From an uncultured Paracoccaceae bacterium (GTDB taxonomy: Bacteria > Pseudomonadota > Alphaproteobacteria > Rhodobacterales > Rhodobacteraceae), in contig CANMIX010000003.1 in the NCBI GenBank assembly GCA_947497985.1, forward strand, positions 62,001 to 126,000: a DNA stretch of 64,000 nucleotides, in the 5' to 3' direction. How positions within the stretch are numbered: position 1 is the first letter of the stretch; every line of letters starts with the position of its first letter. The notes under the pieces were generated by a model that did not search any database, was not told the origin of the DNA, and saw only the letters and a program-made list of their open reading frames with translations. Position numbers and translations under genes: made by a program. This document shows, piece after piece, positions 1 through 64,000 of the stretch.

Positions 1-879
1 GTTGTCGCGCAACATGGCTTCGGGTGAATAGAAAGGATGGGCTGCGATCTCTTGCTCTGACAGCTCCGCAATCAACCCCTGTGAAACGGGCCGTTCGTTT
101 TTGAACCATGCCCCGAAATAACAATAAAACCGGTTAATCTCCTCTGCGGCGCGTTGCGCATCTTCGAGGTCAGAAGCGATGTATGTGTGGTTCAGCAACA
201 TGATTTCAGGGCGTGGTACGTCAGGAAACTTGTCACAGGCTGCGTTGAATGTATCCATCAGTTTGATGATTTCCGCGTCGCCTTGCCAAAGCGGAGTCAC
301 CTGCACATGACAGCCGTTTGAGACCGCAAATTCGTGGCTGTTCGGGTCGCGCGCAGCAACCCAGATTGGGGGGCCGTTTTCTTGCATTGGTTTGGGTGAT
401 GAAGTGGTTTCGGGGAAAGAATGATATGTGCCTTCATGGGCATAATCGCCTGTCCACAATCCCTTGATGGCGGGCACCAATTCACGCATGCGCAACCCGG
501 CGTCCCATGCATCCATACCGGGAACCATTCGTTCGTATTCATAACTGTAGGCGCCTCGCGCGATACCGAGTTCTAGCCGTCCGTCGACGATCATATCGGT
601 CATCGCGGCCTCACCTGCCAGCCGGATGGGGTGCCAAAACGGAGCGATGACAGTGCCGGTCCCAAGGCGGACATTTTTGGTTTGGCGGGCGAGATCAATT
701 AGATTTAAGAATGGGTTCGGCGCGATGGTGAAGTCCATACCATGATGCTCACCCGTCCAAACCGCATGCATGCCGCCCTCATCTGCAATCTTAGCAAGGG
801 CAATGAATTCATCATAAAGCGCGCGCTGGTTCTGATCGCCAGAGGTCCGCTCCATATGGACAAAAAGTGAAAATCGCAT
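1..879 (-). CDS. Luciferase-like (LLM class) flavin-dependent monooxygenase, C-terminus cut by window edge
   Basis: The 293 visible codons read as a bacterial luciferase-like TIM barrel. The N-terminus MRFSLFVHMERTS is followed by GEHHGMDFTIAPNP and later RLGTGTVIAPFWHP, all typical of the family that uses reduced FMN and O2. The start is placed at 879 because AGGGGAA stands about six bases upstream. Only 9 bases separate it from the stop of the flavin reductase gene, so it is the last visible gene of a leftward operon DUF1185, alpha/beta hydrolase, flavin reductase, monooxygenase. The reductase would supply FMNH2. The substrate is unknown. The reading frame is open to base 1, so the true end lies outside. 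Confidence 0.9.
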   Translation of the reverse strand, partial: MRFSLFVHMERTSGDQNQRALYDEFIALAKIADEGGMHAVWTGEHHGMDFTIAPNPFLNLIDLARQTKNVRLGTGTVIAPFWHPIRLAGEAAMTDMIVDGRLELGIARGAYSYEYERMVPGMDAWDAGLRMRELVPAIKGLWTGDYAHEGTYHSFPETTSSPKPMQENGPPIWVAARDPNSHEFAVSNGCHVQVTPLWQGDAEIIKLMDTFNAACDKFPDVPRPEIMLLNHTYIASDLEDAQRAAEEINRFYCYFGAWFKNERPVSQGLIAELSEQEIAAHPFYSPEAMLRDN

Positions 880-888
880 GTGGTTCCC

Positions 889-1797
889 CTATGCTATCGG
901 GCGGACTTCGCCACTGTTTTGGTTTCCGTAGTAAATGCCAAAGCTTCCAATGATGGCCTCGCGGCTCAACCGCTCCAACATGCTCAAAATGGCCGGGTCC
1001 GACACATCATCTAGTGCGGTTGTGTTCAGCGGAACAAAGGTTCCGTGTTTGGGCGTGCCCTGTGCCGCGGAGCATAAAAACGCAATATGTTGGCGCTTGC
1101 GTCCGAGATCTTCGAAAATGGAATAGATAAATCCTGGCTTTGCCGTCAGGCCCGCCGCGTCAATCAGGCTTTGTACAGCGGCCGCGGTGCCTTGGTCCTT
1201 CACGGACGTTTCAGGCAGTGCCAAACCGCCGTTGCCATCATCAATAAGGAGCACCTCACCATTCCGTTCAATCACAGCTGAGACGATCAAATTGCTGTTC
1301 TGGGCGAGGGCCTCTGCCGACATAGCCGGGGTTACATAGGCACCGCCGACATAGCCCAAACCGGGGTTGGATGATTGATCAAATGCCATAACGGTGCCGA
1401 TCAGAATCACGTGGTCCCCTGCTTCAACGGTTTTATGCATGGCGCAGTCAAACCAAGCGGACACATCCGCAAGGATTGGCGACCCATGAGGGCCGTTTTC
1501 CCATTGCGTGGTGGCAAAGCGGTCTGCAACGGGCCACGCAAATGTATTGGAAACATCGACCTGAGTTTCGGCTAGAACGTTCACCGCAAATCCGTCCGCT
1601 GAGGTAAGCGCGTCGTAGTTTTGGGATGTTTTCGCCAGGCAGACCAAAACCAACGGCGGATCCAGCGAGACAGATGTGAAAGAGTTCGCCGTAAACCCAA
1701 TCGGCTCGCGGTTTTTGTCATACGCGGTCACGACGGTCACGCCTGTCATAAAGCTGCCAAAAGCATTGCGAAGGGCCCGGGGATCAAGCGAGGTCAT
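889..1797 (-). CDS. Flavin reductase (HpaC/RutF-like) with C-terminal degenerate NUDIX-like domain
   Basis: The product is 302 residues. Residues about 1-160 form a flavin reductase domain (AFGSFMTGVTVVTA, GFTANSFTSVSLDPPLV, GHSP-like loop, then GDHVILIGTV) expected to reduce FMN with NAD(P)H. Residues about 170-300 look like a NUDIX fold (VSAVIERNGEVLLIDDGNGG), but where the box should read REUxEE the sequence reads VQSLIDAAGL, so hydrolase activity is unlikely. The start at 1797 overlaps the hydrolase stop as ATGA and has AAGGAGC upstream. It sits just before the luciferase-like monooxygenase and is its probable partner. The NUDIX call is by eye; the reductase call is firm. Confidence 0.88.
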   Translation of the reverse strand: MTSLDPRALRNAFGSFMTGVTVVTAYDKNREPIGFTANSFTSVSLDPPLVLVCLAKTSQNYDALTSADGFAVNVLAETQVDVSNTFAWPVADRFATTQWENGPHGSPILADVSAWFDCAMHKTVEAGDHVILIGTVMAFDQSSNPGLGYVGGAYVTPAMSAEALAQNSNLIVSAVIERNGEVLLIDDGNGGLALPETSVKDQGTAAAVQSLIDAAGLTAKPGFIYSIFEDLGRKRQHIAFLCSAAQGTPKHGTFVPLNTTALDDVSDPAILSMLERLSREAIIGSFGIYYGNQNSGEVRPIA

Positions 1798-2606
1798 AGC
1801 TGCTCCTTTTTCGTAACGGGCATTTTTAGCCATGCATCCAGATGTGCGTTTACGGTTTCCGCTGCAGTCAACGAGACCATGTGGCGATGCCCGTCGATCA
1901 CAATGGCATGTCCATCGGGCGCACCGGCGACCATTGCCCGTGACATTTCGGGCGTCGAATTGGGGTCATCGCTCCCGGTCAGGGCTGCAAAGGGGCATTG
2001 GATGTGAGGGTATTGCGCCGCATATGTCGCGTCACCGTGCGCGAATGCAGTATAGGCCGTGGCATACCCATCCAGATCAACAGCACCAAGCCATTGTGCC
2101 ACTTGGTCGCGTGTCCGTTGATCAATCGCGCTGTCGCCAAACCAGCGTGCCAGCGGCGTTTGCAGATCGAATTCACGCCTCTTGATCTGGCTTGCGCGGC
2201 CTCGCACGGCGGTACGTGCCGCTTCGTCGCGACAAAAGACACCGTTGATCAGGCAAACGCGGGCGGTCAGGTTGGGATAGTCCACCGCAAATCCGCCAGC
2301 GATCAGCGCGCCCATGGAGTGGCCCGCGATGTTTACAGGCCCAAGATCCAATGTCTGAACCACATCGCCGCACCACGCAACAAAGGCACGCAAATCGCTT
2401 CCTGCGGGGAGGGGGGCACTGCCACCATGACCCGGCATGTCTACTGCAATGACGCGGTGCGTTTTGCTCAGCGCTTGGATCTGCGGCGCCCAAGCTGCCG
2501 ATTGCATTCCTACGCCGTGGATCAAGAGGAGCGGTGCACCAGCCCCCTGATCACGCAGGGCAACCGTAAGACCTGAACTAGACAGACGCAGGGTTGTCGA
2601 CGTCAT
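1794..2606 (-). CDS. Alpha/beta-fold hydrolase
   Basis: The product is 270 residues with a complete alpha/beta hydrolase layout: oxyanion region LLIHGVGMQSAAW, then VDMPGHGGS, the nucleophile elbow GHSMG (about residue 95) and a C-terminal catalytic histidine in DGHRHMVSL. It resembles 3-oxoadipate enol-lactonase-type enzymes, but the substrate cannot be read from sequence. The start has GAAGGAG nine bases upstream. It overlaps the end of the DUF1185 gene by 29 bases and its stop overlaps the flavin reductase start, so the genes are translationally coupled. By context it probably hydrolyses a lactone, ester or amide made by the monooxygenase (inference). Confidence 0.88.
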   Translation of the reverse strand: MTSTTLRLSSSGLTVALRDQGAGAPLLLIHGVGMQSAAWAPQIQALSKTHRVIAVDMPGHGGSAPLPAGSDLRAFVAWCGDVVQTLDLGPVNIAGHSMGALIAGGFAVDYPNLTARVCLINGVFCRDEAARTAVRGRASQIKRREFDLQTPLARWFGDSAIDQRTRDQVAQWLGAVDLDGYATAYTAFAHGDATYAAQYPHIQCPFAALTGSDDPNSTPEMSRAMVAGAPDGHAIVIDGHRHMVSLTAAETVNAHLDAWLKMPVTKKEQL

Positions 2607-3180
2607 GCCCCAGCTCCTTCAGATCTTGGTAACGGTCACCAATACGGTGATGCGGGCGCCCGCCAATTGAGGCCCCCAAGGCGATTAGGATTTCGTCGCT
2701 GGCCGGCGCATCCGCCACCGAGGTTTGAATGGTTAGATAATGCGAGCGTCGCCCGCCGTCGTTTTTATCCATCAAGGGGATCATCAACGGGGCATTTGCA
2801 GGCCCGCGTGTGTTGCAGAACGACAGATAGGATTTTGCTCCCACCGCGTTGCGGTAGTGATTGCCAAAATGCAGGGTGTGGATCAGGGCCGAGGCATGCT
2901 CGACCTCGCCATTCAGGCCGACTATTCCCGCCTTGCCGTATCCTTCGACCTTATCGCCGCCGCCGGCTGCGTCCAGAACCATCTCGGTCAACATTGCGCC
3001 AAGGCCTGACGCGCAATCGCGAATTTCAGGCGCCAGATCCTCAACAAATCCACGCCCCGCCCATGGGTTCCGGATAACCGCAATCGCAGCGATCATTTTT
3101 AACGGTGTCGCGGCGGGCTTCCCGCCTTCGATCAACGTGTTTTCAACATGCAAAAGTGTTTTGCGAATTTCAGCAGGCAT
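2578..3180 (-). CDS. Amino acid synthesis family protein (DUF1185, PF06684)
   Basis: The 200-residue product matches the DUF1185 pattern: MPAEIRKTLLHVENTLIEGG at the N-terminus, then AVIRNPWAGRGFVEDL, YGKAGIVGLNGEVEHASALIH and GRRSHYLTIQ. Known structures of the family show a chorismate-mutase-like fold with a proposed role in amino-acid metabolism; no reaction is established. The start at 3180 is chosen because AAGGA lies about nine bases upstream; a longer frame to 3243 would run through the operator region. It is the first gene of the leftward operon and its 5' end faces the GntR gene. The adjacent oxygenase genes suggest a catabolic job. Confidence 0.85.
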   Translation of the reverse strand: MPAEIRKTLLHVENTLIEGGKPAATPLKMIAAIAVIRNPWAGRGFVEDLAPEIRDCASGLGAMLTEMVLDAAGGGDKVEGYGKAGIVGLNGEVEHASALIHTLHFGNHYRNAVGAKSYLSFCNTRGPANAPLMIPLMDKNDGGRRSHYLTIQTSVADAPASDEILIALGASIGGRPHHRIGDRYQDLKELGHDVDNPASV

Positions 3181-3216
3181 AGCGGTGTCATCCTTGGGGT
3201 CTTTGTATGAACGAAG

Positions 3217-3252
3217 ATGGTATACCATAAGACAATATGTCAATCATATTGT
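3217..3252. promoter_or_regulatory. Two inverted repeats in the divergent promoter, probable GntR operators
   Basis: The first repeat, ATGGTATACCAT (3217-3228), is a perfect 12-base palindrome of the kind bound by FCD-type GntR regulators. The second is ACAATATG at 3232-3239 and CATATTGT at 3245-3252, perfect 8-base arms around a 5-base spacer. Both lie between the DUF1185 start and the gntR start, so one regulator could control both directions. Confidence 0.6.
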
Positions 3253-3284
3253 TCACTCAAACCAGTTCAGCTATGATCGGACGC

Positions 3285-3986
3285 ATGGAAAAAGCTGAAC
3301 TGATGCTCGAAAAAATTGAAAAAGCGCCGCAAACGTTACGGGATATCGTACAAAATCGCCTGAGAGAGGCCATTTTGAGGGGCCAGTTTGCGCCCGGATC
3401 GCGTTTGGTCGAGCGCCCGCTATGTGAGCAACTGGGGGTGAGCCGTACCGTTGTTCGCGAAACGATTCGCTATCTGGAGGCCGAAGGGCTGGTCGAAATT
3501 ATCCCAAACCGTGGTCCAATCGTCGCCACACTGAATTGGGATCAGGCCAAACAGGTTTATGATATCCGCCGCCAACTGGAACGCGCGGCTGCAGGTGCTT
3601 GCGCACAATCGCAAGGCGCGGATTTTGCGCCAAAGCTCTCTGCGGCTCTGGCGACGTTGCAAAGCAAAGTGAACGACACCGAATGGCTCGGCTTTTTGCA
3701 GGCGACGACGCATTTCTACCAGCTGATCTTTGAAGAGGCTGGTCATCATATTGCATGGGATATCGTTCAGCGGCTGAATGGCCGGATCAGCAGGCTGCGC
3801 ACCCTGACAATTGCCGATAAAACCCGTGAACGCGCAGGAATGAGCCATATGATCGCTATACACGACAGTATCCTAAGCGGCGATGTGCAACGCGCTGAAC
3901 AGGCGGTCGAAGATCACATTGCGGACGCGGCAAAAGTGGCCAATCGGTTCCTGAACGACACAACGATGGAACATGGAAATGGCTAA
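3285..3986 (+). CDS. GntR family transcriptional regulator (FCD type)
   Basis: The product is 233 residues from the chosen start. Residues about 10-75 hold the winged helix (LREAILRGQFAPGSRLVERPL, LGVSRTVVRETIRYLEAEGLV). The rest is a helical FCD ligand domain with YDIRRQLERAAAG and later a conserved-type MSHMIAIHDSILSGD. Starts at 3273 and 3303 are also possible because no strong ribosome binding site stands out. It is divergent from the DUF1185-monooxygenase operon and its stop overlaps the DUF1330 gene, so it probably regulates both arms through the palindromes at 3217-3252. Ligand unknown. Confidence 0.88.
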   Translation: MEKAELMLEKIEKAPQTLRDIVQNRLREAILRGQFAPGSRLVERPLCEQLGVSRTVVRETIRYLEAEGLVEIIPNRGPIVATLNWDQAKQVYDIRRQLERAAAGACAQSQGADFAPKLSAALATLQSKVNDTEWLGFLQATTHFYQLIFEEAGHHIAWDIVQRLNGRISRLRTLTIADKTRERAGMSHMIAIHDSILSGDVQRAEQAVEDHIADAAKVANRFLNDTTMEHGNG

Positions 3987-4287
3987 AGGGTATTGGATTG
4001 CATCTGTCACCGTTACGGATGCGGCACGCTATGCGGGGTATCAAAGCTATGCGCCTGCGGCCTTTGAAAAATACGGTGCCCGCTTTTTGGCGCGGGGAGG
4101 CGCGGCCGTTACCCTCGAAGGACAAGAATTCGAGCGCCATGTGATCATTGAATTCGACAGCAAGGATCAAGCGCTCGCCTGCTATCACTCCGCCGAATAC
4201 CAAAAAGCCCGCAGCCACCGTGACGCCGCGTGCACAGCCAACATTACGATCGTCGAAGGCCTCCCTTTGACTGCCGCCCAATCATAA
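3979..4287 (+). CDS. DUF1330 domain-containing protein
   Basis: A 102-residue protein beginning MAKGYWIASVTVTDAARYAGY, the classic DUF1330 opening, followed by YGARFLARGG and HVIIEFDSKDQALACYHS near the middle. The fold is a small ferredoxin-like dimeric barrel; biochemical function is generally unknown. The start at 3979 overlaps the gntR stop (3984-3986); an ATG two codons upstream (3973) is an alternative. It sits between gntR and the decarboxylase-like gene, and probably belongs to the same pathway. Confidence 0.85.
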   Translation: MAKGYWIASVTVTDAARYAGYQSYAPAAFEKYGARFLARGGAAVTLEGQEFERHVIIEFDSKDQALACYHSAEYQKARSHRDAACTANITIVEGLPLTAAQS

Positions 4288-4297
4288 GGACATACAC

Positions 4298-4678
4298 ATG
4301 GACAGCTTTGACGAAGATCTGTTTCTTAAAGGCTTGGAACAACGCAAGGCGACGCTGGGCGCAGAGTATGTAGAAACTAATCTCGCTGCCGCAGATGATT
4401 TCACCAGACCTTTTCAAGAGGCGATGACAGCGTGGTGTTGGGGATTTGGCTGGGGGGATGACGTCATAGACGCCAAGACACGGTCAATGATGAACCTTGC
4501 TATGCTAGGCGCATTGGGCAAGATGTCGGAATGGGAGCTGCACTGCCGCGGGGCGATCAACAACGGCGTCACCAAAGAAGAAGTTCGCGCAATCATCCAT
4601 GTCATTGCGATTTACTGTGGTGTTCCGCAGGGGCTGGAATGCTTTAGAGCGGCCAAGAAGGTGTTTGTTCAAGAGTGA
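4298..4678 (+). CDS. Carboxymuconolactone decarboxylase family protein (PcaC-like)
   Basis: The 126-residue product has the CMD pattern: W-G-DDVIDAKTRSMMNLAMLGAL, then ELHCRGAINNGVTKEEVRAIIHVIAIYCGVP (cited in parts). The CxxC of AhpD-type peroxidases is absent, so the PcaC-like decarboxylase branch fits better. AGGA stands seven bases before the ATG. It is the last gene of the gntR-DUF1330 arm and ends the cluster. PcaC itself opens and decarboxylates gamma-carboxymuconolactone, but no other beta-ketoadipate genes are here, so the substrate may differ. Confidence 0.85.
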   Translation: MDSFDEDLFLKGLEQRKATLGAEYVETNLAAADDFTRPFQEAMTAWCWGFGWGDDVIDAKTRSMMNLAMLGALGKMSEWELHCRGAINNGVTKEEVRAIIHVIAIYCGVPQGLECFRAAKKVFVQE

Positions 4679-5016
4679 CCATTTCGGTCGCCGTTTGAAC
4701 TTTCCAGTTTCTGTCTTTGAACTTTAAACGGATTGCTTTTACCCGTCTCCGCATCGCAGACAGCAGGGTCAACGCTGTATCCGCTGGGGCTATGCAAATT
4801 GCGGTGTTGGCGCACAGGTCTCCTTTTGGAGACTGCGTGAAGGACATCGTTGCCCGGCGTTGACCGTGGTGCCGATCAGCGCAGCTCACATGATCGCGGC
4901 CCTAGGTAAATCTATCGGCGCGCCAGGTGGTGCGCTGCTTTCCAGATCAAAAATAGGGTGCATCTCTATATGGCGCAGGTGGCGGTGAGACGGGGAGCGG
5001 TTAAACGTCACTCAGG
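4679..5016. other. Intergenic stretch without a convincing gene
   Basis: About 340 bases between the CMD-family gene and the tRNA. A short open stretch near 4870-4980 reads HMIAALGKSIGAPGGALLS but has no start with a ribosome binding site and no family I can name. It could be a gene remnant or chance. Confidence 0.3.
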
Positions 5017-5038
5017 AAAATGCGAGTGTTCATTCGCA
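5017..5038 (-). terminator. Possible terminator of tRNA-Pro
   Basis: On the minus strand a TGCGA/TCGCA stem with an 8-base loop is followed by TTTT, starting 12 bases downstream of the tRNA 3' end. Confidence 0.45.
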
Positions 5039-5050
5039 GCGAGAATTTAT

Positions 5051-5127
5051 TGGTCGGAGCGAGAGGATTCGAACCTCCGGCCCCTGCCTCCCGAAGACAG
5101 TGCTCTACCAGGCTGAGCTACGCTCCG
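5051..5127 (-). tRNA. tRNA-Pro (anticodon CGG)
   Basis: 77 bases including an encoded CCA. On the minus strand the acceptor arm CGGAGCG pairs with CGCTCCG. The anticodon arm CTGTC-TTCGGGA-GGCAG places CGG at the anticodon, reading CCG codons. The T arm carries GTTCGAATC. It stands alone between the CMD-family gene and a transporter. Confidence 0.96.
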
Positions 5128-5175
5128 ACCGTGGAGGGCTGACTATACTCAGGTTTGGGGCGATGCAAGCCCCAT

Positions 5176-6129
5176 TCATTCGGTTTTGCGACGCGTTTTT
5201 TGGCGCAAAAAGACGGTGACATTTGGGCCGGTGCTGGTGACGGCTCGGCTGCGGGTTTTGAGAACTGGTGTGTTGTCTGAACGTCCGCCACTGGCCTCGC
5301 GCATGACGATGAATATACCGCTGGAGATGATGATAGCCGCGCCCAAAAGTGTCATAAAATCAATGGTATCTCCAAAGAGAAGCGTTCCATAGATGGTGGC
5401 CCAGATGATCTGTGAGTACTGCATGGGGGCGACGGTTGCTGCTTCGCCGTGGGTATAGGATTTGACCAAAAGCAGGGTCGCACAGAAGCCGAGGCAGGCC
5501 ACGATCGCGAGGCTGCCAAGCTCGCTGGCTTGTAACGGGGCATAGGTGAAGGGCAGAGCAATCCCCATGACGATGACGGTGGCCAGCATTGGGTAAAGCA
5601 TCAAGACAACAGAGCGTTCCTCGTTGCTGATTTTGCGCAGGATGACCGATTGAAATGCGTTGCCAAAAGCCGCAACCAGAGCTGCGGCATGCCCGAGGCC
5701 CAGTTGCGTGTCGCCCGGGCGGAGCACGACCAGAACGCCGATGAAACCAACGGCAACGGCCGCCATCCGCGGCAGTCCCACGCGTTCCTTTAGGATGGGG
5801 ATCGACAACAGCGTGATCAGCAGCGGCGTTGCAAAAAACAGGGCATAGGCCTCGGCAAGGGGAAGAACGGAAAACGCATAAAATGCACAAAGCGGGATGA
5901 CGGGGATAATGGCCGCGCGGGTGATCGTCCAACTGGGCTTGTTGGGGCGCAGGTTCCCAAGAGTTTTGTCACGCACCATCATCACTGTCAGAAGCGGAAA
6001 AGACAGCAAGCAGCTGAAGAACACGATCTGGAAGGCTGATTGGGTATCACTCACGAATTTTACAATGACATCGTGCGTGGAAAAAATCCCATAGGCCAAC
6101 AGCGCATAGAGGGTCGCTTTTGCGTTCAT
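5176..6129 (-). CDS. DMT superfamily (EamA) transporter
   Basis: The 317-residue product is almost entirely hydrophobic, with about ten membrane segments in two EamA repeats (first half ALLAYGIFSTHDVIVKFVS through LVVLRPGD, second half AALVAAFGNAFQSVILRKIS to GAAIIISSGIFIVMRE). Such proteins export amino acids, nucleosides or other small metabolites; the substrate cannot be told. Start 6129 is chosen because MNAKATLYALL begins the first membrane helix; upstream codons would add a polar extension unlike the family. It follows leuB after a terminator, so it is probably a separate unit. Confidence 0.85.
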   Translation of the reverse strand: MNAKATLYALLAYGIFSTHDVIVKFVSDTQSAFQIVFFSCLLSFPLLTVMMVRDKTLGNLRPNKPSWTITRAAIIPVIPLCAFYAFSVLPLAEAYALFFATPLLITLLSIPILKERVGLPRMAAVAVGFIGVLVVLRPGDTQLGLGHAAALVAAFGNAFQSVILRKISNEERSVVLMLYPMLATVIVMGIALPFTYAPLQASELGSLAIVACLGFCATLLLVKSYTHGEAATVAPMQYSQIIWATIYGTLLFGDTIDFMTLLGAAIIISSGIFIVMREASGGRSDNTPVLKTRSRAVTSTGPNVTVFLRQKTRRKTE

Positions 6130-6230
6130 AACGGCATACCGAGTTACAGAGAGGTTTCGTGACAGCGCGAGCGTGTCATAAGAGGCCTGGCAGAAACAAG
6201 CTTTTGCTGTCTCGGCTGGCAAAAAGATAA

Positions 6231-6263
6231 AGAAAAACGGACCAAGATATCTCCTGATCCGTT
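6231..6263 (-). terminator. Terminator of leuB
   Basis: On the minus strand a 9-base stem (AACGGATCA with TGGTCCGTT, one G-T pair) and a 10-base loop are followed by TTTTTCTTT, 27 bases after the leuB stop. Confidence 0.7.
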
Positions 6264-6289
6264 CATTGTTTTAATTCATCAGCGCAAGT

Positions 6290-7393
6290 TTAGAGGCTTG
6301 CGTCCAGCGCTGCCACAACCGCATCGCCCATGCCGGATGTTGATACCGGCGTGACACCGTCTTCGCCCAACAGGTCAGCAGTGCGCACGCCGTCAGCCAG
6401 CACTTTTTCGACTGCCGCTTCAAGGCGGTCCGCCTCGGTGCCCAGATCAAAGCTGTAGCGCAGCGCCATTGCAAAGCTGAGGATACAGGCGATTGGGTTG
6501 GCTTTGCCTTCGCCTGCGATATCAGGTGCAGAACCGTGTACGGGTTCATACAGCGCTTTGGGGCGGCCATTTTCCATTGGTGCGCCCAAAGAGGCAGACG
6601 GCAGCATGCCCAGCGAGCCGGTCAGCATCGCGGCGGCGTCAGACAGAAGGTCGCCAAACAGGTTGTCGGTGACGATAACGTCGAACTGTTTGGGCCAGCG
6701 GCACAGCTGCATCGCGCCTGCGTCTGCATACATGTGGGACAGCTCGACTTCGGGGTAGTCTTTGGACACCTCGGTCACAACTTCGCGCCACAGGATGCCG
6801 GATTCCATGACGTTGGCTTTTTCCATCGAGCACAGCTTCTTGCCGCGACGCATCGCCAGTTCAAAGGCGGAACGCGCAACGCGGTCGATCTCGCTCTCGG
6901 TGTAGCGCTGGGTGTTGATGCCCACGCGTTCGTTGCCTTCTTCGATGATGCCGCGTGGCTCACCAAAGTAGATGCCGGAGGTCAGTTCACGCACGATCAT
7001 GATGTCCAGGCCGGCAACCACGTCTTTTTTCAGGGACGAGAAATCCGCCAGCGCGTCAAAACACTGGGCTGGGCGCAGGTTGGAGAACAGGTCCATTTCC
7101 TTGCGCAGGCGCAGCAGGCCGCGTTCGGGTTTCACAGAGAAGTCCAGAACGTCGTATTTCGGACCACCAACAGCGCCGAGCAGAACTGCGTCCACCTCTT
7201 GCGCTTTGGCCATTGTGTCGTCGTGCAGCGGGGTGCCGTGGGCGTCATAGGCTGCGCCGCCGACCAGGTCTTCGCTCACATCGAACTGAACATCGCGCTT
7301 GTCGCCAAACCAGCTGATGATCTTGCGCACTTCGGCCATTACCTCGGGGCCAATCCCGTCGCCGGGCAGAATCAGAATCGATGGGTTAGACAT
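6290..7393 (-). CDS. leuB: 3-isopropylmalate dehydrogenase
   Basis: The 367-residue product matches LeuB along its length: [12 protein letters not shown] at the N-terminus, [25 protein letters not shown], then [18 protein letters not shown] and [18 protein letters not shown]. It oxidises and decarboxylates 3-isopropylmalate to 2-oxoisocaproate with NAD, the third step of leucine synthesis, in the cytoplasm. Start 7393 has AAGGAG eight bases upstream. It lies 94 bases after the EEP-family gene and about 2.3 kb downstream of leuD on the same strand; the separating genes are unrelated to leucine synthesis. Confidence 0.98.
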
Positions 7394-7487
7394 CCTCAGT
7401 CTCCTTGAAATCGGTCGCACCGGGGGTAACGTTCCTGTCCGGTGGGGTCAATAAGAGGGCTGAAAATAAGGGGCTTTGGGGGTGGTC

Positions 7488-8519
7488 TTAAGGGATTTCT
7501 ATGTCTAACCACACCAGACCGTGTCGGCTGGCGTGCTTTGCGGTGCTACTGGCCTCGTCTGGCCAGATGATGCCAGCGGCGTGAACCGTGAGGCGCGCGT
7601 CCGGCAAGATGTAGTCCACCCGCAGTGGCCCGGTTTGGGCCCAGTTGACCGTGGCGTCCTGGCCTGCGGGACCGGTGGGGCGGGGATCCTGCAAGCGCGA
7701 ATGGGTCAGCAGGGTCTGAATGGCCGTGTGCCGCCCATCGCCGCGCGTCGGGTCGAGATTTGCGTCGCCCATGACAATCACCGGATCGGACGGTGCAAGA
7801 TCGCTGTCAAGAACATGGGTCCACAGCGCGATTTCATCGTGGTTGCGTTTGCCGTTGCGGTCTTCGGTGCCATCAAAGACCGGTGGCGTGGGGTTGAAAA
7901 TCATCAGGTCGACTTGCACGTCTTGCGACAAGCGCAGGGGCAAGATCCAGTGATTGGTCGACGATAGGCGTTGCAGGGCCAAAGCTTCAGCGGTCAGAAA
8001 GGGGCGTCCATCCGGGAAACGTGGCAGATCGGCCCAAGGGAGATCTGCCCAAAGCTGATCTGAGAGGTCAGCCAGCTGGTCGGACAGGACCGGAAAGCGC
8101 GACAAGACAGCCATGCCGTGGGCCCCGACAAAGGCACCATAGCCTTGGGCATCGCGGGGTCCACCGGTGCGCCCGTCGCCGTCCATGTCCAACCCTGTTG
8201 GCATCCCGCTATTGGGGCGGGCGGTAAAGAGGTGGGGATAGGCCAGACCGTTTTCTGAGAGGCGGTTTTGTAATGCTTTTAGCGCCTGGGCCTGCAGATC
8301 CCAGTCAAAATCCTGCAGCACCAGGATATCGGGATTGGTGTCTTGGATTACGTCAATCACCGCATCCGCCTGGGGTAGGGATTTCTGTTCCAGACCTCGC
8401 AGCAACAAGCCTGGCCCTTTTTGGGATAACTCGGTGTTGTAAAGGGCGATCCGAAAAGTGTCAGCCCACAAGGGCAGGGCAGTTAGCAGGAAGAGACAGG
8501 CTGCGACCGCTATTTTCAT
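7488..8519 (-). CDS. Secreted endonuclease/exonuclease/phosphatase (EEP) family protein
   Basis: A 343-residue protein with a signal peptide (MKIAVAACLFLLTALPLWA). The EEP fold shows as RIALYNTELS, DILVLQDFDWD (usually Q-E; here Q-D), VIVMGDANLDPTRGDG and a C-terminal RHGLVWLDIEI carrying the expected histidine. Members hydrolyse phosphodiesters of DNA, RNA, lipids or phosphates with Mg2+. The target here is unknown and the Glu to Asp change may weaken metal binding. Its start overlaps the stop of the upstream membrane-protein gene as ATGA, so the pair is coupled. Confidence 0.85.
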   Translation of the reverse strand: MKIAVAACLFLLTALPLWADTFRIALYNTELSQKGPGLLLRGLEQKSLPQADAVIDVIQDTNPDILVLQDFDWDLQAQALKALQNRLSENGLAYPHLFTARPNSGMPTGLDMDGDGRTGGPRDAQGYGAFVGAHGMAVLSRFPVLSDQLADLSDQLWADLPWADLPRFPDGRPFLTAEALALQRLSSTNHWILPLRLSQDVQVDLMIFNPTPPVFDGTEDRNGKRNHDEIALWTHVLDSDLAPSDPVIVMGDANLDPTRGDGRHTAIQTLLTHSRLQDPRPTGPAGQDATVNWAQTGPLRVDYILPDARLTVHAAGIIWPDEASSTAKHASRHGLVWLDIEIP

Positions 8520-9379
8520 ATGGTTTGCAGGGTGTCAGACGCCGCATAGGTGCGTCGACGCTGTGCGGCGATCAGTTCTGCCACGCGCAGCATTGCCACA
8601 CCCCGCATCACCATTGACGCCGGCACAAAAGCCCAAAGAGCGATCCCCCAGATCATCAACATCGGATGCCCCAGGCTTGCAGTTCCAAAGATACTGTCGA
8701 TCATTTTGATGCCACCGGGCACTGCAAAGGGCAAAAGCGCGCCTAAAATCACGTTCAGTCGCCCATCTCGTGTCATGCGGTTAACGACATCGCCGCCTGC
8801 GGTGGGGTCAAATAGGGGAAGATTGGTCCAGACGTTGAAGGATCCGCCTGTCAACGGCCAACCGGTTGTTCGGATCGCCAAAATCATCAGCCCGGTTGCG
8901 ATCAGAGCGAAAAAACACGCAAGACCAGCGGCGGACCGAACGGTGTTGATGGTTTCAGGGGCAGTGTCGTCAGGCAGCATCAGGGTCATAAGCTGGACGG
9001 GAGATAATGGAAAATCCAGCACTTCGCCCAGCAGATACCCAAGACCGCGCAGTAAGGTAGTCAATCCATTTGGGTCTGCGTCATGACGCATAAAGAGCGC
9101 CAGACTGGCGGCAATCACAAACAAAGCTGCATAGCGGATGCGATTCAACGGCGGCGCATCGCGAAACTCGACAAAGCTTGGAGAGAGGGAGTTGTATTCG
9201 AAAAACACCAATATACCGGCCAACAAGGCCAGAAAGACCACCATTTCGGGCGTTCCATTGCCGTCTTGCGTCAGAATTAATGACGGCATTGCTATCAACA
9301 ATGTCACCAAGAACCCGCGCGCGGCTGCTGCTGCAATCCGAGCTATCACGTCTTCATCCTTCAAATAGGCCCGGCGCAT
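8516..9379 (-). CDS. Multi-pass membrane protein of unknown function
   Basis: I do not recognise the family. The 287 residues contain six to seven hydrophobic segments: near residues 20-38, 45-62, 85-100, 150-170, 215-235 and 240-262. The N-terminus is charged (MRRAYLKDEDVIARI) and the C-terminus basic (AAQRRRTYAA). It is coupled by ATGA overlap to the secreted EEP protein, so the two may act together at the envelope. It lies between leuD and leuB on the same strand; nothing suggests a role in leucine synthesis. Confidence 0.75.
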   Translation of the reverse strand: MRRAYLKDEDVIARIAAAAARGFLVTLLIAMPSLILTQDGNGTPEMVVFLALLAGILVFFEYNSLSPSFVEFRDAPPLNRIRYAALFVIAASLALFMRHDADPNGLTTLLRGLGYLLGEVLDFPLSPVQLMTLMLPDDTAPETINTVRSAAGLACFFALIATGLMILAIRTTGWPLTGGSFNVWTNLPLFDPTAGGDVVNRMTRDGRLNVILGALLPFAVPGGIKMIDSIFGTASLGHPMLMIWGIALWAFVPASMVMRGVAMLRVAELIAAQRRRTYAASDTLQTI

Positions 9380-9677
9380 TTGCTGCGCTCATCGCCACAC
9401 TTTGAAGCGCCCCTATGTTGTGATGGGGTGCTCTGCCTCATTTTTGCCCCATTCCATCACAATTGCCTTAATTCGCTCAAGGAGAGATTACGTTTTTTTG
9501 AAAGTTTTGCTGGCCGGCGTCAGGAGGTGGTGCTGGAATGCATCATCATTCACGTGGAAAATCAGCAGTTTGCATTATTTTTCTTAGCCGTGGCCGATTT
9601 GCGGAGCGGTGATTGCGCGTTTGCGGAAGATTTTAATTGCGGCAGATCTGTGGCGGATTTCTGGTGCGAGTAACGTA
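9380..9677. other. Intergenic stretch without a convincing gene
   Basis: About 300 bases upstream of the membrane-protein gene and downstream of leuD. Short frames exist on both strands, but none has a ribosome binding site plus a plausible protein. It probably holds the promoter for the leftward membrane protein-EEP pair. Confidence 0.4.
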
Positions 9678-9706
9678 AAAGGCCGCCCCTAAAAGGAGCG
9701 GCCTTT
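9678..9706 (-). terminator. Terminator of leuCD
   Basis: Stem AAAGGCCGC/GCGGCCTTT (9 bases) continues past one mismatch into CCT/AGG with an AAA loop; on the minus strand it ends in CCTTTT. It lies about 30 bases after the leuD stop. Confidence 0.75.
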
Positions 9707-9735
9707 GTAGCGGTTAACGGTGCTTTCGACCCAAG

Positions 9736-10341
9736 TTAGACCCAGGGACGCGCCTGTGCGGCCTGGTCCTCGAAGGACTTGATCGAGTCTGCTTTTTCCA
9801 GAGTCAGGCCGATGTCGTCCAGACCGTTCAGCAGGCAGTGCTTTTTGAACGCGTCAACGTCAAAGCTGATCACGTCACCGTCTGAGGTGGTGATCTCTTG
9901 CGCTTCCAGATCGACGGTCATTCGGGCGTTTTCGCCCTTTTCAGCATCCTTCATCAGGATGTCGACCTGTTCCTGCGGCAGAACAATCGGCAGCATGCCG
10001 TTTTTGAAGCAGTTGTTGAAGAAGATGTCGGCAAAAGAGGTCGATACGATGACCTTGATGCCAAAATCTTCCAGCGCCCATGGTGCGTGCTCACGCGAGG
10101 AGCCACAGCCAAAGTTGTCGCCGGCAATCAGGATCTGCGAGCTGCGATACTGCGGTTTGTTCAGCACAAAATCTTCGATCTCGGTGCCGTCGCGGTTAAA
10201 GCGCATCTCGTCAAAGAGGTTCTTGCCAAAGCCGGTGCGGGCGATGGATTTCAGGAACACTTTGGGGATGATCATGTCGGTGTCGATGTTCACCAGCGGC
10301 ATGGGGGCCGCGATACCTGTGAAGGTTTCAAACTTGTTCAT
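9736..10341 (-). CDS. leuD: 3-isopropylmalate dehydratase small subunit
   Basis: The 201-residue product begins [20 protein letters not shown] and carries [10 protein letters not shown] and the hallmark [17 protein letters not shown] (about residues 74-90), which forms part of the aconitase-like active site. With LeuC it isomerises 2-isopropylmalate to 3-isopropylmalate. It follows leuC by 12 bases in one transcript and is closed by the hairpin at 9678-9706. The length is normal for bacterial LeuD. Confidence 0.98.
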
Positions 10342-10353
10342 AATGCTTGCTCC

Positions 10354-11760
10354 TTACACCAGCTCGCGAACGTCAGTCAGCTTGCCGGTCAATGCGGCAG
10401 CGGCGGCCATGCCGGGCGACACAAGGTGCGTACGGCCCTTGTACCCCTGGCGACCTTCAAAGTTCCGGTTGGAGGTTGCGGCGCAACGCTCCCCTTCGCT
10501 CAGCTGGTCAGGGTTCATGGCCAGACACATGGAACACCCGGCCATACGCCATTCAAACCCAGCAGCTTCGAAGATTTCGGCAAGGCCTTCTTCTTCGGCT
10601 TGGGCGCGCACCAGGCCAGAGCCCGGAACGATCATGGCGCGCATGCCATCTTTGATCTTCTTGCCTTTGACAACTTCGGCAACAGCACGCAGATCTTCGA
10701 TACGGCCGTTGGTGCAAGAGCCGATGAAGACTGTGTCGATCTCAATGTCAGTCAGTTTCTGACCGGGAACCAAGCCCATGTATTCGATCGAGCGTTTGGC
10801 CGCTTCGACTTTGCCGCCTTCGAAATCGTCAGGGTGCGGAACCACACCGGTGATCGGCAGCACATCTTCGGGAGAGGTGCCCCAGGTGACGACGGGTTGG
10901 ATGTCTTCCCCTTTGAGGGTCACAACCTTGTCGAAATGTGCGTCTTCGTCAGTGAAGAGAGTTTTCCACCAGTCCAGCGCGGCTTCGAACTGCGCGCCTT
11001 TGGGGGCGTGCGGGCGGCCTTTGACATAGGCATATGTGGTCTCGTCAGGTGCGATCAGGCCAGCGCGGGCGCCGCCTTCGATGGCCATGTTACAGACGGT
11101 CATCCGACCTTCCATGGACAGATCGCGGATCGCTTCGCCGCAATATTCGATCACATAGCCCGTGCCACCGCCGGTGCCGGTCTCACCGATAACTGCGAGG
11201 GTGATGTCCTTGGCGGTGACGCCCGGCTTCAGCTTGCCGGTGATTTCCACCTTCATGTTTTTGGACTTCTTCTGGATCAGCGTCTGGGTTGCCAGAACAT
11301 GCTCAACCTCCGAGGTGCCGATACCATGCGCCAGTGCGCCGAACGCACCGTGGGTGGCGGTGTGGCTATCGCCGCACACGACCGTCATGCCGGGCAGGGT
11401 CCAACCCTGTTCGGGGCCAACGATGTGCACGATGCCCTGACGGACGTCAGACACCGGATAGTAGTGAACGCCAAATTCCTTGGCGTTTTTGTCCAGCGCT
11501 TCCACCTGGATCCGGCTTTCCGGCGTCATGGTCGCAGGGTCAGCACGGTCCAGCGTTGTCGGAACATTGTGGTCCGGAACCGCGATGGTTTTTTCAGGCG
11601 CATGAACGGTGCGACCGGCCAGACGCAGGCCTTCGAAAGCCTGGGCAGAGGTGACTTCGTGCACCAGGTGGCGGTCGATATACAGCAGGCAGGTGCCATC
11701 ATCGGCCTCGTGGGCGACGTGGGCATCCCAGATTTTATCATAGAGCGTTTTGGGGGACAT
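10354..11760 (-). CDS. leuC: 3-isopropylmalate dehydratase large subunit
   Basis: The 468-residue product begins [20 protein letters not shown] and has [32 protein letters not shown], and the three 4Fe-4S cysteines in [10 protein letters not shown] and [13 protein letters not shown]. It is the catalytic partner of LeuD in the second step of leucine synthesis. AGGGGAGAGGAC lies before the ATG. A 400-base non-coding region upstream separates it from the divergent rsfS gene and should hold its promoter. Confidence 0.98.
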
Positions 11761-12151
11761 ATGGTCCTCTCCCCTTGAAAGTTGTCATGGCTGGCGATTG
11801 GCTGTGTACGCGCCTTATAGGCGGGCCAGAACCGTGCGGGCAGCACCATAGAAACGCTCGCGCAGGCGGGCGCGGTCTTGCAGTTCTATAAATTGTGCGA
11901 ATTCCAGGGTCATGCACGTCAGATACAGTCCGCGCGGGCTGCGATCAAGGCATTGACTGGCCCTGAAACGCCCAGAATTTGCATAGAAAGCAGGCAAATT
12001 GAGGATTAGGGGGCCTTTTGCCTTTCCTCGGCAGGCGGAATCGGGCAGACAGCGAGCTCGATTCGCCTTCTGGTTTTTAGCTCGCGTTGAAAACCCGGGG
12101 GCTTTCTGCTATGGTTAGACCACCCGGCGCCGGGGCATGCGGCGCGTTAAT
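11761..12151. other. Divergent promoter region between leuC and rsfS
   Basis: No supported gene. A 32-codon minus-strand frame at 11815-11913 (MTLEFAQFIELQDRARL) ends 55 bases before leuC but has no clear ribosome binding site and no run of leucine codons, so it is not an obvious attenuator. The stretch must hold promoters for both neighbours. Confidence 0.4.
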
Positions 12152-12183
12152 AGGAGGACATTGTCCTGTCACCCCAAGCTGAC

Positions 12184-12591
12184 GTGGCCAGCACCAACGG
12201 CCACACTATGGCTGTTAAGGCCACCTCTGAAACGCCAACCAGCGAAAAGCTGCTTGAGCGTATTCTTTCCTCACTTGATGATGATAAAGCCGAAGATGTC
12301 GTGCAGATTGATCTGCGAGGCAAAACGTCTATTGGCGACTACATGATTGTGGCCTCGGGGCGCTCGACGCGTCAGGTTGCTGCGATGTCAGAGAAGCTGA
12401 TGGATCGTCTCAAGCAGGAATATGGCATTGGCTGTAAGGTCGAAGGCAAGGACACAGGCGACTGGGTTCTGATCGATTCAGGCGATGTGATTGTTCATCT
12501 GTTCCGTCCCGAAGTGCGCGAGTTCTACCAGATCGAAAAGATGTGGCAGCCTGCGGCGGGGCAATCACCGGTGGCGCCTGTAACGGTCTAA
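12184..12591 (+). CDS. rsfS: Ribosome silencing factor RsfS
   Basis: The product of about 135 residues carries the RsfS/DUF143 core: EDVVQIDLRGKTSIGDYMIVASG, STRQVAAMSEKLMDRLK and GDVIVHLFRPEVREFYQIEKMW (cited in parts). It binds ribosomal protein L14 and blocks subunit joining in stationary phase. The start is uncertain: GTG at 12184 is used here and ATG at 12208 is possible. The only strong Shine-Dalgarno (AGGAGG, 12152-12157) is spaced 8 bases from an in-frame CTG at 12166. rlmH follows 67 bases downstream, a pairing common across bacteria. Confidence 0.93.
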   Translation: MASTNGHTMAVKATSETPTSEKLLERILSSLDDDKAEDVVQIDLRGKTSIGDYMIVASGRSTRQVAAMSEKLMDRLKQEYGIGCKVEGKDTGDWVLIDSGDVIVHLFRPEVREFYQIEKMWQPAAGQSPVAPVTV

Positions 12592-12658
12592 CGCCGTTAC
12601 AGATAAAACATTCGAAACGGTCGCAACCTTGTGCGGCCGACTTAGAAAGCGTTTTCAG

Positions 12659-13129
12659 ATGCGTATTCACATCTGCGCCGTGGGACGTTTGCGTTCAGGG
12701 CCTGAAAAGACTTTGATCGACGATTATGTCACGCGTTTTGACCGCAGTGGACGTGCGCTCGGCCTTGGGCCTGCACGCATCGTCGAGGTCGAAGATAAGA
12801 AAAACGCAGGCATGGGTGCCGAGGCGCAATTGTTGCGCAAATCCCTGCCCAAGGGGGCGCTGTTGTGTACGCTGGATGAACGTGGCAAGCTGTTGACCTC
12901 GCCCGAATTTTCCCAAAAACTGGCCGGGTGGCGTGACGGTGGGCGTCAGGATCTGGCTTTTGTTATCGGTGGGGCAGACGGCATTGATCCGGCTCTGCGG
13001 GCCGAAGCCGATTTTTCCATTTCATTTGGTAAAATGGTTTGGCCGCATATGATGGTGCGCCTGATGTTGGCGGAACAGATCTACCGGGCAGCGACCATTC
13101 TGGCAGGCAGCCCGTATCACCGTAGCTAG
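12659..13129 (+). CDS. rlmH: 23S rRNA (pseudouridine1915-N3)-methyltransferase
   Basis: A 156-residue SPOUT methyltransferase. MRIHICAVGRL starts the protein; LAFVIGGADGI and the C-terminal RLMLAEQIYRAATILAGSPYH form the knotted SAM site. It methylates pseudouridine 1915 in helix 69 of 23S rRNA on 70S ribosomes. Length and motifs are normal. It follows rsfS in the same direction and converges on the gene ending at 13133. Confidence 0.97.
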   Translation: MRIHICAVGRLRSGPEKTLIDDYVTRFDRSGRALGLGPARIVEVEDKKNAGMGAEAQLLRKSLPKGALLCTLDERGKLLTSPEFSQKLAGWRDGGRQDLAFVIGGADGIDPALRAEADFSISFGKMVWPHMMVRLMLAEQIYRAATILAGSPYHRS

Positions 13130-13132
13130 TGG

Positions 13133-13492
13133 TTACTTCAACGGCAGTGCAAACAGCGGCTCCGCCCAACCTTCCACATTGTCGCGGGCCTGAATGAACA
13201 CCTCGGTGGTGCCTGCCGGGATATTTACACCACCAAGGGAGCGGGTGAAGGGCTGTTCGTTTTCATGCGGGTGAAACAACGTCCGCAGACCCAGTTCCTT
13301 GCCATCTGCATCCACAACACGCCACCCATCAGCATAATGATCCCAACCCGTGTCAGGGTGGAGGAGGGTGACCGAAAAACTCCAGCTTTTCCCCTGTTGC
13401 GTGGCCGTTGCGGATACAATTTCCGGGGCATCCGCCCACAGTGCGGAGGTGCTTAAACAAAAAAGTGCAAACGTGGATGTAAATCGGATCAT
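13133..13492 (-). CDS. Periplasmic protein of unknown function
   Basis: A 119-residue protein with a signal peptide (MIRFTSTFALFCLSTSALWA, cut about residue 20). The mature part is rich in beta-strand patterns (SWSFSVTLLHPDTGWDHYADGWRVVD, cited in part) and looks like a small beta-sandwich. I do not recognise a named family. The ATG at 13492 is preferred over a TTG two codons upstream. It follows the DUF599 gene with almost no gap, so the two are probably co-transcribed. Confidence 0.75.
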   Translation of the reverse strand: MIRFTSTFALFCLSTSALWADAPEIVSATATQQGKSWSFSVTLLHPDTGWDHYADGWRVVDADGKELGLRTLFHPHENEQPFTRSLGGVNIPAGTTEVFIQARDNVEGWAEPLFALPLK

Positions 13493-13501
13493 GATCAAAA
13501 C

Positions 13502-14239
13502 CTATTCTGTCTGCGTGTTATTGTTACCCGCATTTGCATGATCCGCAGGGGTGCTTAGCAGGACCTCGCGCGATCTTGATGCAAATTCGCGTCGGTACAG
13601 GACGGCCAGTGTGACAACAGTCGCGAGCAAAAGGGCGATGGGCCCGATGAGCCACGCACATGTGGACAAAGAAAAATAGGTCGCGCGCAAGCCGCGATTA
13701 AAGCTGCGCGCAGCCGTGATGTTCAGCTCGGCTGCTTGCGCTGCGCGTTGATACACCAACGGGGCGTTCGGGTCATTCGGCACCGCGGCCATGATGACCG
13801 AGCCATATCCAAACAGGCGGTTGGACCATACGAATTTCAAAAACGCATTGCAGAGCAACAGCAGAATGACCAGGAGCTTGGCCTCCCAAACAAAGGTCGG
13901 CGCTTCGGTATGCATAAAGTCTTTTGCGATGCCGGCGACCTGCTCGGTGTTGCCAATCAAAGCCAGTCCACCGCCGATTGCCAGCATTGTGGTCGAGGCA
14001 AAGAACGCGGTGCCTTGGCGCAGGCTTCCCACCATCATCGCATCAAAGACGCGGGGCTCGCGGGTGACCATGGCATGCAGCCAGTCACGCCTGAAATCTG
14101 CCATCAGATAGGAGACCGACGGGCGGCTTTTGGGCGGGTGTTCGATCCGCCAACCGATCCAGACCCAAGCCACAAGGACGAATGCCAGACCTGCGAAATC
14201 TAGCGGTGAAAACAATGCGATACGGTTCAGCCAAATCAT
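13502..14239 (-). CDS. DUF599 domain-containing membrane protein
   Basis: The 245-residue product has four likely membrane segments (near residues 12-28, 78-95, 115-135 and 190-212) and the DUF599 pattern: MVTREPRVFDAMMVGSLRQGTAFFAST, FVWSNRLFGYGSVIM and AARSFNRGLRATYFSL (cited in parts). Function is unknown. It is divergent from glcD; the 100-base gap between them holds an inverted repeat that fits a GntR-type operator. The gene ending at 13133 lies directly downstream. Confidence 0.85.
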   Translation of the reverse strand: MIWLNRIALFSPLDFAGLAFVLVAWVWIGWRIEHPPKSRPSVSYLMADFRRDWLHAMVTREPRVFDAMMVGSLRQGTAFFASTTMLAIGGGLALIGNTEQVAGIAKDFMHTEAPTFVWEAKLLVILLLLCNAFLKFVWSNRLFGYGSVIMAAVPNDPNAPLVYQRAAQAAELNITAARSFNRGLRATYFSLSTCAWLIGPIALLLATVVTLAVLYRREFASRSREVLLSTPADHANAGNNNTQTE

Positions 14240-14284
14240 GCGCGCACCTTAGTGCCAGAGGCGGGGGCTTGTCAGGTGGAAAAA

Positions 14285-14305
14285 TTGGTAATATAATTTT
14301 ACCAA
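14285..14305. promoter_or_regulatory. Inverted repeat upstream of glcD, probable operator
   Basis: TTGGTAA at 14285-14291 and TTACCAA at 14299-14305, perfect 7-base arms around TATAATT. The TTGGT/ACCAA half-sites resemble those of FadR-type GntR regulators such as PdhR, though the spacer is longer. No regulator gene is adjacent. The AT-rich spacer could overlap a -10 box. Confidence 0.5.
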
Positions 14306-14341
14306 ATTCAATTTGGCCGTTGGTCAGTTAGGAGGCGCACC

Positions 14342-15775
14342 ATGGAAATGCCCACGCCGGACGCGACGGTACTGAGCCAGAAGGCCCAATTGGTGGCTGA
14401 GCTGTCCGGGGTCTTGGCCGCCGATGCAATTATCTCCGACCTTGCAGAGACGCGAGCGTATGAATGTGACGCTCTGACGGCCTACCGCTGTCCGCCGATG
14501 TTGGCCGTGTTGCCGGAAACGACGCAACAGGTCGCAGAGGTTCTGAAGATCTGTCATGCCCGCAATGTGCCGGTGGTTCCACGGGGCGCGGGAACCTCGC
14601 TCGCGGGTGGGGCTTTGCCCACGGCGGACTGTGTGATCCTGGGCGTTGCGCGGATGAATGACGTGCTTGAAACCGACTACGACAACAGGATCATTCGGGT
14701 TCAGACCGGGCGCACCAATCTAAGTGTCACGGGTGCGGTCGAGGATGACGGGTTCTTTTACGCGCCTGATCCCTCCAGCCAATTGGCCTGTGCGATTGCG
14801 GGCAACATCGCCATGAACTCAGGCGGTGCACATTGTTTGAAGTATGGTGTTACGACCAACAATCTATTGGGGGTCACCATGGTGTTGATGGATGGCAGCA
14901 TCGTCGAAATCGGCGGGGCACATCTGGACGCCGGTGGCTTGGACATGCTGGGGGTCATCTGCGGATCAGAGGGCCAATTGGGTGTGGTGACCGAGGCAAC
15001 GCTGCGTATCTTGCACAAGCCGGAAGGCGCGCGACCCGTTTTGATCGGATTTGACAGCAACGAGGTGGCGGGTGCCTGTGTCTCTGACATTATCAAATCG
15101 GGTATCTTGCCGGTTGCGATCGAGTTTATGGATCGCCCTTGTATCCGGGCTTGTGAGGCCTTTGCCAAAGCTGGATACCCCGACTGCGAAGCATTGCTGA
15201 TTGTCGAGGTTGAGGGCAGCCCGGCCGAAATAGACGCGCAATTGACGAAGATCATCAAGATCGCCGAGCGTCACAGTCCGGTTGCCTTGCGTGAAGCGAA
15301 AGACGCCGATCAGGCGGGTCGGATCTGGTTGGGACGCAAGTCGGCCTTTGGCGCGATGGGGCAGATCAATGACTACATGTGTCTGGACGGCACAATTCCG
15401 GTGTCGACCTTGCCCGAAGTTCTGCGGCGTATTGGTGAATTGTCGCGCGAATTCGGGCTCGATGTGGCCAATGTATTTCACGCAGGCGACGGAAATATGC
15501 ACCCGCTGATCCTGTTTGACGCCAATCAGGACGGGCAATTGGAGGCGTGCGAGGCGCTGGGGGCCGAAATCCTGAAGCTTTGTGTCGAGGTGGGCGGTTG
15601 CCTGACCGGGGAACATGGGGTTGGCGTCGAAAAACGCGACTTGATGCTGCATCAATACACTGCAGAAGACCTGGAGGCGCAGCTGCGCGTCAAAGATGTG
15701 TTTGATCCCAAATGGTTGTTGAACCCAGCCAAAGTTTTTCCGCTGTCTGTCACCGCCGCACGGCGGTCGATTTAA
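14342..15775 (+). CDS. glcD: Glycolate oxidase FAD-linked subunit GlcD
   Basis: The 477-residue product has the FAD-binding type 4 domain (VVPRGAGTSLAGGALPT about residues 80-96, DPSSQLACAIAGNIAMNSGGAHC) and the C-terminal oxidase domain ending GGCLTGEHGVGVEKRDLM. It oxidises glycolate to glyoxylate and passes electrons through GlcF to the membrane quinone pool. GGAGG stands six bases before the ATG. glcE and glcF follow on the same strand; a hairpin-rich repeat fills the 65 bases to glcE. Confidence 0.96.
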   Translation: MEMPTPDATVLSQKAQLVAELSGVLAADAIISDLAETRAYECDALTAYRCPPMLAVLPETTQQVAEVLKICHARNVPVVPRGAGTSLAGGALPTADCVILGVARMNDVLETDYDNRIIRVQTGRTNLSVTGAVEDDGFFYAPDPSSQLACAIAGNIAMNSGGAHCLKYGVTTNNLLGVTMVLMDGSIVEIGGAHLDAGGLDMLGVICGSEGQLGVVTEATLRILHKPEGARPVLIGFDSNEVAGACVSDIIKSGILPVAIEFMDRPCIRACEAFAKAGYPDCEALLIVEVEGSPAEIDAQLTKIIKIAERHSPVALREAKDADQAGRIWLGRKSAFGAMGQINDYMCLDGTIPVSTLPEVLRRIGELSREFGLDVANVFHAGDGNMHPLILFDANQDGQLEACEALGAEILKLCVEVGGCLTGEHGVGVEKRDLMLHQYTAEDLEAQLRVKDVFDPKWLLNPAKVFPLSVTAARRSI

Positions 15776-15840
15776 GTGGGGCTTTGCCCCCGTCCCACCC
15801 GCTGGGTGGGCCTCCCCCAAAGTATTTTGGAAAAGATGAA
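15776..15840 (+). repeat. Dispersed palindromic (REP-like) element between glcD and glcE
   Basis: Two tight hairpins in a row: GGGGC-TTT-GCCCC (15778-15790) and CCCACCC-GCT-GGGTGGG (15794-15810). They are followed by GCCTCCCCCAAAGTATTTTG and a purine-rich GGAAAAGATGAA tail that abuts the glcE ATG. I recall intergenic elements of this form (GC hairpins, then CCCCC-AGTATTTT, then an AAGATGAA-like end) as common in Rhodobacteraceae genomes. The tail supplies the glcE ribosome binding site. No second copy was seen in this window. Confidence 0.65.
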
Positions 15841-16950
15841 ATGATCACACCCACAGATGAGACAGAGCTGGCTGCGGTAATCGACCAGGCGGAAGGTCCG
15901 TTGTCGATATCAGGAGGAGCCACACGTGGTATAGACGTTGTCGGCACCAAGGTAAGCACACGAAAACTGAGCGGTGTAACGCTTTATGAGCCGGGCGCGT
16001 TGACGATGGTTGCCCGCGCCGGAACACCGTTGGAGGAGGTGCAGTCCATTTTGGCCCAAGAAGGCCAGCAGCTGGCTTTTGAACCTGCGGATTATCGCGG
16101 TTTAATGGGGACACAGGGCGTGTCGACGATTGGTGGCGCATTTGCCAGCAACAGTTCTGGGCCGCGCCGGGTGCAGGCGGGAGCGGCGCGCGATTTCTTG
16201 CTGGGAGTGCGGTTCGTTGATGGGCGGGGCGCGGTTTTGAAAAACGGCGGCCGGGTGATGAAGAATGTCACCGGCTATGATCTGGTCAAGTTGATGGCCG
16301 GGGCATATGGCACCTTGGGGGTCCTGAGCGAGGTGTCGTTCAAAGTTTTGCCCAAGCCCGAATGCTCTGGCACGCTGGTGTGGGAGGGGTTGGATCCGGT
16401 CCAATCGCTGCGGGTGTTCACGGCGTCGATGAATTCGCCCTTTGACGTCACTGGCGCCGCGCGATTGCCGGAGCAGGAGGGTCTGCCGTCGAAAACGTTG
16501 ATCCGGCTGGAAGGGTTTGAAAGCTCGGTTCAATATCGGATGCGGCAGTTGGAAAGCAAACTGGATGTGTTTGCACAGCCGCATGCTCTGATCGATGCAG
16601 ACGCGCTGTGGCAGGCGGTGCGCGATGTGGAGCCGTTTAAGAGGCACGTTGGAGCGATCTGGCGCAGCTCGATCAAACCCAGTGATATGCCCAGCTTTGT
16701 TGAGCGTATCCCGGGCGAGCATCTTGTTGACTGGGCAGGCGGGCTGGTGTGGAGCCTTCTGGACCCGTCGGTCGATCTGCGCGACTTGCGCGGTGAGATC
16801 GGTGGTCACAGCACATTGGTACGTGCGGCACATGGAGGGCAAGCCTTTGCCCGGTTTGAGCCACAGCCCAGCCCATTGGCGATCCTTGCGCAAGGGTTAC
16901 GGGCTGAATTTGACCCCCGTGGGATCTTAAATCCGGGATTGATGGGGTAG
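15841..16950 (+). CDS. glcE: Glycolate oxidase subunit GlcE
   Basis: The 369-residue product is an FAD-binding type 4 protein shorter than GlcD, as usual for GlcE. Visible motifs are LSISGGATRGIDVVG, GTQGVSTIGGAFASNSSGPRRV and GGRVMKNVTGYDLVKLMAGAYG (cited in parts). It is required with GlcD and GlcF for glycolate dehydrogenase activity. The start is fixed by a purine-rich GGAAAAGATGAA that is part of the repeat element just upstream. glcF starts 3 bases after its stop. Confidence 0.95.
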   Translation: MITPTDETELAAVIDQAEGPLSISGGATRGIDVVGTKVSTRKLSGVTLYEPGALTMVARAGTPLEEVQSILAQEGQQLAFEPADYRGLMGTQGVSTIGGAFASNSSGPRRVQAGAARDFLLGVRFVDGRGAVLKNGGRVMKNVTGYDLVKLMAGAYGTLGVLSEVSFKVLPKPECSGTLVWEGLDPVQSLRVFTASMNSPFDVTGAARLPEQEGLPSKTLIRLEGFESSVQYRMRQLESKLDVFAQPHALIDADALWQAVRDVEPFKRHVGAIWRSSIKPSDMPSFVERIPGEHLVDWAGGLVWSLLDPSVDLRDLRGEIGGHSTLVRAAHGGQAFARFEPQPSPLAILAQGLRAEFDPRGILNPGLMG

Positions 16951-16953
16951 GTT

Positions 16954-18273
16954 ATGAAAACAAATTTCACCGAAGAGCAGCTGCGTGATCCTGGGCTCAA
17001 ACGCGCCAATGACATCCTGCGGTCTTGTGTGCACTGCGGGTTTTGCACGGCGACCTGTCCGACCTATCAAGTGCTGGGCGATGAGCTGGACAGCCCGCGT
17101 GGGCGGATCTATTTGATCAAGGACATGCTGGAGAACGAGCGCCAGCCGGACGCAAAGACAGTGAAACATATCGATCGCTGCCTTGGCTGTTTGGCGTGTA
17201 TGACGACCTGCCCATCGGGGGTGCACTATATGCACCTGCTCGATCAGGCGCGGGCCTATATCGAGGGCCGATATAAGCGTCCTTTCATGGATCGTGGGTT
17301 GCGCTGGATCCTGTCCCGCATTCTACCCTATCCGGGCCGATTTCGGATTGCCTTGTTGGGGGCGAAAATTGCGCGGCCTTTGCGCCGGTTCGTTCCGGAT
17401 CCGCGATTGCGGGCGATGTTGGACATGGCGCCCAAAACAGTTCCGCCTGTGTCGCGCAATGATGATCCGCAAAGCTTTCAACCCGATGGGGCGCGGCGCA
17501 TGCGCGTTGCGCTGATGACGGGATGTGCGCAAAAGGCGCTGAACACCGATATCAATGATGCAACGATCCGCCTGTTGCGTCGTTTGGGCTGCGAGGTCGT
17601 CGTGGCTGAGGGCGCAGGCTGTTGTGGGGCTTTGACCCACCATATGGGGCGGGAGGGCGAAAGCCATGCGACGGCAGCCAAGAACATCCGTGCCTGGAGT
17701 GCTGAGGTTGCGGGCAAAGGGCTCGATGCGATCGTGATCAATACCTCGGGCTGTGGCACCACAGTCAAGGACTATGGTCATATGTTCCGCAACAGCGATC
17801 TGGCGGTGGAGGCGGCGCAGATTTCGGGTTTGGCCGTTGATATAACTGAGCTTTTACAGCGCCTTGATCTGCCTGAGGGAGAGAGCAAGGAGATGGTGGT
17901 TGCCTATCATGCGGCCTGTTCATTGCAACACGGGCAGCAGGTCAAGGCAGCGCCCAAAGAGTTATTGAAGCGAGCAGGATTTACCGTGGTGGAACCCAAA
18001 GACCCACATCTGTGCTGCGGTTCGGCCGGGACGTATAATCTGTTGCAGCCTGAAATCTCGGGCACGTTAAAGGCGCGAAAGGTCAAGACCTTGGAAGCAG
18101 CGGCGCCGGATGTGATCTCGGCTGGAAATATTGGCTGCATGATGCAGATCGGTTCTGCTGCGCAAACGCCGGTTGTCCACACGGTTGAATTGCTGGATTG
18201 GGCCACGGGTGGGCCAAAGCCGCCGGCGCTCAGCGCAGACGTGTCGGCTGATCCGGTTCCGCGTCTGCGGTAA
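16954..18273 (+). CDS. glcF: Glycolate oxidase iron-sulfur subunit GlcF
   Basis: The 439-residue product has two N-terminal 4Fe-4S motifs (CVHCGFCTATCP about residues 27-38, CLGCLACMTTCP about 77-88) and two CCG domains (GCAQKALNTDINDATIRLL and HAACSLQHGQQ...HLCCGSAGTYN). It carries electrons from GlcD/GlcE to the respiratory chain at the inner face of the membrane. It completes the glcDEF operon. The C-terminal tail after the last CCG motif is slightly extended. Confidence 0.96.
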   Translation: MKTNFTEEQLRDPGLKRANDILRSCVHCGFCTATCPTYQVLGDELDSPRGRIYLIKDMLENERQPDAKTVKHIDRCLGCLACMTTCPSGVHYMHLLDQARAYIEGRYKRPFMDRGLRWILSRILPYPGRFRIALLGAKIARPLRRFVPDPRLRAMLDMAPKTVPPVSRNDDPQSFQPDGARRMRVALMTGCAQKALNTDINDATIRLLRRLGCEVVVAEGAGCCGALTHHMGREGESHATAAKNIRAWSAEVAGKGLDAIVINTSGCGTTVKDYGHMFRNSDLAVEAAQISGLAVDITELLQRLDLPEGESKEMVVAYHAACSLQHGQQVKAAPKELLKRAGFTVVEPKDPHLCCGSAGTYNLLQPEISGTLKARKVKTLEAAAPDVISAGNIGCMMQIGSAAQTPVVHTVELLDWATGGPKPPALSADVSADPVPRLR

Positions 18274-18395
18274 ACTGCGGCTTTTGGGCCACGCTTGCGT
18301 TAACCGCTTCTTAAATCTTTCCGGTTGCCCCATTTTTGCCTCAGTCCGGCCCGACAATGCGCAGATAGTTTTTTTGAGAATTGGGGACGCACCGC

Positions 18396-19223
18396 GTGCG
18401 TACAAGCAATATTATCAAAGCTGCATTGATCACGGTCGCAGGTTTCATGGCCCCACCGTCATTGGCGCAGGATAGTCAATTGGAGCGTCTGGAAACGCTG
18501 GACGCTGGTCGGCAGTGGGATGCTGTTGGTCGTTTGGACCTGAATGGGCAGGGGCTCTGCACCGGCGCGCTGATTGCGCCCGATTTGGTTTTAACAGCGG
18601 CACATTGTCTGTTTGACCCATATACCAGCGCGCAATTTGATCCCACGACAATCGAGTTCCTGGCTGGATGGCGCAACGGTCGTGCCTCGGCTTATCGCTC
18701 TGTGCGGCGTGCGACGGTGCATCCGTCTTATGTCTATAGTGGTGAAGTATCATCAAGCCATGTGCGCAACGATATTGCATTGTTGCAGCTGCAGCGCCCG
18801 ATCCGAAACACAACCGTCAAACCATTTGAGACCGATGCCAGACCGCGCAAAGGCGATAAGATCGGGGTTGTATCCTATGCCCATGATCGCGCTGAGGTGC
18901 CGTCGTTGCAAGAAGTCTGTGGGATCATGGCACGCCAGCTCGGTGTGTTGGTGATGTCCTGCGACGTCGATTTTGGTGCGTCAGGCGCGCCCGTATTCTC
19001 ATTTGAAACCGACACGCCGCGTATCGTGTCGGTGATCTCTGCCAAAGCAGAGGTTAAAGGTGAGCGTGTCTCCCTTGGGGCGTCCCTTGCAGAAGATCTG
19101 GATCTGTTGCGGGCCAATCTGACATCTGCAAATGGATCTACGTTCCAAGCACCCGTTGGCGCGCGCCGTGTGCGTGTCGGAGATGGGCCGGGTGGGACCG
19201 GTGCGAAGTTTGTAAAACCATGA
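18396..19223 (+). CDS. Secreted trypsin-like serine protease (S1 family), copy 1
   Basis: The 275-residue product has a signal peptide (about residues 1-26, ending SLAQ) and an intact triad: His in LTAAHC, Asp in RNDIALLQL and Ser in DFGASGAP. It should fold as a chymotrypsin-like protease acting outside the cytoplasm. The GTG start at 18396 is chosen because GGGGAC precedes it; a TTG at 18381 would add five residues. The next gene is a paralogue that overlaps its stop. Copy 1 ends in a basic, proline-containing tail after the fold. Confidence 0.87.
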   Translation: MRTSNIIKAALITVAGFMAPPSLAQDSQLERLETLDAGRQWDAVGRLDLNGQGLCTGALIAPDLVLTAAHCLFDPYTSAQFDPTTIEFLAGWRNGRASAYRSVRRATVHPSYVYSGEVSSSHVRNDIALLQLQRPIRNTTVKPFETDARPRKGDKIGVVSYAHDRAEVPSLQEVCGIMARQLGVLVMSCDVDFGASGAPVFSFETDTPRIVSVISAKAEVKGERVSLGASLAEDLDLLRANLTSANGSTFQAPVGARRVRVGDGPGGTGAKFVKP

Positions 19224-19963
19224 TGTGGCGCGTGGTGATAAGTGCCGTTGTCGGACTGGCATGCTGTGTGCAGGCCACCTGGGCCGAGACAAGCGGTCTG
19301 CGCCGGTTGACGGACCGCGACGATCTATTGGGCTGGGAAGGTGTTGGGCGGCTTGAGGTCAAGAACGACAGTTACTGTACCGGCACATTGATCGCGGCTG
19401 ATTTGGTGCTGACAGCGGCCCATTGTGTCTACAAACGATCGGGGGAATTGGCGCATCCAAAGGAGGTTTTATTCCGTTCTGGCCTGCGCGACGGGGTCTC
19501 GATCGCAGAGCGTCAGGCGTTGCAGATTGCGGTGGATCCAAAGTTTACCCCGGAAGGACGGCTGACATCCGAGGATATTCGGCACGATGTGGCACTGGTG
19601 CGACTGCGCGAGCCGATCACGTTACTAGATGCCGACCCGTTTGCCTTTCACACCGGTGATATACGCGGGCGCGACATCTCAGTGACCTCTTATGGACGCG
19701 GACGTAGCAAGGCCTTATCGCGGCAACGTCACTGCAATATTTTGGACCAAGAGCGTGGGATATTTGTGATCGACTGCAATGTCACCTTCGGTTCATCCGG
19801 TGCACCCATTTTTGTAAAGGGCGGTACACGTGGGCGTATCCTTTCGCTGGTGTCCGGAAGTGGAACCTATGGCGGGCGTGAAGTAGCCTTTGGTATGAAA
19901 CTGCTGGACCGGGTGGCCGAGCTGAAAGCTCAGCTGCGCCGCAACCCGGTTCCTGCGCCGTAA
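19220..19963 (+). CDS. Secreted trypsin-like serine protease (S1 family), copy 2
   Basis: A 247-residue paralogue of the preceding protein, with signal peptide (about residues 1-22, ending TWA), GTLIAADLVLTAAHC (His), RHDVALVRL (Asp) and VTFGSSGAP (Ser). The shared pattern RLT/DR..WEGVGRLE...CTGTLIA suggests tandem duplication. Its ATG overlaps the TGA of copy 1 (ATGATG), so translation is coupled. Specificity cannot be read. Both lack an obvious C-terminal anchor. Confidence 0.87.
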   Translation: MMWRVVISAVVGLACCVQATWAETSGLRRLTDRDDLLGWEGVGRLEVKNDSYCTGTLIAADLVLTAAHCVYKRSGELAHPKEVLFRSGLRDGVSIAERQALQIAVDPKFTPEGRLTSEDIRHDVALVRLREPITLLDADPFAFHTGDIRGRDISVTSYGRGRSKALSRQRHCNILDQERGIFVIDCNVTFGSSGAPIFVKGGTRGRILSLVSGSGTYGGREVAFGMKLLDRVAELKAQLRRNPVPAP

Positions 19964-20156
19964 AACGATTTAGACCGCAAACCCGCGACGTCTGGCGCAG
20001 TAGCGCGAATTTTGTCCGTCCGGGTGGTTGAAACCCCTTTTAATGCACTTATGTCGATTTTGTTCGGGTCGCCCAAAGCGGGGCCAGGGCATTTGAACCG
20101 CCTGTCCATATCGGAAGGCACTGACATATATCGCTCTTGAAAGAGGATAAAACGAC

Positions 20157-20621
20157 ATGCGTACGTTTGATTTCGCGCCGCTTCACCGCGCGACCATTGG
20201 TTTTGACCAAATTGCGGATCTGATGGACCGGGCGCTCAGCGCCGATGGATCTCAGTCCAGCTACCCACCTTATAACATTGAAAAAACGGCTGCTGATGCT
20301 TACCGGATTTCCATTGCCGTTGCGGGTTTCTCCGAGAGTGAGCTGAACGTTGAGGTCAAGGAAAACGCGTTGATCATTGCAGCGCAAAAGGCTGAGCCTG
20401 ATGGAGCGCGGTCTTTTTTACATCGCGGTATTGCCACCCGTGCGTTTGAGCGCCGCTTTACACTGGCTGACCACATCCGGGTGACCGGGGCCAGCCACGC
20501 CGATGGCATGTTGCACATCGAATTGCACCGTGAGGTTCCCGAAGCGCTAAAGCCACGACGGATTGCCATCAATGGCCAACTGCCTGAGACCGCGGAAATC
20601 GAGACCAAGCCCGTCAACTGA
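20157..20621 (+). CDS. Small heat shock protein Hsp20 (IbpA-like)
   Basis: The 154-residue product begins MRTFDFAPLHRATIGFDQIADLMD, the IbpA-type N-terminus, then has an alpha-crystallin domain (PPYNIEKTAADAYRISIAVAG to HADGMLHIELHRE) and an IAI oligomerisation motif at about 136-138. It binds unfolding proteins as an ATP-independent chaperone. AGAGGA lies upstream of the ATG. I found no convincing sigma-32 promoter in the 190 bases before it. A strong terminator follows. Confidence 0.95.
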   Translation: MRTFDFAPLHRATIGFDQIADLMDRALSADGSQSSYPPYNIEKTAADAYRISIAVAGFSESELNVEVKENALIIAAQKAEPDGARSFLHRGIATRAFERRFTLADHIRVTGASHADGMLHIELHREVPEALKPRRIAINGQLPETAEIETKPVN

Positions 20622-20648
20622 CCCTGTTCTCCTCCCTTAGGGTCAATG

Positions 20649-20680
20649 AAACCCGCGAGCTGAATGCTCGCGGGTTTTTG
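20649..20680 (+). terminator. Terminator of hsp20
   Basis: A perfect 12-base stem (AAACCCGCGAGC with GCTCGCGGGTTT), 5-base loop TGAAT, followed by TT-G. Confidence 0.9.
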
Positions 20681-20694
20681 GTTGTTCCATTGAA

Positions 20695-20720
20695 AAAAGG
20701 GGCCCGGTTGGACCCCTTTT
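20695..20720 (-). terminator. Terminator of the esterase-like phytase gene
   Basis: AAAAGGGG pairs with CCCCTTTT around a 10-base loop. On the minus strand the stem runs into a T-rich tail, 22 bases after the stop at 20743. Confidence 0.75.
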
Positions 20721-20742
20721 CCCAGATGTTACATGATTGGGA

Positions 20743-22917
20743 TTATTCGACTTTGCCGAAGGACCAGAACATGGTCTCACCCGAGCTGTCGTCAACACCG
20801 TCGTTGTCGGTGGAGACAAACGCCGTGCCGTCGTTCAGGATCGCCAGGCCTTCGATCTTGTCCAGAACGTAGCCGCCGGTGGACTTCAGATCTGGCAGCA
20901 GGTCGCGCACCAGCTCTTTGGTCACCACAGGCAATTCACCGCCCAGAGCAGCCGGAACCATTTCTGACGCCGCGATGCGGTAGATCTTCTTGGTCACGGC
21001 ACGGTCGTCATGCTGGTTGTCACGCTCGACAACGTAGACGTAGTCACCATGAGCAACGATTTCCGACAGGCCGACCCAACCGGTTGCAGGCTCGGCTTTG
21101 GGATAGTGAACCGCGCCCCATTCTTTGGTTTCCAGATTGTAGGAGACCAATTTCACGTGGTTTTTCGGATCGTCTTTCCACTCGCGCTGAACGGCCATCC
21201 AGAGGGTGTCGCCAACCTTGGTCACACCTTCAAAGCCGAACCGCTTTTCAACCGCTGCCAGTTCCGCAGGAATTGTGATCTCACCCTTGTTGGTTTTGAT
21301 CAGGCCATCGGCGGTGACGTGGTAGATCGCGTGTGGAATGGCGCGCTCGGTGCGGCCTTCAGAGGCCACGTAGAAGCCGCCTTTGCCGTCCAGGGTGATG
21401 CCTTCGAGGTCGATTTTCTGCGCAGCATCGCCGTTTGCACGGTGGATGCGGATCACGTCAACGATGCGGGCAGGGGTCTGGCTTGGATCGATCTTAAAGA
21501 TCGAAGGCTGGAAGCCATAGAAGCTGTCGTTCACCGCATAGATCATGCCGTCAGCGTCGGCGACCATGCCAGAGATCGCGCCCCAGCCGATCAGCTCATC
21601 CGCGCCTTCAGACGTCAGATGCGGGTAAACAGCAGGTGCGTCCTGATATTCAAACAGCATGACATGCGCGCGGGCACCGCCGTCTTCGATCAGGTCTTTT
21701 TCGTTTGCGGAAACCAAAAGGTTACGCTCAGGGATAGTAACATAGCCTTCTGGGCCAACACCGGAGGACAGCAGCTGCTTCAGCACCGGGTTTGCAGGGT
21801 CAGTTACGTCATAGACGCCGACAACCGACGCGCGCTCAGCACCAACAAACACATAAGGCGTGCCGTTGAATTCGCCAAAGGTCACGGATTCTGGCTCAAC
21901 GCCTTTGGCGTCAGAGCGTTTGTCCGGGTAGTGGCCGATTTGGATGATGGCTTTTTCAAAGTCGGTGCCGCTTTCGTAAACAACGGTGCCGTCTTTGTTG
22001 AAGATGGTCCAACCGCGAGAGCCGCCGTTGTAGTCACCTTCGTTTGCAATCGCAAAATGGGTGTCGTCGATCCAGGTCACCGCATCAGGCTCGCGCAGGC
22101 GGCCGTCTTGGCTCTCGTTGAAGATCAGCGCGCCGCGTTCGTCTGTGGCGTCGATGTCCTTCAGGTCAACTGCACCGGCAGAGAAGTGGTTCAGAACTTC
22201 GCCGTCTTTGGACACAACAACCATGTGGTTGTTTTCCTGCAGGGTGATGACAGTTTCGCCCAGACCGTTGATCGAAACATATTCGGGCTCGGGGTCGGAA
22301 CCTGCGATCTCGGCCAGGCCGGTCAGATCAACCATTTTCATGGAAGAACAGTCCAGACCGCCGTCAGTGGTGTTGATCATCACCAGATTGCCGGCTGGCA
22401 GCTGTGGGATGATACCGTCGTTCAGATCTTCGTCACGCTCGTTTTCGATCGCAACCGAGATGAATGCGCCGTCTTTGGATTTGGCAACGCTGTCGGGCTG
22501 GCCGCCCAGATCACAGGCCGCAACCTCGGCACCGGTGGTGGTGTCGATGGCTTTCAGGAAACCAGAAGGCTGTGTGTAGCTCTCGGAGGTGTTCACGCCG
22601 ACATATGCAGTGGTACCAACGATCGCAACTGATGTGGGCTCACCGCCCAGATCGATATTGCCTTTTGGCGCAGGGTTCGCGGGATCGGTGATGTCGATCA
22701 AACCGAGCGCACCCAGTGGGCTGTCGGTGTAGACCAGTGTCATACCGTCCGCAGTCGCATCGATGATCTCTGGCGAGCTTTCACGGCTGGTGTCTTCACC
22801 GGCGGCCATGTTCTTGATGACCGGGAAGGAAGCGATACGGTTAAAGTTCATCTCAGCCGAAGCCTGAACAGCGCTCAGGGCTAGGGCCGATGTCAGGCAA
22901 AGAAAGCGCGCGGACAT
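20743..22917 (-). CDS. Secreted esterase-like activity of phytase family protein
   Basis: A 724-residue secreted protein; the signal peptide is about residues 1-22 (LCLTSALALSAVQASA). The first ~420 residues form beta-propeller-like repeats (DITDPANPAPKGNIDLGGEP, AIDTTTGAEVAACDLGG, YDVTDPANPVLKQLLSSG), the choice-of-anchor I pattern. The last ~300 match the phytase-esterase domain (FKIDPSQTP, DLEGITLDGKGGFYVASEG, FEGVTKVGDTLWMA). A role in phosphate or ester scavenging is plausible but unproven. Start 22917 has GGGAG upstream. It is a single-gene unit with a terminator. A weak Pho-box-like direct repeat lies upstream. Confidence 0.88.
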   Translation of the reverse strand: MSARFLCLTSALALSAVQASAEMNFNRIASFPVIKNMAAGEDTSRESSPEIIDATADGMTLVYTDSPLGALGLIDITDPANPAPKGNIDLGGEPTSVAIVGTTAYVGVNTSESYTQPSGFLKAIDTTTGAEVAACDLGGQPDSVAKSKDGAFISVAIENERDEDLNDGIIPQLPAGNLVMINTTDGGLDCSSMKMVDLTGLAEIAGSDPEPEYVSINGLGETVITLQENNHMVVVSKDGEVLNHFSAGAVDLKDIDATDERGALIFNESQDGRLREPDAVTWIDDTHFAIANEGDYNGGSRGWTIFNKDGTVVYESGTDFEKAIIQIGHYPDKRSDAKGVEPESVTFGEFNGTPYVFVGAERASVVGVYDVTDPANPVLKQLLSSGVGPEGYVTIPERNLLVSANEKDLIEDGGARAHVMLFEYQDAPAVYPHLTSEGADELIGWGAISGMVADADGMIYAVNDSFYGFQPSIFKIDPSQTPARIVDVIRIHRANGDAAQKIDLEGITLDGKGGFYVASEGRTERAIPHAIYHVTADGLIKTNKGEITIPAELAAVEKRFGFEGVTKVGDTLWMAVQREWKDDPKNHVKLVSYNLETKEWGAVHYPKAEPATGWVGLSEIVAHGDYVYVVERDNQHDDRAVTKKIYRIAASEMVPAALGGELPVVTKELVRDLLPDLKSTGGYVLDKIEGLAILNDGTAFVSTDNDGVDDSSGETMFWSFGKVE

Positions 22918-22965
22918 CTGTGGGTCTCCCAATGTAAGAATTCGGGAGGGAGATGACGGGCGGCG

Positions 22966-22982
22966 GTAACGACCGTGTGACG
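22966..22982 (-). promoter_or_regulatory. Weak Pho-box-like direct repeat
   Basis: On the minus strand CGTCAC and CGTTAC are spaced exactly 11 bases apart, as in PhoB half-sites, but the match to CTGTCAT is poor. It lies about 50 bases upstream of the phytase-family gene start. Confidence 0.25.
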
Positions 22983-23057
22983 CTTTTGATTCACAAATGT
23001 GAAAGACCGCCCAACACCCGTCCGAGCGGCCCTTTCCGAGGTTTTTAGCCCTTGGTC

Positions 23058-24533
23058 CTATACGGACATGCAGATGTATTTCATCTCCAAGTAGTCTTCG
23101 ATCCCGTGGTGACTACCTTCACGACCAAGGCCAGATTGTTTGATGCCGCCAAAGGGCGCATTCTCGGTCGAGATAATGCCGGTGTTTACCCCAACGATTC
23201 CGTATTCCAATGCCTCTGCCACCTTGTAAACGCGGCTCAGATCCTTGGCATAGAAATAGGACGCGAGACCAAAGATCGTGTCATTGGCCATCGCGATCAC
23301 CTCGTCTTCGTCCTCAAACTTGAACAAGGGTGCCATCGGGCCAAATGTCTCATCCGTGGCAAAGATCATGTCGGTGGTCGCGCCGGTCAAGATTGTGGGT
23401 TCAAAGAACGTGCTGCCCAAATCAGACCGATTGCCGCCCAAGATGACTTTTGCGCCTTTGGCCGTCGCGTCGGCAATGTGCTCTTCGACCTTGGTGACTG
23501 CCTTGGCGTTGATCAGTGGACCAAAGGCGCTGTCGACCTCAAACCCATCGCCAATTTTCATCTTGGCGACTTTGGCACGCAGTTTCTCTGCAAAGGCGTC
23601 ATAGACGCCGGCCTGGACGTAAATCCGATTGGCACAGACGCAGGTTTGCCCGTTGTTGCGGAACTTGCACATGATGGCACCATCGACAGCAGCATCCAGA
23701 TCGGCGTCGTCAAAGACAATAAAGGGCGCGTTGCCGCCCAGCTCCATCGAGCATTTCATCACGCTATCGGCCGCCTGACGCAGCAGAATGCGACCGACAT
23801 TGGTGGACCCGGTAAAGGTCAGCTTGCGCACGGCATCGTTTTCGCAGAACTCTTGGCCAATTTCGGCGGCGTTGAGGCTTGGCACCACGTTGAACACGCC
23901 TGCGGGGATGCCAGCGCGGTCGGCCAGCACCGCCAGTGCCGTCGCCGACAGCGGTGTCTCTTCGGACGGGCGCGCGACAAAGGCACAGCCTGCCGCCAAT
24001 GCGGGGCCTGCTTTGCGGGTGATCATTGCATTTGGAAAGTTCCACGGCGTGATCGACGCGGCAACCCCGATGGGTTGTTTCAGCACCGTGATACGTTTGT
24101 CGCGTTGATGGCCGGGGATCGTCTCCCCATAGATGCGCTTGGCTTCTTCGCCAAAAAACTCAATGAAGGACGCACCATAGGCGATTTCACCGCGTGCTTC
24201 GGACAAGGGTTTGCCCATCTCCGCGGTTAAGATGATGGCCAGATCTTCCTGGTTTTCCATGATCAGATCATAAAATTGGCGCAACAAGACAGCGCGTTCC
24301 TTGCCGGTCCATTTGGCCCATTCTTTCTGGGCGACTTCGGCTTGCGCAATCGCGCCTGCAACTTGAGCCCGTGAGAGGTCGGCAACTTGTGCGACAACGT
24401 CACCGCGCGCCGGGTTGATGACGTCAAAAGCACCGTTGTCGCCGTCCACAAAGGCACCCCCAATATAGGCGCGCGTTTCGAGAAGGGATGTGTCTTTGAG
24501 AAGAGATTTGAGGTCGGTTGCGACGGCGGTCAT
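23058..24533 (-). CDS. gabD: NAD(P)-dependent succinate-semialdehyde dehydrogenase
   Basis: The 491-residue product is an aldehyde dehydrogenase of the SSADH branch: ITPWNFPNAMITRKAGPALAAG, the catalytic Glu in MELGGNAPFIVFDDADLD and the catalytic Cys in NNGQTCVCANR. ARPSEETPLSA replaces the more usual KPAExTP. The start MTAVATDLKSLL is preceded by AAGGAA. It should oxidise succinate semialdehyde to succinate, feeding the TCA cycle, though related aldehydes are possible. It is divergent from creatinase; inverted repeats fill the gap. Confidence 0.92.
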   Translation of the reverse strand: MTAVATDLKSLLKDTSLLETRAYIGGAFVDGDNGAFDVINPARGDVVAQVADLSRAQVAGAIAQAEVAQKEWAKWTGKERAVLLRQFYDLIMENQEDLAIILTAEMGKPLSEARGEIAYGASFIEFFGEEAKRIYGETIPGHQRDKRITVLKQPIGVAASITPWNFPNAMITRKAGPALAAGCAFVARPSEETPLSATALAVLADRAGIPAGVFNVVPSLNAAEIGQEFCENDAVRKLTFTGSTNVGRILLRQAADSVMKCSMELGGNAPFIVFDDADLDAAVDGAIMCKFRNNGQTCVCANRIYVQAGVYDAFAEKLRAKVAKMKIGDGFEVDSAFGPLINAKAVTKVEEHIADATAKGAKVILGGNRSDLGSTFFEPTILTGATTDMIFATDETFGPMAPLFKFEDEDEVIAMANDTIFGLASYFYAKDLSRVYKVAEALEYGIVGVNTGIISTENAPFGGIKQSGLGREGSHHGIEDYLEMKYICMSV

Positions 24534-24773
24534 GGGGCAGGGTTCCTTGCATACGGATTGGCGTATCGAGAGCAAGGATTGTAGTTTTTGTCCATACGGT
24601 TTTCTAAATCCAGTTTTACAATGTGCTTAAAGCCAGTTCCCGCGCGGCTTTTGGGCAAGTTCGCCAAACTGATAAACCTCAGCGAAAAATCACAGGTCGC
24701 GAACACGATTTTGCTTGTCCTGAGCTGCATCAAGCGGTTCTAGTTCTGTTACGGTCGGGCGATGGCGTCGCCA

Positions 24774-24812
24774 CATGATCGGCATCATGCCAAAATCATG
24801 GACCGGTTCCAT
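24774..24812. promoter_or_regulatory. Inverted repeats between gabD and creatinase
   Basis: CATGAT-CGGC-ATCATG (24774-24789) is a perfect 6-base inverted repeat. ATGGACCGGTTCCAT (24798-24812) is an imperfect 15-base palindrome just after it. Their closeness to the creatinase start suggests a control site. The rest of 24534-24861 shows no gene. Confidence 0.4.
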
Positions 24813-24861
24813 ATCATGTCCTGAACGCCGGGAGCTTTCTTTGCGAAAGGAAGGATCCAGC

Positions 24862-26070
24862 ATGACTGCACGTCCTGAAATGTATCGTTTTCACAATGGC
24901 GAAAAAGCGCCATTGCAGTTTTCCGTTGCTGAATATGAAGCCCGTATCGCTGGCCTACGCCAGACGATGGCAACCCTTGGGGTGTCGGCTGCGGTTTTCA
25001 CATCCATGCATAATATCTCGTATTATTCTGGGTTTACCTATTGTGCCTTTGGTAGGCCTTATGCGCTGGTTGTCACCGCTGATACGGCTGTCACCATCAG
25101 TGCGGGAATTGATGCAGGCCAACCCTGGCGGCGCTCGTTCTGCGACAACATCACCTATACGGATTGGCAACGCGACAACTTTTGGCGCGCAATTTGTTCT
25201 GTCACCGGCGAAGGTGCCACAGTTGGATTTGAAAGCGACCACCTGACGTTGTTGCAACGTGACAAGCTTGTGGCGTTTTTGAAACCCTCCCAGTTGGTTG
25301 ACCTGTTTGAAGCCACTATGCAGCAGCGCATGCGCAAATCTGCGGCTGAGATCGAGTTGATCCGAGCAGGCGCTGCGGTGGCAGATGTTGGCGGTTACGC
25401 CATTCGTGATGCGGTGAAAGAAGGCGTGCGTGAGATCGACGTGGCCATGGCGGGCCGTGACGCGATGGAGCTGGAGATTGCCAAACGCTTTCCCGACGCC
25501 GAATACCGCGACACATGGGTGTGGTTCCAATCGGGGATCAACACGGATGGGGCACACAACCCGGTCACCGGTCGCCAATTGCAGCGCGGCGATATCCTGT
25601 CGCTGAACACGTTCCCGATGATTTCGGCCTATTACACGGCGTTGGAACGCACCATGTTTGTGGGTGAGGTCGACGCGGATAGCCTTGAAATCTGGCAAGC
25701 CAATGTGGCGGCCCATGAATATGGTATGTCCCTGCTGAAACCCGGTGCTTCGTGTGCCGAGGTGACCGAGAAGATCAACGCGTTTTTTGAAGAACGCGAT
25801 CTGCTGAAGCACCGCACCTTTGGTTATGGTCATTCCTTTGGTGTGCTGTCGCATTACTACGGTCGCGAAGCCGGACTGGAGCTGCGTGAAGACATCGACA
25901 CTGTGCTGGAACCGGGCATGGTGATCTCAATGGAACCGATGCTGACCATCGCCGAAGGCGCACCGGGTGCGGGTGGGTACCGGGAGCATGATATTCTGGT
26001 CATCACGGATGACAGCAATGAGAACATCACCAAGTATCCTTACGGCCCTGACTTCAACGTCGTAGGCTGA
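24862..26070 (+). CDS. Creatinase (creatine amidinohydrolase)
   Basis: The 402-residue product belongs to the M24/pita-bread fold and matches Pseudomonas creatinase closely by eye: YYSGFTYCAFGRPYALVV, GQPWRR, TDWQRDNFW, WFQSGINTDGAHNPV (active-site His), LSLNTFPMISAYYTALERT, HRTFGYGHSFGVLSHYYGRE, and EPGMVISMEPM. It splits creatine into urea and sarcosine in the cytoplasm. An AAGGAAGGATC sequence precedes the start. The related ectoine hydrolase DoeA and Xaa-Pro peptidases are less similar in these motifs. No sarcosine oxidase or urease is in the window. Confidence 0.92.
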   Translation: MTARPEMYRFHNGEKAPLQFSVAEYEARIAGLRQTMATLGVSAAVFTSMHNISYYSGFTYCAFGRPYALVVTADTAVTISAGIDAGQPWRRSFCDNITYTDWQRDNFWRAICSVTGEGATVGFESDHLTLLQRDKLVAFLKPSQLVDLFEATMQQRMRKSAAEIELIRAGAAVADVGGYAIRDAVKEGVREIDVAMAGRDAMELEIAKRFPDAEYRDTWVWFQSGINTDGAHNPVTGRQLQRGDILSLNTFPMISAYYTALERTMFVGEVDADSLEIWQANVAAHEYGMSLLKPGASCAEVTEKINAFFEERDLLKHRTFGYGHSFGVLSHYYGREAGLELREDIDTVLEPGMVISMEPMLTIAEGAPGAGGYREHDILVITDDSNENITKYPYGPDFNVVG

Positions 26071-26078
26071 TTTCACAG

Positions 26079-26106
26079 CGCCGCCTGGAGATCCGGGCGG
26101 CGTTTT
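26079..26106 (+). terminator. Terminator of creatinase
   Basis: CGCCGCC pairs with GGCGGCG around TGGAGATCCG and is followed by TTTT. Confidence 0.75.
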
Positions 26107-26182
26107 CCTGCATCAGACGAAAATTGTCACATTTGCCCCACTTGACGCTTGGGCTTTTGCTTTGCATGCCCCACATAGAAGA

Positions 26183-26211
26183 AACGTAGGAGACCTACGT
26201 TGCAGATTTTT
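26183..26211 (+). promoter_or_regulatory. Hairpin plus T-run directly upstream of the DUF1523 gene
   Basis: AACGTAGG (26183-26190) and CCTACGTT (26194-26201) form a perfect 8-base stem with an AGA loop. GCAG and a seven-T run follow, immediately before the GGAGG ribosome binding site. It looks like an intrinsic terminator or attenuator placed in the leader, or a dyad operator. Confidence 0.5.
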
Positions 26212-26225
26212 TTGGAGGCGTTGTC

Positions 26226-26861
26226 ATGGGCTATTTGCGTTGGGGTCTTGCCTTGGTGTTTTGGGGCGGTATTGCTGCCTTTCTACATTACACGCTTCCG
26301 CAATATGACGTTGTACGTATCGTCAACACCTATGAAGAGCGTCAGGAACTGAATGACTGGACCCGCGTTTTCTGGTCACGCCCCGATGCGCAGTCGCAAA
26401 ACCTTACCAACCGCGATGTCCAATTCCTTCAGGCGGTGCGTCCCGATGGTGATGCAATTGTTTACCGAAACGAAGACACCGGCTGGAGCTGGCCGCCGTA
26501 TTTCAAATTCGACACGGCGAACCTTTATACGGAAGCCAATGATGCGATTTCGACCAAAGATGCACCTGAGTGGGTTGCGATCCGTCACTATGGCTGGCGC
26601 AACCAGTTCTTGTCGATCTTCCCAAATGCGATTTCTTTGAAGCCGGTAGACGGGCCTGACGTCCGCGTCACGAATTGGAGCAGCATTGTCATCCTGATTG
26701 GATTGGCGCTGGTCTTCTGGGCGATCTACGTGCGCTGGCGCCGCTTTAAAGCGCGCCGTGTGGATCCGCTGATGGATGACGTAGAAGACAACCTGTATGC
26801 TGTAGGCGACGCTGTTACAGACCGTAAAAACAAGCTGATGCGGTTGTTTAAGAAGAAATAA
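26226..26861 (+). CDS. DUF1523 family membrane protein
   Basis: A 211-residue protein with an N-terminal membrane helix (WGLALVFWGGIAAFLHY), a soluble middle (YDVVRIVNTYEERQ, WPPYFKFDTANL, GWRNQFLSIFPNAISLKPVD) and a second membrane helix near residues 153-172, ending in a basic tail. The opening AFLHYTLPQYDVVRIV is typical of DUF1523 in Rhodobacterales. Function unknown. GGAGG precedes the ATG, and a hairpin with a T-run lies just upstream, which could gate expression. It stands alone and converges on the DUF5928 gene. Confidence 0.85.
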   Translation: MGYLRWGLALVFWGGIAAFLHYTLPQYDVVRIVNTYEERQELNDWTRVFWSRPDAQSQNLTNRDVQFLQAVRPDGDAIVYRNEDTGWSWPPYFKFDTANLYTEANDAISTKDAPEWVAIRHYGWRNQFLSIFPNAISLKPVDGPDVRVTNWSSIVILIGLALVFWAIYVRWRRFKARRVDPLMDDVEDNLYAVGDAVTDRKNKLMRLFKKK

Positions 26862-26879
26862 TTCTTGGCCTAGGTGCCG

Positions 26880-28457
26880 TTAGTCCGCAAATAGATGTTC
26901 GGTGCTTAGGATCCGATCTGCCTGTTCCTCAGAGATAGAAAGGAACTCTTGCAATCGCTGCCGATTTGTTTCGGGATCGTTGGTTTCGCGCAATATGACA
27001 TGGTGGTCGAGGTTGGCGTCCCGAAGGCGGTCAGCTTCGAACAGAATATCGTTGCGGATTGTCGGCAATAGACGTTCGAGTGACTGGGGAGAGGTCTCCT
27101 CGCCAGCGAGCCCCACACGGCGCGCGTGGCCAGACAGGTAGCTGTCGCTAAAGTTACATTCGATCTGCAGCAACCGTGTTTTGGACCGGTCCGAATAGAA
27201 ATCCTGGATCAAATCCAGAGAGGCCGGATCCATACAAACCACCACGCGGTCGCTGTCAAAATATTCAAACAACATACGCATCAAGGCCCTACGGTGACGG
27301 GTGCGCTTGCTCAATGACCCCTCGATCCCTCCCAAGTCGGGTAAGGGCGTGTTTTCTTCGTTGAAGAGATACTGAAGGCAGGGAACGTTGGTGACCTGTT
27401 GGACAGGCTCTAAAATGCGTTTGGCGACATGCCACTTTTTGCACGTGATAATCATCAACTCGCGTTCGCGCCCAAGCGAGCTTTCGGTTTCCCAAAACCG
27501 CGGCGAAAAGCGGCGTCCAACACGCCCTCGTTCGGTCAGGAATTGATGCAGGTTGCGGCCCTCGTTTGAAATCGAAAACGCGATGTCCTGGGCTGCGTAA
27601 AGCTTACCAAGACGCAGCTTAAGCTCCTTGGCGTCGGGGCTGATTTTGCGGGCAAAGAGGAAATCCTGGCTGAGCAACAGATCATAGTGATCATTGTAAA
27701 AGGAAATCGGCATCCCATAGTCGCTGAACATCAGGAACGTCAGAGTGCGGGCTTCGATTTCCTCTTCTGGCACCAGATGACGGACCAGGGTTTGAAAAAA
27801 CGTCTCGTCCGGGATCCAGGTGGTGCGGAAAAACCGAATGATGTCTTTGCGCTTTTTCAAGAACTCCAGAAGGCGTTCAACGGTCCGGCGGCGCAAACAC
27901 CACCATTGGCTGCCAATTTGCACTTGCAGATCTGCGGGGATCTTGCGGTCCAGCTTTAACCGTCGTTGCAAGTTGACGCTGGCGTAGAACAGGCTCTTGT
28001 TCTTACGTTCGTTAAAGACGTGCCGATAGATAAGCCGGTCTTCTTTCATCCCGGTTTTGATCCAGTCGCTGTCAAAGAAATCAAAGCTTTCGATGAAATC
28101 ACAGTCACGCTGGTCAAGAAAACGATGCGCATACTCTGCCGTCTTAACGGCCATGCAGTCACCGGACACCATGTAGAAATGTGTCGCGCGCGGAAAGCTT
28201 TGAACGGCGGTTTCCAACGCATGGAGCGTCGCTTGGACCAGGGACCATTCACCCCAGCCGCATTTTTCACGCTTCTTGGAAAAGGCAACGTTGGGGTTGT
28301 CTTTCAGAGCGTTGCGGATGGTATCAAAATCCGCTTTGGGCGCGCGCGCGTCAAAATGGATGGAGATATAATCACCAACAGCCGTCAGTTGGTTGGCCTG
28401 CTGCACAACGGCCTCGGGGTCTTTGTGGCACAGAAGGATGTAGGCAATTTTGGCCAT
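26880..28457 (-). CDS. DUF5928 / core-2-I-branching glycosyltransferase-like protein
   Basis: A 525-residue protein. The first ~300 residues match the GT14-like N-acetylglucosaminyltransferase fold (AYILLCHKDPEAV, YISIHFDARAP, CGWGEWSLVQATLHAL, YMVSGDCMAVK, WWCLRRRTVERLLEF, WIPDETFFQTLV). The remaining ~225 residues are the DUF5928 region (ITCKKWHVAKRIL, MLFEYFDSDRVVVCMD), with no known activity. It lies divergent from a sulfotransferase gene, 155 bases apart, suggesting joint synthesis of a sulfated surface glycan (inference). The acceptor and donor are unknown. Confidence 0.85.
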   Translation of the reverse strand: MAKIAYILLCHKDPEAVVQQANQLTAVGDYISIHFDARAPKADFDTIRNALKDNPNVAFSKKREKCGWGEWSLVQATLHALETAVQSFPRATHFYMVSGDCMAVKTAEYAHRFLDQRDCDFIESFDFFDSDWIKTGMKEDRLIYRHVFNERKNKSLFYASVNLQRRLKLDRKIPADLQVQIGSQWWCLRRRTVERLLEFLKKRKDIIRFFRTTWIPDETFFQTLVRHLVPEEEIEARTLTFLMFSDYGMPISFYNDHYDLLLSQDFLFARKISPDAKELKLRLGKLYAAQDIAFSISNEGRNLHQFLTERGRVGRRFSPRFWETESSLGRERELMIITCKKWHVAKRILEPVQQVTNVPCLQYLFNEENTPLPDLGGIEGSLSKRTRHRRALMRMLFEYFDSDRVVVCMDPASLDLIQDFYSDRSKTRLLQIECNFSDSYLSGHARRVGLAGEETSPQSLERLLPTIRNDILFEADRLRDANLDHHVILRETNDPETNRQRLQEFLSISEEQADRILSTEHLFAD

Positions 28458-28611
28458 TTATGAAACGATTAATCCTGACGCTGGGACTTGTTTTCCTTGA
28501 TAAGCGGGATCACAGGGTGAATAAACCGCAATGTTCTGTATTTTATCTTAAGTCTAAAGAATGCAGCGGAATTGCGATAGTTTCATAGGCTGTAAGAAAT
28601 AAGGAGTGCAC

Positions 28612-29430
28612 ATGGGGTTTCCTGGAACCTGGATGACCGAAAGCAAAAGCGTCGTATATCGGGTTGTGCCCAAATGCGCGTGTTCGACCATTGGTCAGAT
28701 CATGTATTACTCAGACCATGGGCGCTTTTTTGATGGCGATATCCATGATGCAACCGATGGGCTGCACAAATGGGCGCTGGATCACAGCCAGGATCCGATC
28801 ACCGAGGTCGTGAAGGCGCAAGAGGCATACGCATTCACCTGCGTGCGCAACCCTTACACACGGGTGCTGAGCTCGTTTTTCGACAAGATCTGCGGCATCC
28901 AGCGCAATGGGAAACGCTATCGTGGAAACTTGGTTCCAAAACTGACCTATGAATACGGGATCGAAGTTGGGGGTGACGACGGAAAGCAGGAGTTTGACCA
29001 GATCAAAAGCTTCCGCCGCTTCCTGCTGTTTGTACGTGACACCGTGCGTTACCGGCGCCCGATGGATCCGGATATCCATTGGTCGTCTACCTCAGGTCAT
29101 GTGTCGACGTTCATTTGCAACGGGGGACGCTATGACAAGATCATCTGGACCGAACAGTTCAACGACGGCATGCAGCAGGTGATGGATGCGATTGAGACAC
29201 CCAATACGGTGGATCTTGCGTCAATCCCGCGGTTTAACGAAAGCGAAGGCCACGGACCAAAACGTGCGCATCCGGTGGAAGACTATTTTGACGATCTGTC
29301 GATGCATCTGGTCTACGAGATCTACAAACGTGATTTCGAAGTCTTCAAATATGACTTCGAAAACCCGGGCAACAAAATGCCGATCGGCGAAATTGATCTG
29401 GATGAGGTTCACGCCAAACTTGGGAATTGA
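28612..29430 (+). CDS. Sulfotransferase family protein (carbohydrate type)
   Basis: The 272-residue product has the 5'-phosphosulfate-binding loop in VVPKCACSTIG (residues 18-28) and the 3'-phosphate-binding site in CVRNPYTRVLSSFFDK (about 77-92), as in the Sulfotransfer_2 family that moves sulfate from PAPS to sugars. The start at 28612 has AAGGAG (28601-28606); a GTG at 28606 is too close to it. It is divergent from the DUF5928 glycosyltransferase. No signal peptide is visible, so it acts in the cytoplasm. Confidence 0.88.
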   Translation: MGFPGTWMTESKSVVYRVVPKCACSTIGQIMYYSDHGRFFDGDIHDATDGLHKWALDHSQDPITEVVKAQEAYAFTCVRNPYTRVLSSFFDKICGIQRNGKRYRGNLVPKLTYEYGIEVGGDDGKQEFDQIKSFRRFLLFVRDTVRYRRPMDPDIHWSSTSGHVSTFICNGGRYDKIIWTEQFNDGMQQVMDAIETPNTVDLASIPRFNESEGHGPKRAHPVEDYFDDLSMHLVYEIYKRDFEVFKYDFENPGNKMPIGEIDLDEVHAKLGN

Positions 29431-29462
29431 TCGTAAAGGCAGGACACTCCCGCCCGTCGATC

Positions 29463-29513
29463 AGGCATAGGGATGCCTTCCTCCTGTTGGGCCGGGCGCC
29501 GCTATCGCGGCGC
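29463..29513. repeat. Two perfect hairpins between convergent genes
   Basis: AGGCAT-AGGG-ATGCCT (29463-29478) and GCGCCGC-TATC-GCGGCGC (29496-29513). They lie between the sulfotransferase and the NUDIX gene, and the second overlaps the NUDIX stop codon. Neither has a T-run, so they may be Rho-independent stops of an atypical kind or a repeat element. Confidence 0.45.
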
Positions 29514-29969
29514 GGGTGCCGAGGGATTTAGCAGTTTTTGCTTCAGCCCCGTTGGGTAAAGCGCCAAACCGTTAGTGTCGAGCTGGTCGAGCGCATACCA
29601 ACCTGCGGTGCAGATTGTGCCATTGTCCTCACGAAATGTGATTTTGTCCCCTACCAGATGTGGTGCTTGGGGCAAAACGATTGGCGCGGCAAAGATGATT
29701 TCATGGCCGGTGCTGCCTTCGTGCGTGAAGATATTCTCCAAGACTATGGGCGTTCCGGTAATGGTGATGTCGACTTCCAGCTCCTCGCGAAATTCTCGTG
29801 TGAGGGCGGCTTGCCAGGTTTCGCCAAACTCGATTGAACCACCCAAGGGGCGTACCCCTTTGATGCGGCCGGTGTCATCGGTCACTTCGGCGGCAAGTAG
29901 CCGGTTGTCCCGCCACGCGAGGCCAATGGCCTTGGTGCGAATATTTTGTGCTGGACGCCATTGGGACAT
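29502..29969 (-). CDS. NUDIX hydrolase
   Basis: A 155-residue protein with a complete NUDIX box, GGSIEFGETWQAALTREFREELEV (cited in part; fits Gx5Ex7REUxEExGU). It hydrolyses nucleoside diphosphates linked to another group; substrate unknown. Start 29969 (MSQWRPAQNIRTKAIG) is chosen for AGGAAC upstream and because the family begins there; the longer frame is a proline- and arginine-rich extension without support. It follows ilvD on the minus strand after a terminator. Confidence 0.9.
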   Translation of the reverse strand: MSQWRPAQNIRTKAIGLAWRDNRLLAAEVTDDTGRIKGVRPLGGSIEFGETWQAALTREFREELEVDITITGTPIVLENIFTHEGSTGHEIIFAAPIVLPQAPHLVGDKITFREDNGTICTAGWYALDQLDTNGLALYPTGLKQKLLNPSAPAPR

Positions 29970-29990
29970 GCTTGGTTCCTGCCAAAAGTA

Positions 29991-30016
29991 AAAAGCCCCG
30001 CCAAATGCGGCGGGGC
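29991..30016 (-). terminator. Terminator of ilvD
   Basis: GCCCCGCC (29995-30002) pairs with GGCGGGGC (30009-30016) and on the minus strand is followed by TTTT. Confidence 0.85.
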
Positions 30017-30040
30017 GGTGTTTTTGAGCGGCCTCGTGGC

Positions 30041-31885
30041 TTATTCGTCGTCGGGCAGTGCGCGGACCGCGCCTTTGGCGGCTGATGTCGCCAGCAGCCC
30101 GTAGGCTTTGAGCGCGGTAGAGACTTTCCGTTTGCGCGGTGCCGCGGGTTTCCAACCTTTTTCGTCCTGAACTTTGCGGCGTGCTTCGAGCACCTCATCA
30201 GAGACCACAAGCTGGATCGACCGTTTGGGGATGTCGATTTCGATCCGGTCGCCGTGCTCGACCAGACCAATGACACCGCCCTCGGCCGCCTCGGGGGAGA
30301 CGTGACCAATGGACAGACCCGAGGTGCCGCCGGAGAAACGGCCGTCGGTCAGCAGTGCACAGGCTTTGCCCAACCCTTTGGATTTCAGATAAGACGTTGG
30401 GTAGAGCATTTCCTGCATGCCCGGGCCACCACGTGGACCTTCGTAGCGGATAACCACAACATCGCCTTCGCTGACTTTCCCGGTCAGAATATCGTTCACG
30501 GCTTGATCCTGGCTTTCGCAGACATAGGCCGTGCCGGTGAAGGTCAGGTTGGAGGCGTCCACGCCAGCGGTTTTAACGATACAGCCATCGCGCGCGATAT
30601 TGCCGAACAGTACCGCGAGGCCACCGTCCTGGCTAAATGCGTGCTCTTTGGAGCGGATGACGCCGCCTTCGCGGTCGGTGTCCAGCTCTTTGTACCGGTT
30701 TGATTGGCTGAAGGCTTCGGTGGTGCGTACGCCACCTGGGGCCGCCTTGAACAGCTCTTCGGCGTCGGTGTTGTTGGCAACCTTGATGTCCCATTTGGCG
30801 ATGGCCTCGCCCATGGTACTGGAGTGCACAGTTGGCACGTCGTTATGCAGCAGGCCTGCGCGGCTCAGCTCACCCAGGATCGAGAAGATCCCACCGGCGC
30901 GGTGCACGTCTTCCATATGCACATTTTCGGTATTTGGTGCCACTTTACATAGGCAGGGCACGTTCCGGCTGAGGCGGTCCATGTCGGTCATGGTGAAATC
31001 GACATTGCCTTCATGCGCGATCGCCAGCAGGTGCAGAACGGTATTGGTGGACCCGCCCATCGCAATGTCGAGGCTCATCGCGTTTTCAAAGGCGTCAAAT
31101 GTCGCAATCTCACGCGGCAGCAGGCCTTTTTCGTTTTCTTCATAGTGACGCTTGGTGATCTCAACAATCTTGCGGCCGGCTTCCAGGAACAGGTGTTTCC
31201 GGTCGGCATGAGTCGCTAGAGTGGAGCCATTGCCCGGCAGGGCCAGACCCAAGGCTTCGGCCAAGCAGTTCATCGAGTTTGCGGTGAACATGCCAGAGCA
31301 GGACCCGCAGGTTGGGCAGGCGTTTTCTTCGATGTGCTGGACTTGTTCGTCAGTGAATTTGTCGTTTGCGGCAGCCACCATCGCATCAACCAAGTCGATC
31401 TTTTTCATGTCGAGGTCGGCAATGTCGATTTTGCCCGCTTCCATTGGACCGCCGGAGACAAAGATCACAGGGATATTGAGGCGCATGGCGGCCATCATCA
31501 TACCCGGTGTGATCTTGTCACAGTTGGAGATACAGACCATCGCGTCCGCACAGTGGGCGTTGACCATATATTCGACACTGTCGGCAATGATTTCACGCGA
31601 GGGCAGGGAGTAGAGCATGCCGTCGTGGCCCATGGCGATGCCGTCATCCACGGCGATTGTGTTGAATTCCTTGGCGACACCGCCTGCGGCCTCAACCTCA
31701 CGCGCAACCATCTGGCCGAGGTCCTTGAGATGGACGTGCCCGGGGACAAATTGGGTGAAGGAGTTCACGATGGCGATAATGGGTTTGCCAAAATCAGTGT
31801 CGGTCATGCCGGTCGCGCGCCAAAGGCCACGCGCACCAGCCATATTACGGCCATGGGTAGAGGTTCTGGATCGGTACATCGGCAT
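30041..31885 (-). CDS. ilvD: Dihydroxy-acid dehydratase
   Basis: The 614-residue product is full-length Ilv[61 protein letters not shown] (cysteines of the Fe-S cluster), [12 protein letters not shown] and [20 protein letters not shown]. It dehydrates 2,3-dihydroxy acids to 2-oxo acids, a step shared by valine, isoleucine and (indirectly) leucine synthesis. Start 31885 is used; a downstream ATG at 31879 is also possible. It is followed by a strong terminator and has no ilv neighbour. Confidence 0.97.
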
Positions 31886-32016
31886 TTTGCTTTTTCCCTT
31901 AATTCTGGCCCACAGGGACACTATTTGCGCAACAATGGCAATATCTCGGGGGCGTGTTCGGTCATTTTTGGTGGCTCAGGACCTTATGTGACCCTGATTG
32001 CGACGGGTGTTTGGGG

Positions 32017-33189
32017 TCATGATTGCGCAGCGCGACGTGTTGGCTTGCGCAAAAGCGTGTCTACGACAAGCCCGGCAACCAATGCCCAGAACGCGGCGCC
32101 AATGCCCCAGAAGCTAATGCCAGACACTGCGACCATAAAGGTGATCAGCGCAGCCTCGCGTCCCTCAGCCTCATTTAGGGCCTGCGACAGGCTATTGCCG
32201 ATGGTGCCTAGCAAAGCAAGACCGGCAATAGCCGCGATCAGCGCTGGCGGCGCAATGAGGAACAGGCTGATGACAGCGGCACCGCCAAGACCCACACCGC
32301 AGTAAAATACCCCTGCTGCGACTGCGGCCATGTAGCGGGATGATGGATCGTCATCGGCTTCGGGTCCTGCACATATGGCGGCAGTAATCGCCGCAAGATT
32401 GAAGGCATATCCGCCGAAGGGGGCGAGAAGGAGTGAGGCAAGCCCGGTAACGGTGAGGCCGGCGGACACCGGCGGCGTATATCCCGCGCCGCGCAGGGTT
32501 ACGACGCCGGGCATGTTCTGCGAGCACATGGTGACAATATAAAGTGGCAGCCCAAGACCGATCAGCACCTGGAGTGAAAATTCCGGCATCACGAACACTG
32601 GGGCGCTTATGCTCAGGTCCAGCTCTGCGATCTCACCAAAGCTTCCGGCGCTGATTGCCCAAATGCAGCCGATCAGAAAGCTGGCGGGAACTGTATAGCG
32701 TGGAAAGAGAATTTTTCCGGTGATAAAACAGGCTCCCATAATCAGCACCAATGCAGGGTCGGTTTCAAGCGCGTGAAATGCGGCCAGACCAAATTGGAAC
32801 AGAATGCCTGCGAGCAGCGCGTTGGCGAGGGTATCTGGGATCAATTTGGCGAATTTTTCAAACCACCCTGTGAGGCCGGTAAGTGTCAGAAGAATGGCTG
32901 CAAACACAAAGGCGCCGATGGCTTGGTTTATGGAGACACCGGTCATGCCGACCGCAATAAGGGCCGCGCCGGGGGTCGACCAAGCCGTAAGAATCGGCAT
33001 TTTGTACCGCAGCGACAAGATAAGGCAGGTCACCCCCATGCCGACACCCAAGGCCATCATCCAACTGGCGGCCTGTGCCGGGGTGGCTCCTACGGCGTCA
33101 ATGGCTTGGAAAATGATGGCAACCGAGCTGGTGTAGCCGATCAAAACGGCAATCGCCCCTGCGGCGATATGGGAAATTTTCAAAGACAT
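32017..33189 (-). CDS. Benzoate/H+ symporter BenE-type transporter
   Basis: The 390-residue product has about 12 hydrophobic segments and BenE-type motifs: AAGAIAVLIGYTSSVAIIFQA, RYKMPILTAWSTPGAALI, GLGLPLYIVTMCSQNMPGV, FGGYAFNLAAITAAIC. Family members carry benzoate or related aromatics; substrate is inferred only from family. Start 33189 is favoured because GGAAAG precedes it; 33207 is an alternative without a ribosome binding site. It is divergent from an XRE-cupin regulator, with a direct-repeat/palindrome operator between, so it is probably that regulator's target. Confidence 0.88.
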   Translation of the reverse strand: MSLKISHIAAGAIAVLIGYTSSVAIIFQAIDAVGATPAQAASWMMALGVGMGVTCLILSLRYKMPILTAWSTPGAALIAVGMTGVSINQAIGAFVFAAILLTLTGLTGWFEKFAKLIPDTLANALLAGILFQFGLAAFHALETDPALVLIMGACFITGKILFPRYTVPASFLIGCIWAISAGSFGEIAELDLSISAPVFVMPEFSLQVLIGLGLPLYIVTMCSQNMPGVVTLRGAGYTPPVSAGLTVTGLASLLLAPFGGYAFNLAAITAAICAGPEADDDPSSRYMAAVAAGVFYCGVGLGGAAVISLFLIAPPALIAAIAGLALLGTIGNSLSQALNEAEGREAALITFMVAVSGISFWGIGAAFWALVAGLVVDTLLRKPTRRAAQS

Positions 33190-33223
33190 GGCCCGGCGGC
33201 TTTCCATTTACTGCAGCTGCGAT

Positions 33224-33275
33224 TAGCTTTGTGCGTTATAACGTCCAGCCTAGCTTTGTGCGTTATAACGCACAA
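33224..33275. promoter_or_regulatory. Twin operator between benE-like gene and XRE-cupin regulator
   Basis: TAGCTTTGTGCGTTATAACG occurs twice, at 33224-33243 and 33251-33270 (27 bases apart). The second copy extends into a perfect 20-base palindrome, TTGTGCGTTATAACGCACAA (33256-33275). CGTTATAACG is palindromic in both. It almost fills the gap between two divergent genes. Confidence 0.75.
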
Positions 33276-33298
33276 GGGGCAAATGTTAACCACGCGAT

Positions 33299-33850
33299 AT
33301 GGGGCTTTTGTCCGCAATGAGAGAAGACACGATCGCGCAGAACCTGCGCCGAATACGAAATGAAAAAGGGATCAGCCTGAGCCGGGCTGCGGATCAGACG
33401 GGTGTCAGTAAAGCGATGCTGGGACAGATTGAGCGGCAGGAATCCAGTCCGACAATTGCGACGCTTTGGAAGATATCCCAAGGCTTTGGGATGCCACTTT
33501 CTTTTTTACTGCAAGAAGTTACCTGTACCGAAAGTTGCGGCGCTGTCCGTTTTCCAGGCAGTATCTCGGTGCGGATTGTCTTTCCCTACGATGCGATGCT
33601 TGGGGTGGAGACGTTTGAGATCACCCTGAGCCCAGGACAGTTCCATCAATCTGAGGCGCATGTGGCCGGGTTGGTCGAAGATATTTTTGTGCTCTCGGGG
33701 GGGATGGAATTACATGTCGATGAGACAGAGCGTCAATTGAGCCAGGGGCAGGCTGTTCGATTCGCCGCGGACCAACCACATGCGTATCGCGGGTTGGACG
33801 AAGGCGCGGTGTTCCTCAACACCCATTATTATGGTCGCGGTGCGTTTTGA
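33299..33850 (+). CDS. XRE family transcriptional regulator with cupin domain
   Basis: A 183-residue protein. Residues about 10-65 form the helix-turn-helix (IAQNLRRIRNEKGISLSRAADQTGVSKAMLGQIERQESSPTIATLWKI, cited in part). Residues about 100-180 form a cupin (LSPGQFHQSEAH, EDIFVLSGGMELHVD, FAADQPHAYRG). Such proteins repress adjacent uptake or catabolic genes and sense a small ligand through the cupin. ATG at 33299 is kept; ATG at 33317 is possible; neither has a clear ribosome binding site. The palindromes upstream are its likely sites. Confidence 0.9.
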   Translation: MGLLSAMREDTIAQNLRRIRNEKGISLSRAADQTGVSKAMLGQIERQESSPTIATLWKISQGFGMPLSFLLQEVTCTESCGAVRFPGSISVRIVFPYDAMLGVETFEITLSPGQFHQSEAHVAGLVEDIFVLSGGMELHVDETERQLSQGQAVRFAADQPHAYRGLDEGAVFLNTHYYGRGAF

Positions 33851-34003
33851 GCGCGGCTTTGCCAATTCACGCACGCGCGTCCGACGATGCACATTTGGCC
33901 GGTGTTCCATACGCGCGTGATCTGCACAGTCTGCGTTTTCTAGCAACCCGAGGTGCACGCGATCTCTTGCGTCTGCCCGTCCGCCCGCTTACATCTGCGT
34001 TCC

Positions 34004-34486
34004 ATGGCCAAGAAGCAGCAAAATACTGACCCGAACTACAAAGTTGTCGCCGAAAACCGGCGCGCGCGCTACGATTATGCAATCGATAGCGATCTGGAAT
34101 GTGGCGTGATGCTGCACGGATCAGAAGTCAAAGCGATGCGCGGCAATGGCGTGAATATCGCGGATTCCTATGCTGCGGTCGAGGATGGCGAATTGTGGTT
34201 GGTGAATTCGTATGTGCCGCCCTATGAGCAGGCCAAAGTGTTCAAACATGTGGAGCGTCGACGTCGCAAGCTGTTGGTGTCGCGCAAGGAATTGGCCGAG
34301 TTGTGGAACGCCACTCAGCGCAAGGGTATGACGCTGGTTCCGTTGGTACTGTACTTCAACCACAAAGGCCGTGCTAAAATCAAAATCGGCATCGCCAAAG
34401 GTAAGAAGCTGCACGACAAACGTGCGACTGAGGCCAAACGGGATTGGTCACGGCAAAAACAGCGTCTGCTTAAAGACAACAAGTAA
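34004..34486 (+). CDS. smpB: SsrA-binding protein SmpB
   Basis: The 160-residue product is full-length Smp[66 protein letters not shown] and the basic tail [15 protein letters not shown]. It brings tmRNA to stalled ribosomes. The start [19 protein letters not shown] is the usual N-terminus; no Shine-Dalgarno is visible before it. No tmRNA gene was seen in the window. Confidence 0.97.
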
Positions 34487-34589
34487 GTCGCAGGCAGCTG
34501 CAAATTTATCCGAATTGACGAGTTGGCCCGTCTTGCACAGGGTCAAGGGGGGTAGTACCCATGCTTTCAGGTTTTCCCGGGAGGCATAA

Positions 34590-35456
34590 ATGAAGGACGA
34601 TCCAAAGACACTTGTTTCGACCGAATGGCTGGCAGAACATCTGAAGGATCCAGATCTACGTATTCTGGATGCGTCCATGCCGCCTGTGGGCAGTGGCCCG
34701 GAAGCGGCAGGTACTGCCAAGGCGGCCTATGACGCAGAGCATATCCCGGGTGCGCGTTTCTTTGATATCGACGACATCTCAGATCAGCGATCTGATCTGC
34801 CGCATATGGCGCCCCCTGTGGAAAAATTCATGTCGCGCCTGCGGGCAATGGGTGTGGGCGATGGGCACCAGATTGTCATCTATGACTGGCAGGGATTGTT
34901 TTCCGCTGCACGTGTCTGGTGGTTGTTCCGTCTGATGGGGCAAAACAATGTCGCGGTGCTGGACGGGGGACTGCCGAAATGGAAGGCCGAAGGCCGCGCC
35001 GTCGAAGATCTGCCGCCGGTGATCCGCGACCGCCATATGACCGTACGGGTGCAGAAACATTTGGTGCGCGATGCCACACAGGTGTCGTCCGCGTCAAAAC
35101 TGCATGACCACGAAATTATCGACGCACGCGCTGCCGCAAGGTTTCGTGGCGAGGCAGCCGAGCCCCGGGCGGGCTTGCGCGCTGGGCATATTCCAAATTC
35201 AAAAAACGTGCCGTTTGGCACTGTTCTAAATGCCGATGGCACCATGAAACAGGCGGCTGAGTTGCAGGCTGTCTTTGCAGACGCAGGCGTAGACCTTGCA
35301 AAACCCGCCATCACCACCTGCGGGTCAGGGGTGACCGCCGCAATCCTGTGCCTTGCGATGGAGCGCATGGGAAAGACTGATTATTCGCTATACGACGGTT
35401 CATGGGTGGAATGGGGAGCCTTCCCAACCCTGCCGATCGCGACTGGAGAGACCTGA
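34590..35456 (+). CDS. sseA: 3-mercaptopyruvate sulfurtransferase
   Basis: A 288-residue two-domain rhodanese. The second domain carries the catalytic loop CGSGVTA (3-MST type), the first an inactive rhodanese fold (ISDQRSDLPHMAPPVEKF, VIYDWQGLFSAARVWW). It moves sulfur from 3-mercaptopyruvate to thiols or cyanide, releasing pyruvate. The stop TGA shares its A with the ATG of the aminotransferase downstream (TGATG), so the two are coupled. GGAGGC stands before the start. Confidence 0.93.
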   Translation: MKDDPKTLVSTEWLAEHLKDPDLRILDASMPPVGSGPEAAGTAKAAYDAEHIPGARFFDIDDISDQRSDLPHMAPPVEKFMSRLRAMGVGDGHQIVIYDWQGLFSAARVWWLFRLMGQNNVAVLDGGLPKWKAEGRAVEDLPPVIRDRHMTVRVQKHLVRDATQVSSASKLHDHEIIDARAAARFRGEAAEPRAGLRAGHIPNSKNVPFGTVLNADGTMKQAAELQAVFADAGVDLAKPAITTCGSGVTAAILCLAMERMGKTDYSLYDGSWVEWGAFPTLPIATGET

Positions 35457-36640
35457 TGTTTGAGAACCTGAAAGCACAACCCGCAGATAAAATCCTGGCG
35501 TTGATGCAAAAATTCCGTGAGGACCCGCGTGCCTCCAAAGTTGACCTTGGTGTCGGCGTTTACAAAAACGCCGAAGGTGTCACCCCGGTTATGCGTGCCG
35601 TAAAAGCGGCCGAGCAGAAGATTTGGGAAACACAGGCCAGCAAGTCCTATGTTGGTCTGGCCGGTGACCCTGCCTATGCAGACGGGATGATTGGTTTGAT
35701 CCTGGGTGATGCCGTTGCACGCGACAAGATCGCCGCGGCAGCCACACCTGGTGGCACTGGCGCGGTGCGCCAAGCGTTTGAGCTGATCCGCAACGCCAAT
35801 CCAGAGGCACGGGTTTTTGTTTCCAACCCGACATGGCCGAACCATTTGTCGATCCTGAAGTATCTGAACATCGAAACCATCGCCTATCGCTATTTCGACA
35901 GTGAGACGCGTGGTGTGGATTTCGATGGCATGATCGAAGATCTCAAAACCGCCAATGCAGGCGATGTGGTGCTGCTACATGGCTGCTGTCACAACCCAAC
36001 CGGCGCAAATCTGAACCTGTCTCAGTGGCAAGTGGTTGTGGATCTGGTGGTCGAAAAAGGCCTGATCCCGATGGTCGACATTGCGTACCAGGGCTTTGGC
36101 GACGGTTTGGAGGAGGATGCGCAGGGCGTGCGTTTGGTGGCCTCTTCTGTGCCAGAGTGTCTGATTGCGGCGAGCTGTTCCAAGAATTTTGGCATTTACC
36201 GCGAACGTACCGGTCTGTTGATGGCGATTTCGCAAGACGCTGATGCACGTGCATTGAACCAAGGCACTTTGGCCTTCTTGAACCGCCAGAACTATTCCTT
36301 CCCGCCAGATCATGGCGCACGGATTGTGACCACGATCCTGAATGACGACGCGCTGCGCACCGATTGGGCGGCCGAGCTGGAAGATGTGCGCCTGGGCATG
36401 CTGGGTCTACGTCAACAGTTGGCGGATGAGCTGCAAAAGCTGACCGGGTCCGACCGCTTTGGCTTTATCGCGCAGCACCGCGGCATGTTCTCATTGCTGG
36501 GCACGTCTTCGGATCTGGTTGAAAAGATGCGGGCCGAGGATGGGATTTACATGGTTGGCGACAGCCGGATGAACATTGCGGGCCTCAACAGCGAGACCGT
36601 TCCGATCCTTGCGCAGGCAATTGTAAAAGCAGGCGTCTGA
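35456..36640 (+). CDS. Aromatic/aspartate aminotransferase (class I)
   Basis: The 394-residue product matches the TyrB/AspC family: MFENLKAQPADKILALMQKFRED, LGVGVYKNAEGVTPVMRAVK, LLHGCCHNPTGANL, VDIAYQGFGDGLEEDA, and the PLP lysine in SCSKNFGIYRERTG. These enzymes transaminate aspartate and aromatic amino acids; they can also transaminate cysteine to 3-mercaptopyruvate. The latter would feed the coupled sulfurtransferase. The start at 35456 has GGAGAG upstream. A terminator follows. Confidence 0.94.
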   Translation: MFENLKAQPADKILALMQKFREDPRASKVDLGVGVYKNAEGVTPVMRAVKAAEQKIWETQASKSYVGLAGDPAYADGMIGLILGDAVARDKIAAAATPGGTGAVRQAFELIRNANPEARVFVSNPTWPNHLSILKYLNIETIAYRYFDSETRGVDFDGMIEDLKTANAGDVVLLHGCCHNPTGANLNLSQWQVVVDLVVEKGLIPMVDIAYQGFGDGLEEDAQGVRLVASSVPECLIAASCSKNFGIYRERTGLLMAISQDADARALNQGTLAFLNRQNYSFPPDHGARIVTTILNDDALRTDWAAELEDVRLGMLGLRQQLADELQKLTGSDRFGFIAQHRGMFSLLGTSSDLVEKMRAEDGIYMVGDSRMNIAGLNSETVPILAQAIVKAGV

Positions 36641-36668
36641 CGCCACAATTCTTTACTGAGAAACGAAA

Positions 36669-36699
36669 GCCGCCACGCGAAAGCCTGGCGGTTTTTTTT
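36669..36699 (+). terminator. Terminator of the aminotransferase
   Basis: GCCGCCA (36669-36675) and TGGCGGT (36686-36692) form the stem; eight T's follow (36692-36699). Confidence 0.85.
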
Positions 36700-36728
36700 G
36701 TGCACCCGTGGCGGAGGTTCACAACGAA

Positions 36729-36754
36729 AAAGCCCCGGGCGAACCCGGGGCTTT
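36729..36754 (-). terminator. Terminator of amtB (possibly bidirectional)
   Basis: Perfect 11-base stem AAAGCCCCGGG/CCCGGGGCTTT with loop CGAA; on the minus strand it runs into TTTTTC, 25 bases after the amtB stop. Confidence 0.85.
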
Positions 36755-36778
36755 CTTGTATCAGTTCGATGCTAAAGC

Positions 36779-38110
36779 TTAGCTTGGCGAGAACTCAGGA
36801 TAGGCTTCCATGCCCAGCTCTGCCATGTCGAGACCGTTGACTTCGTCTTCTTCGGAGACCCGGATACCGAACACGGCTTTGAGGATCAGCCACATCGCGC
36901 CGGAGGCAACAACAGTGAAGATACCAACAACCGCAATCGCGTAGATCTGTGTGCCAAAGCTTGCGTCAGAGTTGGACAGTGGAACAACCAGGGTGCCGAA
37001 GATACCAGCAATCAGGTGAACCGGGATCGCGCCAACAACGTCGTCGATTTTCAGCTTGTCCAAGAATGGAACCGCGAAGACAACGATCACGCCGCCAACT
37101 GCACCGATCAAGGTCGCCAGACCCAGGGAGGGTGTCAGAGGCTCGGCTGTGATGGACACGAGGCCCGCCAGTGCGCCGTTCAGGATCATGGTCAGGTCAG
37201 GCTTCTTGAACATGACTTGTGTCAGGATCAGAGCTGCAACCGCGCCACCAGCAGCTGCTGCGTTGGTGTTTGCAAAGATACGGGAGATGTCAGCAACATC
37301 ACCGATTGTGCCCATTGCCAGCTGCGAACCGCCGTTAAAGCCGAACCAACCCATCCACAGGATGAATGTACCCAGTGTGGCCAGAGCCAGGTTGGAACCA
37401 GGCATCGGAACGGTTTTGCCGTCTTTGTACTTGCCGATACGTGGGCCGAGGATGATTGCACCGGTCAGAGCCGCCCAGCCACCTACAGAGTGAACAACGG
37501 TGGAACCCGCGAAGTCCAGGAAGCCCATCTCGTCCAGGAAGCCGCCGCCCCATTTCCACGACGCTTGCAGCGGGTAGATGACGGAGGTCAGAACGATGGT
37601 GAAGATCAGGAAAGGCCACAGTTTGATACGCTCGGCCAGGGTGCCGGATACGATCGAAGCAGTTGCCGCACAGAACATCAGCTGGAAGAAGAAGTCAGAA
37701 CCAGTTGTCGCGTAGCTGTAGTCATCAACAGCATCGGCACCAACACCAACAGCTTCCAGAACACCAGGGCCCCAAACGCCAGACAGAACGCCTTCGACGG
37801 ACCATGTGCCCAGCGGGTACATCAGGTTATAGCCGATCAGCCAGTAGAAGATGGCGGCCAGCGAGAACAGCGCCATGTTTTTGGTCAGCTGCATGGTTAC
37901 GTTCTTTGCACGCACCAAGCCAGCTTCCAGCATGGAGAAGCCTGCGGCCATCCAGAAAACCAGGAAACCTGCCATCAGGAACAGCAGTGAGTTCAGAATA
38001 AAGACCGTGTCCGTCGACGGGTTTACACCCGGAACTGGATCATCGGCCAGTGCCAGACCGGGCAGGGCAACAAGTGCCGCCGCGGCTAGCGGAAGAGTAT
38101 ATTTTTTCAT
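36779..38110 (-). CDS. amtB: Ammonium transporter AmtB
   Basis: A 443-residue Amt protein with an N-terminal signal-like peptide (MKKYTLPLAAAALVALPGLALA) and eleven membrane segments. Pore histidines appear in AGSTVVHSVGGWAAL and GAIPVHLIAGIFGTL; the signature DFAGSTVVHSVGG is intact. It carries ammonia/ammonium across the inner membrane. AAGGAAATACGGAC precedes the ATG. It lies 27 bases downstream of glnK, the standard order, whose product blocks the pore when nitrogen is plentiful. Confidence 0.98.
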   Translation of the reverse strand: MKKYTLPLAAAALVALPGLALADDPVPGVNPSTDTVFILNSLLFLMAGFLVFWMAAGFSMLEAGLVRAKNVTMQLTKNMALFSLAAIFYWLIGYNLMYPLGTWSVEGVLSGVWGPGVLEAVGVGADAVDDYSYATTGSDFFFQLMFCAATASIVSGTLAERIKLWPFLIFTIVLTSVIYPLQASWKWGGGFLDEMGFLDFAGSTVVHSVGGWAALTGAIILGPRIGKYKDGKTVPMPGSNLALATLGTFILWMGWFGFNGGSQLAMGTIGDVADISRIFANTNAAAAGGAVAALILTQVMFKKPDLTMILNGALAGLVSITAEPLTPSLGLATLIGAVGGVIVVFAVPFLDKLKIDDVVGAIPVHLIAGIFGTLVVPLSNSDASFGTQIYAIAVVGIFTVVASGAMWLILKAVFGIRVSEEDEVNGLDMAELGMEAYPEFSPS

Positions 38111-38137
38111 GTCCGTATTTCCTTCCCTGTGGACGCT

Positions 38138-38476
38138 TTAAAGCGCCTCGTGGTTGGTTTCGCCGGTACGCACGCGTACGGCTTGTGCCACATCCAGCAC
38201 AAAGATCTTGCCATCGCCGATTTTGCCGGTGCGTGCAGTCTGAGTGATGGTTTCCACCACTTGTTCCGCCTGCGCCTCAGGAACTACGATCTCAAGCTTA
38301 ACCTTGGGAACGAAGTTCACTTCGTATTCAGCTCCACGATAGATTTCGGTGTGCCCTGCTTGCGCACCAAAGCCCTTAATTTCTGTCACCATCAGTCCCG
38401 ACACGCCGATTTGGGTCAGCGCTTCGCGGACCTCTTCCAGCTTGAAGGGCTTGATGGCTGCAATGATCATTTTCAT
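38138..38476 (-). CDS. glnK: P-II nitrogen regulatory protein GlnK
   Basis: A 112-residue P-II protein: KMIIAAIKPFKLEEVREAL, GLMVTEIKGFGAQAGHTEIYRGAEY with the uridylylation site Tyr51 in the T-loop, and KIGDGKIFVLDVAQAVRVRTGE. It senses 2-oxoglutarate, ATP/ADP and nitrogen state and gates AmtB. I looked for a sigma-54 promoter in the 250 bases upstream and found no clear GG-N10-GC match. It is the first gene of a glnK-amtB operon. Confidence 0.98.
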   Translation of the reverse strand: MKMIIAAIKPFKLEEVREALTQIGVSGLMVTEIKGFGAQAGHTEIYRGAEYEVNFVPKVKLEIVVPEAQAEQVVETITQTARTGKIGDGKIFVLDVAQAVRVRTGETNHEAL

Positions 38477-38730
38477 CTCAACACCCTTTCTCGGGCATTG
38501 CGCCCGTTCATTCGCAATGGCAGCAAAACGATTGTGACGAGTCGATGAAACTGAGGTTGCGCCTTTCAGGTGCTCATGAAGTGGCTGAGATGAAAAATTT
38601 TGCTTAAAAACTGGTCAATGCACAAAAATGAAGCAGAAAACAAAGAGCAATTCCTAACAAATTGCCCTTCAACCCAGCAAATTGCGCGTAGTAATGTTGG
38701 TAAAACGGGCAAACCGGGCAGGATATAGGC

Positions 38731-40941
38731 ATGGTACGAAAAACAGGACGAAAGTCTCTGGTTGCGGACAACAGGTATGGATCTGCCCGCAAGAAACCAA
38801 AGAAGAAGGCGCGCGCACCAAAGCGTGCCGGTAAAGGCTTTTTAAGCGTCGTATTTGGGCGTAAGCGAAAAACCAGAACCAAGGCCAGCGCACCACGCAA
38901 ACGGGGTGTTTTTGGCTGGATGCGCTGGTTTGTTGGGCGAATTTTCGCCACCCTATGGGGGGCTGGTTGGCGTATTGGCCTGGCCGCTGGACTGTTGCTG
39001 GCCATAGCAGTGACCAATATCTATGTCTCCCTGCCTGATTTTCGCGGTTTTGTGGACGGGCGTGCGCAGGGTTCTGTGACGATGCTGGACCGCAACGGCG
39101 ATGTCTTTGCCTGGCGCGGGGACCAATTTGGCGGCGTGGCGACGACCGATACCGTCTCGCCCCATCTGAAACACGCCTTTGTCGCCACCGAAGACAAACG
39201 CTTCTATCGTCACTTTGGTATCAGCCCGCGTGGCGTGGCCTCGGCCGTGCGTATCAACCTGCGTGAGGGGCGTGGACCGCTGTCTGGCCATGGTGGCTCA
39301 ACGATCACTCAGCAAACTGCCAAGCTGTTGTGTCTTGGGGTTGCTTATGATCCGCAGGATTGGAAGAGCGAAGCGGCCTATGAGGCGGATTGTCGGCGTG
39401 GCTCCCTGGGGCGCAAAGCCAAGGAAGCGCTGTTTGCCCTGGCGATGGAGGTCAAATACAGCAAGGACGAGATCCTCTCGATCTATATGAACCGCGCTTA
39501 TCTTGGTGGCGGTGCTTATGGTGTCGAAGCTGCCGCGCAGCGCTACTTTGGCAAGTCTGCCAATCAGGTGAACGCCGCAGAAAGCGCAATGCTGGCCGGG
39601 CTTTTGACCGCGCCCAGTACATTGGCGCCGACAAACAACCTGCAACGCTCACAAGACCGCGCCGCTACGGTTTTGCGCTTGATGAACGAGCAGGGTTATC
39701 TGACAGCGGAACAAACCCGTACGGGACAAAACAATCCCGCGACTTTGTCGAAGGCCGCGCAAGCGCGCGCTGGTGGATATTTCGCGGATTGGGTGATGGA
39801 TACGATCCCTGATTTCCTGGGGCAGGAAACAACCGAAGACGTGGTGCTGCGCACGACGCTGGATCAACGGCTGCAAAAAGCCGCCGAAGATGCGCTGGAC
39901 TACGTTTTTACCAATAAGGTGCGTGCAGGCTCCAAAGCGCAGGCCGCCATTGTGGTGATGAGCGCGGATGGTGCGGTCCGTGCAATGGTCGGCGGACGCC
40001 AGACACGTGTTTCCGGTGTCTTTAACCGCGCCACACAGGCGAAACGGCAGACCGGATCTTCATTCAAACCCTTTGTCTATGCCACCGCGCTTGAATTGGG
40101 GTACTCGCCCTATGACGTGGTGCTGGATGCGGAATACTGCCTGAACATCCCCGGATCTGGGCAGTGGTGCCCCAAGAACTATACGCATCGTTTCTATGGC
40201 GAAGTCACACTGACTCGGGCGCTCAAGGACTCGTTGAACATTCCTGCGGTCAAAATCTCCGAAGCGGTCGGACGTGACCTGGTGCGTCAGGTTGCAGGTG
40301 ACTTTGGTATTGCAAGCAGCCTGGCAGATGGCCCCGCACTGGCCCTTGGCGCGTCCGAAAGCAGCCTGTTGGAGATGACCGGGGCCTATGCGGGTATCTT
40401 GAACGGTGGGTCCTCTGTCGCGCCCTATGGGCTGGTTGAGCTGCAACTATCGCAGGACAATGAGCCGCTGCTGCGAAATGACAGTGGTATTGGGGAACGC
40501 GTGATCCGCACCGAGGCGGCACAACAGTTGATCTGGATGATGGACAAAGTCATCACCAACGGCACAGGGACACGCGCACAGTTGCCCGGCTGGCAAGCGG
40601 CAGGCAAGTCTGGCACCACCCAAGCCGCCCGCGATGCCTGGTTTATCGGGTTCACTGCGGATTACGTTGCGGGGGTCTGGATGGGCTACGATGACAATAC
40701 GCCGTTGACAGGAGTGACCGGCGGCGGTCTGCCCGCTGAAATCTGGAAAGAGACGATGGTGCGGGTGCATGACGGGCTAACCCCGAAACCTTTGCCCATG
40801 CGCGCACCACCCGAGTTGCAGGTGCCGGAAGTCCGCCACGAACCTCAGCCGCGCCGCGTTCCGCAGAGTGGTGGGCAGGGCCAAGGGCAGGGGCTTGGCA
40901 ATGCGATCGACAATGTGTTGCGCGGGATTTTTGGCAACTAA
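38731..40941 (+). CDS. Class A penicillin-binding protein (PBP1-type)
   Basis: The 736-residue product has a lysine/arginine-rich cytoplasmic tail (residues 1-65), one membrane helix (about 78-98), a GT51 transglycosylase domain (catalytic Glu in ATEDKRFYRHFG, about residue 154; GGSTITQQTAK) and a transpeptidase domain with SSFK (about 442), SLN in KDSLNIPAV and KSGTT (about 625). A proline/glutamine-rich tail ends the protein. It polymerises and crosslinks peptidoglycan in the periplasm. It is alone, with a terminator downstream. Confidence 0.95.
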   Translation: MVRKTGRKSLVADNRYGSARKKPKKKARAPKRAGKGFLSVVFGRKRKTRTKASAPRKRGVFGWMRWFVGRIFATLWGAGWRIGLAAGLLLAIAVTNIYVSLPDFRGFVDGRAQGSVTMLDRNGDVFAWRGDQFGGVATTDTVSPHLKHAFVATEDKRFYRHFGISPRGVASAVRINLREGRGPLSGHGGSTITQQTAKLLCLGVAYDPQDWKSEAAYEADCRRGSLGRKAKEALFALAMEVKYSKDEILSIYMNRAYLGGGAYGVEAAAQRYFGKSANQVNAAESAMLAGLLTAPSTLAPTNNLQRSQDRAATVLRLMNEQGYLTAEQTRTGQNNPATLSKAAQARAGGYFADWVMDTIPDFLGQETTEDVVLRTTLDQRLQKAAEDALDYVFTNKVRAGSKAQAAIVVMSADGAVRAMVGGRQTRVSGVFNRATQAKRQTGSSFKPFVYATALELGYSPYDVVLDAEYCLNIPGSGQWCPKNYTHRFYGEVTLTRALKDSLNIPAVKISEAVGRDLVRQVAGDFGIASSLADGPALALGASESSLLEMTGAYAGILNGGSSVAPYGLVELQLSQDNEPLLRNDSGIGERVIRTEAAQQLIWMMDKVITNGTGTRAQLPGWQAAGKSGTTQAARDAWFIGFTADYVAGVWMGYDDNTPLTGVTGGGLPAEIWKETMVRVHDGLTPKPLPMRAPPELQVPEVRHEPQPRRVPQSGGQGQGQGLGNAIDNVLRGIFGN

Positions 40942-40966
40942 GACCCAGGATCGTCGCTTAAATAAG

Positions 40967-40991
40967 AAAAGGCCCCAAACGGGGCCTTTTT
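40967..40991 (+). terminator. Terminator after the PBP gene (bidirectional)
   Basis: Perfect 10-base stem AAAAGGCCCC/GGGGCCTTTT with loop AAAC, then T. It can also serve the convergent mlaC gene. Confidence 0.9.
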
Positions 40992-41015
40992 CATGTCTGA
41001 CGTTCGAGCTGGGTC

Positions 41016-41603
41016 TCAGCCGAGTTTCTTGAGCTCGGCGATTGTCTTGTCGATGTCGCCACGGTTGCGATCCAAGATCGCGCCAACCTCAGTCCGCTCC
41101 GTCAACAAGAGGTTCACGCCTTCGATGAACATATTGAAGAAACGGTCCTGACCCGAACGATCGGAGACAAGGAATGTCACCTTGAACGGAGACTGACCTT
41201 GCAGATAGGCCACGGTGTCGACCTCATACCACTTCTTGACCTTCTTGACGCCTGTTACCTCAAGACGACCACCAACGAACTCACGGAAGCGGCGGCCGTA
41301 TTTGCGGGAAATGTAACCTTGGAATGCTTTGGAAAAGGCTTTCTTTTGGCTATTGCTCGCGCGGCGGGCTTCGACACCCATCGCGTAGGCCGCGATGTAG
41401 GATGTATCGCTGTAATTCGCAAAGATTCGTTCAAACTCGCGGAACATCGCGGTTTCACCTTTGCCGGATTCGATGACATTATTGATGTCGCCAACAAGGT
41501 TATCGATCAAACGGCTTGCGCTTGCGTTGTCCAATGCCCAGCCAGCAGCCGGAGCAAATGACAGGCTTGCGCCCAAGGCCAATAGGAAATTTCGACGGTG
41601 CAT
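41016..41603 (-). CDS. MlaC/Ttg2D family phospholipid-binding protein
   Basis: A 195-residue periplasmic protein. The N-terminus HRRNFLLALGASLSFAPAAGWA has a twin arginine followed by a hydrophobic stretch, so Tat export is possible. The body matches MlaC: FERIFANYSDTSYIAAYAMG, FVGGRLEVTGVKKVKKWYEVDTV, VSDRSGQDRFFNMFIEGVNLLLTERTEVGAIL (cited in parts). It shuttles phospholipids between the MlaA complex and the inner-membrane MlaFEDB transporter. The upstream mlaA ends 3 bases before its start. Confidence 0.92.
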   Translation of the reverse strand: MHRRNFLLALGASLSFAPAAGWALDNASASRLIDNLVGDINNVIESGKGETAMFREFERIFANYSDTSYIAAYAMGVEARRASNSQKKAFSKAFQGYISRKYGRRFREFVGGRLEVTGVKKVKKWYEVDTVAYLQGQSPFKVTFLVSDRSGQDRFFNMFIEGVNLLLTERTEVGAILDRNRGDIDKTIAELKKLG

Positions 41604-41606
41604 GAC

Positions 41607-42368
41607 TTAAAATCCTTCCGTGCTCAATTCAAACGGATCGATCTCTGCGTTCTCAGAAGCCTGGCCCAACTCGAACCGGCGGTTCTGCAAATAGATCAGA
41701 CGCGCCTGCGCGTAGCTGTCGGCGCTCTCATACAGAATCGAATCCACTGTATCGGAATATGTGCCACGATCCCCGAGACGACGCACGATTTCGGCGTAAA
41801 CGTCGATGTTATCGGCAGGATTGTTCTTGGCATATCCAATGGGGTTTGTGAAAAAGTCGATAACCAGACCCGTCGCATCGCGTGCGGTCGAGGGGCCAAA
41901 GAACGGCAGTTCCACATAGGTGCCTTCGCCAACACCCCAGACGTGCAGCGTTTCACCAAAATTGGTGTCGACACGCGGGACGTTGAAATCAGACGCTGGA
42001 TCTCCCAGACCGCCAATCCCAAGGATCGAGTTGATCGCAAAACGCGACAATGCGATCCCAGCCTGTTTGAAGTTGCCTTGCAGGATTGAATTCACGGCCT
42101 GCCCTGGCATCGACAAGTTTTCGGCGAAGAGGCCGAAGCTGGTAACCATGTCGGGAGGGACGATCGCAACATAGCCCTTGGCTGCGGGGCGGAACGCAAA
42201 ACGGTCGACGCCACGGTTGAACTCATGAACGGCGCGGTTGCGCTGTTCGTGTGGGTCCGAAATGGTGCCCTCGGCGATCTGCTCGCCTGTAGGTTTTGCA
42301 CAACCAGAGACCACTGTGGCCGCCATTAGGATCAGTGCGGGAAGTATCGCACGCATCTTCATTTTCAT
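41607..42368 (-). CDS. mlaA: MlaA/VacJ family outer-membrane lipoprotein
   Basis: A 253-residue lipoprotein: lipobox VSGC near residue 23, then RAVHEFNRGVDRFAFRP, GNFKQAGIALSRFAINSILGIGGLGDPA, NFGETLHVWGVGEGTYVELPFFGPS (cited in parts), all typical of MlaA. It removes phospholipids from the outer leaflet of the outer membrane and hands them to MlaC. It is the first gene of an mlaA-mlaC pair; the inner-membrane transporter genes are elsewhere. Starts at downstream ATGs (residues 3, 5) are possible. Confidence 0.94.
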   Translation of the reverse strand: MKMKMRAILPALILMAATVVSGCAKPTGEQIAEGTISDPHEQRNRAVHEFNRGVDRFAFRPAAKGYVAIVPPDMVTSFGLFAENLSMPGQAVNSILQGNFKQAGIALSRFAINSILGIGGLGDPASDFNVPRVDTNFGETLHVWGVGEGTYVELPFFGPSTARDATGLVIDFFTNPIGYAKNNPADNIDVYAEIVRRLGDRGTYSDTVDSILYESADSYAQARLIYLQNRRFELGQASENAEIDPFELSTEGF

Positions 42369-42571
42369 GTTACCGATGTCTCGTCTCAGAGCGCCAAAAG
42401 CGGGCGCAGGTAATATGCTTCGTTCACATACAGTTATTTTCCTGGCGTCCCAGGGGGCTAAAGTCGCTGTTTATCATTTTGTGGCACATAAGGAACAGGG
42501 CAAAAGAAAGCCTGTACGTATGTGTTATCTAAGCGCATATATGATCGAAAATTGGTTTCAGCACTCCGAAC

Positions 42572-44329
42572 ATGCAAAAAAATACTACACAAGACGGAAT
42601 TAATGAGCTGCGCGCCGTGCGTAGACAAAGCCGACACCTGTATTGGACGGTCGGATTGTTCAGCTTTTTCGTGAACTTACTTATGCTCACAGGCCCGCTC
42701 TATATGATGCAGGTCTATGACCGGGTACTTGGCAGCCGATCAGAGGCAACATTGGTTGCCCTATCGATTCTCGTCGTCTTCCTCTACGGGATGATGGGGC
42801 TTCTGGACTATGCGCGTGGGCGGATTCTTGCCCGCATCGGTGCTCGGTTCCAAGCGGCTTTGGACAGGCGTGTATTTGACGCAATGGTCCGGAAATCCGC
42901 ATTGGACAGCGATCCGGTGGCCCAGACAGGGCTGCAGGATTTGGAAGGCATACAGCGCCTTATGTCGTCGCCTGTTTTAGGCGCTGCATTTGATTTACCT
43001 TGGACACCGATCTTCCTGGCTGGGATTGCATTGTTCCACCCATGGTTGGGGCTTTTGGCGGTCGGGGGCGGGCTGATCCTCGTCGTCATCGCGATTATGA
43101 ACCAGTTCTTCTCCAAGAAACCTCAGTCGCAAGCGAGTTCCTCTGGCCACAAGGCAAATCTGCTCTCCGAAGAGATCCGCAAAGAATCCGAGATGATCCA
43201 ATCCATGGGCATGCGGACCGCCGCGTTCCAGCGTTGGAAAGTTGCTCGTGATGCCGCGCTGAGCGATACGGTTGTGGCAAGCGACACCGGCGGTGGCTTC
43301 ACGGTATTGACCAAAACCCTGCGCCTGTTTTTGCAATCCGCGATGCTGGGCCTTGGGGCCTATTTGGTGTTGCAGGGCAATATGACGCCGGGTGCGATGA
43401 TTGCAGGTTCTATCCTGATGGGTCGCGCGTTGGCACCGATCGAGATGGGGCTGGGTCAATGGGCCATGGTGCAACGTGCCTTTAAGGGGTGGGCCAATCT
43501 GGCCGAGCTGCTTGGCAAAGTACCTGAAGAGCGCGAACGCACCGAATTGCCAAAACCCAAAGCGCGTCTGGACGTTAAAGGTCTGGCCGTGGTGCCACCA
43601 GGTGAAAACCGGCCGCAGTTGCGCAACGTGACGTTTAAGGTTGAACCTGGCCAGGCAATCGGCGTGATCGGCCCATCTGGGTCCGGTAAATCAACACTCG
43701 CGCGCGCTTTGACAGGAACATGGCGTCCGGCCGCAGGCTCAGTCCGCTTGGACGGGGCGTCATTGGATCAATATGCGCCTGACGTCTTGGGACAACACAT
43801 CGGTTATCTGCCGCAACGCATTCAGCTGTTTGAGGGAACGGTTAGCCAAAACATCGCACGTCTGGCTGCCAACCCGGATGCCAAACAGGTTGTGGCAAGT
43901 GCAAGCAAAGCGGCTGCACATGAGATGATCCTTAAACTTCCAGCCGGATACGATACCCCGGTTCATGCGGGTGGTGGTCGGCTTTCGGGTGGTCAAATGC
44001 AGCGCGTCGGACTGGCGCGTGCCTTGTACGGCGATCCGGCGATTGTCATCTTGGATGAACCCAATTCCAATCTCGACAATGAGGGGTCAATGGCACTTAA
44101 CGCTGCGATCCGTCAGATGAAGAAGGAAGGGCGCTCTGTGCTGATTATGGCGCACCGACCGGCGGCGATCCAAGAATGTGATATGCTACTGGTTATCGAA
44201 AATGGCGCACAGGCTGCGTTTGGCCCCAAAGACAAGGTTCTTGCCGAAATGGTATCCAACCATAAAAATATTCAAGCCGCTGCCAAGAAAACGCCGATAG
44301 GCCAGGCGAAGGCCGGAGGCGTATCATGA
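42572..44329 (+). CDS. Type I secretion system permease/ATPase (PrtD-like)
   Basis: A 585-residue ABC exporter half: membrane domain over residues about 25-300, then an ATPase with Walker [10 protein letters not shown] (about 370), signature LSGGQMQRV and Walker B AIVILDEP. It lacks the peptidase C39 domain, so it belongs with PrtD/AprD exporters. The start has no clear ribosome binding site. Its stop overlaps the HlyD-family gene (ATGA). No substrate with glycine-rich RTX repeats and no TolC gene was seen in the window. Confidence 0.92.
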
Positions 44330-45630
44330 GCGATACAGAGAAGTGGTCGGCGCGCCGACCCTTGTTTATTGGCTTTTTTGCGCTGTTGCTTTTGGTTGGT
44401 GGGTTTGGGACCTGGGCCGTTATGTCGAACCTTGCTGGGGCGATCATTGCCACGGGCCGTATTGAGGTGGACCGGAACCGCCAGGTTGTTCAACATATCG
44501 ACGGGGGCATTGTTTCGGAAATCCTGGTGGATGAGGGAGACACGGTTGAACTGGGTTCCCCCCTTATCAAGCTTGACGCCAGCGAGCTGAATTCGCAGTT
44601 GGCTATCACCGAAGGCCAATTGTTCGAAGTTATGGCACGCCGCGGACGCCTGGAGGCTGAGCGTGACAACGTGCAGGCTATCTCTTTTGATCCTTTGTTG
44701 ATCGAAATGGCGGATGAAAACCCGGATGTGATTGACTTCTTGTTGGGTCAACGGCGCCTGTTCATGGCCCGCAAAGACAGTGTCGCGCAAGAATCTGCTC
44801 AGCTGGAAAAGCAGCGCAATCAAATCGACGAACAGATTATCGGTGTTCAAGCGCAACAGAAATCCATGCGTCTTCAGTTGGAGTTGATTGACCAGGAGTT
44901 GGTGAGCCAACAGTCGCTTTTGGATCGCGGGCTGGCGCAAGCTGGTACCGTGTTGAACCTGCGTCGAACTCAAGCCGACCTGGAAGGTCGATTGGGTGAG
45001 CTGGTTGCAACAGAAGCACAGGCCCGCGGCCGTATCACTGAATTGGATATCGAAATCCTGAAGCTCGGCACCCAACAGCGTGAAGAGGCGATCACACGTC
45101 TGCGCGATCTGCGCTTCCAAGAGGTTGAGCTGGCGGAAAACCGGCGCAGCCTTTTGGAACGTCTCGAGCGCCTAGATATTTCTGCGCCGGTGTCTGGTAT
45201 CGTTTACGGAATGGAAGTTCACACACCACGTTCCGTCATTCGTCCCGCCGAACCTGTTCTGTACCTTGTCCCGCAGGACCGCCCTTTGGTGATTGCAGCA
45301 GAGGTCGCCCCTACGGATGTGGACCAGATTTTCGTCGGCCAAACTGTGACTTTGCGGTTTTCCGCACTGGATCAACGTGAAACGCCTGAGCTGTTCGGGA
45401 CAGTTGCGCAGGTCTCTGCGGATGCGTTCGAGGATGAGACATCACGCGTCTCTTACTATCGTGCGGAAATCCGTTTGGATCCAGGTGAACAAGAACGTTT
45501 GCCTGAGAACGCTGTTTTGATCCCTGGCATGCCGGTAGAGAGTTATATTCGGACCGAAGACCGCTCACCGCTGACCTATTTGATTAAACCTTTTGCCGAT
45601 TACTTTGTGCGCGCCTTCCGTGAAACTTAA
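44326..45630 (+). CDS. HlyD family type I secretion periplasmic adaptor
   Basis: The 434-residue product has an N-terminal membrane anchor ([22 protein letters not shown]), a lipoyl-like half ([21 protein letters not shown]), a long coiled coil (about 95-270) and a beta-barrel half ([27 protein letters not shown]). It links the ABC exporter to an outer-membrane channel. The gene overlaps the exporter gene, so the two make one unit, closed by the hairpin at 45660. Confidence 0.93.
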
Positions 45631-45659
45631 GGCGCAAGGCTGGCGTTCTGTCGTATTTT

Positions 45660-45686
45660 AAAGGGGTCCTCAGGTGGGGCCCCTTT
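45660..45686 (+). terminator. Terminator after the HlyD gene
   Basis: AAAGGGGTCC pairs with GGGCCCCTTT (one T-G pair); the T-run after it is short. Confidence 0.6.
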
Positions 45687-45753
45687 GCTCTTTTCCAAAA
45701 CCGCTCTCGACGTTAGCCTGCGACAAAACTCTCTTTCTATAAGGAACGAAAAA

Positions 45754-46212
45754 ATGACCATAGATGCAAAACTGGCAGAACTGGGACTGAGCCTTCCTGC
45801 GGCACCGGCCCCGGCGGCGAACTATGTCCCATATGTGGTTGCAGGCGATATGGTCTATGTTTCGGGGCAGATTTCAGCAGATGAAAATGGCTTGATCGCC
45901 GGAACATTGGGTGCAGATCTGGACGTCGCGGCCGGGCAGGCCGCTGCACGCCGGTGCGCCTTGTCGTTGTTGGCTCAGTTGAAAGCTGCCTGTGGTGGGG
46001 ATCTGGGCCGCCTCGTGCGGGTGGTAAAGCTGGGCGCCTTTGTGAATTCGACCGCAGAGTTCACCGAGCAGCCGCAAGTTATCAACGGCGCGTCTGATCT
46101 TTTGGTTGAACTGTTGGGTGATGCAGGTCGCCATGCGCGCTCTGCTGTGTCTTCACCATCGCTCCCCATGGGTGTTGCCGTCGAAATCGACGCAGTTTTC
46201 CAGATCAAGTAA
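45754..46212 (+). CDS. RidA family protein
   Basis: A 152-residue Rid-superfamily protein: MTIDAKLAELGLSLPAAPAPAANYVPYV, MVYVSGQISADENG, VVKLGAFVNSTAEF, AVSSPSLPMGVAVEIDAVF (cited in parts). Family members hydrolyse reactive enamines/imines from PLP enzymes. AAGGAA lies before the ATG. It is a single gene between two terminators; the hairpin at 46244-46268 is a perfect 9-base stem. Confidence 0.9.
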   Translation: MTIDAKLAELGLSLPAAPAPAANYVPYVVAGDMVYVSGQISADENGLIAGTLGADLDVAAGQAAARRCALSLLAQLKAACGGDLGRLVRVVKLGAFVNSTAEFTEQPQVINGASDLLVELLGDAGRHARSAVSSPSLPMGVAVEIDAVFQIK

Positions 46213-46243
46213 GATAATTGCACAAGTGCTGGTCAAAACGACT

Positions 46244-46268
46244 GTCACGCCCAATGTCGGGGCGTGAC
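46244..46268 (+). terminator. Hairpin after RidA gene
   Basis: GTCACGCCC (46244-46252) pairs with GGGCGTGAC (46260-46268) around a 7-base loop. No T-run follows, so its role as a terminator is uncertain. Confidence 0.4.
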
Positions 46269-46387
46269 GGGGCATAGTGCCGGTATTGTGAACATGTGCC
46301 CGCTGTCAGAGGCGAACTGAGGTTGAACCGCATGTGGGGCATCCCAGATACTGGCAATGCCTAGTCAACATCACGCAGGGGATGGCA

Positions 46388-47575
46388 ATGGACGGATCCG
46401 CAATCGAAATCCAGGTATTGGCCAGCATCGAACAGATGAGCGCCGGGGATTGGGATGCTTGCGCTTGTCCAGAGAGTGATGACGGCGGCCGGCCTCTGGA
46501 TCCGTTTACGACACATCGGTTTCTGCGCGCCCTGGAAAAAAGCGGTTCTGTCGGACCCGGAACGGGCTGGCAGCCGCAGTATCTGGCGGCGTTTCAAGAT
46601 GGAACCCTGATTGCCTGTGCGCCGCTCTACGCAAAGGGGCACAGCCAGGGCGAATATGTTTTTGACCACAATTGGGCCCATGCATACGAGAGTGCTGGCG
46701 GTCGTTATTACCCCAAATTGCAAGTGGCGGTCCCATTTACGCCAGCTACGGGTCGGCGCTTTCTGGTGCGACCGGGATATGAAGGGCTTGGCCATTCCGC
46801 CCTGGTCCAAGGTGCGGTGCAGCTTGCCGAGAACAACCAATTGTCCTCACTGCACATCACCTTTTGTACGGACACCGAACGCGCAATTGGCGAAGAGATG
46901 AAACTCTTGGTGCGCAACGGGCAGCAGTATCACTGGCTGAACGATGACTATGCGGATTTTGACGGTTTTCTTGCGTCTTTATCTTCGCGAAAACGCAAAA
47001 ACATTCGCAAAGAACGCAAACAGGCGCAGGACTTTGGGGGCACGATCCACAGTTTCAGTGGGCAGGATCTTCGCCCGGAACATTGGGATGCGTTTTGGAC
47101 ATTTTATCAGGATACGGGCGCGCGCAAATGGGGCTCTCCCTATTTGACCCGTGCGTTTTTTGACATCGCGCATGATACGATGGCCGATGACATGACGCTG
47201 GTTCTGGCCGAACGCGAAGGGCAGTACGTCGCGGGTGCGTTGAACTTCATGGGGCGCGAGACGCTTTTTGGCCGATATTGGGGCTGTTCGGAACACCATC
47301 CGTGTTTGCATTTCGAACTGTGCTATTATCAGGCAATTGATCTGGCAATTGCCGAAGGGATGTCTCGTGTCGAAGCTGGTGCGCAGGGCGATCACAAACT
47401 GGCGCGTGGCTACCTGCCTACGATGACGCACAGCCTGCATTGGATGCGTGATCCGGGGTTTTCTGACGCGGTTGAGCGTTACTTGGTGGCCGAACGCGCC
47501 GCCATCGAGGAAGAGATCGAGGTACTCACCGATTATGGACCCTTTCGCAAAGCTGACGTGGAGGAACAAGAATGA
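46388..47575 (+). CDS. FemAB-like/DUF482 peptidogalycan biosynthesis family protein
   Basis: The 395-residue product carries the DUF482 pattern: [99 protein letters not shown] (cited in parts). It has a GNAT/FemAB-like fold that may transfer acyl or aminoacyl groups; the reaction is unknown. Start 46388 is chosen because AGGGG lies 7 bases upstream. Its stop overlaps the pterin dehydratase gene as ATGA. Confidence 0.85.
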
Positions 47576-47865
47576 CCGAGAAATTGTCTGAGACCGCCCG
47601 TGGCTCACTGCTGGGCCCATTGTTTGAGGCCGGATGGGCGATGGTGGAGGGGCGCGATGCGATTTGCAAAACCTACAAGTTTGCCAATTTTGTCGATGCT
47701 TTCGGCTGGATGACCAAAGTGGCAATTTGGTCGGAAAAATGGAACCACCATCCGGAATGGTCCAATGTCTACAACAAGGTAGAGGTTGTCCTGACGACCC
47801 ATGATGTCGACGGCATCAGCGCGTTGGATGCTAAATTGGCCCGAAAAATGGACTCTTTAAGCTAG
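47572..47865 (+). CDS. 4a-hydroxytetrahydrobiopterin dehydratase (PCD/DCoH)
   Basis: The 97-residue product has the PCD signature [18 protein letters not shown] and [15 protein letters not shown]. It dehydrates 4a-hydroxytetrahydrobiopterin in pterin recycling, for example after phenylalanine hydroxylase. No pterin-dependent hydroxylase is nearby. It is translationally coupled to the FemAB-like gene upstream; that pairing has no known logic. Confidence 0.93.
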
Positions 47866-47908
47866 GTGAGAGAGGCGCTGAGCTGCGCCCCCCAGATGTT
47901 GTTGTGGC

Positions 47909-48397
47909 TCAGCCCATGGCGTCCAGAAGGCCTTCACCGGCGGAGACTTCGCACTGTCCGGGGCTCTCTTCGAGGTTCAGAACTTTTACTTCACCATCAG
48001 TGACCAGCATTGCATAGCGTTTGGAGCGTCCAATTAGGCCAGCGGGCGGTGCGTCAAATCGCATCCCGATGGCGTCGGTGAACACGCTTTCGGCGTCGCC
48101 AAGCATGGTAATCCCTGCATCAGCGGCGCCAGTGGCCGCACCCCAGGCCTGCATAACAAAGGGATCGTTGGCCGAGACACAGATGATCTCTTCCACACCC
48201 TTGGCCAAGAACTGGTCTTTTGTACGCATGAAGCTTGGCACATGTGCTGAGTGACAGGTTGGTGTGAACGCACCGGGAACGGCAAAGATCACGATGGTGC
48301 GCCCTTTGGTGAGATCGCTCAGTGCGACCTGTTCGGGGCCGTCTGCTCCCATGCGGGTTAATTGAGCATCAGGCAGTTGGTCGCCTACAGAAATCAT
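47909..48397 (-). CDS. Peroxiredoxin (Prx5 type)
   Basis: A 162-residue thiol peroxidase: MISVGDQLPDAQL, IVIFAVPGAFTPTCHSAHVPSF with the peroxidatic Cys in PTC (about residue 50), and later MLVTDGEVKVLNLE. It reduces peroxides at the expense of a thiol donor. Other cysteines occur near residues 80 and 150, but resolving Cys is uncertain. AGAGGAAC precedes the ATG at 48397. It is divergent from the ferredoxin-reductase gene. Confidence 0.93.
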   Translation of the reverse strand: MISVGDQLPDAQLTRMGADGPEQVALSDLTKGRTIVIFAVPGAFTPTCHSAHVPSFMRTKDQFLAKGVEEIICVSANDPFVMQAWGAATGAADAGITMLGDAESVFTDAIGMRFDAPPAGLIGRSKRYAMLVTDGEVKVLNLEESPGQCEVSAGEGLLDAMG

Positions 48398-48492
48398 CGC
48401 GCGTTCCTCTTCTTGCATTTGCGTTTCCTAGCACTCGGAATATAGGTTCCACCGAGACCGTGACCAGATTGTTTTCAGGAGGCAAGCAAGTA

Positions 48493-49704
48493 ATGGGCCA
48501 TATCGTAGTTGTTGGGGCAGGGCAGGCCGGATCATCCTTGGTTGCGAAGCTGCGTAAGGATGGGTTTGACGGCGACATCACTCTGATTGGTGCCGAAACC
48601 GCGCTTCCCTATCAACGTCCGCCACTTTCCAAAGCGTATCTGCTGGGAGAGATGGAGAAAGAGCGCCTTTATCTGCGACCAGAGAGCTTTTACGCAGACA
48701 ACAACGTCACCCTAAAGCTGGGAAGCCGCGTTCAAGCGATAGACCCTGTTGCAAAGACGGTCTCCCTTGAAGGTGAGGTGATTGCCTATGACCAACTGGC
48801 GCTGACCACCGGTTCACACCCGCGCCGTTTGCCTGCCGCTATTGGCGGGGATTTGGGCGGCGTGCATGTTGTTCGGGACTTGGCGGATGTGGATGGCATG
48901 TCCCCTGACGTAACTGCAGGAAAACGCGCGCTTATTGTTGGTGGTGGCTACATCGGCCTTGAGGCCGCGGCGGTCTGTGCCAAACGCGGCGTGTCGGTTG
49001 TATTGGTCGAGATGGCAGACCGTATCCTGCAACGTGTTGCTGCACCTGAGACATCCGATTACTTCCGAACACTGCATCAATCTCATGATGTTGAAATTCG
49101 CGAAGCAACCGGGCTTGTGCGCCTGCTGGGCGACAACGGTCGTGTCACCGGTGCAGAACTGAGCGATGGCAGCACGTTGGAGTTGGACTTTGTCATTGTG
49201 GGTGTCGGCATTTCCGCAGCGACTGAGCTGGCTGACATGGCCGGGCTTGAGATCGACAACGGCATCAGGACCGACACCTATGGACGCACGTCTGTGCCCA
49301 CGATCTGGTCGGCAGGCGACTGTGCGTCCTTCCCATACAAAGGTCAGCGCATTCGTTTGGAAAGCGTGCCAAATGCCATCGATCAAGCCGAAGTGGTTGC
49401 ACAGAACATGATGGGAGCCGACAAGGAATATGTCGCGCAGCCTTGGTTCTGGTCGGATCAATACGACGTCAAATTGCAAATCGCGGGTCTGAACACCGGC
49501 TATGATCATGTGGTCACGCGCAAAGGCGAGGGAGCGCAGGCGTCGTTTTGGTATTTCAAAGGGGATCAATTGGTTGCGGTTGATGCGATGAATGATCCAC
49601 GCGCTTATATGGTGGGCAAGCGTCTGATTGATAATGGTAAAACGGCGGATACATCAATTGTATCCGACCCCTCCGCAGACCTTAAACCCCTACTGAAAGC
49701 ATGA
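48493..49704 (+). CDS. NAD(P)/FAD-dependent oxidoreductase (ferredoxin/rubredoxin reductase type)
   Basis: The 403-residue product has two dinucleotide-binding motifs (VVVGAGQAGSSLVAK at the N-terminus for FAD, ALIVGGGYIGLEAAAVCAKRG near 145 for NAD(P)H) and the C-terminal reductase tail (WFWSDQYDVKLQIAGL). It resembles putidaredoxin/BphA4-type reductases that serve monooxygenases or other ferredoxin users. The partner is unknown; none is adjacent. The ATG at 48493 is preceded by AGGAGG. Its stop overlaps rsmD as ATGA. Confidence 0.93.
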   Translation: MGHIVVVGAGQAGSSLVAKLRKDGFDGDITLIGAETALPYQRPPLSKAYLLGEMEKERLYLRPESFYADNNVTLKLGSRVQAIDPVAKTVSLEGEVIAYDQLALTTGSHPRRLPAAIGGDLGGVHVVRDLADVDGMSPDVTAGKRALIVGGGYIGLEAAAVCAKRGVSVVLVEMADRILQRVAAPETSDYFRTLHQSHDVEIREATGLVRLLGDNGRVTGAELSDGSTLELDFVIVGVGISAATELADMAGLEIDNGIRTDTYGRTSVPTIWSAGDCASFPYKGQRIRLESVPNAIDQAEVVAQNMMGADKEYVAQPWFWSDQYDVKLQIAGLNTGYDHVVTRKGEGAQASFWYFKGDQLVAVDAMNDPRAYMVGKRLIDNGKTADTSIVSDPSADLKPLLKA

Positions 49705-50261
49705 GGATAATTGCCGGCGATTTCCGTGGTCGCGCGCTTGCCGCTGTTGGCAAAGGTGATGTGGGTGCGCATCTGCGCCCCACAACCGACCGTGTGCGCG
49801 AAAGCCTTTTTAATGTTCTGATGCACACTGGTGCCATTCCTGACGCACGTGTGTTGGATCTGTTTGCGGGCACCGGCGCGCTTGGCCTTGAGGCACTGTC
49901 GCGCGGTGCGGCGGGTGTAACCTTTGTGGATGATGGCAGGGTTTCAACTGGGTTGATAAAGAAAAACATCGATCTGTGCCGTGCTGCAGATCGATGCCAG
50001 TTGATGCGCCGCGATGTGCTAAAAGTGGGCGCAAACGTCGATGCACCTTATGATCTGATCTTTCTCGATCCGCCCTATGGGAAGGGTCTTGGAGAAAAGG
50101 CATTGGATGTTGCGACCAAGGGCGGGTGGATCGCACAAGACGCGTTGATCGTCTGGGAAGAAAACGCACCGATGTCACCGCCACCGGGCTTCAGCCTTGA
50201 GAGCAGTCGCAAATATGGTGAGACGCATATCACGCTGATGTGGTTTGAAGGTGCTGCGTAA
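49701..50261 (+). CDS. rsmD: 16S rRNA (guanine966-N2)-methyltransferase RsmD
   Basis: A 186-residue Rossmann methyltransferase: MRIIAGDFRGRAL, RPTTDRVRESLFNVL, VLDLFAGTGALGLEALSRGA for SAM binding and the N-methyl motif FLDPPYG. It methylates G966 of 16S rRNA. Coupled by ATGA overlap to the upstream reductase gene. Confidence 0.97.
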   Translation: MRIIAGDFRGRALAAVGKGDVGAHLRPTTDRVRESLFNVLMHTGAIPDARVLDLFAGTGALGLEALSRGAAGVTFVDDGRVSTGLIKKNIDLCRAADRCQLMRRDVLKVGANVDAPYDLIFLDPPYGKGLGEKALDVATKGGWIAQDALIVWEENAPMSPPPGFSLESSRKYGETHITLMWFEGAA

Positions 50262-50318
50262 TCGCCCGTTACATTTGCGCGTTACTCTGATCGTCCAATA
50301 CCCCAAAGGAACCCCACC

Positions 50319-50984
50319 ATGCCCGTGACAAATCCAACCCCGAAATTGGTGATATTTGACTGTGACGGGGTGCTGGTCGACAGCGAAATTGCCACCAACC
50401 ATGTGTTGATTGAGGATCTCGCCACACGCGGTCTGAATGTCACAATGGATCAATGCATGGATCTGTTTGTCGGGGGCACGATGAAGGGCGTTTACGGCAA
50501 GGCGCGTGCAATGGGCGCAGATCTGCCCGAAGGCTGGGTCGAATTGATCTATGCCAAGATGTACGCGCGATTAGAGGAGGGGGTCGATTTGGTTCCGGGG
50601 GTCCCCGAATTATTGGCGCAGTTAAGGGCTGCAGGTATCCCCTTTTGCGTGGCCTCCAATGGCAGCGAAGCTAAAATGAAAATCACCCTTGGGCAAAACG
50701 GCCTATGGGATATGTTTCATCCGCATGCAATGTTTTCCGCACATTCCTTGAGGATCGCCAAACCGGATCCTGGGTTGTTCCTGGCTGCGGCAAGCCATTT
50801 TGACGTGCAGGCTCGCGATTGTGTCGTGATTGAGGACAGCGAAACCGGCGCGCTGGCCGCTGCACGGGCTGGCATGCGTTGCCTAGGTCATGTGCCACAC
50901 GGAAACGGTGCACGGCTGGCCGGGCACAATGCTGAAGTATTTCAAAGAATGGAAGACGTTGCTACGCTACTTAGCCTAGGCTGA
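50319..50984 (+). CDS. HAD superfamily hydrolase (phosphatase/phosphomutase-like)
   Basis: The 221-residue product has HAD motif I DCDGVLVDSE (about residues 11-20), motif II in ASNGSEAKM, motif III lysine in AKPDPGLF and motif IV VIEDSETGALAA. This is subfamily IA, as in phosphoglycolate phosphatase and beta-phosphoglucomutase. Substrate uncertain. AAGGAACC precedes the ATG. It follows rsmD by 57 bases. Confidence 0.92.
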   Translation: MPVTNPTPKLVIFDCDGVLVDSEIATNHVLIEDLATRGLNVTMDQCMDLFVGGTMKGVYGKARAMGADLPEGWVELIYAKMYARLEEGVDLVPGVPELLAQLRAAGIPFCVASNGSEAKMKITLGQNGLWDMFHPHAMFSAHSLRIAKPDPGLFLAAASHFDVQARDCVVIEDSETGALAAARAGMRCLGHVPHGNGARLAGHNAEVFQRMEDVATLLSLG

Positions 50985-51143
50985 TTAATCAACTTTATGT
51001 GATTTTCTAGCAACTTATCGGTGTGTTTTTCGGTATTTTATCGAGCGCGTTTTGAGTCGGTGTGTCGTGGACTTATACAACTCAGGTGAAATGCGCGTAT
51101 TGAAACATTGGCTTTTAACGAGCTTTATTTACCTGGAAGATCC

Positions 51144-51470
51144 ATGAAGTTTATCAAAACACCTAGCCTTTTATTTGTATCTGTGTTGGCCCTGTCTGCC
51201 TGTGTTTCACCTGATGTGGTGACCAAATCCAATGTCGGCGACCGTGACTTGACCTGTGAACAAATCGCCGCCCAAATGGTACAGCTGGACGAAATTCGGG
51301 CCGAGGCCGAAAAAGGAAAAACCGCGTCTGGTAAGAATGTTGCAGCCGCAATTCTGTTCTGGCCAGCAATTATCGGCAACTACCAAAATGCGAAACAGGC
51401 TTTGGAAGCTGCGAATGAACGTCATGAAGTTCTGGTCGAGCTGGCTCAGAAGAAAAATTGCCAACTGTAA
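51144..51470 (+). CDS. Small putative lipoprotein of unknown function
   Basis: A 108-residue protein with a signal peptide and lipobox LSAC (about residues 15-18). The mature part is charged and helical (CEQIAAQMVQLDEIRAEAEKGKTA, QNAKQALEAANERHEVLVELAQKKNC) with one short hydrophobic patch AAAILFWPAII. No family recognised. GGAAGATCC precedes the ATG. The region before it (50985-51143) is AT-rich and probably holds its promoter. Confidence 0.75.
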   Translation: MKFIKTPSLLFVSVLALSACVSPDVVTKSNVGDRDLTCEQIAAQMVQLDEIRAEAEKGKTASGKNVAAAILFWPAIIGNYQNAKQALEAANERHEVLVELAQKKNCQL

Positions 51471-51514
51471 GGGGCAATGGCCTAAACCGGGTCAACATCT
51501 TGAAACGTTGATGG

Positions 51515-51539
51515 TGCAGGAGGGGTCCCTCCTGCATTT
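51515..51539. terminator. Terminator between lipoprotein gene and map (bidirectional)
   Basis: TGCAGGAGGG pairs with CCCTCCTGCA around a two-base loop GT, followed by TTT. It sits between convergent genes. Confidence 0.75.
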
Positions 51540-52349
51540 CTATTCATAAGTCGGGTGGAATTTATCGCCGGGCGACAGCGTGAAAATCTCAAACCCATCT
51601 GCGGTGACACCGATTGAGTGTTCAAACTGGGCAGACAGCGACTTGTCACGCGTCACGGCGGTCCATTCATCGGCCAAAACTTTGGTTTCTGGACGACCAA
51701 GGTTGATCATGGGCTCGATTGTAAAAAACATGCCCTCCTCAAGAACCGGGCCTGTTCCAGGACGGCCATAGTGCAGAACATTTGGGGGGGCATGGAACAC
51801 TTGGCCTAACCCGTGGCCGCAGAAATCACGCACCACGCTCATGCGGTGGCTTTCAGCATAGACCTGAATGGCATGACCGATATCGCCAAATGTATTGCCC
51901 GGTTTGACCGCTTCGATCCCTTTCATCAGGGAATCGTGGGTCACTTGGATCAGACGTTCCGCCTTGCGGGGCAATTTACCGGCAACAAACATCCGGCTCG
52001 TGTCGCCGAACCACCCATCCAGAATCACGGTGACGTCGATATTCATAATATCGCCGTCTTTTAGCTTCTTGTCGCTTGGGATGCCGTGACAGACGACATG
52101 GTTCACACTGATGCAGCTTGCATGCTGGTAGCCTTTGTAGCCGATCGTGGCTGAAGTCGACGGGGACGCCTCCACCATTTCGGTGATCAAACGGTCGATT
52201 TCACCGGTGGTCTGGCCGGGGAAAACATGCGGTGCGATGTCATCAAGGATCTGCGCCGCCAGCTTGCCTGCAGCGTGCATGCCTGCAAAATCCGCTTCTT
52301 GGTAGATGCGGATGCCATCTTTGGTGGTGCGGCCGTCTTTCGATCTCAT
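51540..52349 (-). CDS. map: Type I methionine aminopeptidase
   Basis: The 269-residue product is full-length MAP: GYQHASCISVNHVVCHGIPSD, NIDVTVILDGWFGDTSRMF, GHGLGQVFHAPPNVLHYGRPGTG, FTIEPMINLG, FEHSIGVT (cited in parts; two Asp, His and two Glu metal ligands). It removes initiator methionine. The ATG at 52349 is chosen because GGAG lies 7 bases upstream; a TTG at 52361 is less likely. Confidence 0.96.
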   Translation of the reverse strand: MRSKDGRTTKDGIRIYQEADFAGMHAAGKLAAQILDDIAPHVFPGQTTGEIDRLITEMVEASPSTSATIGYKGYQHASCISVNHVVCHGIPSDKKLKDGDIMNIDVTVILDGWFGDTSRMFVAGKLPRKAERLIQVTHDSLMKGIEAVKPGNTFGDIGHAIQVYAESHRMSVVRDFCGHGLGQVFHAPPNVLHYGRPGTGPVLEEGMFFTIEPMINLGRPETKVLADEWTAVTRDKSLSAQFEHSIGVTADGFEIFTLSPGDKFHPTYE

Positions 52350-52428
52350 CAAGGGCTCCAATGCTTACCTGTTGGCCCGTATTTAAGGGGTTTTCCGGCA
52401 AAGGGCCAGTGCCCCGAAGGACTAGGTC

Positions 52429-53130
52429 TCATACTGTTAGAATTGGCTTCCCAATCTGGATGCCAACTGGTGAAATAACCGTGTCATAAACCAAATGTTG
52501 CACACCTTGGGCTTTTGCTTCCGCAAAAGTCGCCGCATAGGTCGGATCTATGTCTGCAGCCAAGGTGAAACGGTCACAATCGGTGCGCTGGATCAGATAG
52601 AGCATGACCGAACGATGCCCTGCTTTGACCATCTCGGCCAGTTCGCTCAAATGTTTGGTGCCGCGCTTTGTCACACTGTCCGGAAACTCTGCCAAACCCG
52701 GTTGGCGCGACAGGGTCACGCTTTTGACTTCGACATAGCAGTCCGGCAGCCCCGTCGCGTTGAGTAAAAAGTCGATCCGGCTGTTTTCGCCGTATTTCAT
52801 CTCAGGCCGCACAGTGGTGTAATCAGCCAATTCATTAATCGCCCGATCTTCCAGTGCTTGGCGCAAAGCCCGGTTTGGTACCGACGTATCCACCCCGGTA
52901 AAATGTCCGCCACCATGTTCGACCAAGCGCCAGCCATAGTTCAGCTTTTTCTTGGGATCATCATTCGGTTCCAACCAGACACGCATGCCTGGTTCAGCCA
53001 GTCCCATCATGGAACCCGGGTTGGCGCAATGCGCGGTGATCAATTGCCCGTCGTCAAGCCGACAGTCGGCTAGGAAGCGTTTGTAGCGCTTAATCAGCGT
53101 GGCGGGGATCAAGGGAGTTGGAAATTTCAT
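52429..53130 (-). CDS. sfsA: SfsA family DNA/RNA nuclease-like protein
   Basis: A 233-residue protein with SfsA motifs: AHCANPGSMMGL, EHGGGHFTGVDTSVPNRAL, GENSRIDFLL, CYVEVKSVTL, DSVTKRGTKHL (cited in parts). The family has an endonuclease-like fold with DNA binding and is named for sugar fermentation stimulation. No clear ribosome binding site precedes the ATG. It lies upstream of map on the same strand. Confidence 0.94.
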   Translation of the reverse strand: MKFPTPLIPATLIKRYKRFLADCRLDDGQLITAHCANPGSMMGLAEPGMRVWLEPNDDPKKKLNYGWRLVEHGGGHFTGVDTSVPNRALRQALEDRAINELADYTTVRPEMKYGENSRIDFLLNATGLPDCYVEVKSVTLSRQPGLAEFPDSVTKRGTKHLSELAEMVKAGHRSVMLYLIQRTDCDRFTLAADIDPTYAATFAEAKAQGVQHLVYDTVISPVGIQIGKPILTV

Positions 53131-53246
53131 GGCATATGCATGTCAGACAATTGCGAAAAATCAACGGCTTTGTGACATTGATCAGTTGCACCATCTGTGT
53201 GCAGGTCTATCTTGCACACATAAGGCCAACATTTGGGAGATCTCCG

Positions 53247-53969
53247 ATGACCAACCCCACTGCAGCCATGCTTGTCATTGGCGATGAAATCCTGTCGGGC
53301 CGTACGCGAGATGCCAATATGTTCTTTCTTGCGGGTGAATTGACCAACCACGGAATCGACCTGAAAGAGGTACGTGTCGTCAGCGACGACGCGCAGGCGA
53401 TTGTGACTGCGGTGACGGCGTTGTCAGGGAACTATGACCATGTCTTTACCAGCGGCGGCATCGGTCCGACCCACGATGATATCACCGCTGATTGCATCGC
53501 GCGGGCCTTTGGGGCGCATCTGGATGTCCGTGATGACGCGCGGGCCATTCTTGCGGCACATTACCAGGAGACTGGCAAAGAGCTGAATGCGGCGCGCCTG
53601 CGAATGGCGCGGATCCCTCAGGGGGCCACACTAATCGAGAACCCGGTTTCGGCCGCACCTGGGTTCACTCTTCGCAATGTCCATGTGATGGCCGGAGTGC
53701 CGTCGGTGTTTCAGGCGATGGTGGCCGGTGTGTTGGCCACCATCGCGGGTGGGGCGCCGTTGCTGTCACAAACCTTGAGGGTTGAGCGGGGTGAAGGGGA
53801 CATCGCAGATATTCTCAGCCAAGTTGCGGGCGACTTTGCGGACGTTTCTATCGGGTGTTATCCATTCCAGCAAAACGGTGCCTTTGGGGCGAATGTGGTT
53901 TTGCGCGGGACGGACGGAGCACGGATAGAAGCCGCGTTGAACGCGTTGGTTGTGGGGTTACAGCTATGA
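53247..53969 (+). CDS. Molybdopterin-binding (MoaB/CinA-like) protein
   Basis: The 240-residue product has the MPT-binding fold: AAMLVIGDEILSGRTRDAN, FTSGGIGPTHDDITADCIA and NVHVMAGVPSVFQAMV. It resembles the N-terminal half of CinA without the pyrazinamidase-like C-terminal domain. A role in cofactor metabolism or nucleotide repair is possible. Start 53247 is preceded by GGGAGATC. Its stop overlaps the GNAT gene (ATGA). Confidence 0.9.
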   Translation: MTNPTAAMLVIGDEILSGRTRDANMFFLAGELTNHGIDLKEVRVVSDDAQAIVTAVTALSGNYDHVFTSGGIGPTHDDITADCIARAFGAHLDVRDDARAILAAHYQETGKELNAARLRMARIPQGATLIENPVSAAPGFTLRNVHVMAGVPSVFQAMVAGVLATIAGGAPLLSQTLRVERGEGDIADILSQVAGDFADVSIGCYPFQQNGAFGANVVLRGTDGARIEAALNALVVGLQL

Positions 53970-54703
53970 GCGACGCTGTTCCCGAGGCTGAACCCGCTCT
54001 TTACGATGTTATCGACGCAACATGGCCCGCGGCGCGGGTTGAACGTCTGGGACCGGTCACCCTGCGTGAGGGCCGGGGCGGCGGCAGCCGGGTTTCGGCA
54101 GCCACCGTCGATGGCGCATTTGAACCCGCAGATCTGGAAAACGCCATTTCAACTATGCGTCAGATGGGACAGGTTCCTTTGTTCATGATCCGCGACGGGG
54201 ATGACACATTGGATCATTGGCTGGCAGAACACGATTTCAAAGTTAAAGACCCAGTTTTTATTCGCACAGGGCGCACATCTGATCTGGCTGAAACGGTTCT
54301 TCCACGGGTGACGACCTTCACGGTTTGGCCGCCTCTGGCCATTCAAAAAGACATCTGGGCCGAAGGTGGCATCAATGCGCCGCGTCTTGCGATTATGAGC
54401 CGTGTAGCAGAGCCCAAGACTGCGATCTTTGGCCGGGTGGATGACCAACCTGCGGCCTCGGCCTTTGTTGCTACTCATGGCGAATACGCCATGCTGCACG
54501 CGCTAGAGGTGCAATTGGAGCATCGCCGCAAGGGGTTGGCCAAGTGGATGATGTATCAGGCTGGACAATGGGCGTTACGCCATAAGGCCCAGAAACTGGC
54601 GGTATTGGTGACCCAATCCAATCTGGCCGCAAACGCCCTATATGATCAATTGGGGTTAAAAATTGCCGGTGGATACCACTATCGAGAACTCAGAAACGCG
54701 TGA
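53966..54703 (+). CDS. GNAT family N-acetyltransferase
   Basis: A 245-residue protein whose C-terminal half shows the GNAT core: AMLHALEVQLEHRRKGLAKWMMYQAGQWA (acetyl-CoA loop) and NLAANALYDQLGLKIAGGYHYR. The N-terminal half (LYDVIDATWPAARVERLGPVTLREG) lacks a clear family. Acceptor unknown. It overlaps the upstream gene and ends directly before the OmpA-like gene. Confidence 0.85.
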   Translation: MSDAVPEAEPALYDVIDATWPAARVERLGPVTLREGRGGGSRVSAATVDGAFEPADLENAISTMRQMGQVPLFMIRDGDDTLDHWLAEHDFKVKDPVFIRTGRTSDLAETVLPRVTTFTVWPPLAIQKDIWAEGGINAPRLAIMSRVAEPKTAIFGRVDDQPAASAFVATHGEYAMLHALEVQLEHRRKGLAKWMMYQAGQWALRHKAQKLAVLVTQSNLAANALYDQLGLKIAGGYHYRELRNA

Positions 54704-55675
54704 ATGTCTGAGATGCTGCGAATTTTAGTTCGGTTACGCGCACTTTTGGGTGCAATGGCAGTGGTCCTTTGCCTAGTGTCGTCGGCTTCTGCCGGAGAGC
54801 TGGCATTGCCGTTGGGTGCGAATTCCCTGGCCCATCGCGACATGCCCTTTGCACGCTACAATGTTCCCGTGGGACCGTGGCGTGATAGCGGTGTCGCTAT
54901 GGATCTGGCAGAGGGGCGTGTACTGCGGCGGACATGGCGGATTAATGGTGGCCAGACGACCTTGCAGATTTTTGATCCATTACGGGCTCAGATCGAAGAG
55001 CAGGGCTATGAAGTTTTATTCCAATGTCACGATGTTCAATGCGGTGGCTTTGATTTCCGTTTTGCCATCGATGTTGTGCCTGCGCCTGATATGGCGGTGG
55101 ATTTTGGGGACTACCTGTTCCTGTCGGCGAAATCCGCAACGTCTGAATTCATAACGCTTTTGGTGTCTCGCTTTGGCCGTGCGAATTTCGTGCAACTTGT
55201 TGAAGTTGGCACGGGGGATGCCAATGTCATCGTAACCCCGACTGTTTCGCCTCAAACGGAAACCGAGCGACGGCACGCGGTACAGCCCGATGTTGACCAA
55301 GATCTCTCCAGCCGTTTGTTCAGCGAAAGCCACGCTGTCTTGGCGGGGTTGGAGTTTCAGTCCGGGTCTACGACCTTGGCTCAGGAGCGTTATGAGAGCC
55401 TGGATGCGCTGGCAACCTTTATGGAGGTTCATTCTGACCAGCGGATCTTGTTGGTGGGCCATACGGATACCGTCGGCAGTTTGTCGACCAATACGGCTCT
55501 CTCGCTTGCGCGAGCCGAAGCGGTGAGAAACCAGTTGCAGCAAATCTATGGCGTGGACCGCAGCCGGATGGAGGCCGCAGGCGCCGGGTATTTAGCACCT
55601 CTTACAACAAACCAAGACGCGGCCGGTCGAGAGGTCAACCGCCGCGTCGAAGTGGTCTTGCTACCGCCCAGATGA
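54704..55675 (+). CDS. OmpA family protein
   Basis: The 323-residue product has a signal peptide (about residues 1-30, ending SSASA), an N-terminal domain of unknown fold with one Cys pair (FQCHDVQCGGF) and a C-terminal OmpA domain (VGHTDTVGSLSTNTALSLARAEAVRNQL, NRRVEVVLLPP) that would bind peptidoglycan. No beta-barrel is evident. The ATG starts immediately after the GNAT stop; an ATG at 54713 is possible. Confidence 0.88.
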   Translation: MSEMLRILVRLRALLGAMAVVLCLVSSASAGELALPLGANSLAHRDMPFARYNVPVGPWRDSGVAMDLAEGRVLRRTWRINGGQTTLQIFDPLRAQIEEQGYEVLFQCHDVQCGGFDFRFAIDVVPAPDMAVDFGDYLFLSAKSATSEFITLLVSRFGRANFVQLVEVGTGDANVIVTPTVSPQTETERRHAVQPDVDQDLSSRLFSESHAVLAGLEFQSGSTTLAQERYESLDALATFMEVHSDQRILLVGHTDTVGSLSTNTALSLARAEAVRNQLQQIYGVDRSRMEAAGAGYLAPLTTNQDAAGREVNRRVEVVLLPPR

Positions 55676-55685
55676 GGGCAGGCGG

Positions 55686-56591
55686 TTACCAGACCGAGGG
55701 ATCTTTGTGTGCGTAGGCCTGCGCCAAGAAATCAATAAAGGCACGGACCTTGGGCTGGGTGAATTTGCCGGGCGGGTAGACCGCATAGATACCTTGGGTT
55801 TCCATCGGCAGGCTAGGCATGACGTCTTCGACCAGCCCCTCTGCCATGGCATCCGCGTAAAGGTAGCTGGGCAAGTAAGCGATCCCAAGGCCTGAGATCG
55901 CGGCAGTCAGCAGCGATTGCCCATCGTTCACGGACAACCAGCCGCTGGTGCGCACTTGGCGTTTCTCGCCAGATGGTGCCGTCAGACGCCAGACACTGCC
56001 GCTGGATTGGTTCGAATAATGCAAAAGTTTGTGGTGGTTCAGATCGTCGATCTTTTGCGGGCGGCCAAATTCTTCGAGATAGGCCGGAGACGCGATCATC
56101 CGTTTGGTTGTATCTGCCAGCTTGCGTGCCCGCAGAGAGCTGTCTTCCAGCTCACCAATGCGCACAGCCATGTCAAACCCTTCGGAGATCAGCTCGACGT
56201 AGCGATTGTTCAGCACCATGTTGACGGTAATATCCGGGAAGTCGCGCAAGAAGTCCGAGAGCACAGGGGACAGGTGGTTGACGCCGAAATCAGTCGCGAC
56301 CGAAATCCGTAACAGGCCAGAGGGGGCAGATTGCATGGACGTGACCAACGCATCTGCTTCACCAGCATCGTTCAACACGCGGCGCGCCCGATCGTAATAG
56401 GCCAGTCCAATTTCAGTTGGCGAAACCCGGCGCGTTGTGCGGTTCAGCAATCGTGCACCCAGCCGTGCTTCCAAGCTGGAGACATGTTTGGAGACGGCGG
56501 ATTTTGAGATACCCATTTTCTTAGCCGCATCTGTAAACCCACCTTGGTCTACAACATTGGCAAAGGCTTCCATTTCGGTCAGCCGATCCAT
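55686..56591 (-). CDS. LysR family transcriptional regulator
   Basis: The 301-residue product has an N-terminal winged helix (MDRLTEMEAFANVVDQGGFTDAAKKMGISKSAVSKHVSSLE, cited in part) and a substrate-binding domain. AGGAGA precedes the ATG at 56591. It stands between an OmpA-like gene (convergent) and the 2,4-dienoyl-CoA reductase gene on the same strand. Ligand and targets unknown. Confidence 0.93.
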   Translation of the reverse strand: MDRLTEMEAFANVVDQGGFTDAAKKMGISKSAVSKHVSSLEARLGARLLNRTTRRVSPTEIGLAYYDRARRVLNDAGEADALVTSMQSAPSGLLRISVATDFGVNHLSPVLSDFLRDFPDITVNMVLNNRYVELISEGFDMAVRIGELEDSSLRARKLADTTKRMIASPAYLEEFGRPQKIDDLNHHKLLHYSNQSSGSVWRLTAPSGEKRQVRTSGWLSVNDGQSLLTAAISGLGIAYLPSYLYADAMAEGLVEDVMPSLPMETQGIYAVYPPGKFTQPKVRAFIDFLAQAYAHKDPSVW

Positions 56592-56845
56592 AATCCCGTC
56601 TCCTAATTCGTTCCTGTGCTGATGCCAGTTCTGATAGGAGATTGAGGCAGCTTCGCGGCGCGCTTGGGATAATTCAAGGGTTTTCGGGAAATCGTTTTCA
56701 CTCTGGAAACAGGGAAACAATCGCGACTTCAATTGGTTAAGGCGAAACGGCCGCTATCGTTTCCAATACCTCATAAAACTGCAAGACTTGGGCCTTTTGT
56801 GAAATCCACCCAAAACCAGCTTACACCGGGGACTGTGTCTTATGT

Positions 56846-58903
<2,058 letters not shown>

Positions 58904-59014
58904 CTACACTATTTGCGGCCCATTGGGCCCTGTCACCACGCTACGCCGCGTCACCCTCTTGCGTGCCGTCGCGGCACAGGTTCTAACATCATCAGGATTA
59001 TGAGGGCTTTGAGC

Positions 59015-59497
59015 ATGACACCCGAAGAGATTGAAAAGCTGCCATATCGGCCAAATGTTGGCGTGATGTTGATGAACGCCGCCGGTGCGATTTTTGTAGG
59101 GCAACGTCTTGATCGGCATAAGGACGCCTGGCAGATGCCGCAAGGCGGGATTGACGCAGGTGAATGTCCAAAAACGGCAGCCCTGCGCGAATTGGAAGAA
59201 GAAACCGGTGTGTTGCCGGAGCTGGTTGAAATCATCGCCGAAAGCGACGGTTGGCTGCCCTATGACTTGCCACATGACGTGGTGCCGCAGTTTTGGGGCG
59301 GGAAATATCGCGGTCAGGAACAGAAGTGGTATTTGATGCGGTTCTTGGGGCAGGATGCACAGGTCAATATCGCGACCGAACACCCAGAGTTCGGGGCATG
59401 GCAATGGCTGCCGGTCGATCAATTGGTGGACAATATCGTGCCCTTCAAGCGCGAGGTCTATGTGCGCGTGTTGGATGAGTTTAAGGCGTATCTGTGA
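59015..59497 (+). CDS. rppH: RNA pyrophosphohydrolase RppH
   Basis: A 160-residue NUDIX enzyme: [44 protein letters not shown] (cited in part, complete NUDIX box), [10 protein letters not shown]. It removes pyrophosphate from mRNA 5' ends and starts their decay. Start 59015 is chosen because GAGGGC lies 8 bases upstream; 59000 is too close to AGGA. Its stop overlaps the next gene's start. Confidence 0.95.
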
Positions 59498-60015
59498 TGG
59501 TGGGGCGTGTCTTGCAACATTTGGCGGGAATTGGCGCTGCCTTGGCCATAAGCGCATCAGCGGCACAGGCGTTGAGCTGCATGCCCTCGGGAATTTCCGA
59601 CAGCTATCTAAAGGCGGCGTCTGCTGATGCGGAATACAATGTCATCAAAGGGCGTCTGACGTTTAATCAACTCAAGCTGGACCGCCGGTTGGATGCCATC
59701 ACGCGTAACAACAGCGGTGGCTCGGTGGAGGTCACCGCGCAGCTGCAGGGGGCGGCGCTTGGTGCCACTGGGTTCACCATTCCGGCCAATGTGCAGGTGA
59801 CATTGGGCTTGACCTGTTTTGGCCCTTGGTGTCCGCGTGCGACGACGGATCGCGATGTGATCGTGTTCGCCGAAAAAGTTGATGGTGGATTGCGTGTGAG
59901 CCTTGATGCCTGTGCAGGTGACTTGCACAGCTTGACCCCAGAAAGCGAACACGAGGTCCTGACATGTCATCAAGGTGGGACTTGCATTCCGAGGTCTGAG
60001 CAGTTGAACCGATAG
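59497..60015 (+). CDS. Secreted cysteine-containing protein of unknown function
   Basis: The 172-residue product has a signal peptide (about residues 1-26, ending AQA) and six cysteines after it (SCMPS, LTCFGPWCP, DACAG, LTCHQGGTC). The pattern ISDSYLKAASADAEYNVIKGRLTF followed by beta strands resembles NTR/TIMP-like OB-fold proteins, but that is a guess from pattern alone. The ATG shares bases with the rppH stop (TGATG), so it is translated with rppH, an odd pairing. Confidence 0.75.
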   Translation: MVGRVLQHLAGIGAALAISASAAQALSCMPSGISDSYLKAASADAEYNVIKGRLTFNQLKLDRRLDAITRNNSGGSVEVTAQLQGAALGATGFTIPANVQVTLGLTCFGPWCPRATTDRDVIVFAEKVDGGLRVSLDACAGDLHSLTPESEHEVLTCHQGGTCIPRSEQLNR

Positions 60016-60035
60016 GGGCTTAAACCCATAAACGG

Positions 60036-60063
60036 AATAGCCCCCCAAATGGGAGGCTATTTG
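60036..60063. terminator. Bidirectional terminator
   Basis: AATAGCC-C-CCC pairs with GGG-A-GGCTATT, with loop AAAT. It sits between the convergent secreted-protein gene and adenosine kinase gene. Confidence 0.7.
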
Positions 60064-60084
60064 CAGCGTGTTATTGTGTTGAGA

Positions 60085-61074
60085 TTAAAGCAGCCCGGCC
60101 GCTGTCAGCAAATCACGCACATCTGTTTGTGGCCGCGGGCCGATGTGACGAATGACTTCGCCAGCGCAGATACAGCCAATGCGCGCACATGTTTCCAGAT
60201 CCCGACCAGTTGCCAAACCATAAAGAAAGCCTGCCGCAAATTGGTCACCGGCACCTGTTGCATCAATTGGCGTGATCTTTTCGACGGGCACGTCGATTTT
60301 GTTGCGGTCGCTCAGAACGGTGACGCCATCGCCAGAGCGGGTGCAGACCACCAATGGACAGATCGCAGCGGTTTTGGCCAGGGCGGCGTCCAGATCATCG
60401 GTTTCAAACAGCGATTTGATCTCAGCCTCATTGCCGATGACATAGTCGAGATCGTTTTCGATCAGCGACAGGAAATCGGCGCGGTGGCGCTCAACACAGA
60501 AGGGGTCAGAGATCGCGATGCCAGCCTTACCACCACCGGCCTTGGCTGCGCGTGCGGCCTCGCGGAAGGCGGATTTGCCTTTGTCCTTGTCGAACAGATA
60601 CCCTTCGAGGAAGACGATCTTGGCGTTCTCGGCAACGCCTGCGGGCACGTCGTCTGAACTGACTTCGGAGGAAATCCCAAGGTAGGTGTTCATCGACCGT
60701 TCGCCGTCAGGGGATACAAAGATCATCGAGCGCGACGTGGGCAGTTCACCACTGGCAACGGGTGGGTTCACAAAATCAACGCCGTCGTCCTGCATGGCCT
60801 GGGCGTAGAATTTGCCCAAAGCGTCGTCATGCACCCGGCCGATAAACGCGGCCTCAAGCCCCAGTGCACCTGCACCAGCAATCGTATTGGCGACCGAACC
60901 GCCGGGCGTTTGAACACGTTCGTTCATCGCCGCATACAGCACTTCGCCGCGATCACGCTCGATCAGCTGCATGATGCCTTTTTCGATGCCCATATGCTCC
61001 AGAAAACTGTCGTCGCATTGGCTGATCACGTCCACAACGGCGTTGCCGATGCCAACAAGTTGGTAGGTTTTCAT
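60085..61074 (-). CDS. Adenosine kinase (PfkB family)
   Basis: The 329-residue product matches ribokinase/adenosine kinases: LVGIGNAVVDVISQCDDSFLE, TPGGSVANTIAGAGALG, and the catalytic-base motif PIDATGAGDQFAAGFLYG. It phosphorylates adenosine to AMP or a related nucleoside; sugar kinases are an alternative. It starts inside the nth stop (ATGA overlap), so it is the second gene of an nth-kinase operon. Confidence 0.9.
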   Translation of the reverse strand: MKTYQLVGIGNAVVDVISQCDDSFLEHMGIEKGIMQLIERDRGEVLYAAMNERVQTPGGSVANTIAGAGALGLEAAFIGRVHDDALGKFYAQAMQDDGVDFVNPPVASGELPTSRSMIFVSPDGERSMNTYLGISSEVSSDDVPAGVAENAKIVFLEGYLFDKDKGKSAFREAARAAKAGGGKAGIAISDPFCVERHRADFLSLIENDLDYVIGNEAEIKSLFETDDLDAALAKTAAICPLVVCTRSGDGVTVLSDRNKIDVPVEKITPIDATGAGDQFAAGFLYGLATGRDLETCARIGCICAGEVIRHIGPRPQTDVRDLLTAAGLL

Positions 61075-61715
61075 AGGGTCTTGTCCTCGAATTGACAGAG
61101 ATCACGGATGATACAGGTGCCGCACAATGGTTTGCGGGCTTTGCAATGGTATCGCCCATGTAGGATTAACCAATGGTGTGCATGCAGCTGAAAGTCCGCA
61201 GGAATGTGGTCTTCGACCGCGCGTTCGACGGCATCCACGTCTTTGCCCGGCGCAATGCCGGACCGGTTTCCAACGCGAAAGATATGTGTGTCCACAGCCT
61301 GTGCTGGCTGACGCCACCACATGTTCAGTACCACATTGGCGGTTTTGCGACCGACCCCAGGCAGGGACTGCAGGGCCGCACGGGAATTGGGAACTTCGCC
61401 ACCGTAATCTTCGACCAGCATGCGCGACAGTTTGATCACGTTCTTCGCCTTGTTGCGGTAGAGGCCGATGGTTTTGATATGTTCGATCACACCTTCTTCG
61501 CCCAGATCCAGCATCTTTTGCGGGGTGTCGGCGATTTTGAACAGCTCTTTGGTGGCTTTGTTGACGCCTGCATCTGTCGCCTGCGCGGACAGCGCAACTG
61601 CCACCACAAGGGTGTAGACGTTGACGTGATCCAATTCACCCTTGGGTTCAGGCTCGGCATCCTGGAACCGGGTGAAGATCTCGCGGAGAGTATGATAATC
61701 AAGTTGCTTGGCCAT
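61071..61715 (-). CDS. nth: Endonuclease III
   Basis: The 214-residue product has the helix-hairpin-helix LPGVGRKTANVVLNMWW (with catalytic Lys), the catalytic Asp in AVDTHIFRVGNR and the 4Fe-4S loop C-x6-C-x2-C-x5-C at the C-terminus (CKARKPLCGTCIIRDLC). It excises oxidised pyrimidines and cuts abasic sites. It overlaps the kinase gene downstream. Confidence 0.97.
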   Translation of the reverse strand: MAKQLDYHTLREIFTRFQDAEPEPKGELDHVNVYTLVVAVALSAQATDAGVNKATKELFKIADTPQKMLDLGEEGVIEHIKTIGLYRNKAKNVIKLSRMLVEDYGGEVPNSRAALQSLPGVGRKTANVVLNMWWRQPAQAVDTHIFRVGNRSGIAPGKDVDAVERAVEDHIPADFQLHAHHWLILHGRYHCKARKPLCGTCIIRDLCQFEDKTL

Positions 61716-61862
61716 TGCGGCCTTTAATGGCCTGTTGAATGGTCTGAGGCAACGGCAAAGAGGGCGTCTGCGCCTCTTTGCGCGCGCCTGTGTGCTTATC
61801 GCAGGTTTCGGGTCGCGTTGGGCAGGGGACTGGGTAAGACTTGGGCGCGAAGGAGAGTGGTG

Positions 61863-62735
61863 ATGGATACAAAAAGCGGACAGATTCAGGATGTTTCAGG
61901 ACCCGAGCAGGCCTATCATTATGGTGTGATCCGCCGGGCGATGGAGGCCATTGATAAATGCGATGACAGTCTGCCGCTCGAAAACTTGGCATCGCAGATG
62001 GGGATGAGTCCATCACATTTTCAGCGGGTGTTTTCCAGTTGGGTAGGAGTGTCTCCAAAACGGTATCAGCAATATCTGCGACTGGGGCATGCCAAATCAT
62101 TGTTGAAAGATCGCTTTACCACATTGGAGACCGCGCATGCCGTTGGGTTAACTGGATCGGGTCGGCTACATGATCTTTTCCTGCGTTGGGAAGCGATGAG
62201 CCCTGGGGACTACGCGCGCCGTGGATCAGGATTGCAGATCTACTGGGGCTGGTTTGACAGCCCGTTTGGGCTAACCTTGGCGATGGGAACGGACCGTGGA
62301 TTGTGTGGCATCGCCTTTGCGGCAGAAACCGGGGCCGAACCTGCGATGGCGGATATGCGGGCCCGTTGGCCGAACGCCGATTTCGTCGAAGATCCCATGC
62401 AATTGCGGCCCTGGGTCGACGGGGCCTTTGCGCAGAAGGGGGAGACAAAGCTCTACCTGATCGGGGCTCCCTTGCAGATCAAGGTCTGGGAGGCATTACT
62501 GCGCATCCCGTCTGGGCATGTGACCACATATTCGGAACTGGCCGTTGCGGCAGGTGCACCCAAGGCCGTGCGCGCGGTTGGAACCGCAGTGGGGCGTAAC
62601 CCGATCAGCTGGCTTATTCCCTGCCATCGCGCCTTGCGTAAATCGGGAGCGTTGGGCGGGTATCATTGGGGATTGCCCGTCAAACGGGCGATGCTCGCCT
62701 ATGAGGCTGCCCGAACAGAAGAAGTCGCAATTTAG
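61863..62735 (+). CDS. AraC-type HTH fused to methylated-DNA-protein-cysteine methyltransferase
   Basis: The 290-residue product has an AraC helix-turn-helix (residues about 30-115: LENLASQMGMSPSHFQRVFSSW, GVSPKRYQQYLRL) followed by an Ogt/Ada-C domain (VWEALLRIPSGHVTTYSELA, catalytic IPCHRAL, GYHWGLPVKRAMLAYE). The zinc-binding N-terminal domain of Ada, which repairs phosphotriesters, is missing. AAGGAGAG stands upstream of the ATG. It removes methyl groups from O6-methylguanine; whether it also regulates transcription is unclear. Confidence 0.92.
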   Translation: MDTKSGQIQDVSGPEQAYHYGVIRRAMEAIDKCDDSLPLENLASQMGMSPSHFQRVFSSWVGVSPKRYQQYLRLGHAKSLLKDRFTTLETAHAVGLTGSGRLHDLFLRWEAMSPGDYARRGSGLQIYWGWFDSPFGLTLAMGTDRGLCGIAFAAETGAEPAMADMRARWPNADFVEDPMQLRPWVDGAFAQKGETKLYLIGAPLQIKVWEALLRIPSGHVTTYSELAVAAGAPKAVRAVGTAVGRNPISWLIPCHRALRKSGALGGYHWGLPVKRAMLAYEAARTEEVAI

Positions 62736-62742
62736 GTCTGTA

Positions 62743-62787
62743 AACGGGGGGTGATTTGGCGGTTTTTCGCCGAGTTTTCCCCCCGTT
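62743..62787 (+). terminator. Nested hairpin after the ogt-like gene
   Basis: AACGGGGGG (62743-62751) pairs with CCCCCCGTT (62779-62787); inside, GGCG and CGCC form a second stem. Only a few T's follow, so termination is likely but not certain. Confidence 0.55.
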
Positions 62788-62840
62788 CTCTTGAGCCTTT
62801 GCTGTGTCGGCATGATATAAAGCCGGAAACAATAAGTATG

Positions 62841-62861
62841 GCACCTCGGGAATTGAGGTGC
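62841..62861 (+). promoter_or_regulatory. Hairpin in the leader of the OmpA-like lipoprotein gene
   Basis: GCACCTC (62841-62847) pairs with GAGGTGC (62855-62861) around GGGAATT, 22 bases before the start codon and just upstream of the AAAGGACG ribosome binding site. It could affect mRNA stability or translation. Confidence 0.4.
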
Positions 62862-62883
62862 TCAGAGCAGCAAAGGACGTAAC

Positions 62884-63549
62884 ATGAACCGCTCGAAATT
62901 GACTGTCGCCGTGGGCCTTGTTGGCGTGATCGGGCTTTCGGCCTGTACGGATCCGGTTCGGTTCCAGAACGAAAACGGCGAAGCGAACAAGACCCAACGC
63001 GGGGCCATTATTGGCGGCTTGGTTGCTGCTACCGTTGGCGGGTTGGCTGCGAACGATAACAAGCTGGAAACAGCCGTACTGTCTGGCGCAGCCGGTGCTT
63101 TGGTCGGGGGCGTGATTGGTCATGAGCTGGACAAGCAAGAAGCAGAACTGCGTCAAACCCTGTCCAATGATATTTCCATTGTGAACACCGGCGACCGTTT
63201 GATCGTATCGCTGCCAAATGACCTGACCTTTGCAACCGACAGCGCGCAGGTCTCGACAGCTGTGCGCGGTGATCTGTTGAAAGTTGCCGATAGCCTTGTG
63301 CGTTATCCCAATAGCTCGGTCCAGGTTATCGGCCACACCGACAGCGACGGTGAAGCATATTATAACCAAGGCCTGTCCGAACGCCGCGCCAATGCGGTTG
63401 CGGATCTCATTCAGGCTGGTGGGGTTCCGTACAATCGGATCATCACCGTTGGCCGTGGCGAGGAACAGCCCGTTGCGAGCAACCTGACGCCAGACGGCAA
63501 ACAACGTAACCGCCGGGTTGAGATCGTGGTGATTCCCAACGCGACCTAA
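62884..63549 (+). CDS. OmpA family lipoprotein with glycine-zipper domain
   Basis: The 221-residue product has a lipobox LSAC (about residues 18-21), a glycine-rich hydrophobic zipper (RGAIIGGLVAATVGGLAAND, AAGALVGGVIGHELDKQ) and a C-terminal OmpA domain (VIGHTDSDGEAYYNQGLSERRANAVADL, NRRVEIVVIPN) that binds peptidoglycan. It matches the YiaD/Pal-like class. AAAGGACG precedes the ATG. Confidence 0.93.
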   Translation: MNRSKLTVAVGLVGVIGLSACTDPVRFQNENGEANKTQRGAIIGGLVAATVGGLAANDNKLETAVLSGAAGALVGGVIGHELDKQEAELRQTLSNDISIVNTGDRLIVSLPNDLTFATDSAQVSTAVRGDLLKVADSLVRYPNSSVQVIGHTDSDGEAYYNQGLSERRANAVADLIQAGGVPYNRIITVGRGEEQPVASNLTPDGKQRNRRVEIVVIPNAT

Positions 63550-63577
63550 GCGGATTTCCGTGCACAATCGAACATCT

Positions 63578-63606
63578 GGCCGCTCGTGAATTCGGGCGGC
63601 CTTTTT
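63578..63606 (+). terminator. Terminator of the OmpA-like lipoprotein gene
   Basis: GGCCGCTCG pairs with CGGGCGGCC (one T-G pair) around TGAATT, then TTTTT. Confidence 0.88.
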
Positions 63607-63704
63607 GTTCTTTGCTGCACATGAGGTGCGCGTTTCGGGGGCTTTTGTGCATTTTGTAAGGTGTTATGTTCATCGCAACAGCGAATGAAACAGAGAGTTT
63701 AACG

Positions 63705-64000
63705 ATGACACAGCCAACCTTGCTTTTGATTTCCGGCGCCCTGCGCAAATCGTCCACCAATACCACGCTGCTGCGTGAGGCCGCGCGCCTCTTTGGCGAG
63801 GCCAATGTGGTGGAGGCGGATTTGAACCTGCCGCTTTATGATGGTGATCTGGAGGACACCGATGGCATTCCCGCAGCGGTTCAGATTTTAGCAGATCAAA
63901 TTGCCGCCGCTGATGCTGTGGTGGTGTCTACGCCTGAATACAACAAAGCTCCGTCAGGTGTGTTGAAAAACGCGTTGGACTGGGTCAGCCGCACTGATGG
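63705..64000 (+). CDS. NADPH-dependent FMN reductase, C-terminus cut by window edge
   Basis: 98 codons are visible. MTQPTLLLISGALRKSSTNTTLLREAA and VVVSTPEYNKAPSGVLKNALDWVSR (cited in parts) match the NAD(P)H:FMN/quinone reductase flavodoxin-like family. It could supply reduced flavin or detoxify quinones. The frame stays open to the window end. Confidence 0.9.
   Translation, partial: MTQPTLLLISGALRKSSTNTTLLREAARLFGEANVVEADLNLPLYDGDLEDTDGIPAAVQILADQIAAADAVVVSTPEYNKAPSGVLKNALDWVSRTD

Follow-up and report, generated by a model that had tools for sequence, protein, structure and literature searches.

The window, that is, the whole stretch of 64,000 nucleotides analysed, begins with a divergent gene cluster at positions 1 to 4678. 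Seven genes of this cluster had been placed and assigned to families by an earlier note, and profile matches confirm both the places and the families. Leftward, on the reverse strand, lie a DUF1185 protein of 200 aa (2578..3180; PF06684, 226.5 bits), an alpha/beta hydrolase (1794..2606; PF00561/PF12697), a flavin reductase with a C-terminal extension (889..1797; PF01613 over residues 26–167), and a luciferase-like (LLM) flavin-dependent monooxygenase (1..879; PF00296), which is cut by the window edge. The note had proposed extending the sequence to the left of base 1, and in the genome contig the operon indeed goes on: the monooxygenase gene ends at window position −158, outside the window, and is followed on the same strand by a fifth leftward gene, which encodes an aldehyde dehydrogenase of 488 aa (−1634 to −168). 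Rightward, on the forward strand, lie a GntR/FCD-family transcriptional regulator (3285..3986, start approximate; PF00392 and PF07729), a DUF1330 protein (3973..4287; PF07045), and a CMD protein (4298..4678; PF02627). An EamA gene at 5176–6222 was considered as a further member and rejected, since EamA-like matches are rare at other loci: one further locus of the host's family (L033; two ORFs, four genes off the operon) and one named locus (L122) have them.

Annotated Marivivens and Ruegeria records served as the reference for placing the start codons. The DUF1185 gene probably starts at 3180, the start at 3243 of the long ORF (2578–3243) being too early; the flavin reductase likely starts at 1797 within ORF 889–1833, so that it shares the four bases ATGA with the hydrolase gene; and the GntR gene likely starts at about 3285 within ORF 3237–3986. 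Because of the revised DUF1185 and GntR starts, the divergent intergenic region comprises approximately 104 bases (3181..3284), across which the leftward genes and the GntR side oppose each other as previously described. This region features the palindrome ATGGTATACCAT (3217..3228), which the over-long DUF1185 ORF in the window would span. Neither the window nor the genome holds a second exact copy of the palindrome, and one further genomic place matches it with one mismatch. Its core TGGTATACCA is found within 200 bases upstream of DUF1185 at 16 of 20 loci of the family, 5 of 6 on plasmids, and 59 of 79 from named genomes, compared with a rate of 0.00013 or less in base-shuffled upstream regions. 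Most likely, the GntR protein governs both directions through ATGGTATACCAT as its predicted operator.

For each of the eight genes, sequence comparison finds a counterpart in the locus of Acinetobacter baylyi DSM 14961. Identities are 72% for the monooxygenase, 71% for the dehydrogenase, 68% for DUF1185 (from residue 26 onward in the long ORF), 54% for DUF1330, 51% for the hydrolase, 48% each for GntR and CMD, and 46% for the reductase. The latter match covers 295 residues (19–313), so the C-terminal extension is common to A. baylyi. The trigonelline (tgn) cluster of A. baylyi was reportedly worked out by Perchat et al. in 2018 (PNAS); the experiments concern strain ADP1, whereas the comparison here uses the DSM 14961 locus. 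In an Acinetobacter plasmid record, the counterparts of the reductase, the monooxygenase, and the dehydrogenase are annotated tgnA, tgnB, and tgnC and occur alongside a succinate-semialdehyde dehydrogenase (SSADH), CMD, DUF1330, and GntR; the window monooxygenase is 71% identical to the gene annotated tgnB. In a tree of LLM proteins, the window gene and the Acinetobacter genes form one clade with a support of 100—the TgnB clade—and 17 LLM sequences from other DUF1185-linked groups fall outside it. The hydrolase of the tgn cluster we take to be TgnD. TgnF is described as a DUF1185 homologue (PMC7913881). Thus TgnB-, TgnA-, TgnC-, TgnD-, and TgnF-like genes are all present, the TgnA- and TgnC-like genes adjoining the TgnB-like gene and the TgnD- and TgnF-like genes occupying the same positions as in A. 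baylyi. The A. baylyi cluster shares with the window the order DUF1185–hydrolase–reductase–LLM–dehydrogenase, the divergent GntR and DUF1330 genes, and a CMD gene within the cluster. In contrast to the window operon, it has an attached permease gene, and the Acinetobacter tgn cluster carries its SSADH inside, whereas that of the window genome is encoded elsewhere.

The same arrangement recurs in other genomes, as compared at loci that were all picked by their monooxygenase. The five leftward genes are collinear at 19 of the 22 loci of the host's family, at all 6 on plasmids, and at 73 of the 80 from named genomes, which bears out the co-occurrence of DUF1185 and the monooxygenase that the earlier note's proposal required. 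Two of the incomplete loci (L021 and L122) stop at a contig edge, and the eight others are without one gene in the search. This collinearity exceeds chance. Within the fetched stretches, an SSADH gene with 50% identity or more is linked at only 2/22 family and 37/80 named loci, and SSADH linkage was therefore judged non-defining; a cytosine-permease-like gene occurs at 51/80 named loci and at none of the 22 family loci.

DUF1330 and CMD are frequent companions of the tgn genes. They might instead constitute a separate small unit, e.g., a branch for aromatic lactones with only the regulator in common. This is a possibility of the lesser sort, compatible with the assignment of the leftward genes to the tgn type. 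Both genes lie on the opposite strand and are patchy in the family (matches within the fetched stretches: DUF1330 at 13/22 and CMD at 7/22 loci), and each occurs at 3 of 6 plasmid loci; against a separate unit, DUF1330 is found at 60/80 and CMD at 39/80 named tgn loci, and in Acinetobacter DUF1330 remains beside GntR. The CMD gene, on the regulator side in the window, follows the SSADH of the same cluster in A. baylyi. With 118.7 bits against the PcaC equivalog model TIGR02425 (cut-off 155.7), the protein is PcaC-like, and its reading as a true 4-carboxymuconolactone decarboxylase was rejected.

Taken together, the cluster is very probably a tgn-type operon for the catabolism of trigonelline (N-methylnicotinate), an assignment made by orthology. 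Gene content, order, orthology, and the conserved palindrome are observed at the loci themselves; the reaction steps are carried over from the A. baylyi pathway. The TgnA-like reductase would supply FMNH2 to the TgnB-like oxygenase, which would open the pyridinium ring to yield (Z)-2-((N-methylformamido)methylene)-5-hydroxybutyrolactone, the metabolite given in the tgnC annotation of the Acinetobacter plasmid record. The TgnC-like dehydrogenase just outside the window would convert this product into 2-((N-methylformamido)methylene)succinate, as TgnC does in the tgn pathway. TgnD releases methylamine, formate, CO2, and succinate semialdehyde, and the TgnD-like hydrolase would do likewise with this succinate. 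For the hydrolase, an NCBIfam search ranks PcaD-type models first, every one under its cut-off; DUF1185 and DUF1330 have no matching model. Among the 35 matches of the hydrolase to solved structures, rank 20 is 3kxp (E 1.8e-11, residues 8–137), an alpha-(N-acetylaminomethylene)succinic acid hydrolase.

Succinate semialdehyde would then be oxidized to succinate by an SSADH encoded elsewhere in the genome, with the TgnF-like DUF1185 protein assisting. TgnE, the SSADH, is absent from the operon. When the SSADH from the Acinetobacter plasmid cluster is compared with the genome, the best 2 of 12 matches are candidates: one at 23073..24485 on the reverse strand (54% identity) and one on another contig (56%). 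The SSADH copy on contig C2 scores above the cut-off of the SSADH model TIGR01780 and under that of NF008415. Methylamine can enter the gamma-glutamylmethylamide route, which it could also feed here: the genome encodes a glutamate-ammonia ligase of type III (662 bits against a cut-off of 470), a family that includes the methylamine ligase GmaS, and its gene adjoins those of a trimethylamine monooxygenase and a TMAO demethylase. Weighing against the trigonelline assignment are the reductase and hydrolase, only 46–51% identical to those of A. baylyi, the PcaD-type NCBIfam matches of the hydrolase, and an operon that lacks both an SSADH gene—unlike Acinetobacter—and a linked transporter.

Homarine (N-methylpicolinate) is a common marine osmolyte, and close relatives of the window monooxygenase come from marine sources. 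It is conceivable, albeit improbable, that the oxygenase has shifted to homarine or another N-methylpyridinium or pyridine carboxylate while the downstream steps were kept. DUF1185-linked LLM genes do diverge, with further groups at 34–41% identity and second copies at 58% in Caballeronia, so that substrate shifts in this line are likely; to the second and third groups (34–41%), no substrate could be assigned. The window gene, on the other hand, lies inside the TgnB clade in an unchanged gene order. As for homarine itself, activity of TgnA/TgnB on it was judged unlikely on steric grounds in PMC8269262, and a later report describes a separate pathway for it (Nat Microbiol 2026, as referenced in PMC13390433).

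The earlier note had considered the pathway uncharacterised, acting on some N-heterocycle or lactone. Its chemistry class, namely oxygenation, hydrolysis, and ring opening, is correct: FMNH2-dependent oxygenation followed by hydrolysis agrees with tgn orthology and is the likely chemistry, and the guess of N-heterocycle ring opening appears right by the match to the trigonelline cluster. An uncharacterised pathway is nevertheless most improbable, and this part of the claim fails because of the gene-by-gene orthology: the set corresponds one-to-one to the named tgn genes, with the five leftward ones in the order of A. baylyi.

DUF1185 belongs to PF06684, whose current Pfam name is AA_synth. Among the 149 genomes of the host's family surveyed, 93 contain DUF1185 matches, 150 altogether. 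Of these 150, 123 are near an LLM or a 6-hydroxynicotinate-reductase-like gene: 36 have a TgnB-like monooxygenase as neighbour and 87 the reductase-like gene; the other 27 have neither. On these counts, a part in pyridine catabolism seems likelier for DUF1185 than one in amino acid synthesis. BCAA-type transporters have been put forward as evidence for an amino-acid role of the family (PMC2954203); in two annotated relatives, such transporters are encoded in 6-hydroxynicotinate-reductase clusters that also hold two PF06684 genes. The AlphaFold model of DUF1185, built from 34 of 78 sequences (the window and 33 of 77), has a mean pLDDT of 85.7. A fold search with this model returned three chains at E < 0.001, all from the two known DUF1185 structures (3byq and 2qtp), and hence names no reaction. 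His95, His101, Glu94, and Arg179 are conserved residues of DUF1185; Glu92 and Arg145 are not conserved throughout the groups. The earlier note had suggested that the set could reveal the reaction of DUF1185, which is borne out only in part: a stimulation of TgnE-dependent succinate-semialdehyde oxidation by TgnF is reported (PMC7913881), and no assigned reaction was found. Tentatively, and with more doubt than confidence, DUF1185 may be a general pyridine-catabolism enzyme that turns the 2-formyl-dicarboxylates set free when the ring opens (formylsuccinate in the case of trigonelline, 2-formylglutarate in that of nicotinate) into the corresponding semialdehydes, either through decarboxylation or through a shift of the enol/aldehyde balance. 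Such a role, if true, would account for its occurrence in two chemically unrelated ring-opening routes, for the stimulation by TgnF, and for DUF1185 being conserved above the oxygenase in the other types of LLM operon linked to DUF1185 (41–66% versus 34–41% identity).

Trigonelline is an osmolyte of plants and phytoplankton. Judged by orthology, the pathway is that of known trigonelline breakdown, one bacterium's copy and not new, and the bacterium can probably use trigonelline for carbon and methylamine nitrogen. Ruegeria pomeroyi is presumably a relative of this bacterium. Its growth on trigonelline is described as more effective than on homarine (PMC8269262). The tgn operon is hence an ordinary yet ecologically useful marker of trigonelline use, and the DUF1185 neighbourhoods point to pyridine-ring catabolism, the Pfam name 'amino acid synthesis' resting on weak grounds.

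Two further kinds of system carry DUF1185. The nicotinate clusters of the Azorhizobium caulinodans type (6-hydroxynicotinate reductase), read as degrading a pyridine carboxylate (PMC3511419), often have two copies; in the loci opened, these are 33–41% identical to the window protein. They employ a molybdenum hydroxylase and a reductase, whereas the window features an FMNH2 oxygenase. For HcdD of the hcdDEFG cluster of Pseudomonas mandelii 7HK4, which acts on 7-hydroxycoumarin, no effect was measurable by its authors, and, in contrast to the window, its description mentions no luciferase-like monooxygenase.

The left end of the window carries a divergent gene set around a DUF1185 (PF06684) gene. 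The earlier note had described seven genes here: leftward, DUF1185, an alpha/beta hydrolase, a flavin reductase, and a luciferase-like flavin-dependent monooxygenase (LLM), and rightward, a GntR regulator, a DUF1330 protein, and a PcaC-like protein (CMD); both their coordinates and their families agree with the profile results. Reading the contig leftward past the window edge (negative positions) places the end of the LLM gene at window −158 and adds a fifth leftward gene, an aldehyde dehydrogenase of 488 aa (window −1634 to −168). This dehydrogenase seems to be the last gene of the operon because a 139-aa serine-rich ORF, perhaps no real gene, and then a YgjP-like metallopeptidase gene come next on its left. 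In annotated relatives from Marivivens and Ruegeria, the DUF1185 gene spans 603 bases and the hydrolase and reductase genes overlap by 4 bases; transferred to the window, these gene lengths and this overlap make starts at 3180 for DUF1185, 1797 for the reductase, and about 3285 for GntR likely.

That DUF1185 and the monooxygenase belong together, as the earlier note proposed, is borne out in other genomes. Among 149 genomes of the same family, LLM matches at E 1e-60 or better occur at 39 places in 37 genomes. Identity reaches 63% or more at 22 of these places, and at 20 of the 22 DUF1185 lies no more than 3.5 kb away; the two exceptions are a genome without any DUF1185 match and an operon running off its contig end. 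At the places with 34 to 41% identity, DUF1185 lies within 3.5 kb in 10/17 and within 6.5 kb in 16/17. The window monooxygenase protein retrieved 326 plasmid records at E 1e-40, and named genomes were scanned with the TgnB protein of an Acinetobacter plasmid, the best 80 of at least 559 confirmed stretches being used. All five leftward genes are collinear in 19/22 family loci, 6/6 plasmid loci, and 73/80 of these best named loci. Within the fetched stretches, GntR (any relative, anywhere) is matched in 17/22, 6/6, and 72/80 loci, respectively; DUF1330 in 13/22, 3/6, and 60/80; CMD in 7/22, 3/6, and 39/80; and succinate-semialdehyde dehydrogenase (SSADH) at 50% identity or more in 2/22, 3/6, and 37/80. 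Since the monooxygenase served to pick the loci, and the six on plasmids were chosen by hand from 40 listed rows, these counts show the company of the monooxygenase and not the frequency of the operon.

The palindrome ATGGTATACCAT (3217–3228) is the sole match in the window, where 0.04 are expected with one mismatch; the 4.19-Mb genome holds one exact copy and one more site with one mismatch. Its core TGGTATACCA lies at most 200 bases upstream of DUF1185 in 16/20 family, 5/6 plasmid, and 59/79 named loci, and the full 12-base palindrome in 11/20, 5/6, and 25/79, counts that leave out three loci without a DUF1185 match. The palindrome is a predicted operator of GntR. The family loci without the core (L039, L040, L041, and L043; LLM identity 63–66%) have no GntR match divergently adjoining DUF1185, and in L039 a LysR-family gene fills that position. 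These four loci possibly have a different regulator or serve a different substrate.

DUF1185 itself occurs in several contexts. The family sample contains 150 PF06684 matches in 93/149 genomes, fragments and tandem copies being taken singly. Within 6.5 kb, 36 of them lie by an LLM, 87 by a protein labeled after annotated relatives as 6-hydroxynicotinate-reductase-like, and none by both; 27 are near neither, some of these being fragments or at contig ends. Seen from the reductase, DUF1185 lies within 6.5 kb at 58 of 67 places. The phylum sample (160 genomes, four shared with the family sample) features 26 matches in 19 genomes, eight near an LLM, ten near a reductase, and eight near neither, and DUF1185 lies within 6.5 kb at 8/9 LLM places and in 9/10 reductase-bearing genomes. 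The near-neither loci that were opened have mixed neighbors, for example an amidohydrolase (L145), a Rieske oxygenase (L147), a GlcD-like oxidase (L146), and a fumarylacetoacetate-hydrolase-fold gene (L140). In two annotated plasmid clusters, the reductase is followed by one gene (annotated UPF0280 in one) and two PF06684 genes. A molybdenum hydroxylase gene adjoins the reductase in one cluster; in the other cluster it lies about 8 kb away. Both contain branched-chain-type ABC transporter genes, which probably helps explain why DUF1185 was tied to amino acids; in PMC2954203, this idea draws partly on such transporters adjoining SPO0826. L134 (2678–8867), L167, and L168, among which are the two plasmid clusters, each combine a 6-hydroxynicotinate reductase and a molybdenum hydroxylase with two DUF1185 genes and one gene of UPF0280 type.

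In the other DUF1185-linked LLM groups, identity to the window is 41 to 66% for DUF1185 (available for 14 of the 17 loci), 44 to 59% for the dehydrogenase, and 34 to 41% for the LLM. That DUF1185 and the dehydrogenase are more alike than the LLM suggests that both work on later, common intermediates. Loci L005 to L012 (LLM 37–40%) show a second LLM–dehydrogenase–DUF1185 arrangement. One locus was searched per gene type, yielding a RidA-like gene (L005) and, with scores that fall short of the NCBIfam cut-off, genes resembling crotonobetainyl-CoA hydratase (L007) and carnitine dehydrogenase (L009); some other loci of the group have ORFs of similar size. Loci L013 to L020 (LLM 34–37%) show a third arrangement, LLM–dehydrogenase–DUF1185–hydrolase. 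A thiamine-diphosphate enzyme was found in the searched L013 and L017, the latter resembling sulfoacetaldehyde acetyltransferase below the cut-off of that family, and L018 to L020 have ORFs of similar size.

In trigonelline degradation, Perchat et al. 2018 reportedly describe ring opening by an oxygenase and oxidation of a hydroxybutyrolactone, after which a hydrolytic step gives CO2, methylamine, formate, and succinate semialdehyde, with an SSADH, helped by a conserved hypothetical protein, as a further enzyme. The source genome carries an SSADH homologue at window 23073–24485 (54% identical) and one on another contig (56% identical) scoring over the TIGR01780 cut-off. Its contig C9 holds close together a trimethylamine monooxygenase, a TMAO demethylase, and a type III glutamate-ammonia ligase (L163, 1443–8977; ligase 662 bits versus a cut-off of 470), a cluster that would serve methylated-amine use. 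Methylamine assimilation is plausible because the ligase, of the family that includes the methylamine ligase GmaS, sits near these two genes.

The question of what DUF1185 does is of moderate interest, that of the operon itself of low interest. TgnF, a DUF1185 homologue, stimulates TgnE-dependent succinate-semialdehyde oxidation, according to PMC7913881. The trigonelline and nicotinate routes should both pass through a 2-formyl-dicarboxylate, which would give a semialdehyde by loss of CO2; the intermediate in the former and the CO2-loss step in the latter are presumed, and DUF1185 might act here. Across 153 DUF1185 sequences, Glu92, Glu94, His95, His101, Arg110, Arg145, and Arg179, among others, reach 90% conservation or more in the four context groups; Glu92 and Arg145 are not conserved in the seven sequences of other context. 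The decarboxylation could instead fall to the CMD protein, or TgnD-like hydrolases may release CO2 unaided. Against a role of DUF1185 at the formyl-dicarboxylate count the matches in neither context (27/150 family, 8/26 phylum) and HcdD, the DUF1185 member of a coumarin cluster, which is at odds with this chemistry and had no effect in PMC7913881. A literature search on DUF1185, TgnF, and the reductase, with most subscription papers outside its coverage, found no paper linking DUF1185 to this step.

The level of chemistry proposed in the earlier note holds, but its view of an uncharacterized pathway does not, as the tgn operon was already known. TgnA/TgnB ring opening is the first step, action on homarine is unlikely, and homarine is less effective than trigonelline for growth of Ruegeria pomeroyi, according to PMC8269262. 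On the Acinetobacter plasmid, DUF1330 and GntR are divergent from DUF1185, hydrolase, tgnA, tgnB, and tgnC, beyond which a permease, a hypothetical gene, SSADH, and CMD follow in turn. There, the gene 71% identical to the window LLM is labeled tgnB, flavin-dependent trigonelline monooxygenase oxygenase component, and the tgnC annotation names the metabolite (Z)-2-((N-methylformamido)methylene)-5-hydroxybutyrolactone. In a quick LLM tree of 129 rows drawn with a midpoint root, the window gene falls inside a 108-row clade (support 97) with Acinetobacter, most Burkholderiaceae, and Rhizobiales genes; 17 rows of the other DUF1185-linked groups split from it (support 100), and four second-copy Caballeronia LLMs fall outside. 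These Caballeronia loci (L085, L086, L089, and L090) carry two tgn-like operons back to back, the second LLM being 58% identical to that of the window. Acinetobacter baylyi DSM 14961, of the same species as ADP1, the strain used to elucidate the pathway, is among the best 80 of at least 559 named-genome stretches. Identities of the window proteins to its locus are 72% for the LLM, 71% for the dehydrogenase, and 68% for DUF1185, and lower for DUF1330 (54%), hydrolase (51%), GntR (48%), CMD (48%), and reductase (46%). Judged from the plasmid annotation, these identities, and the tree, the window gene set is a tgn operon: a real and well-conserved operon of an already known pathway.
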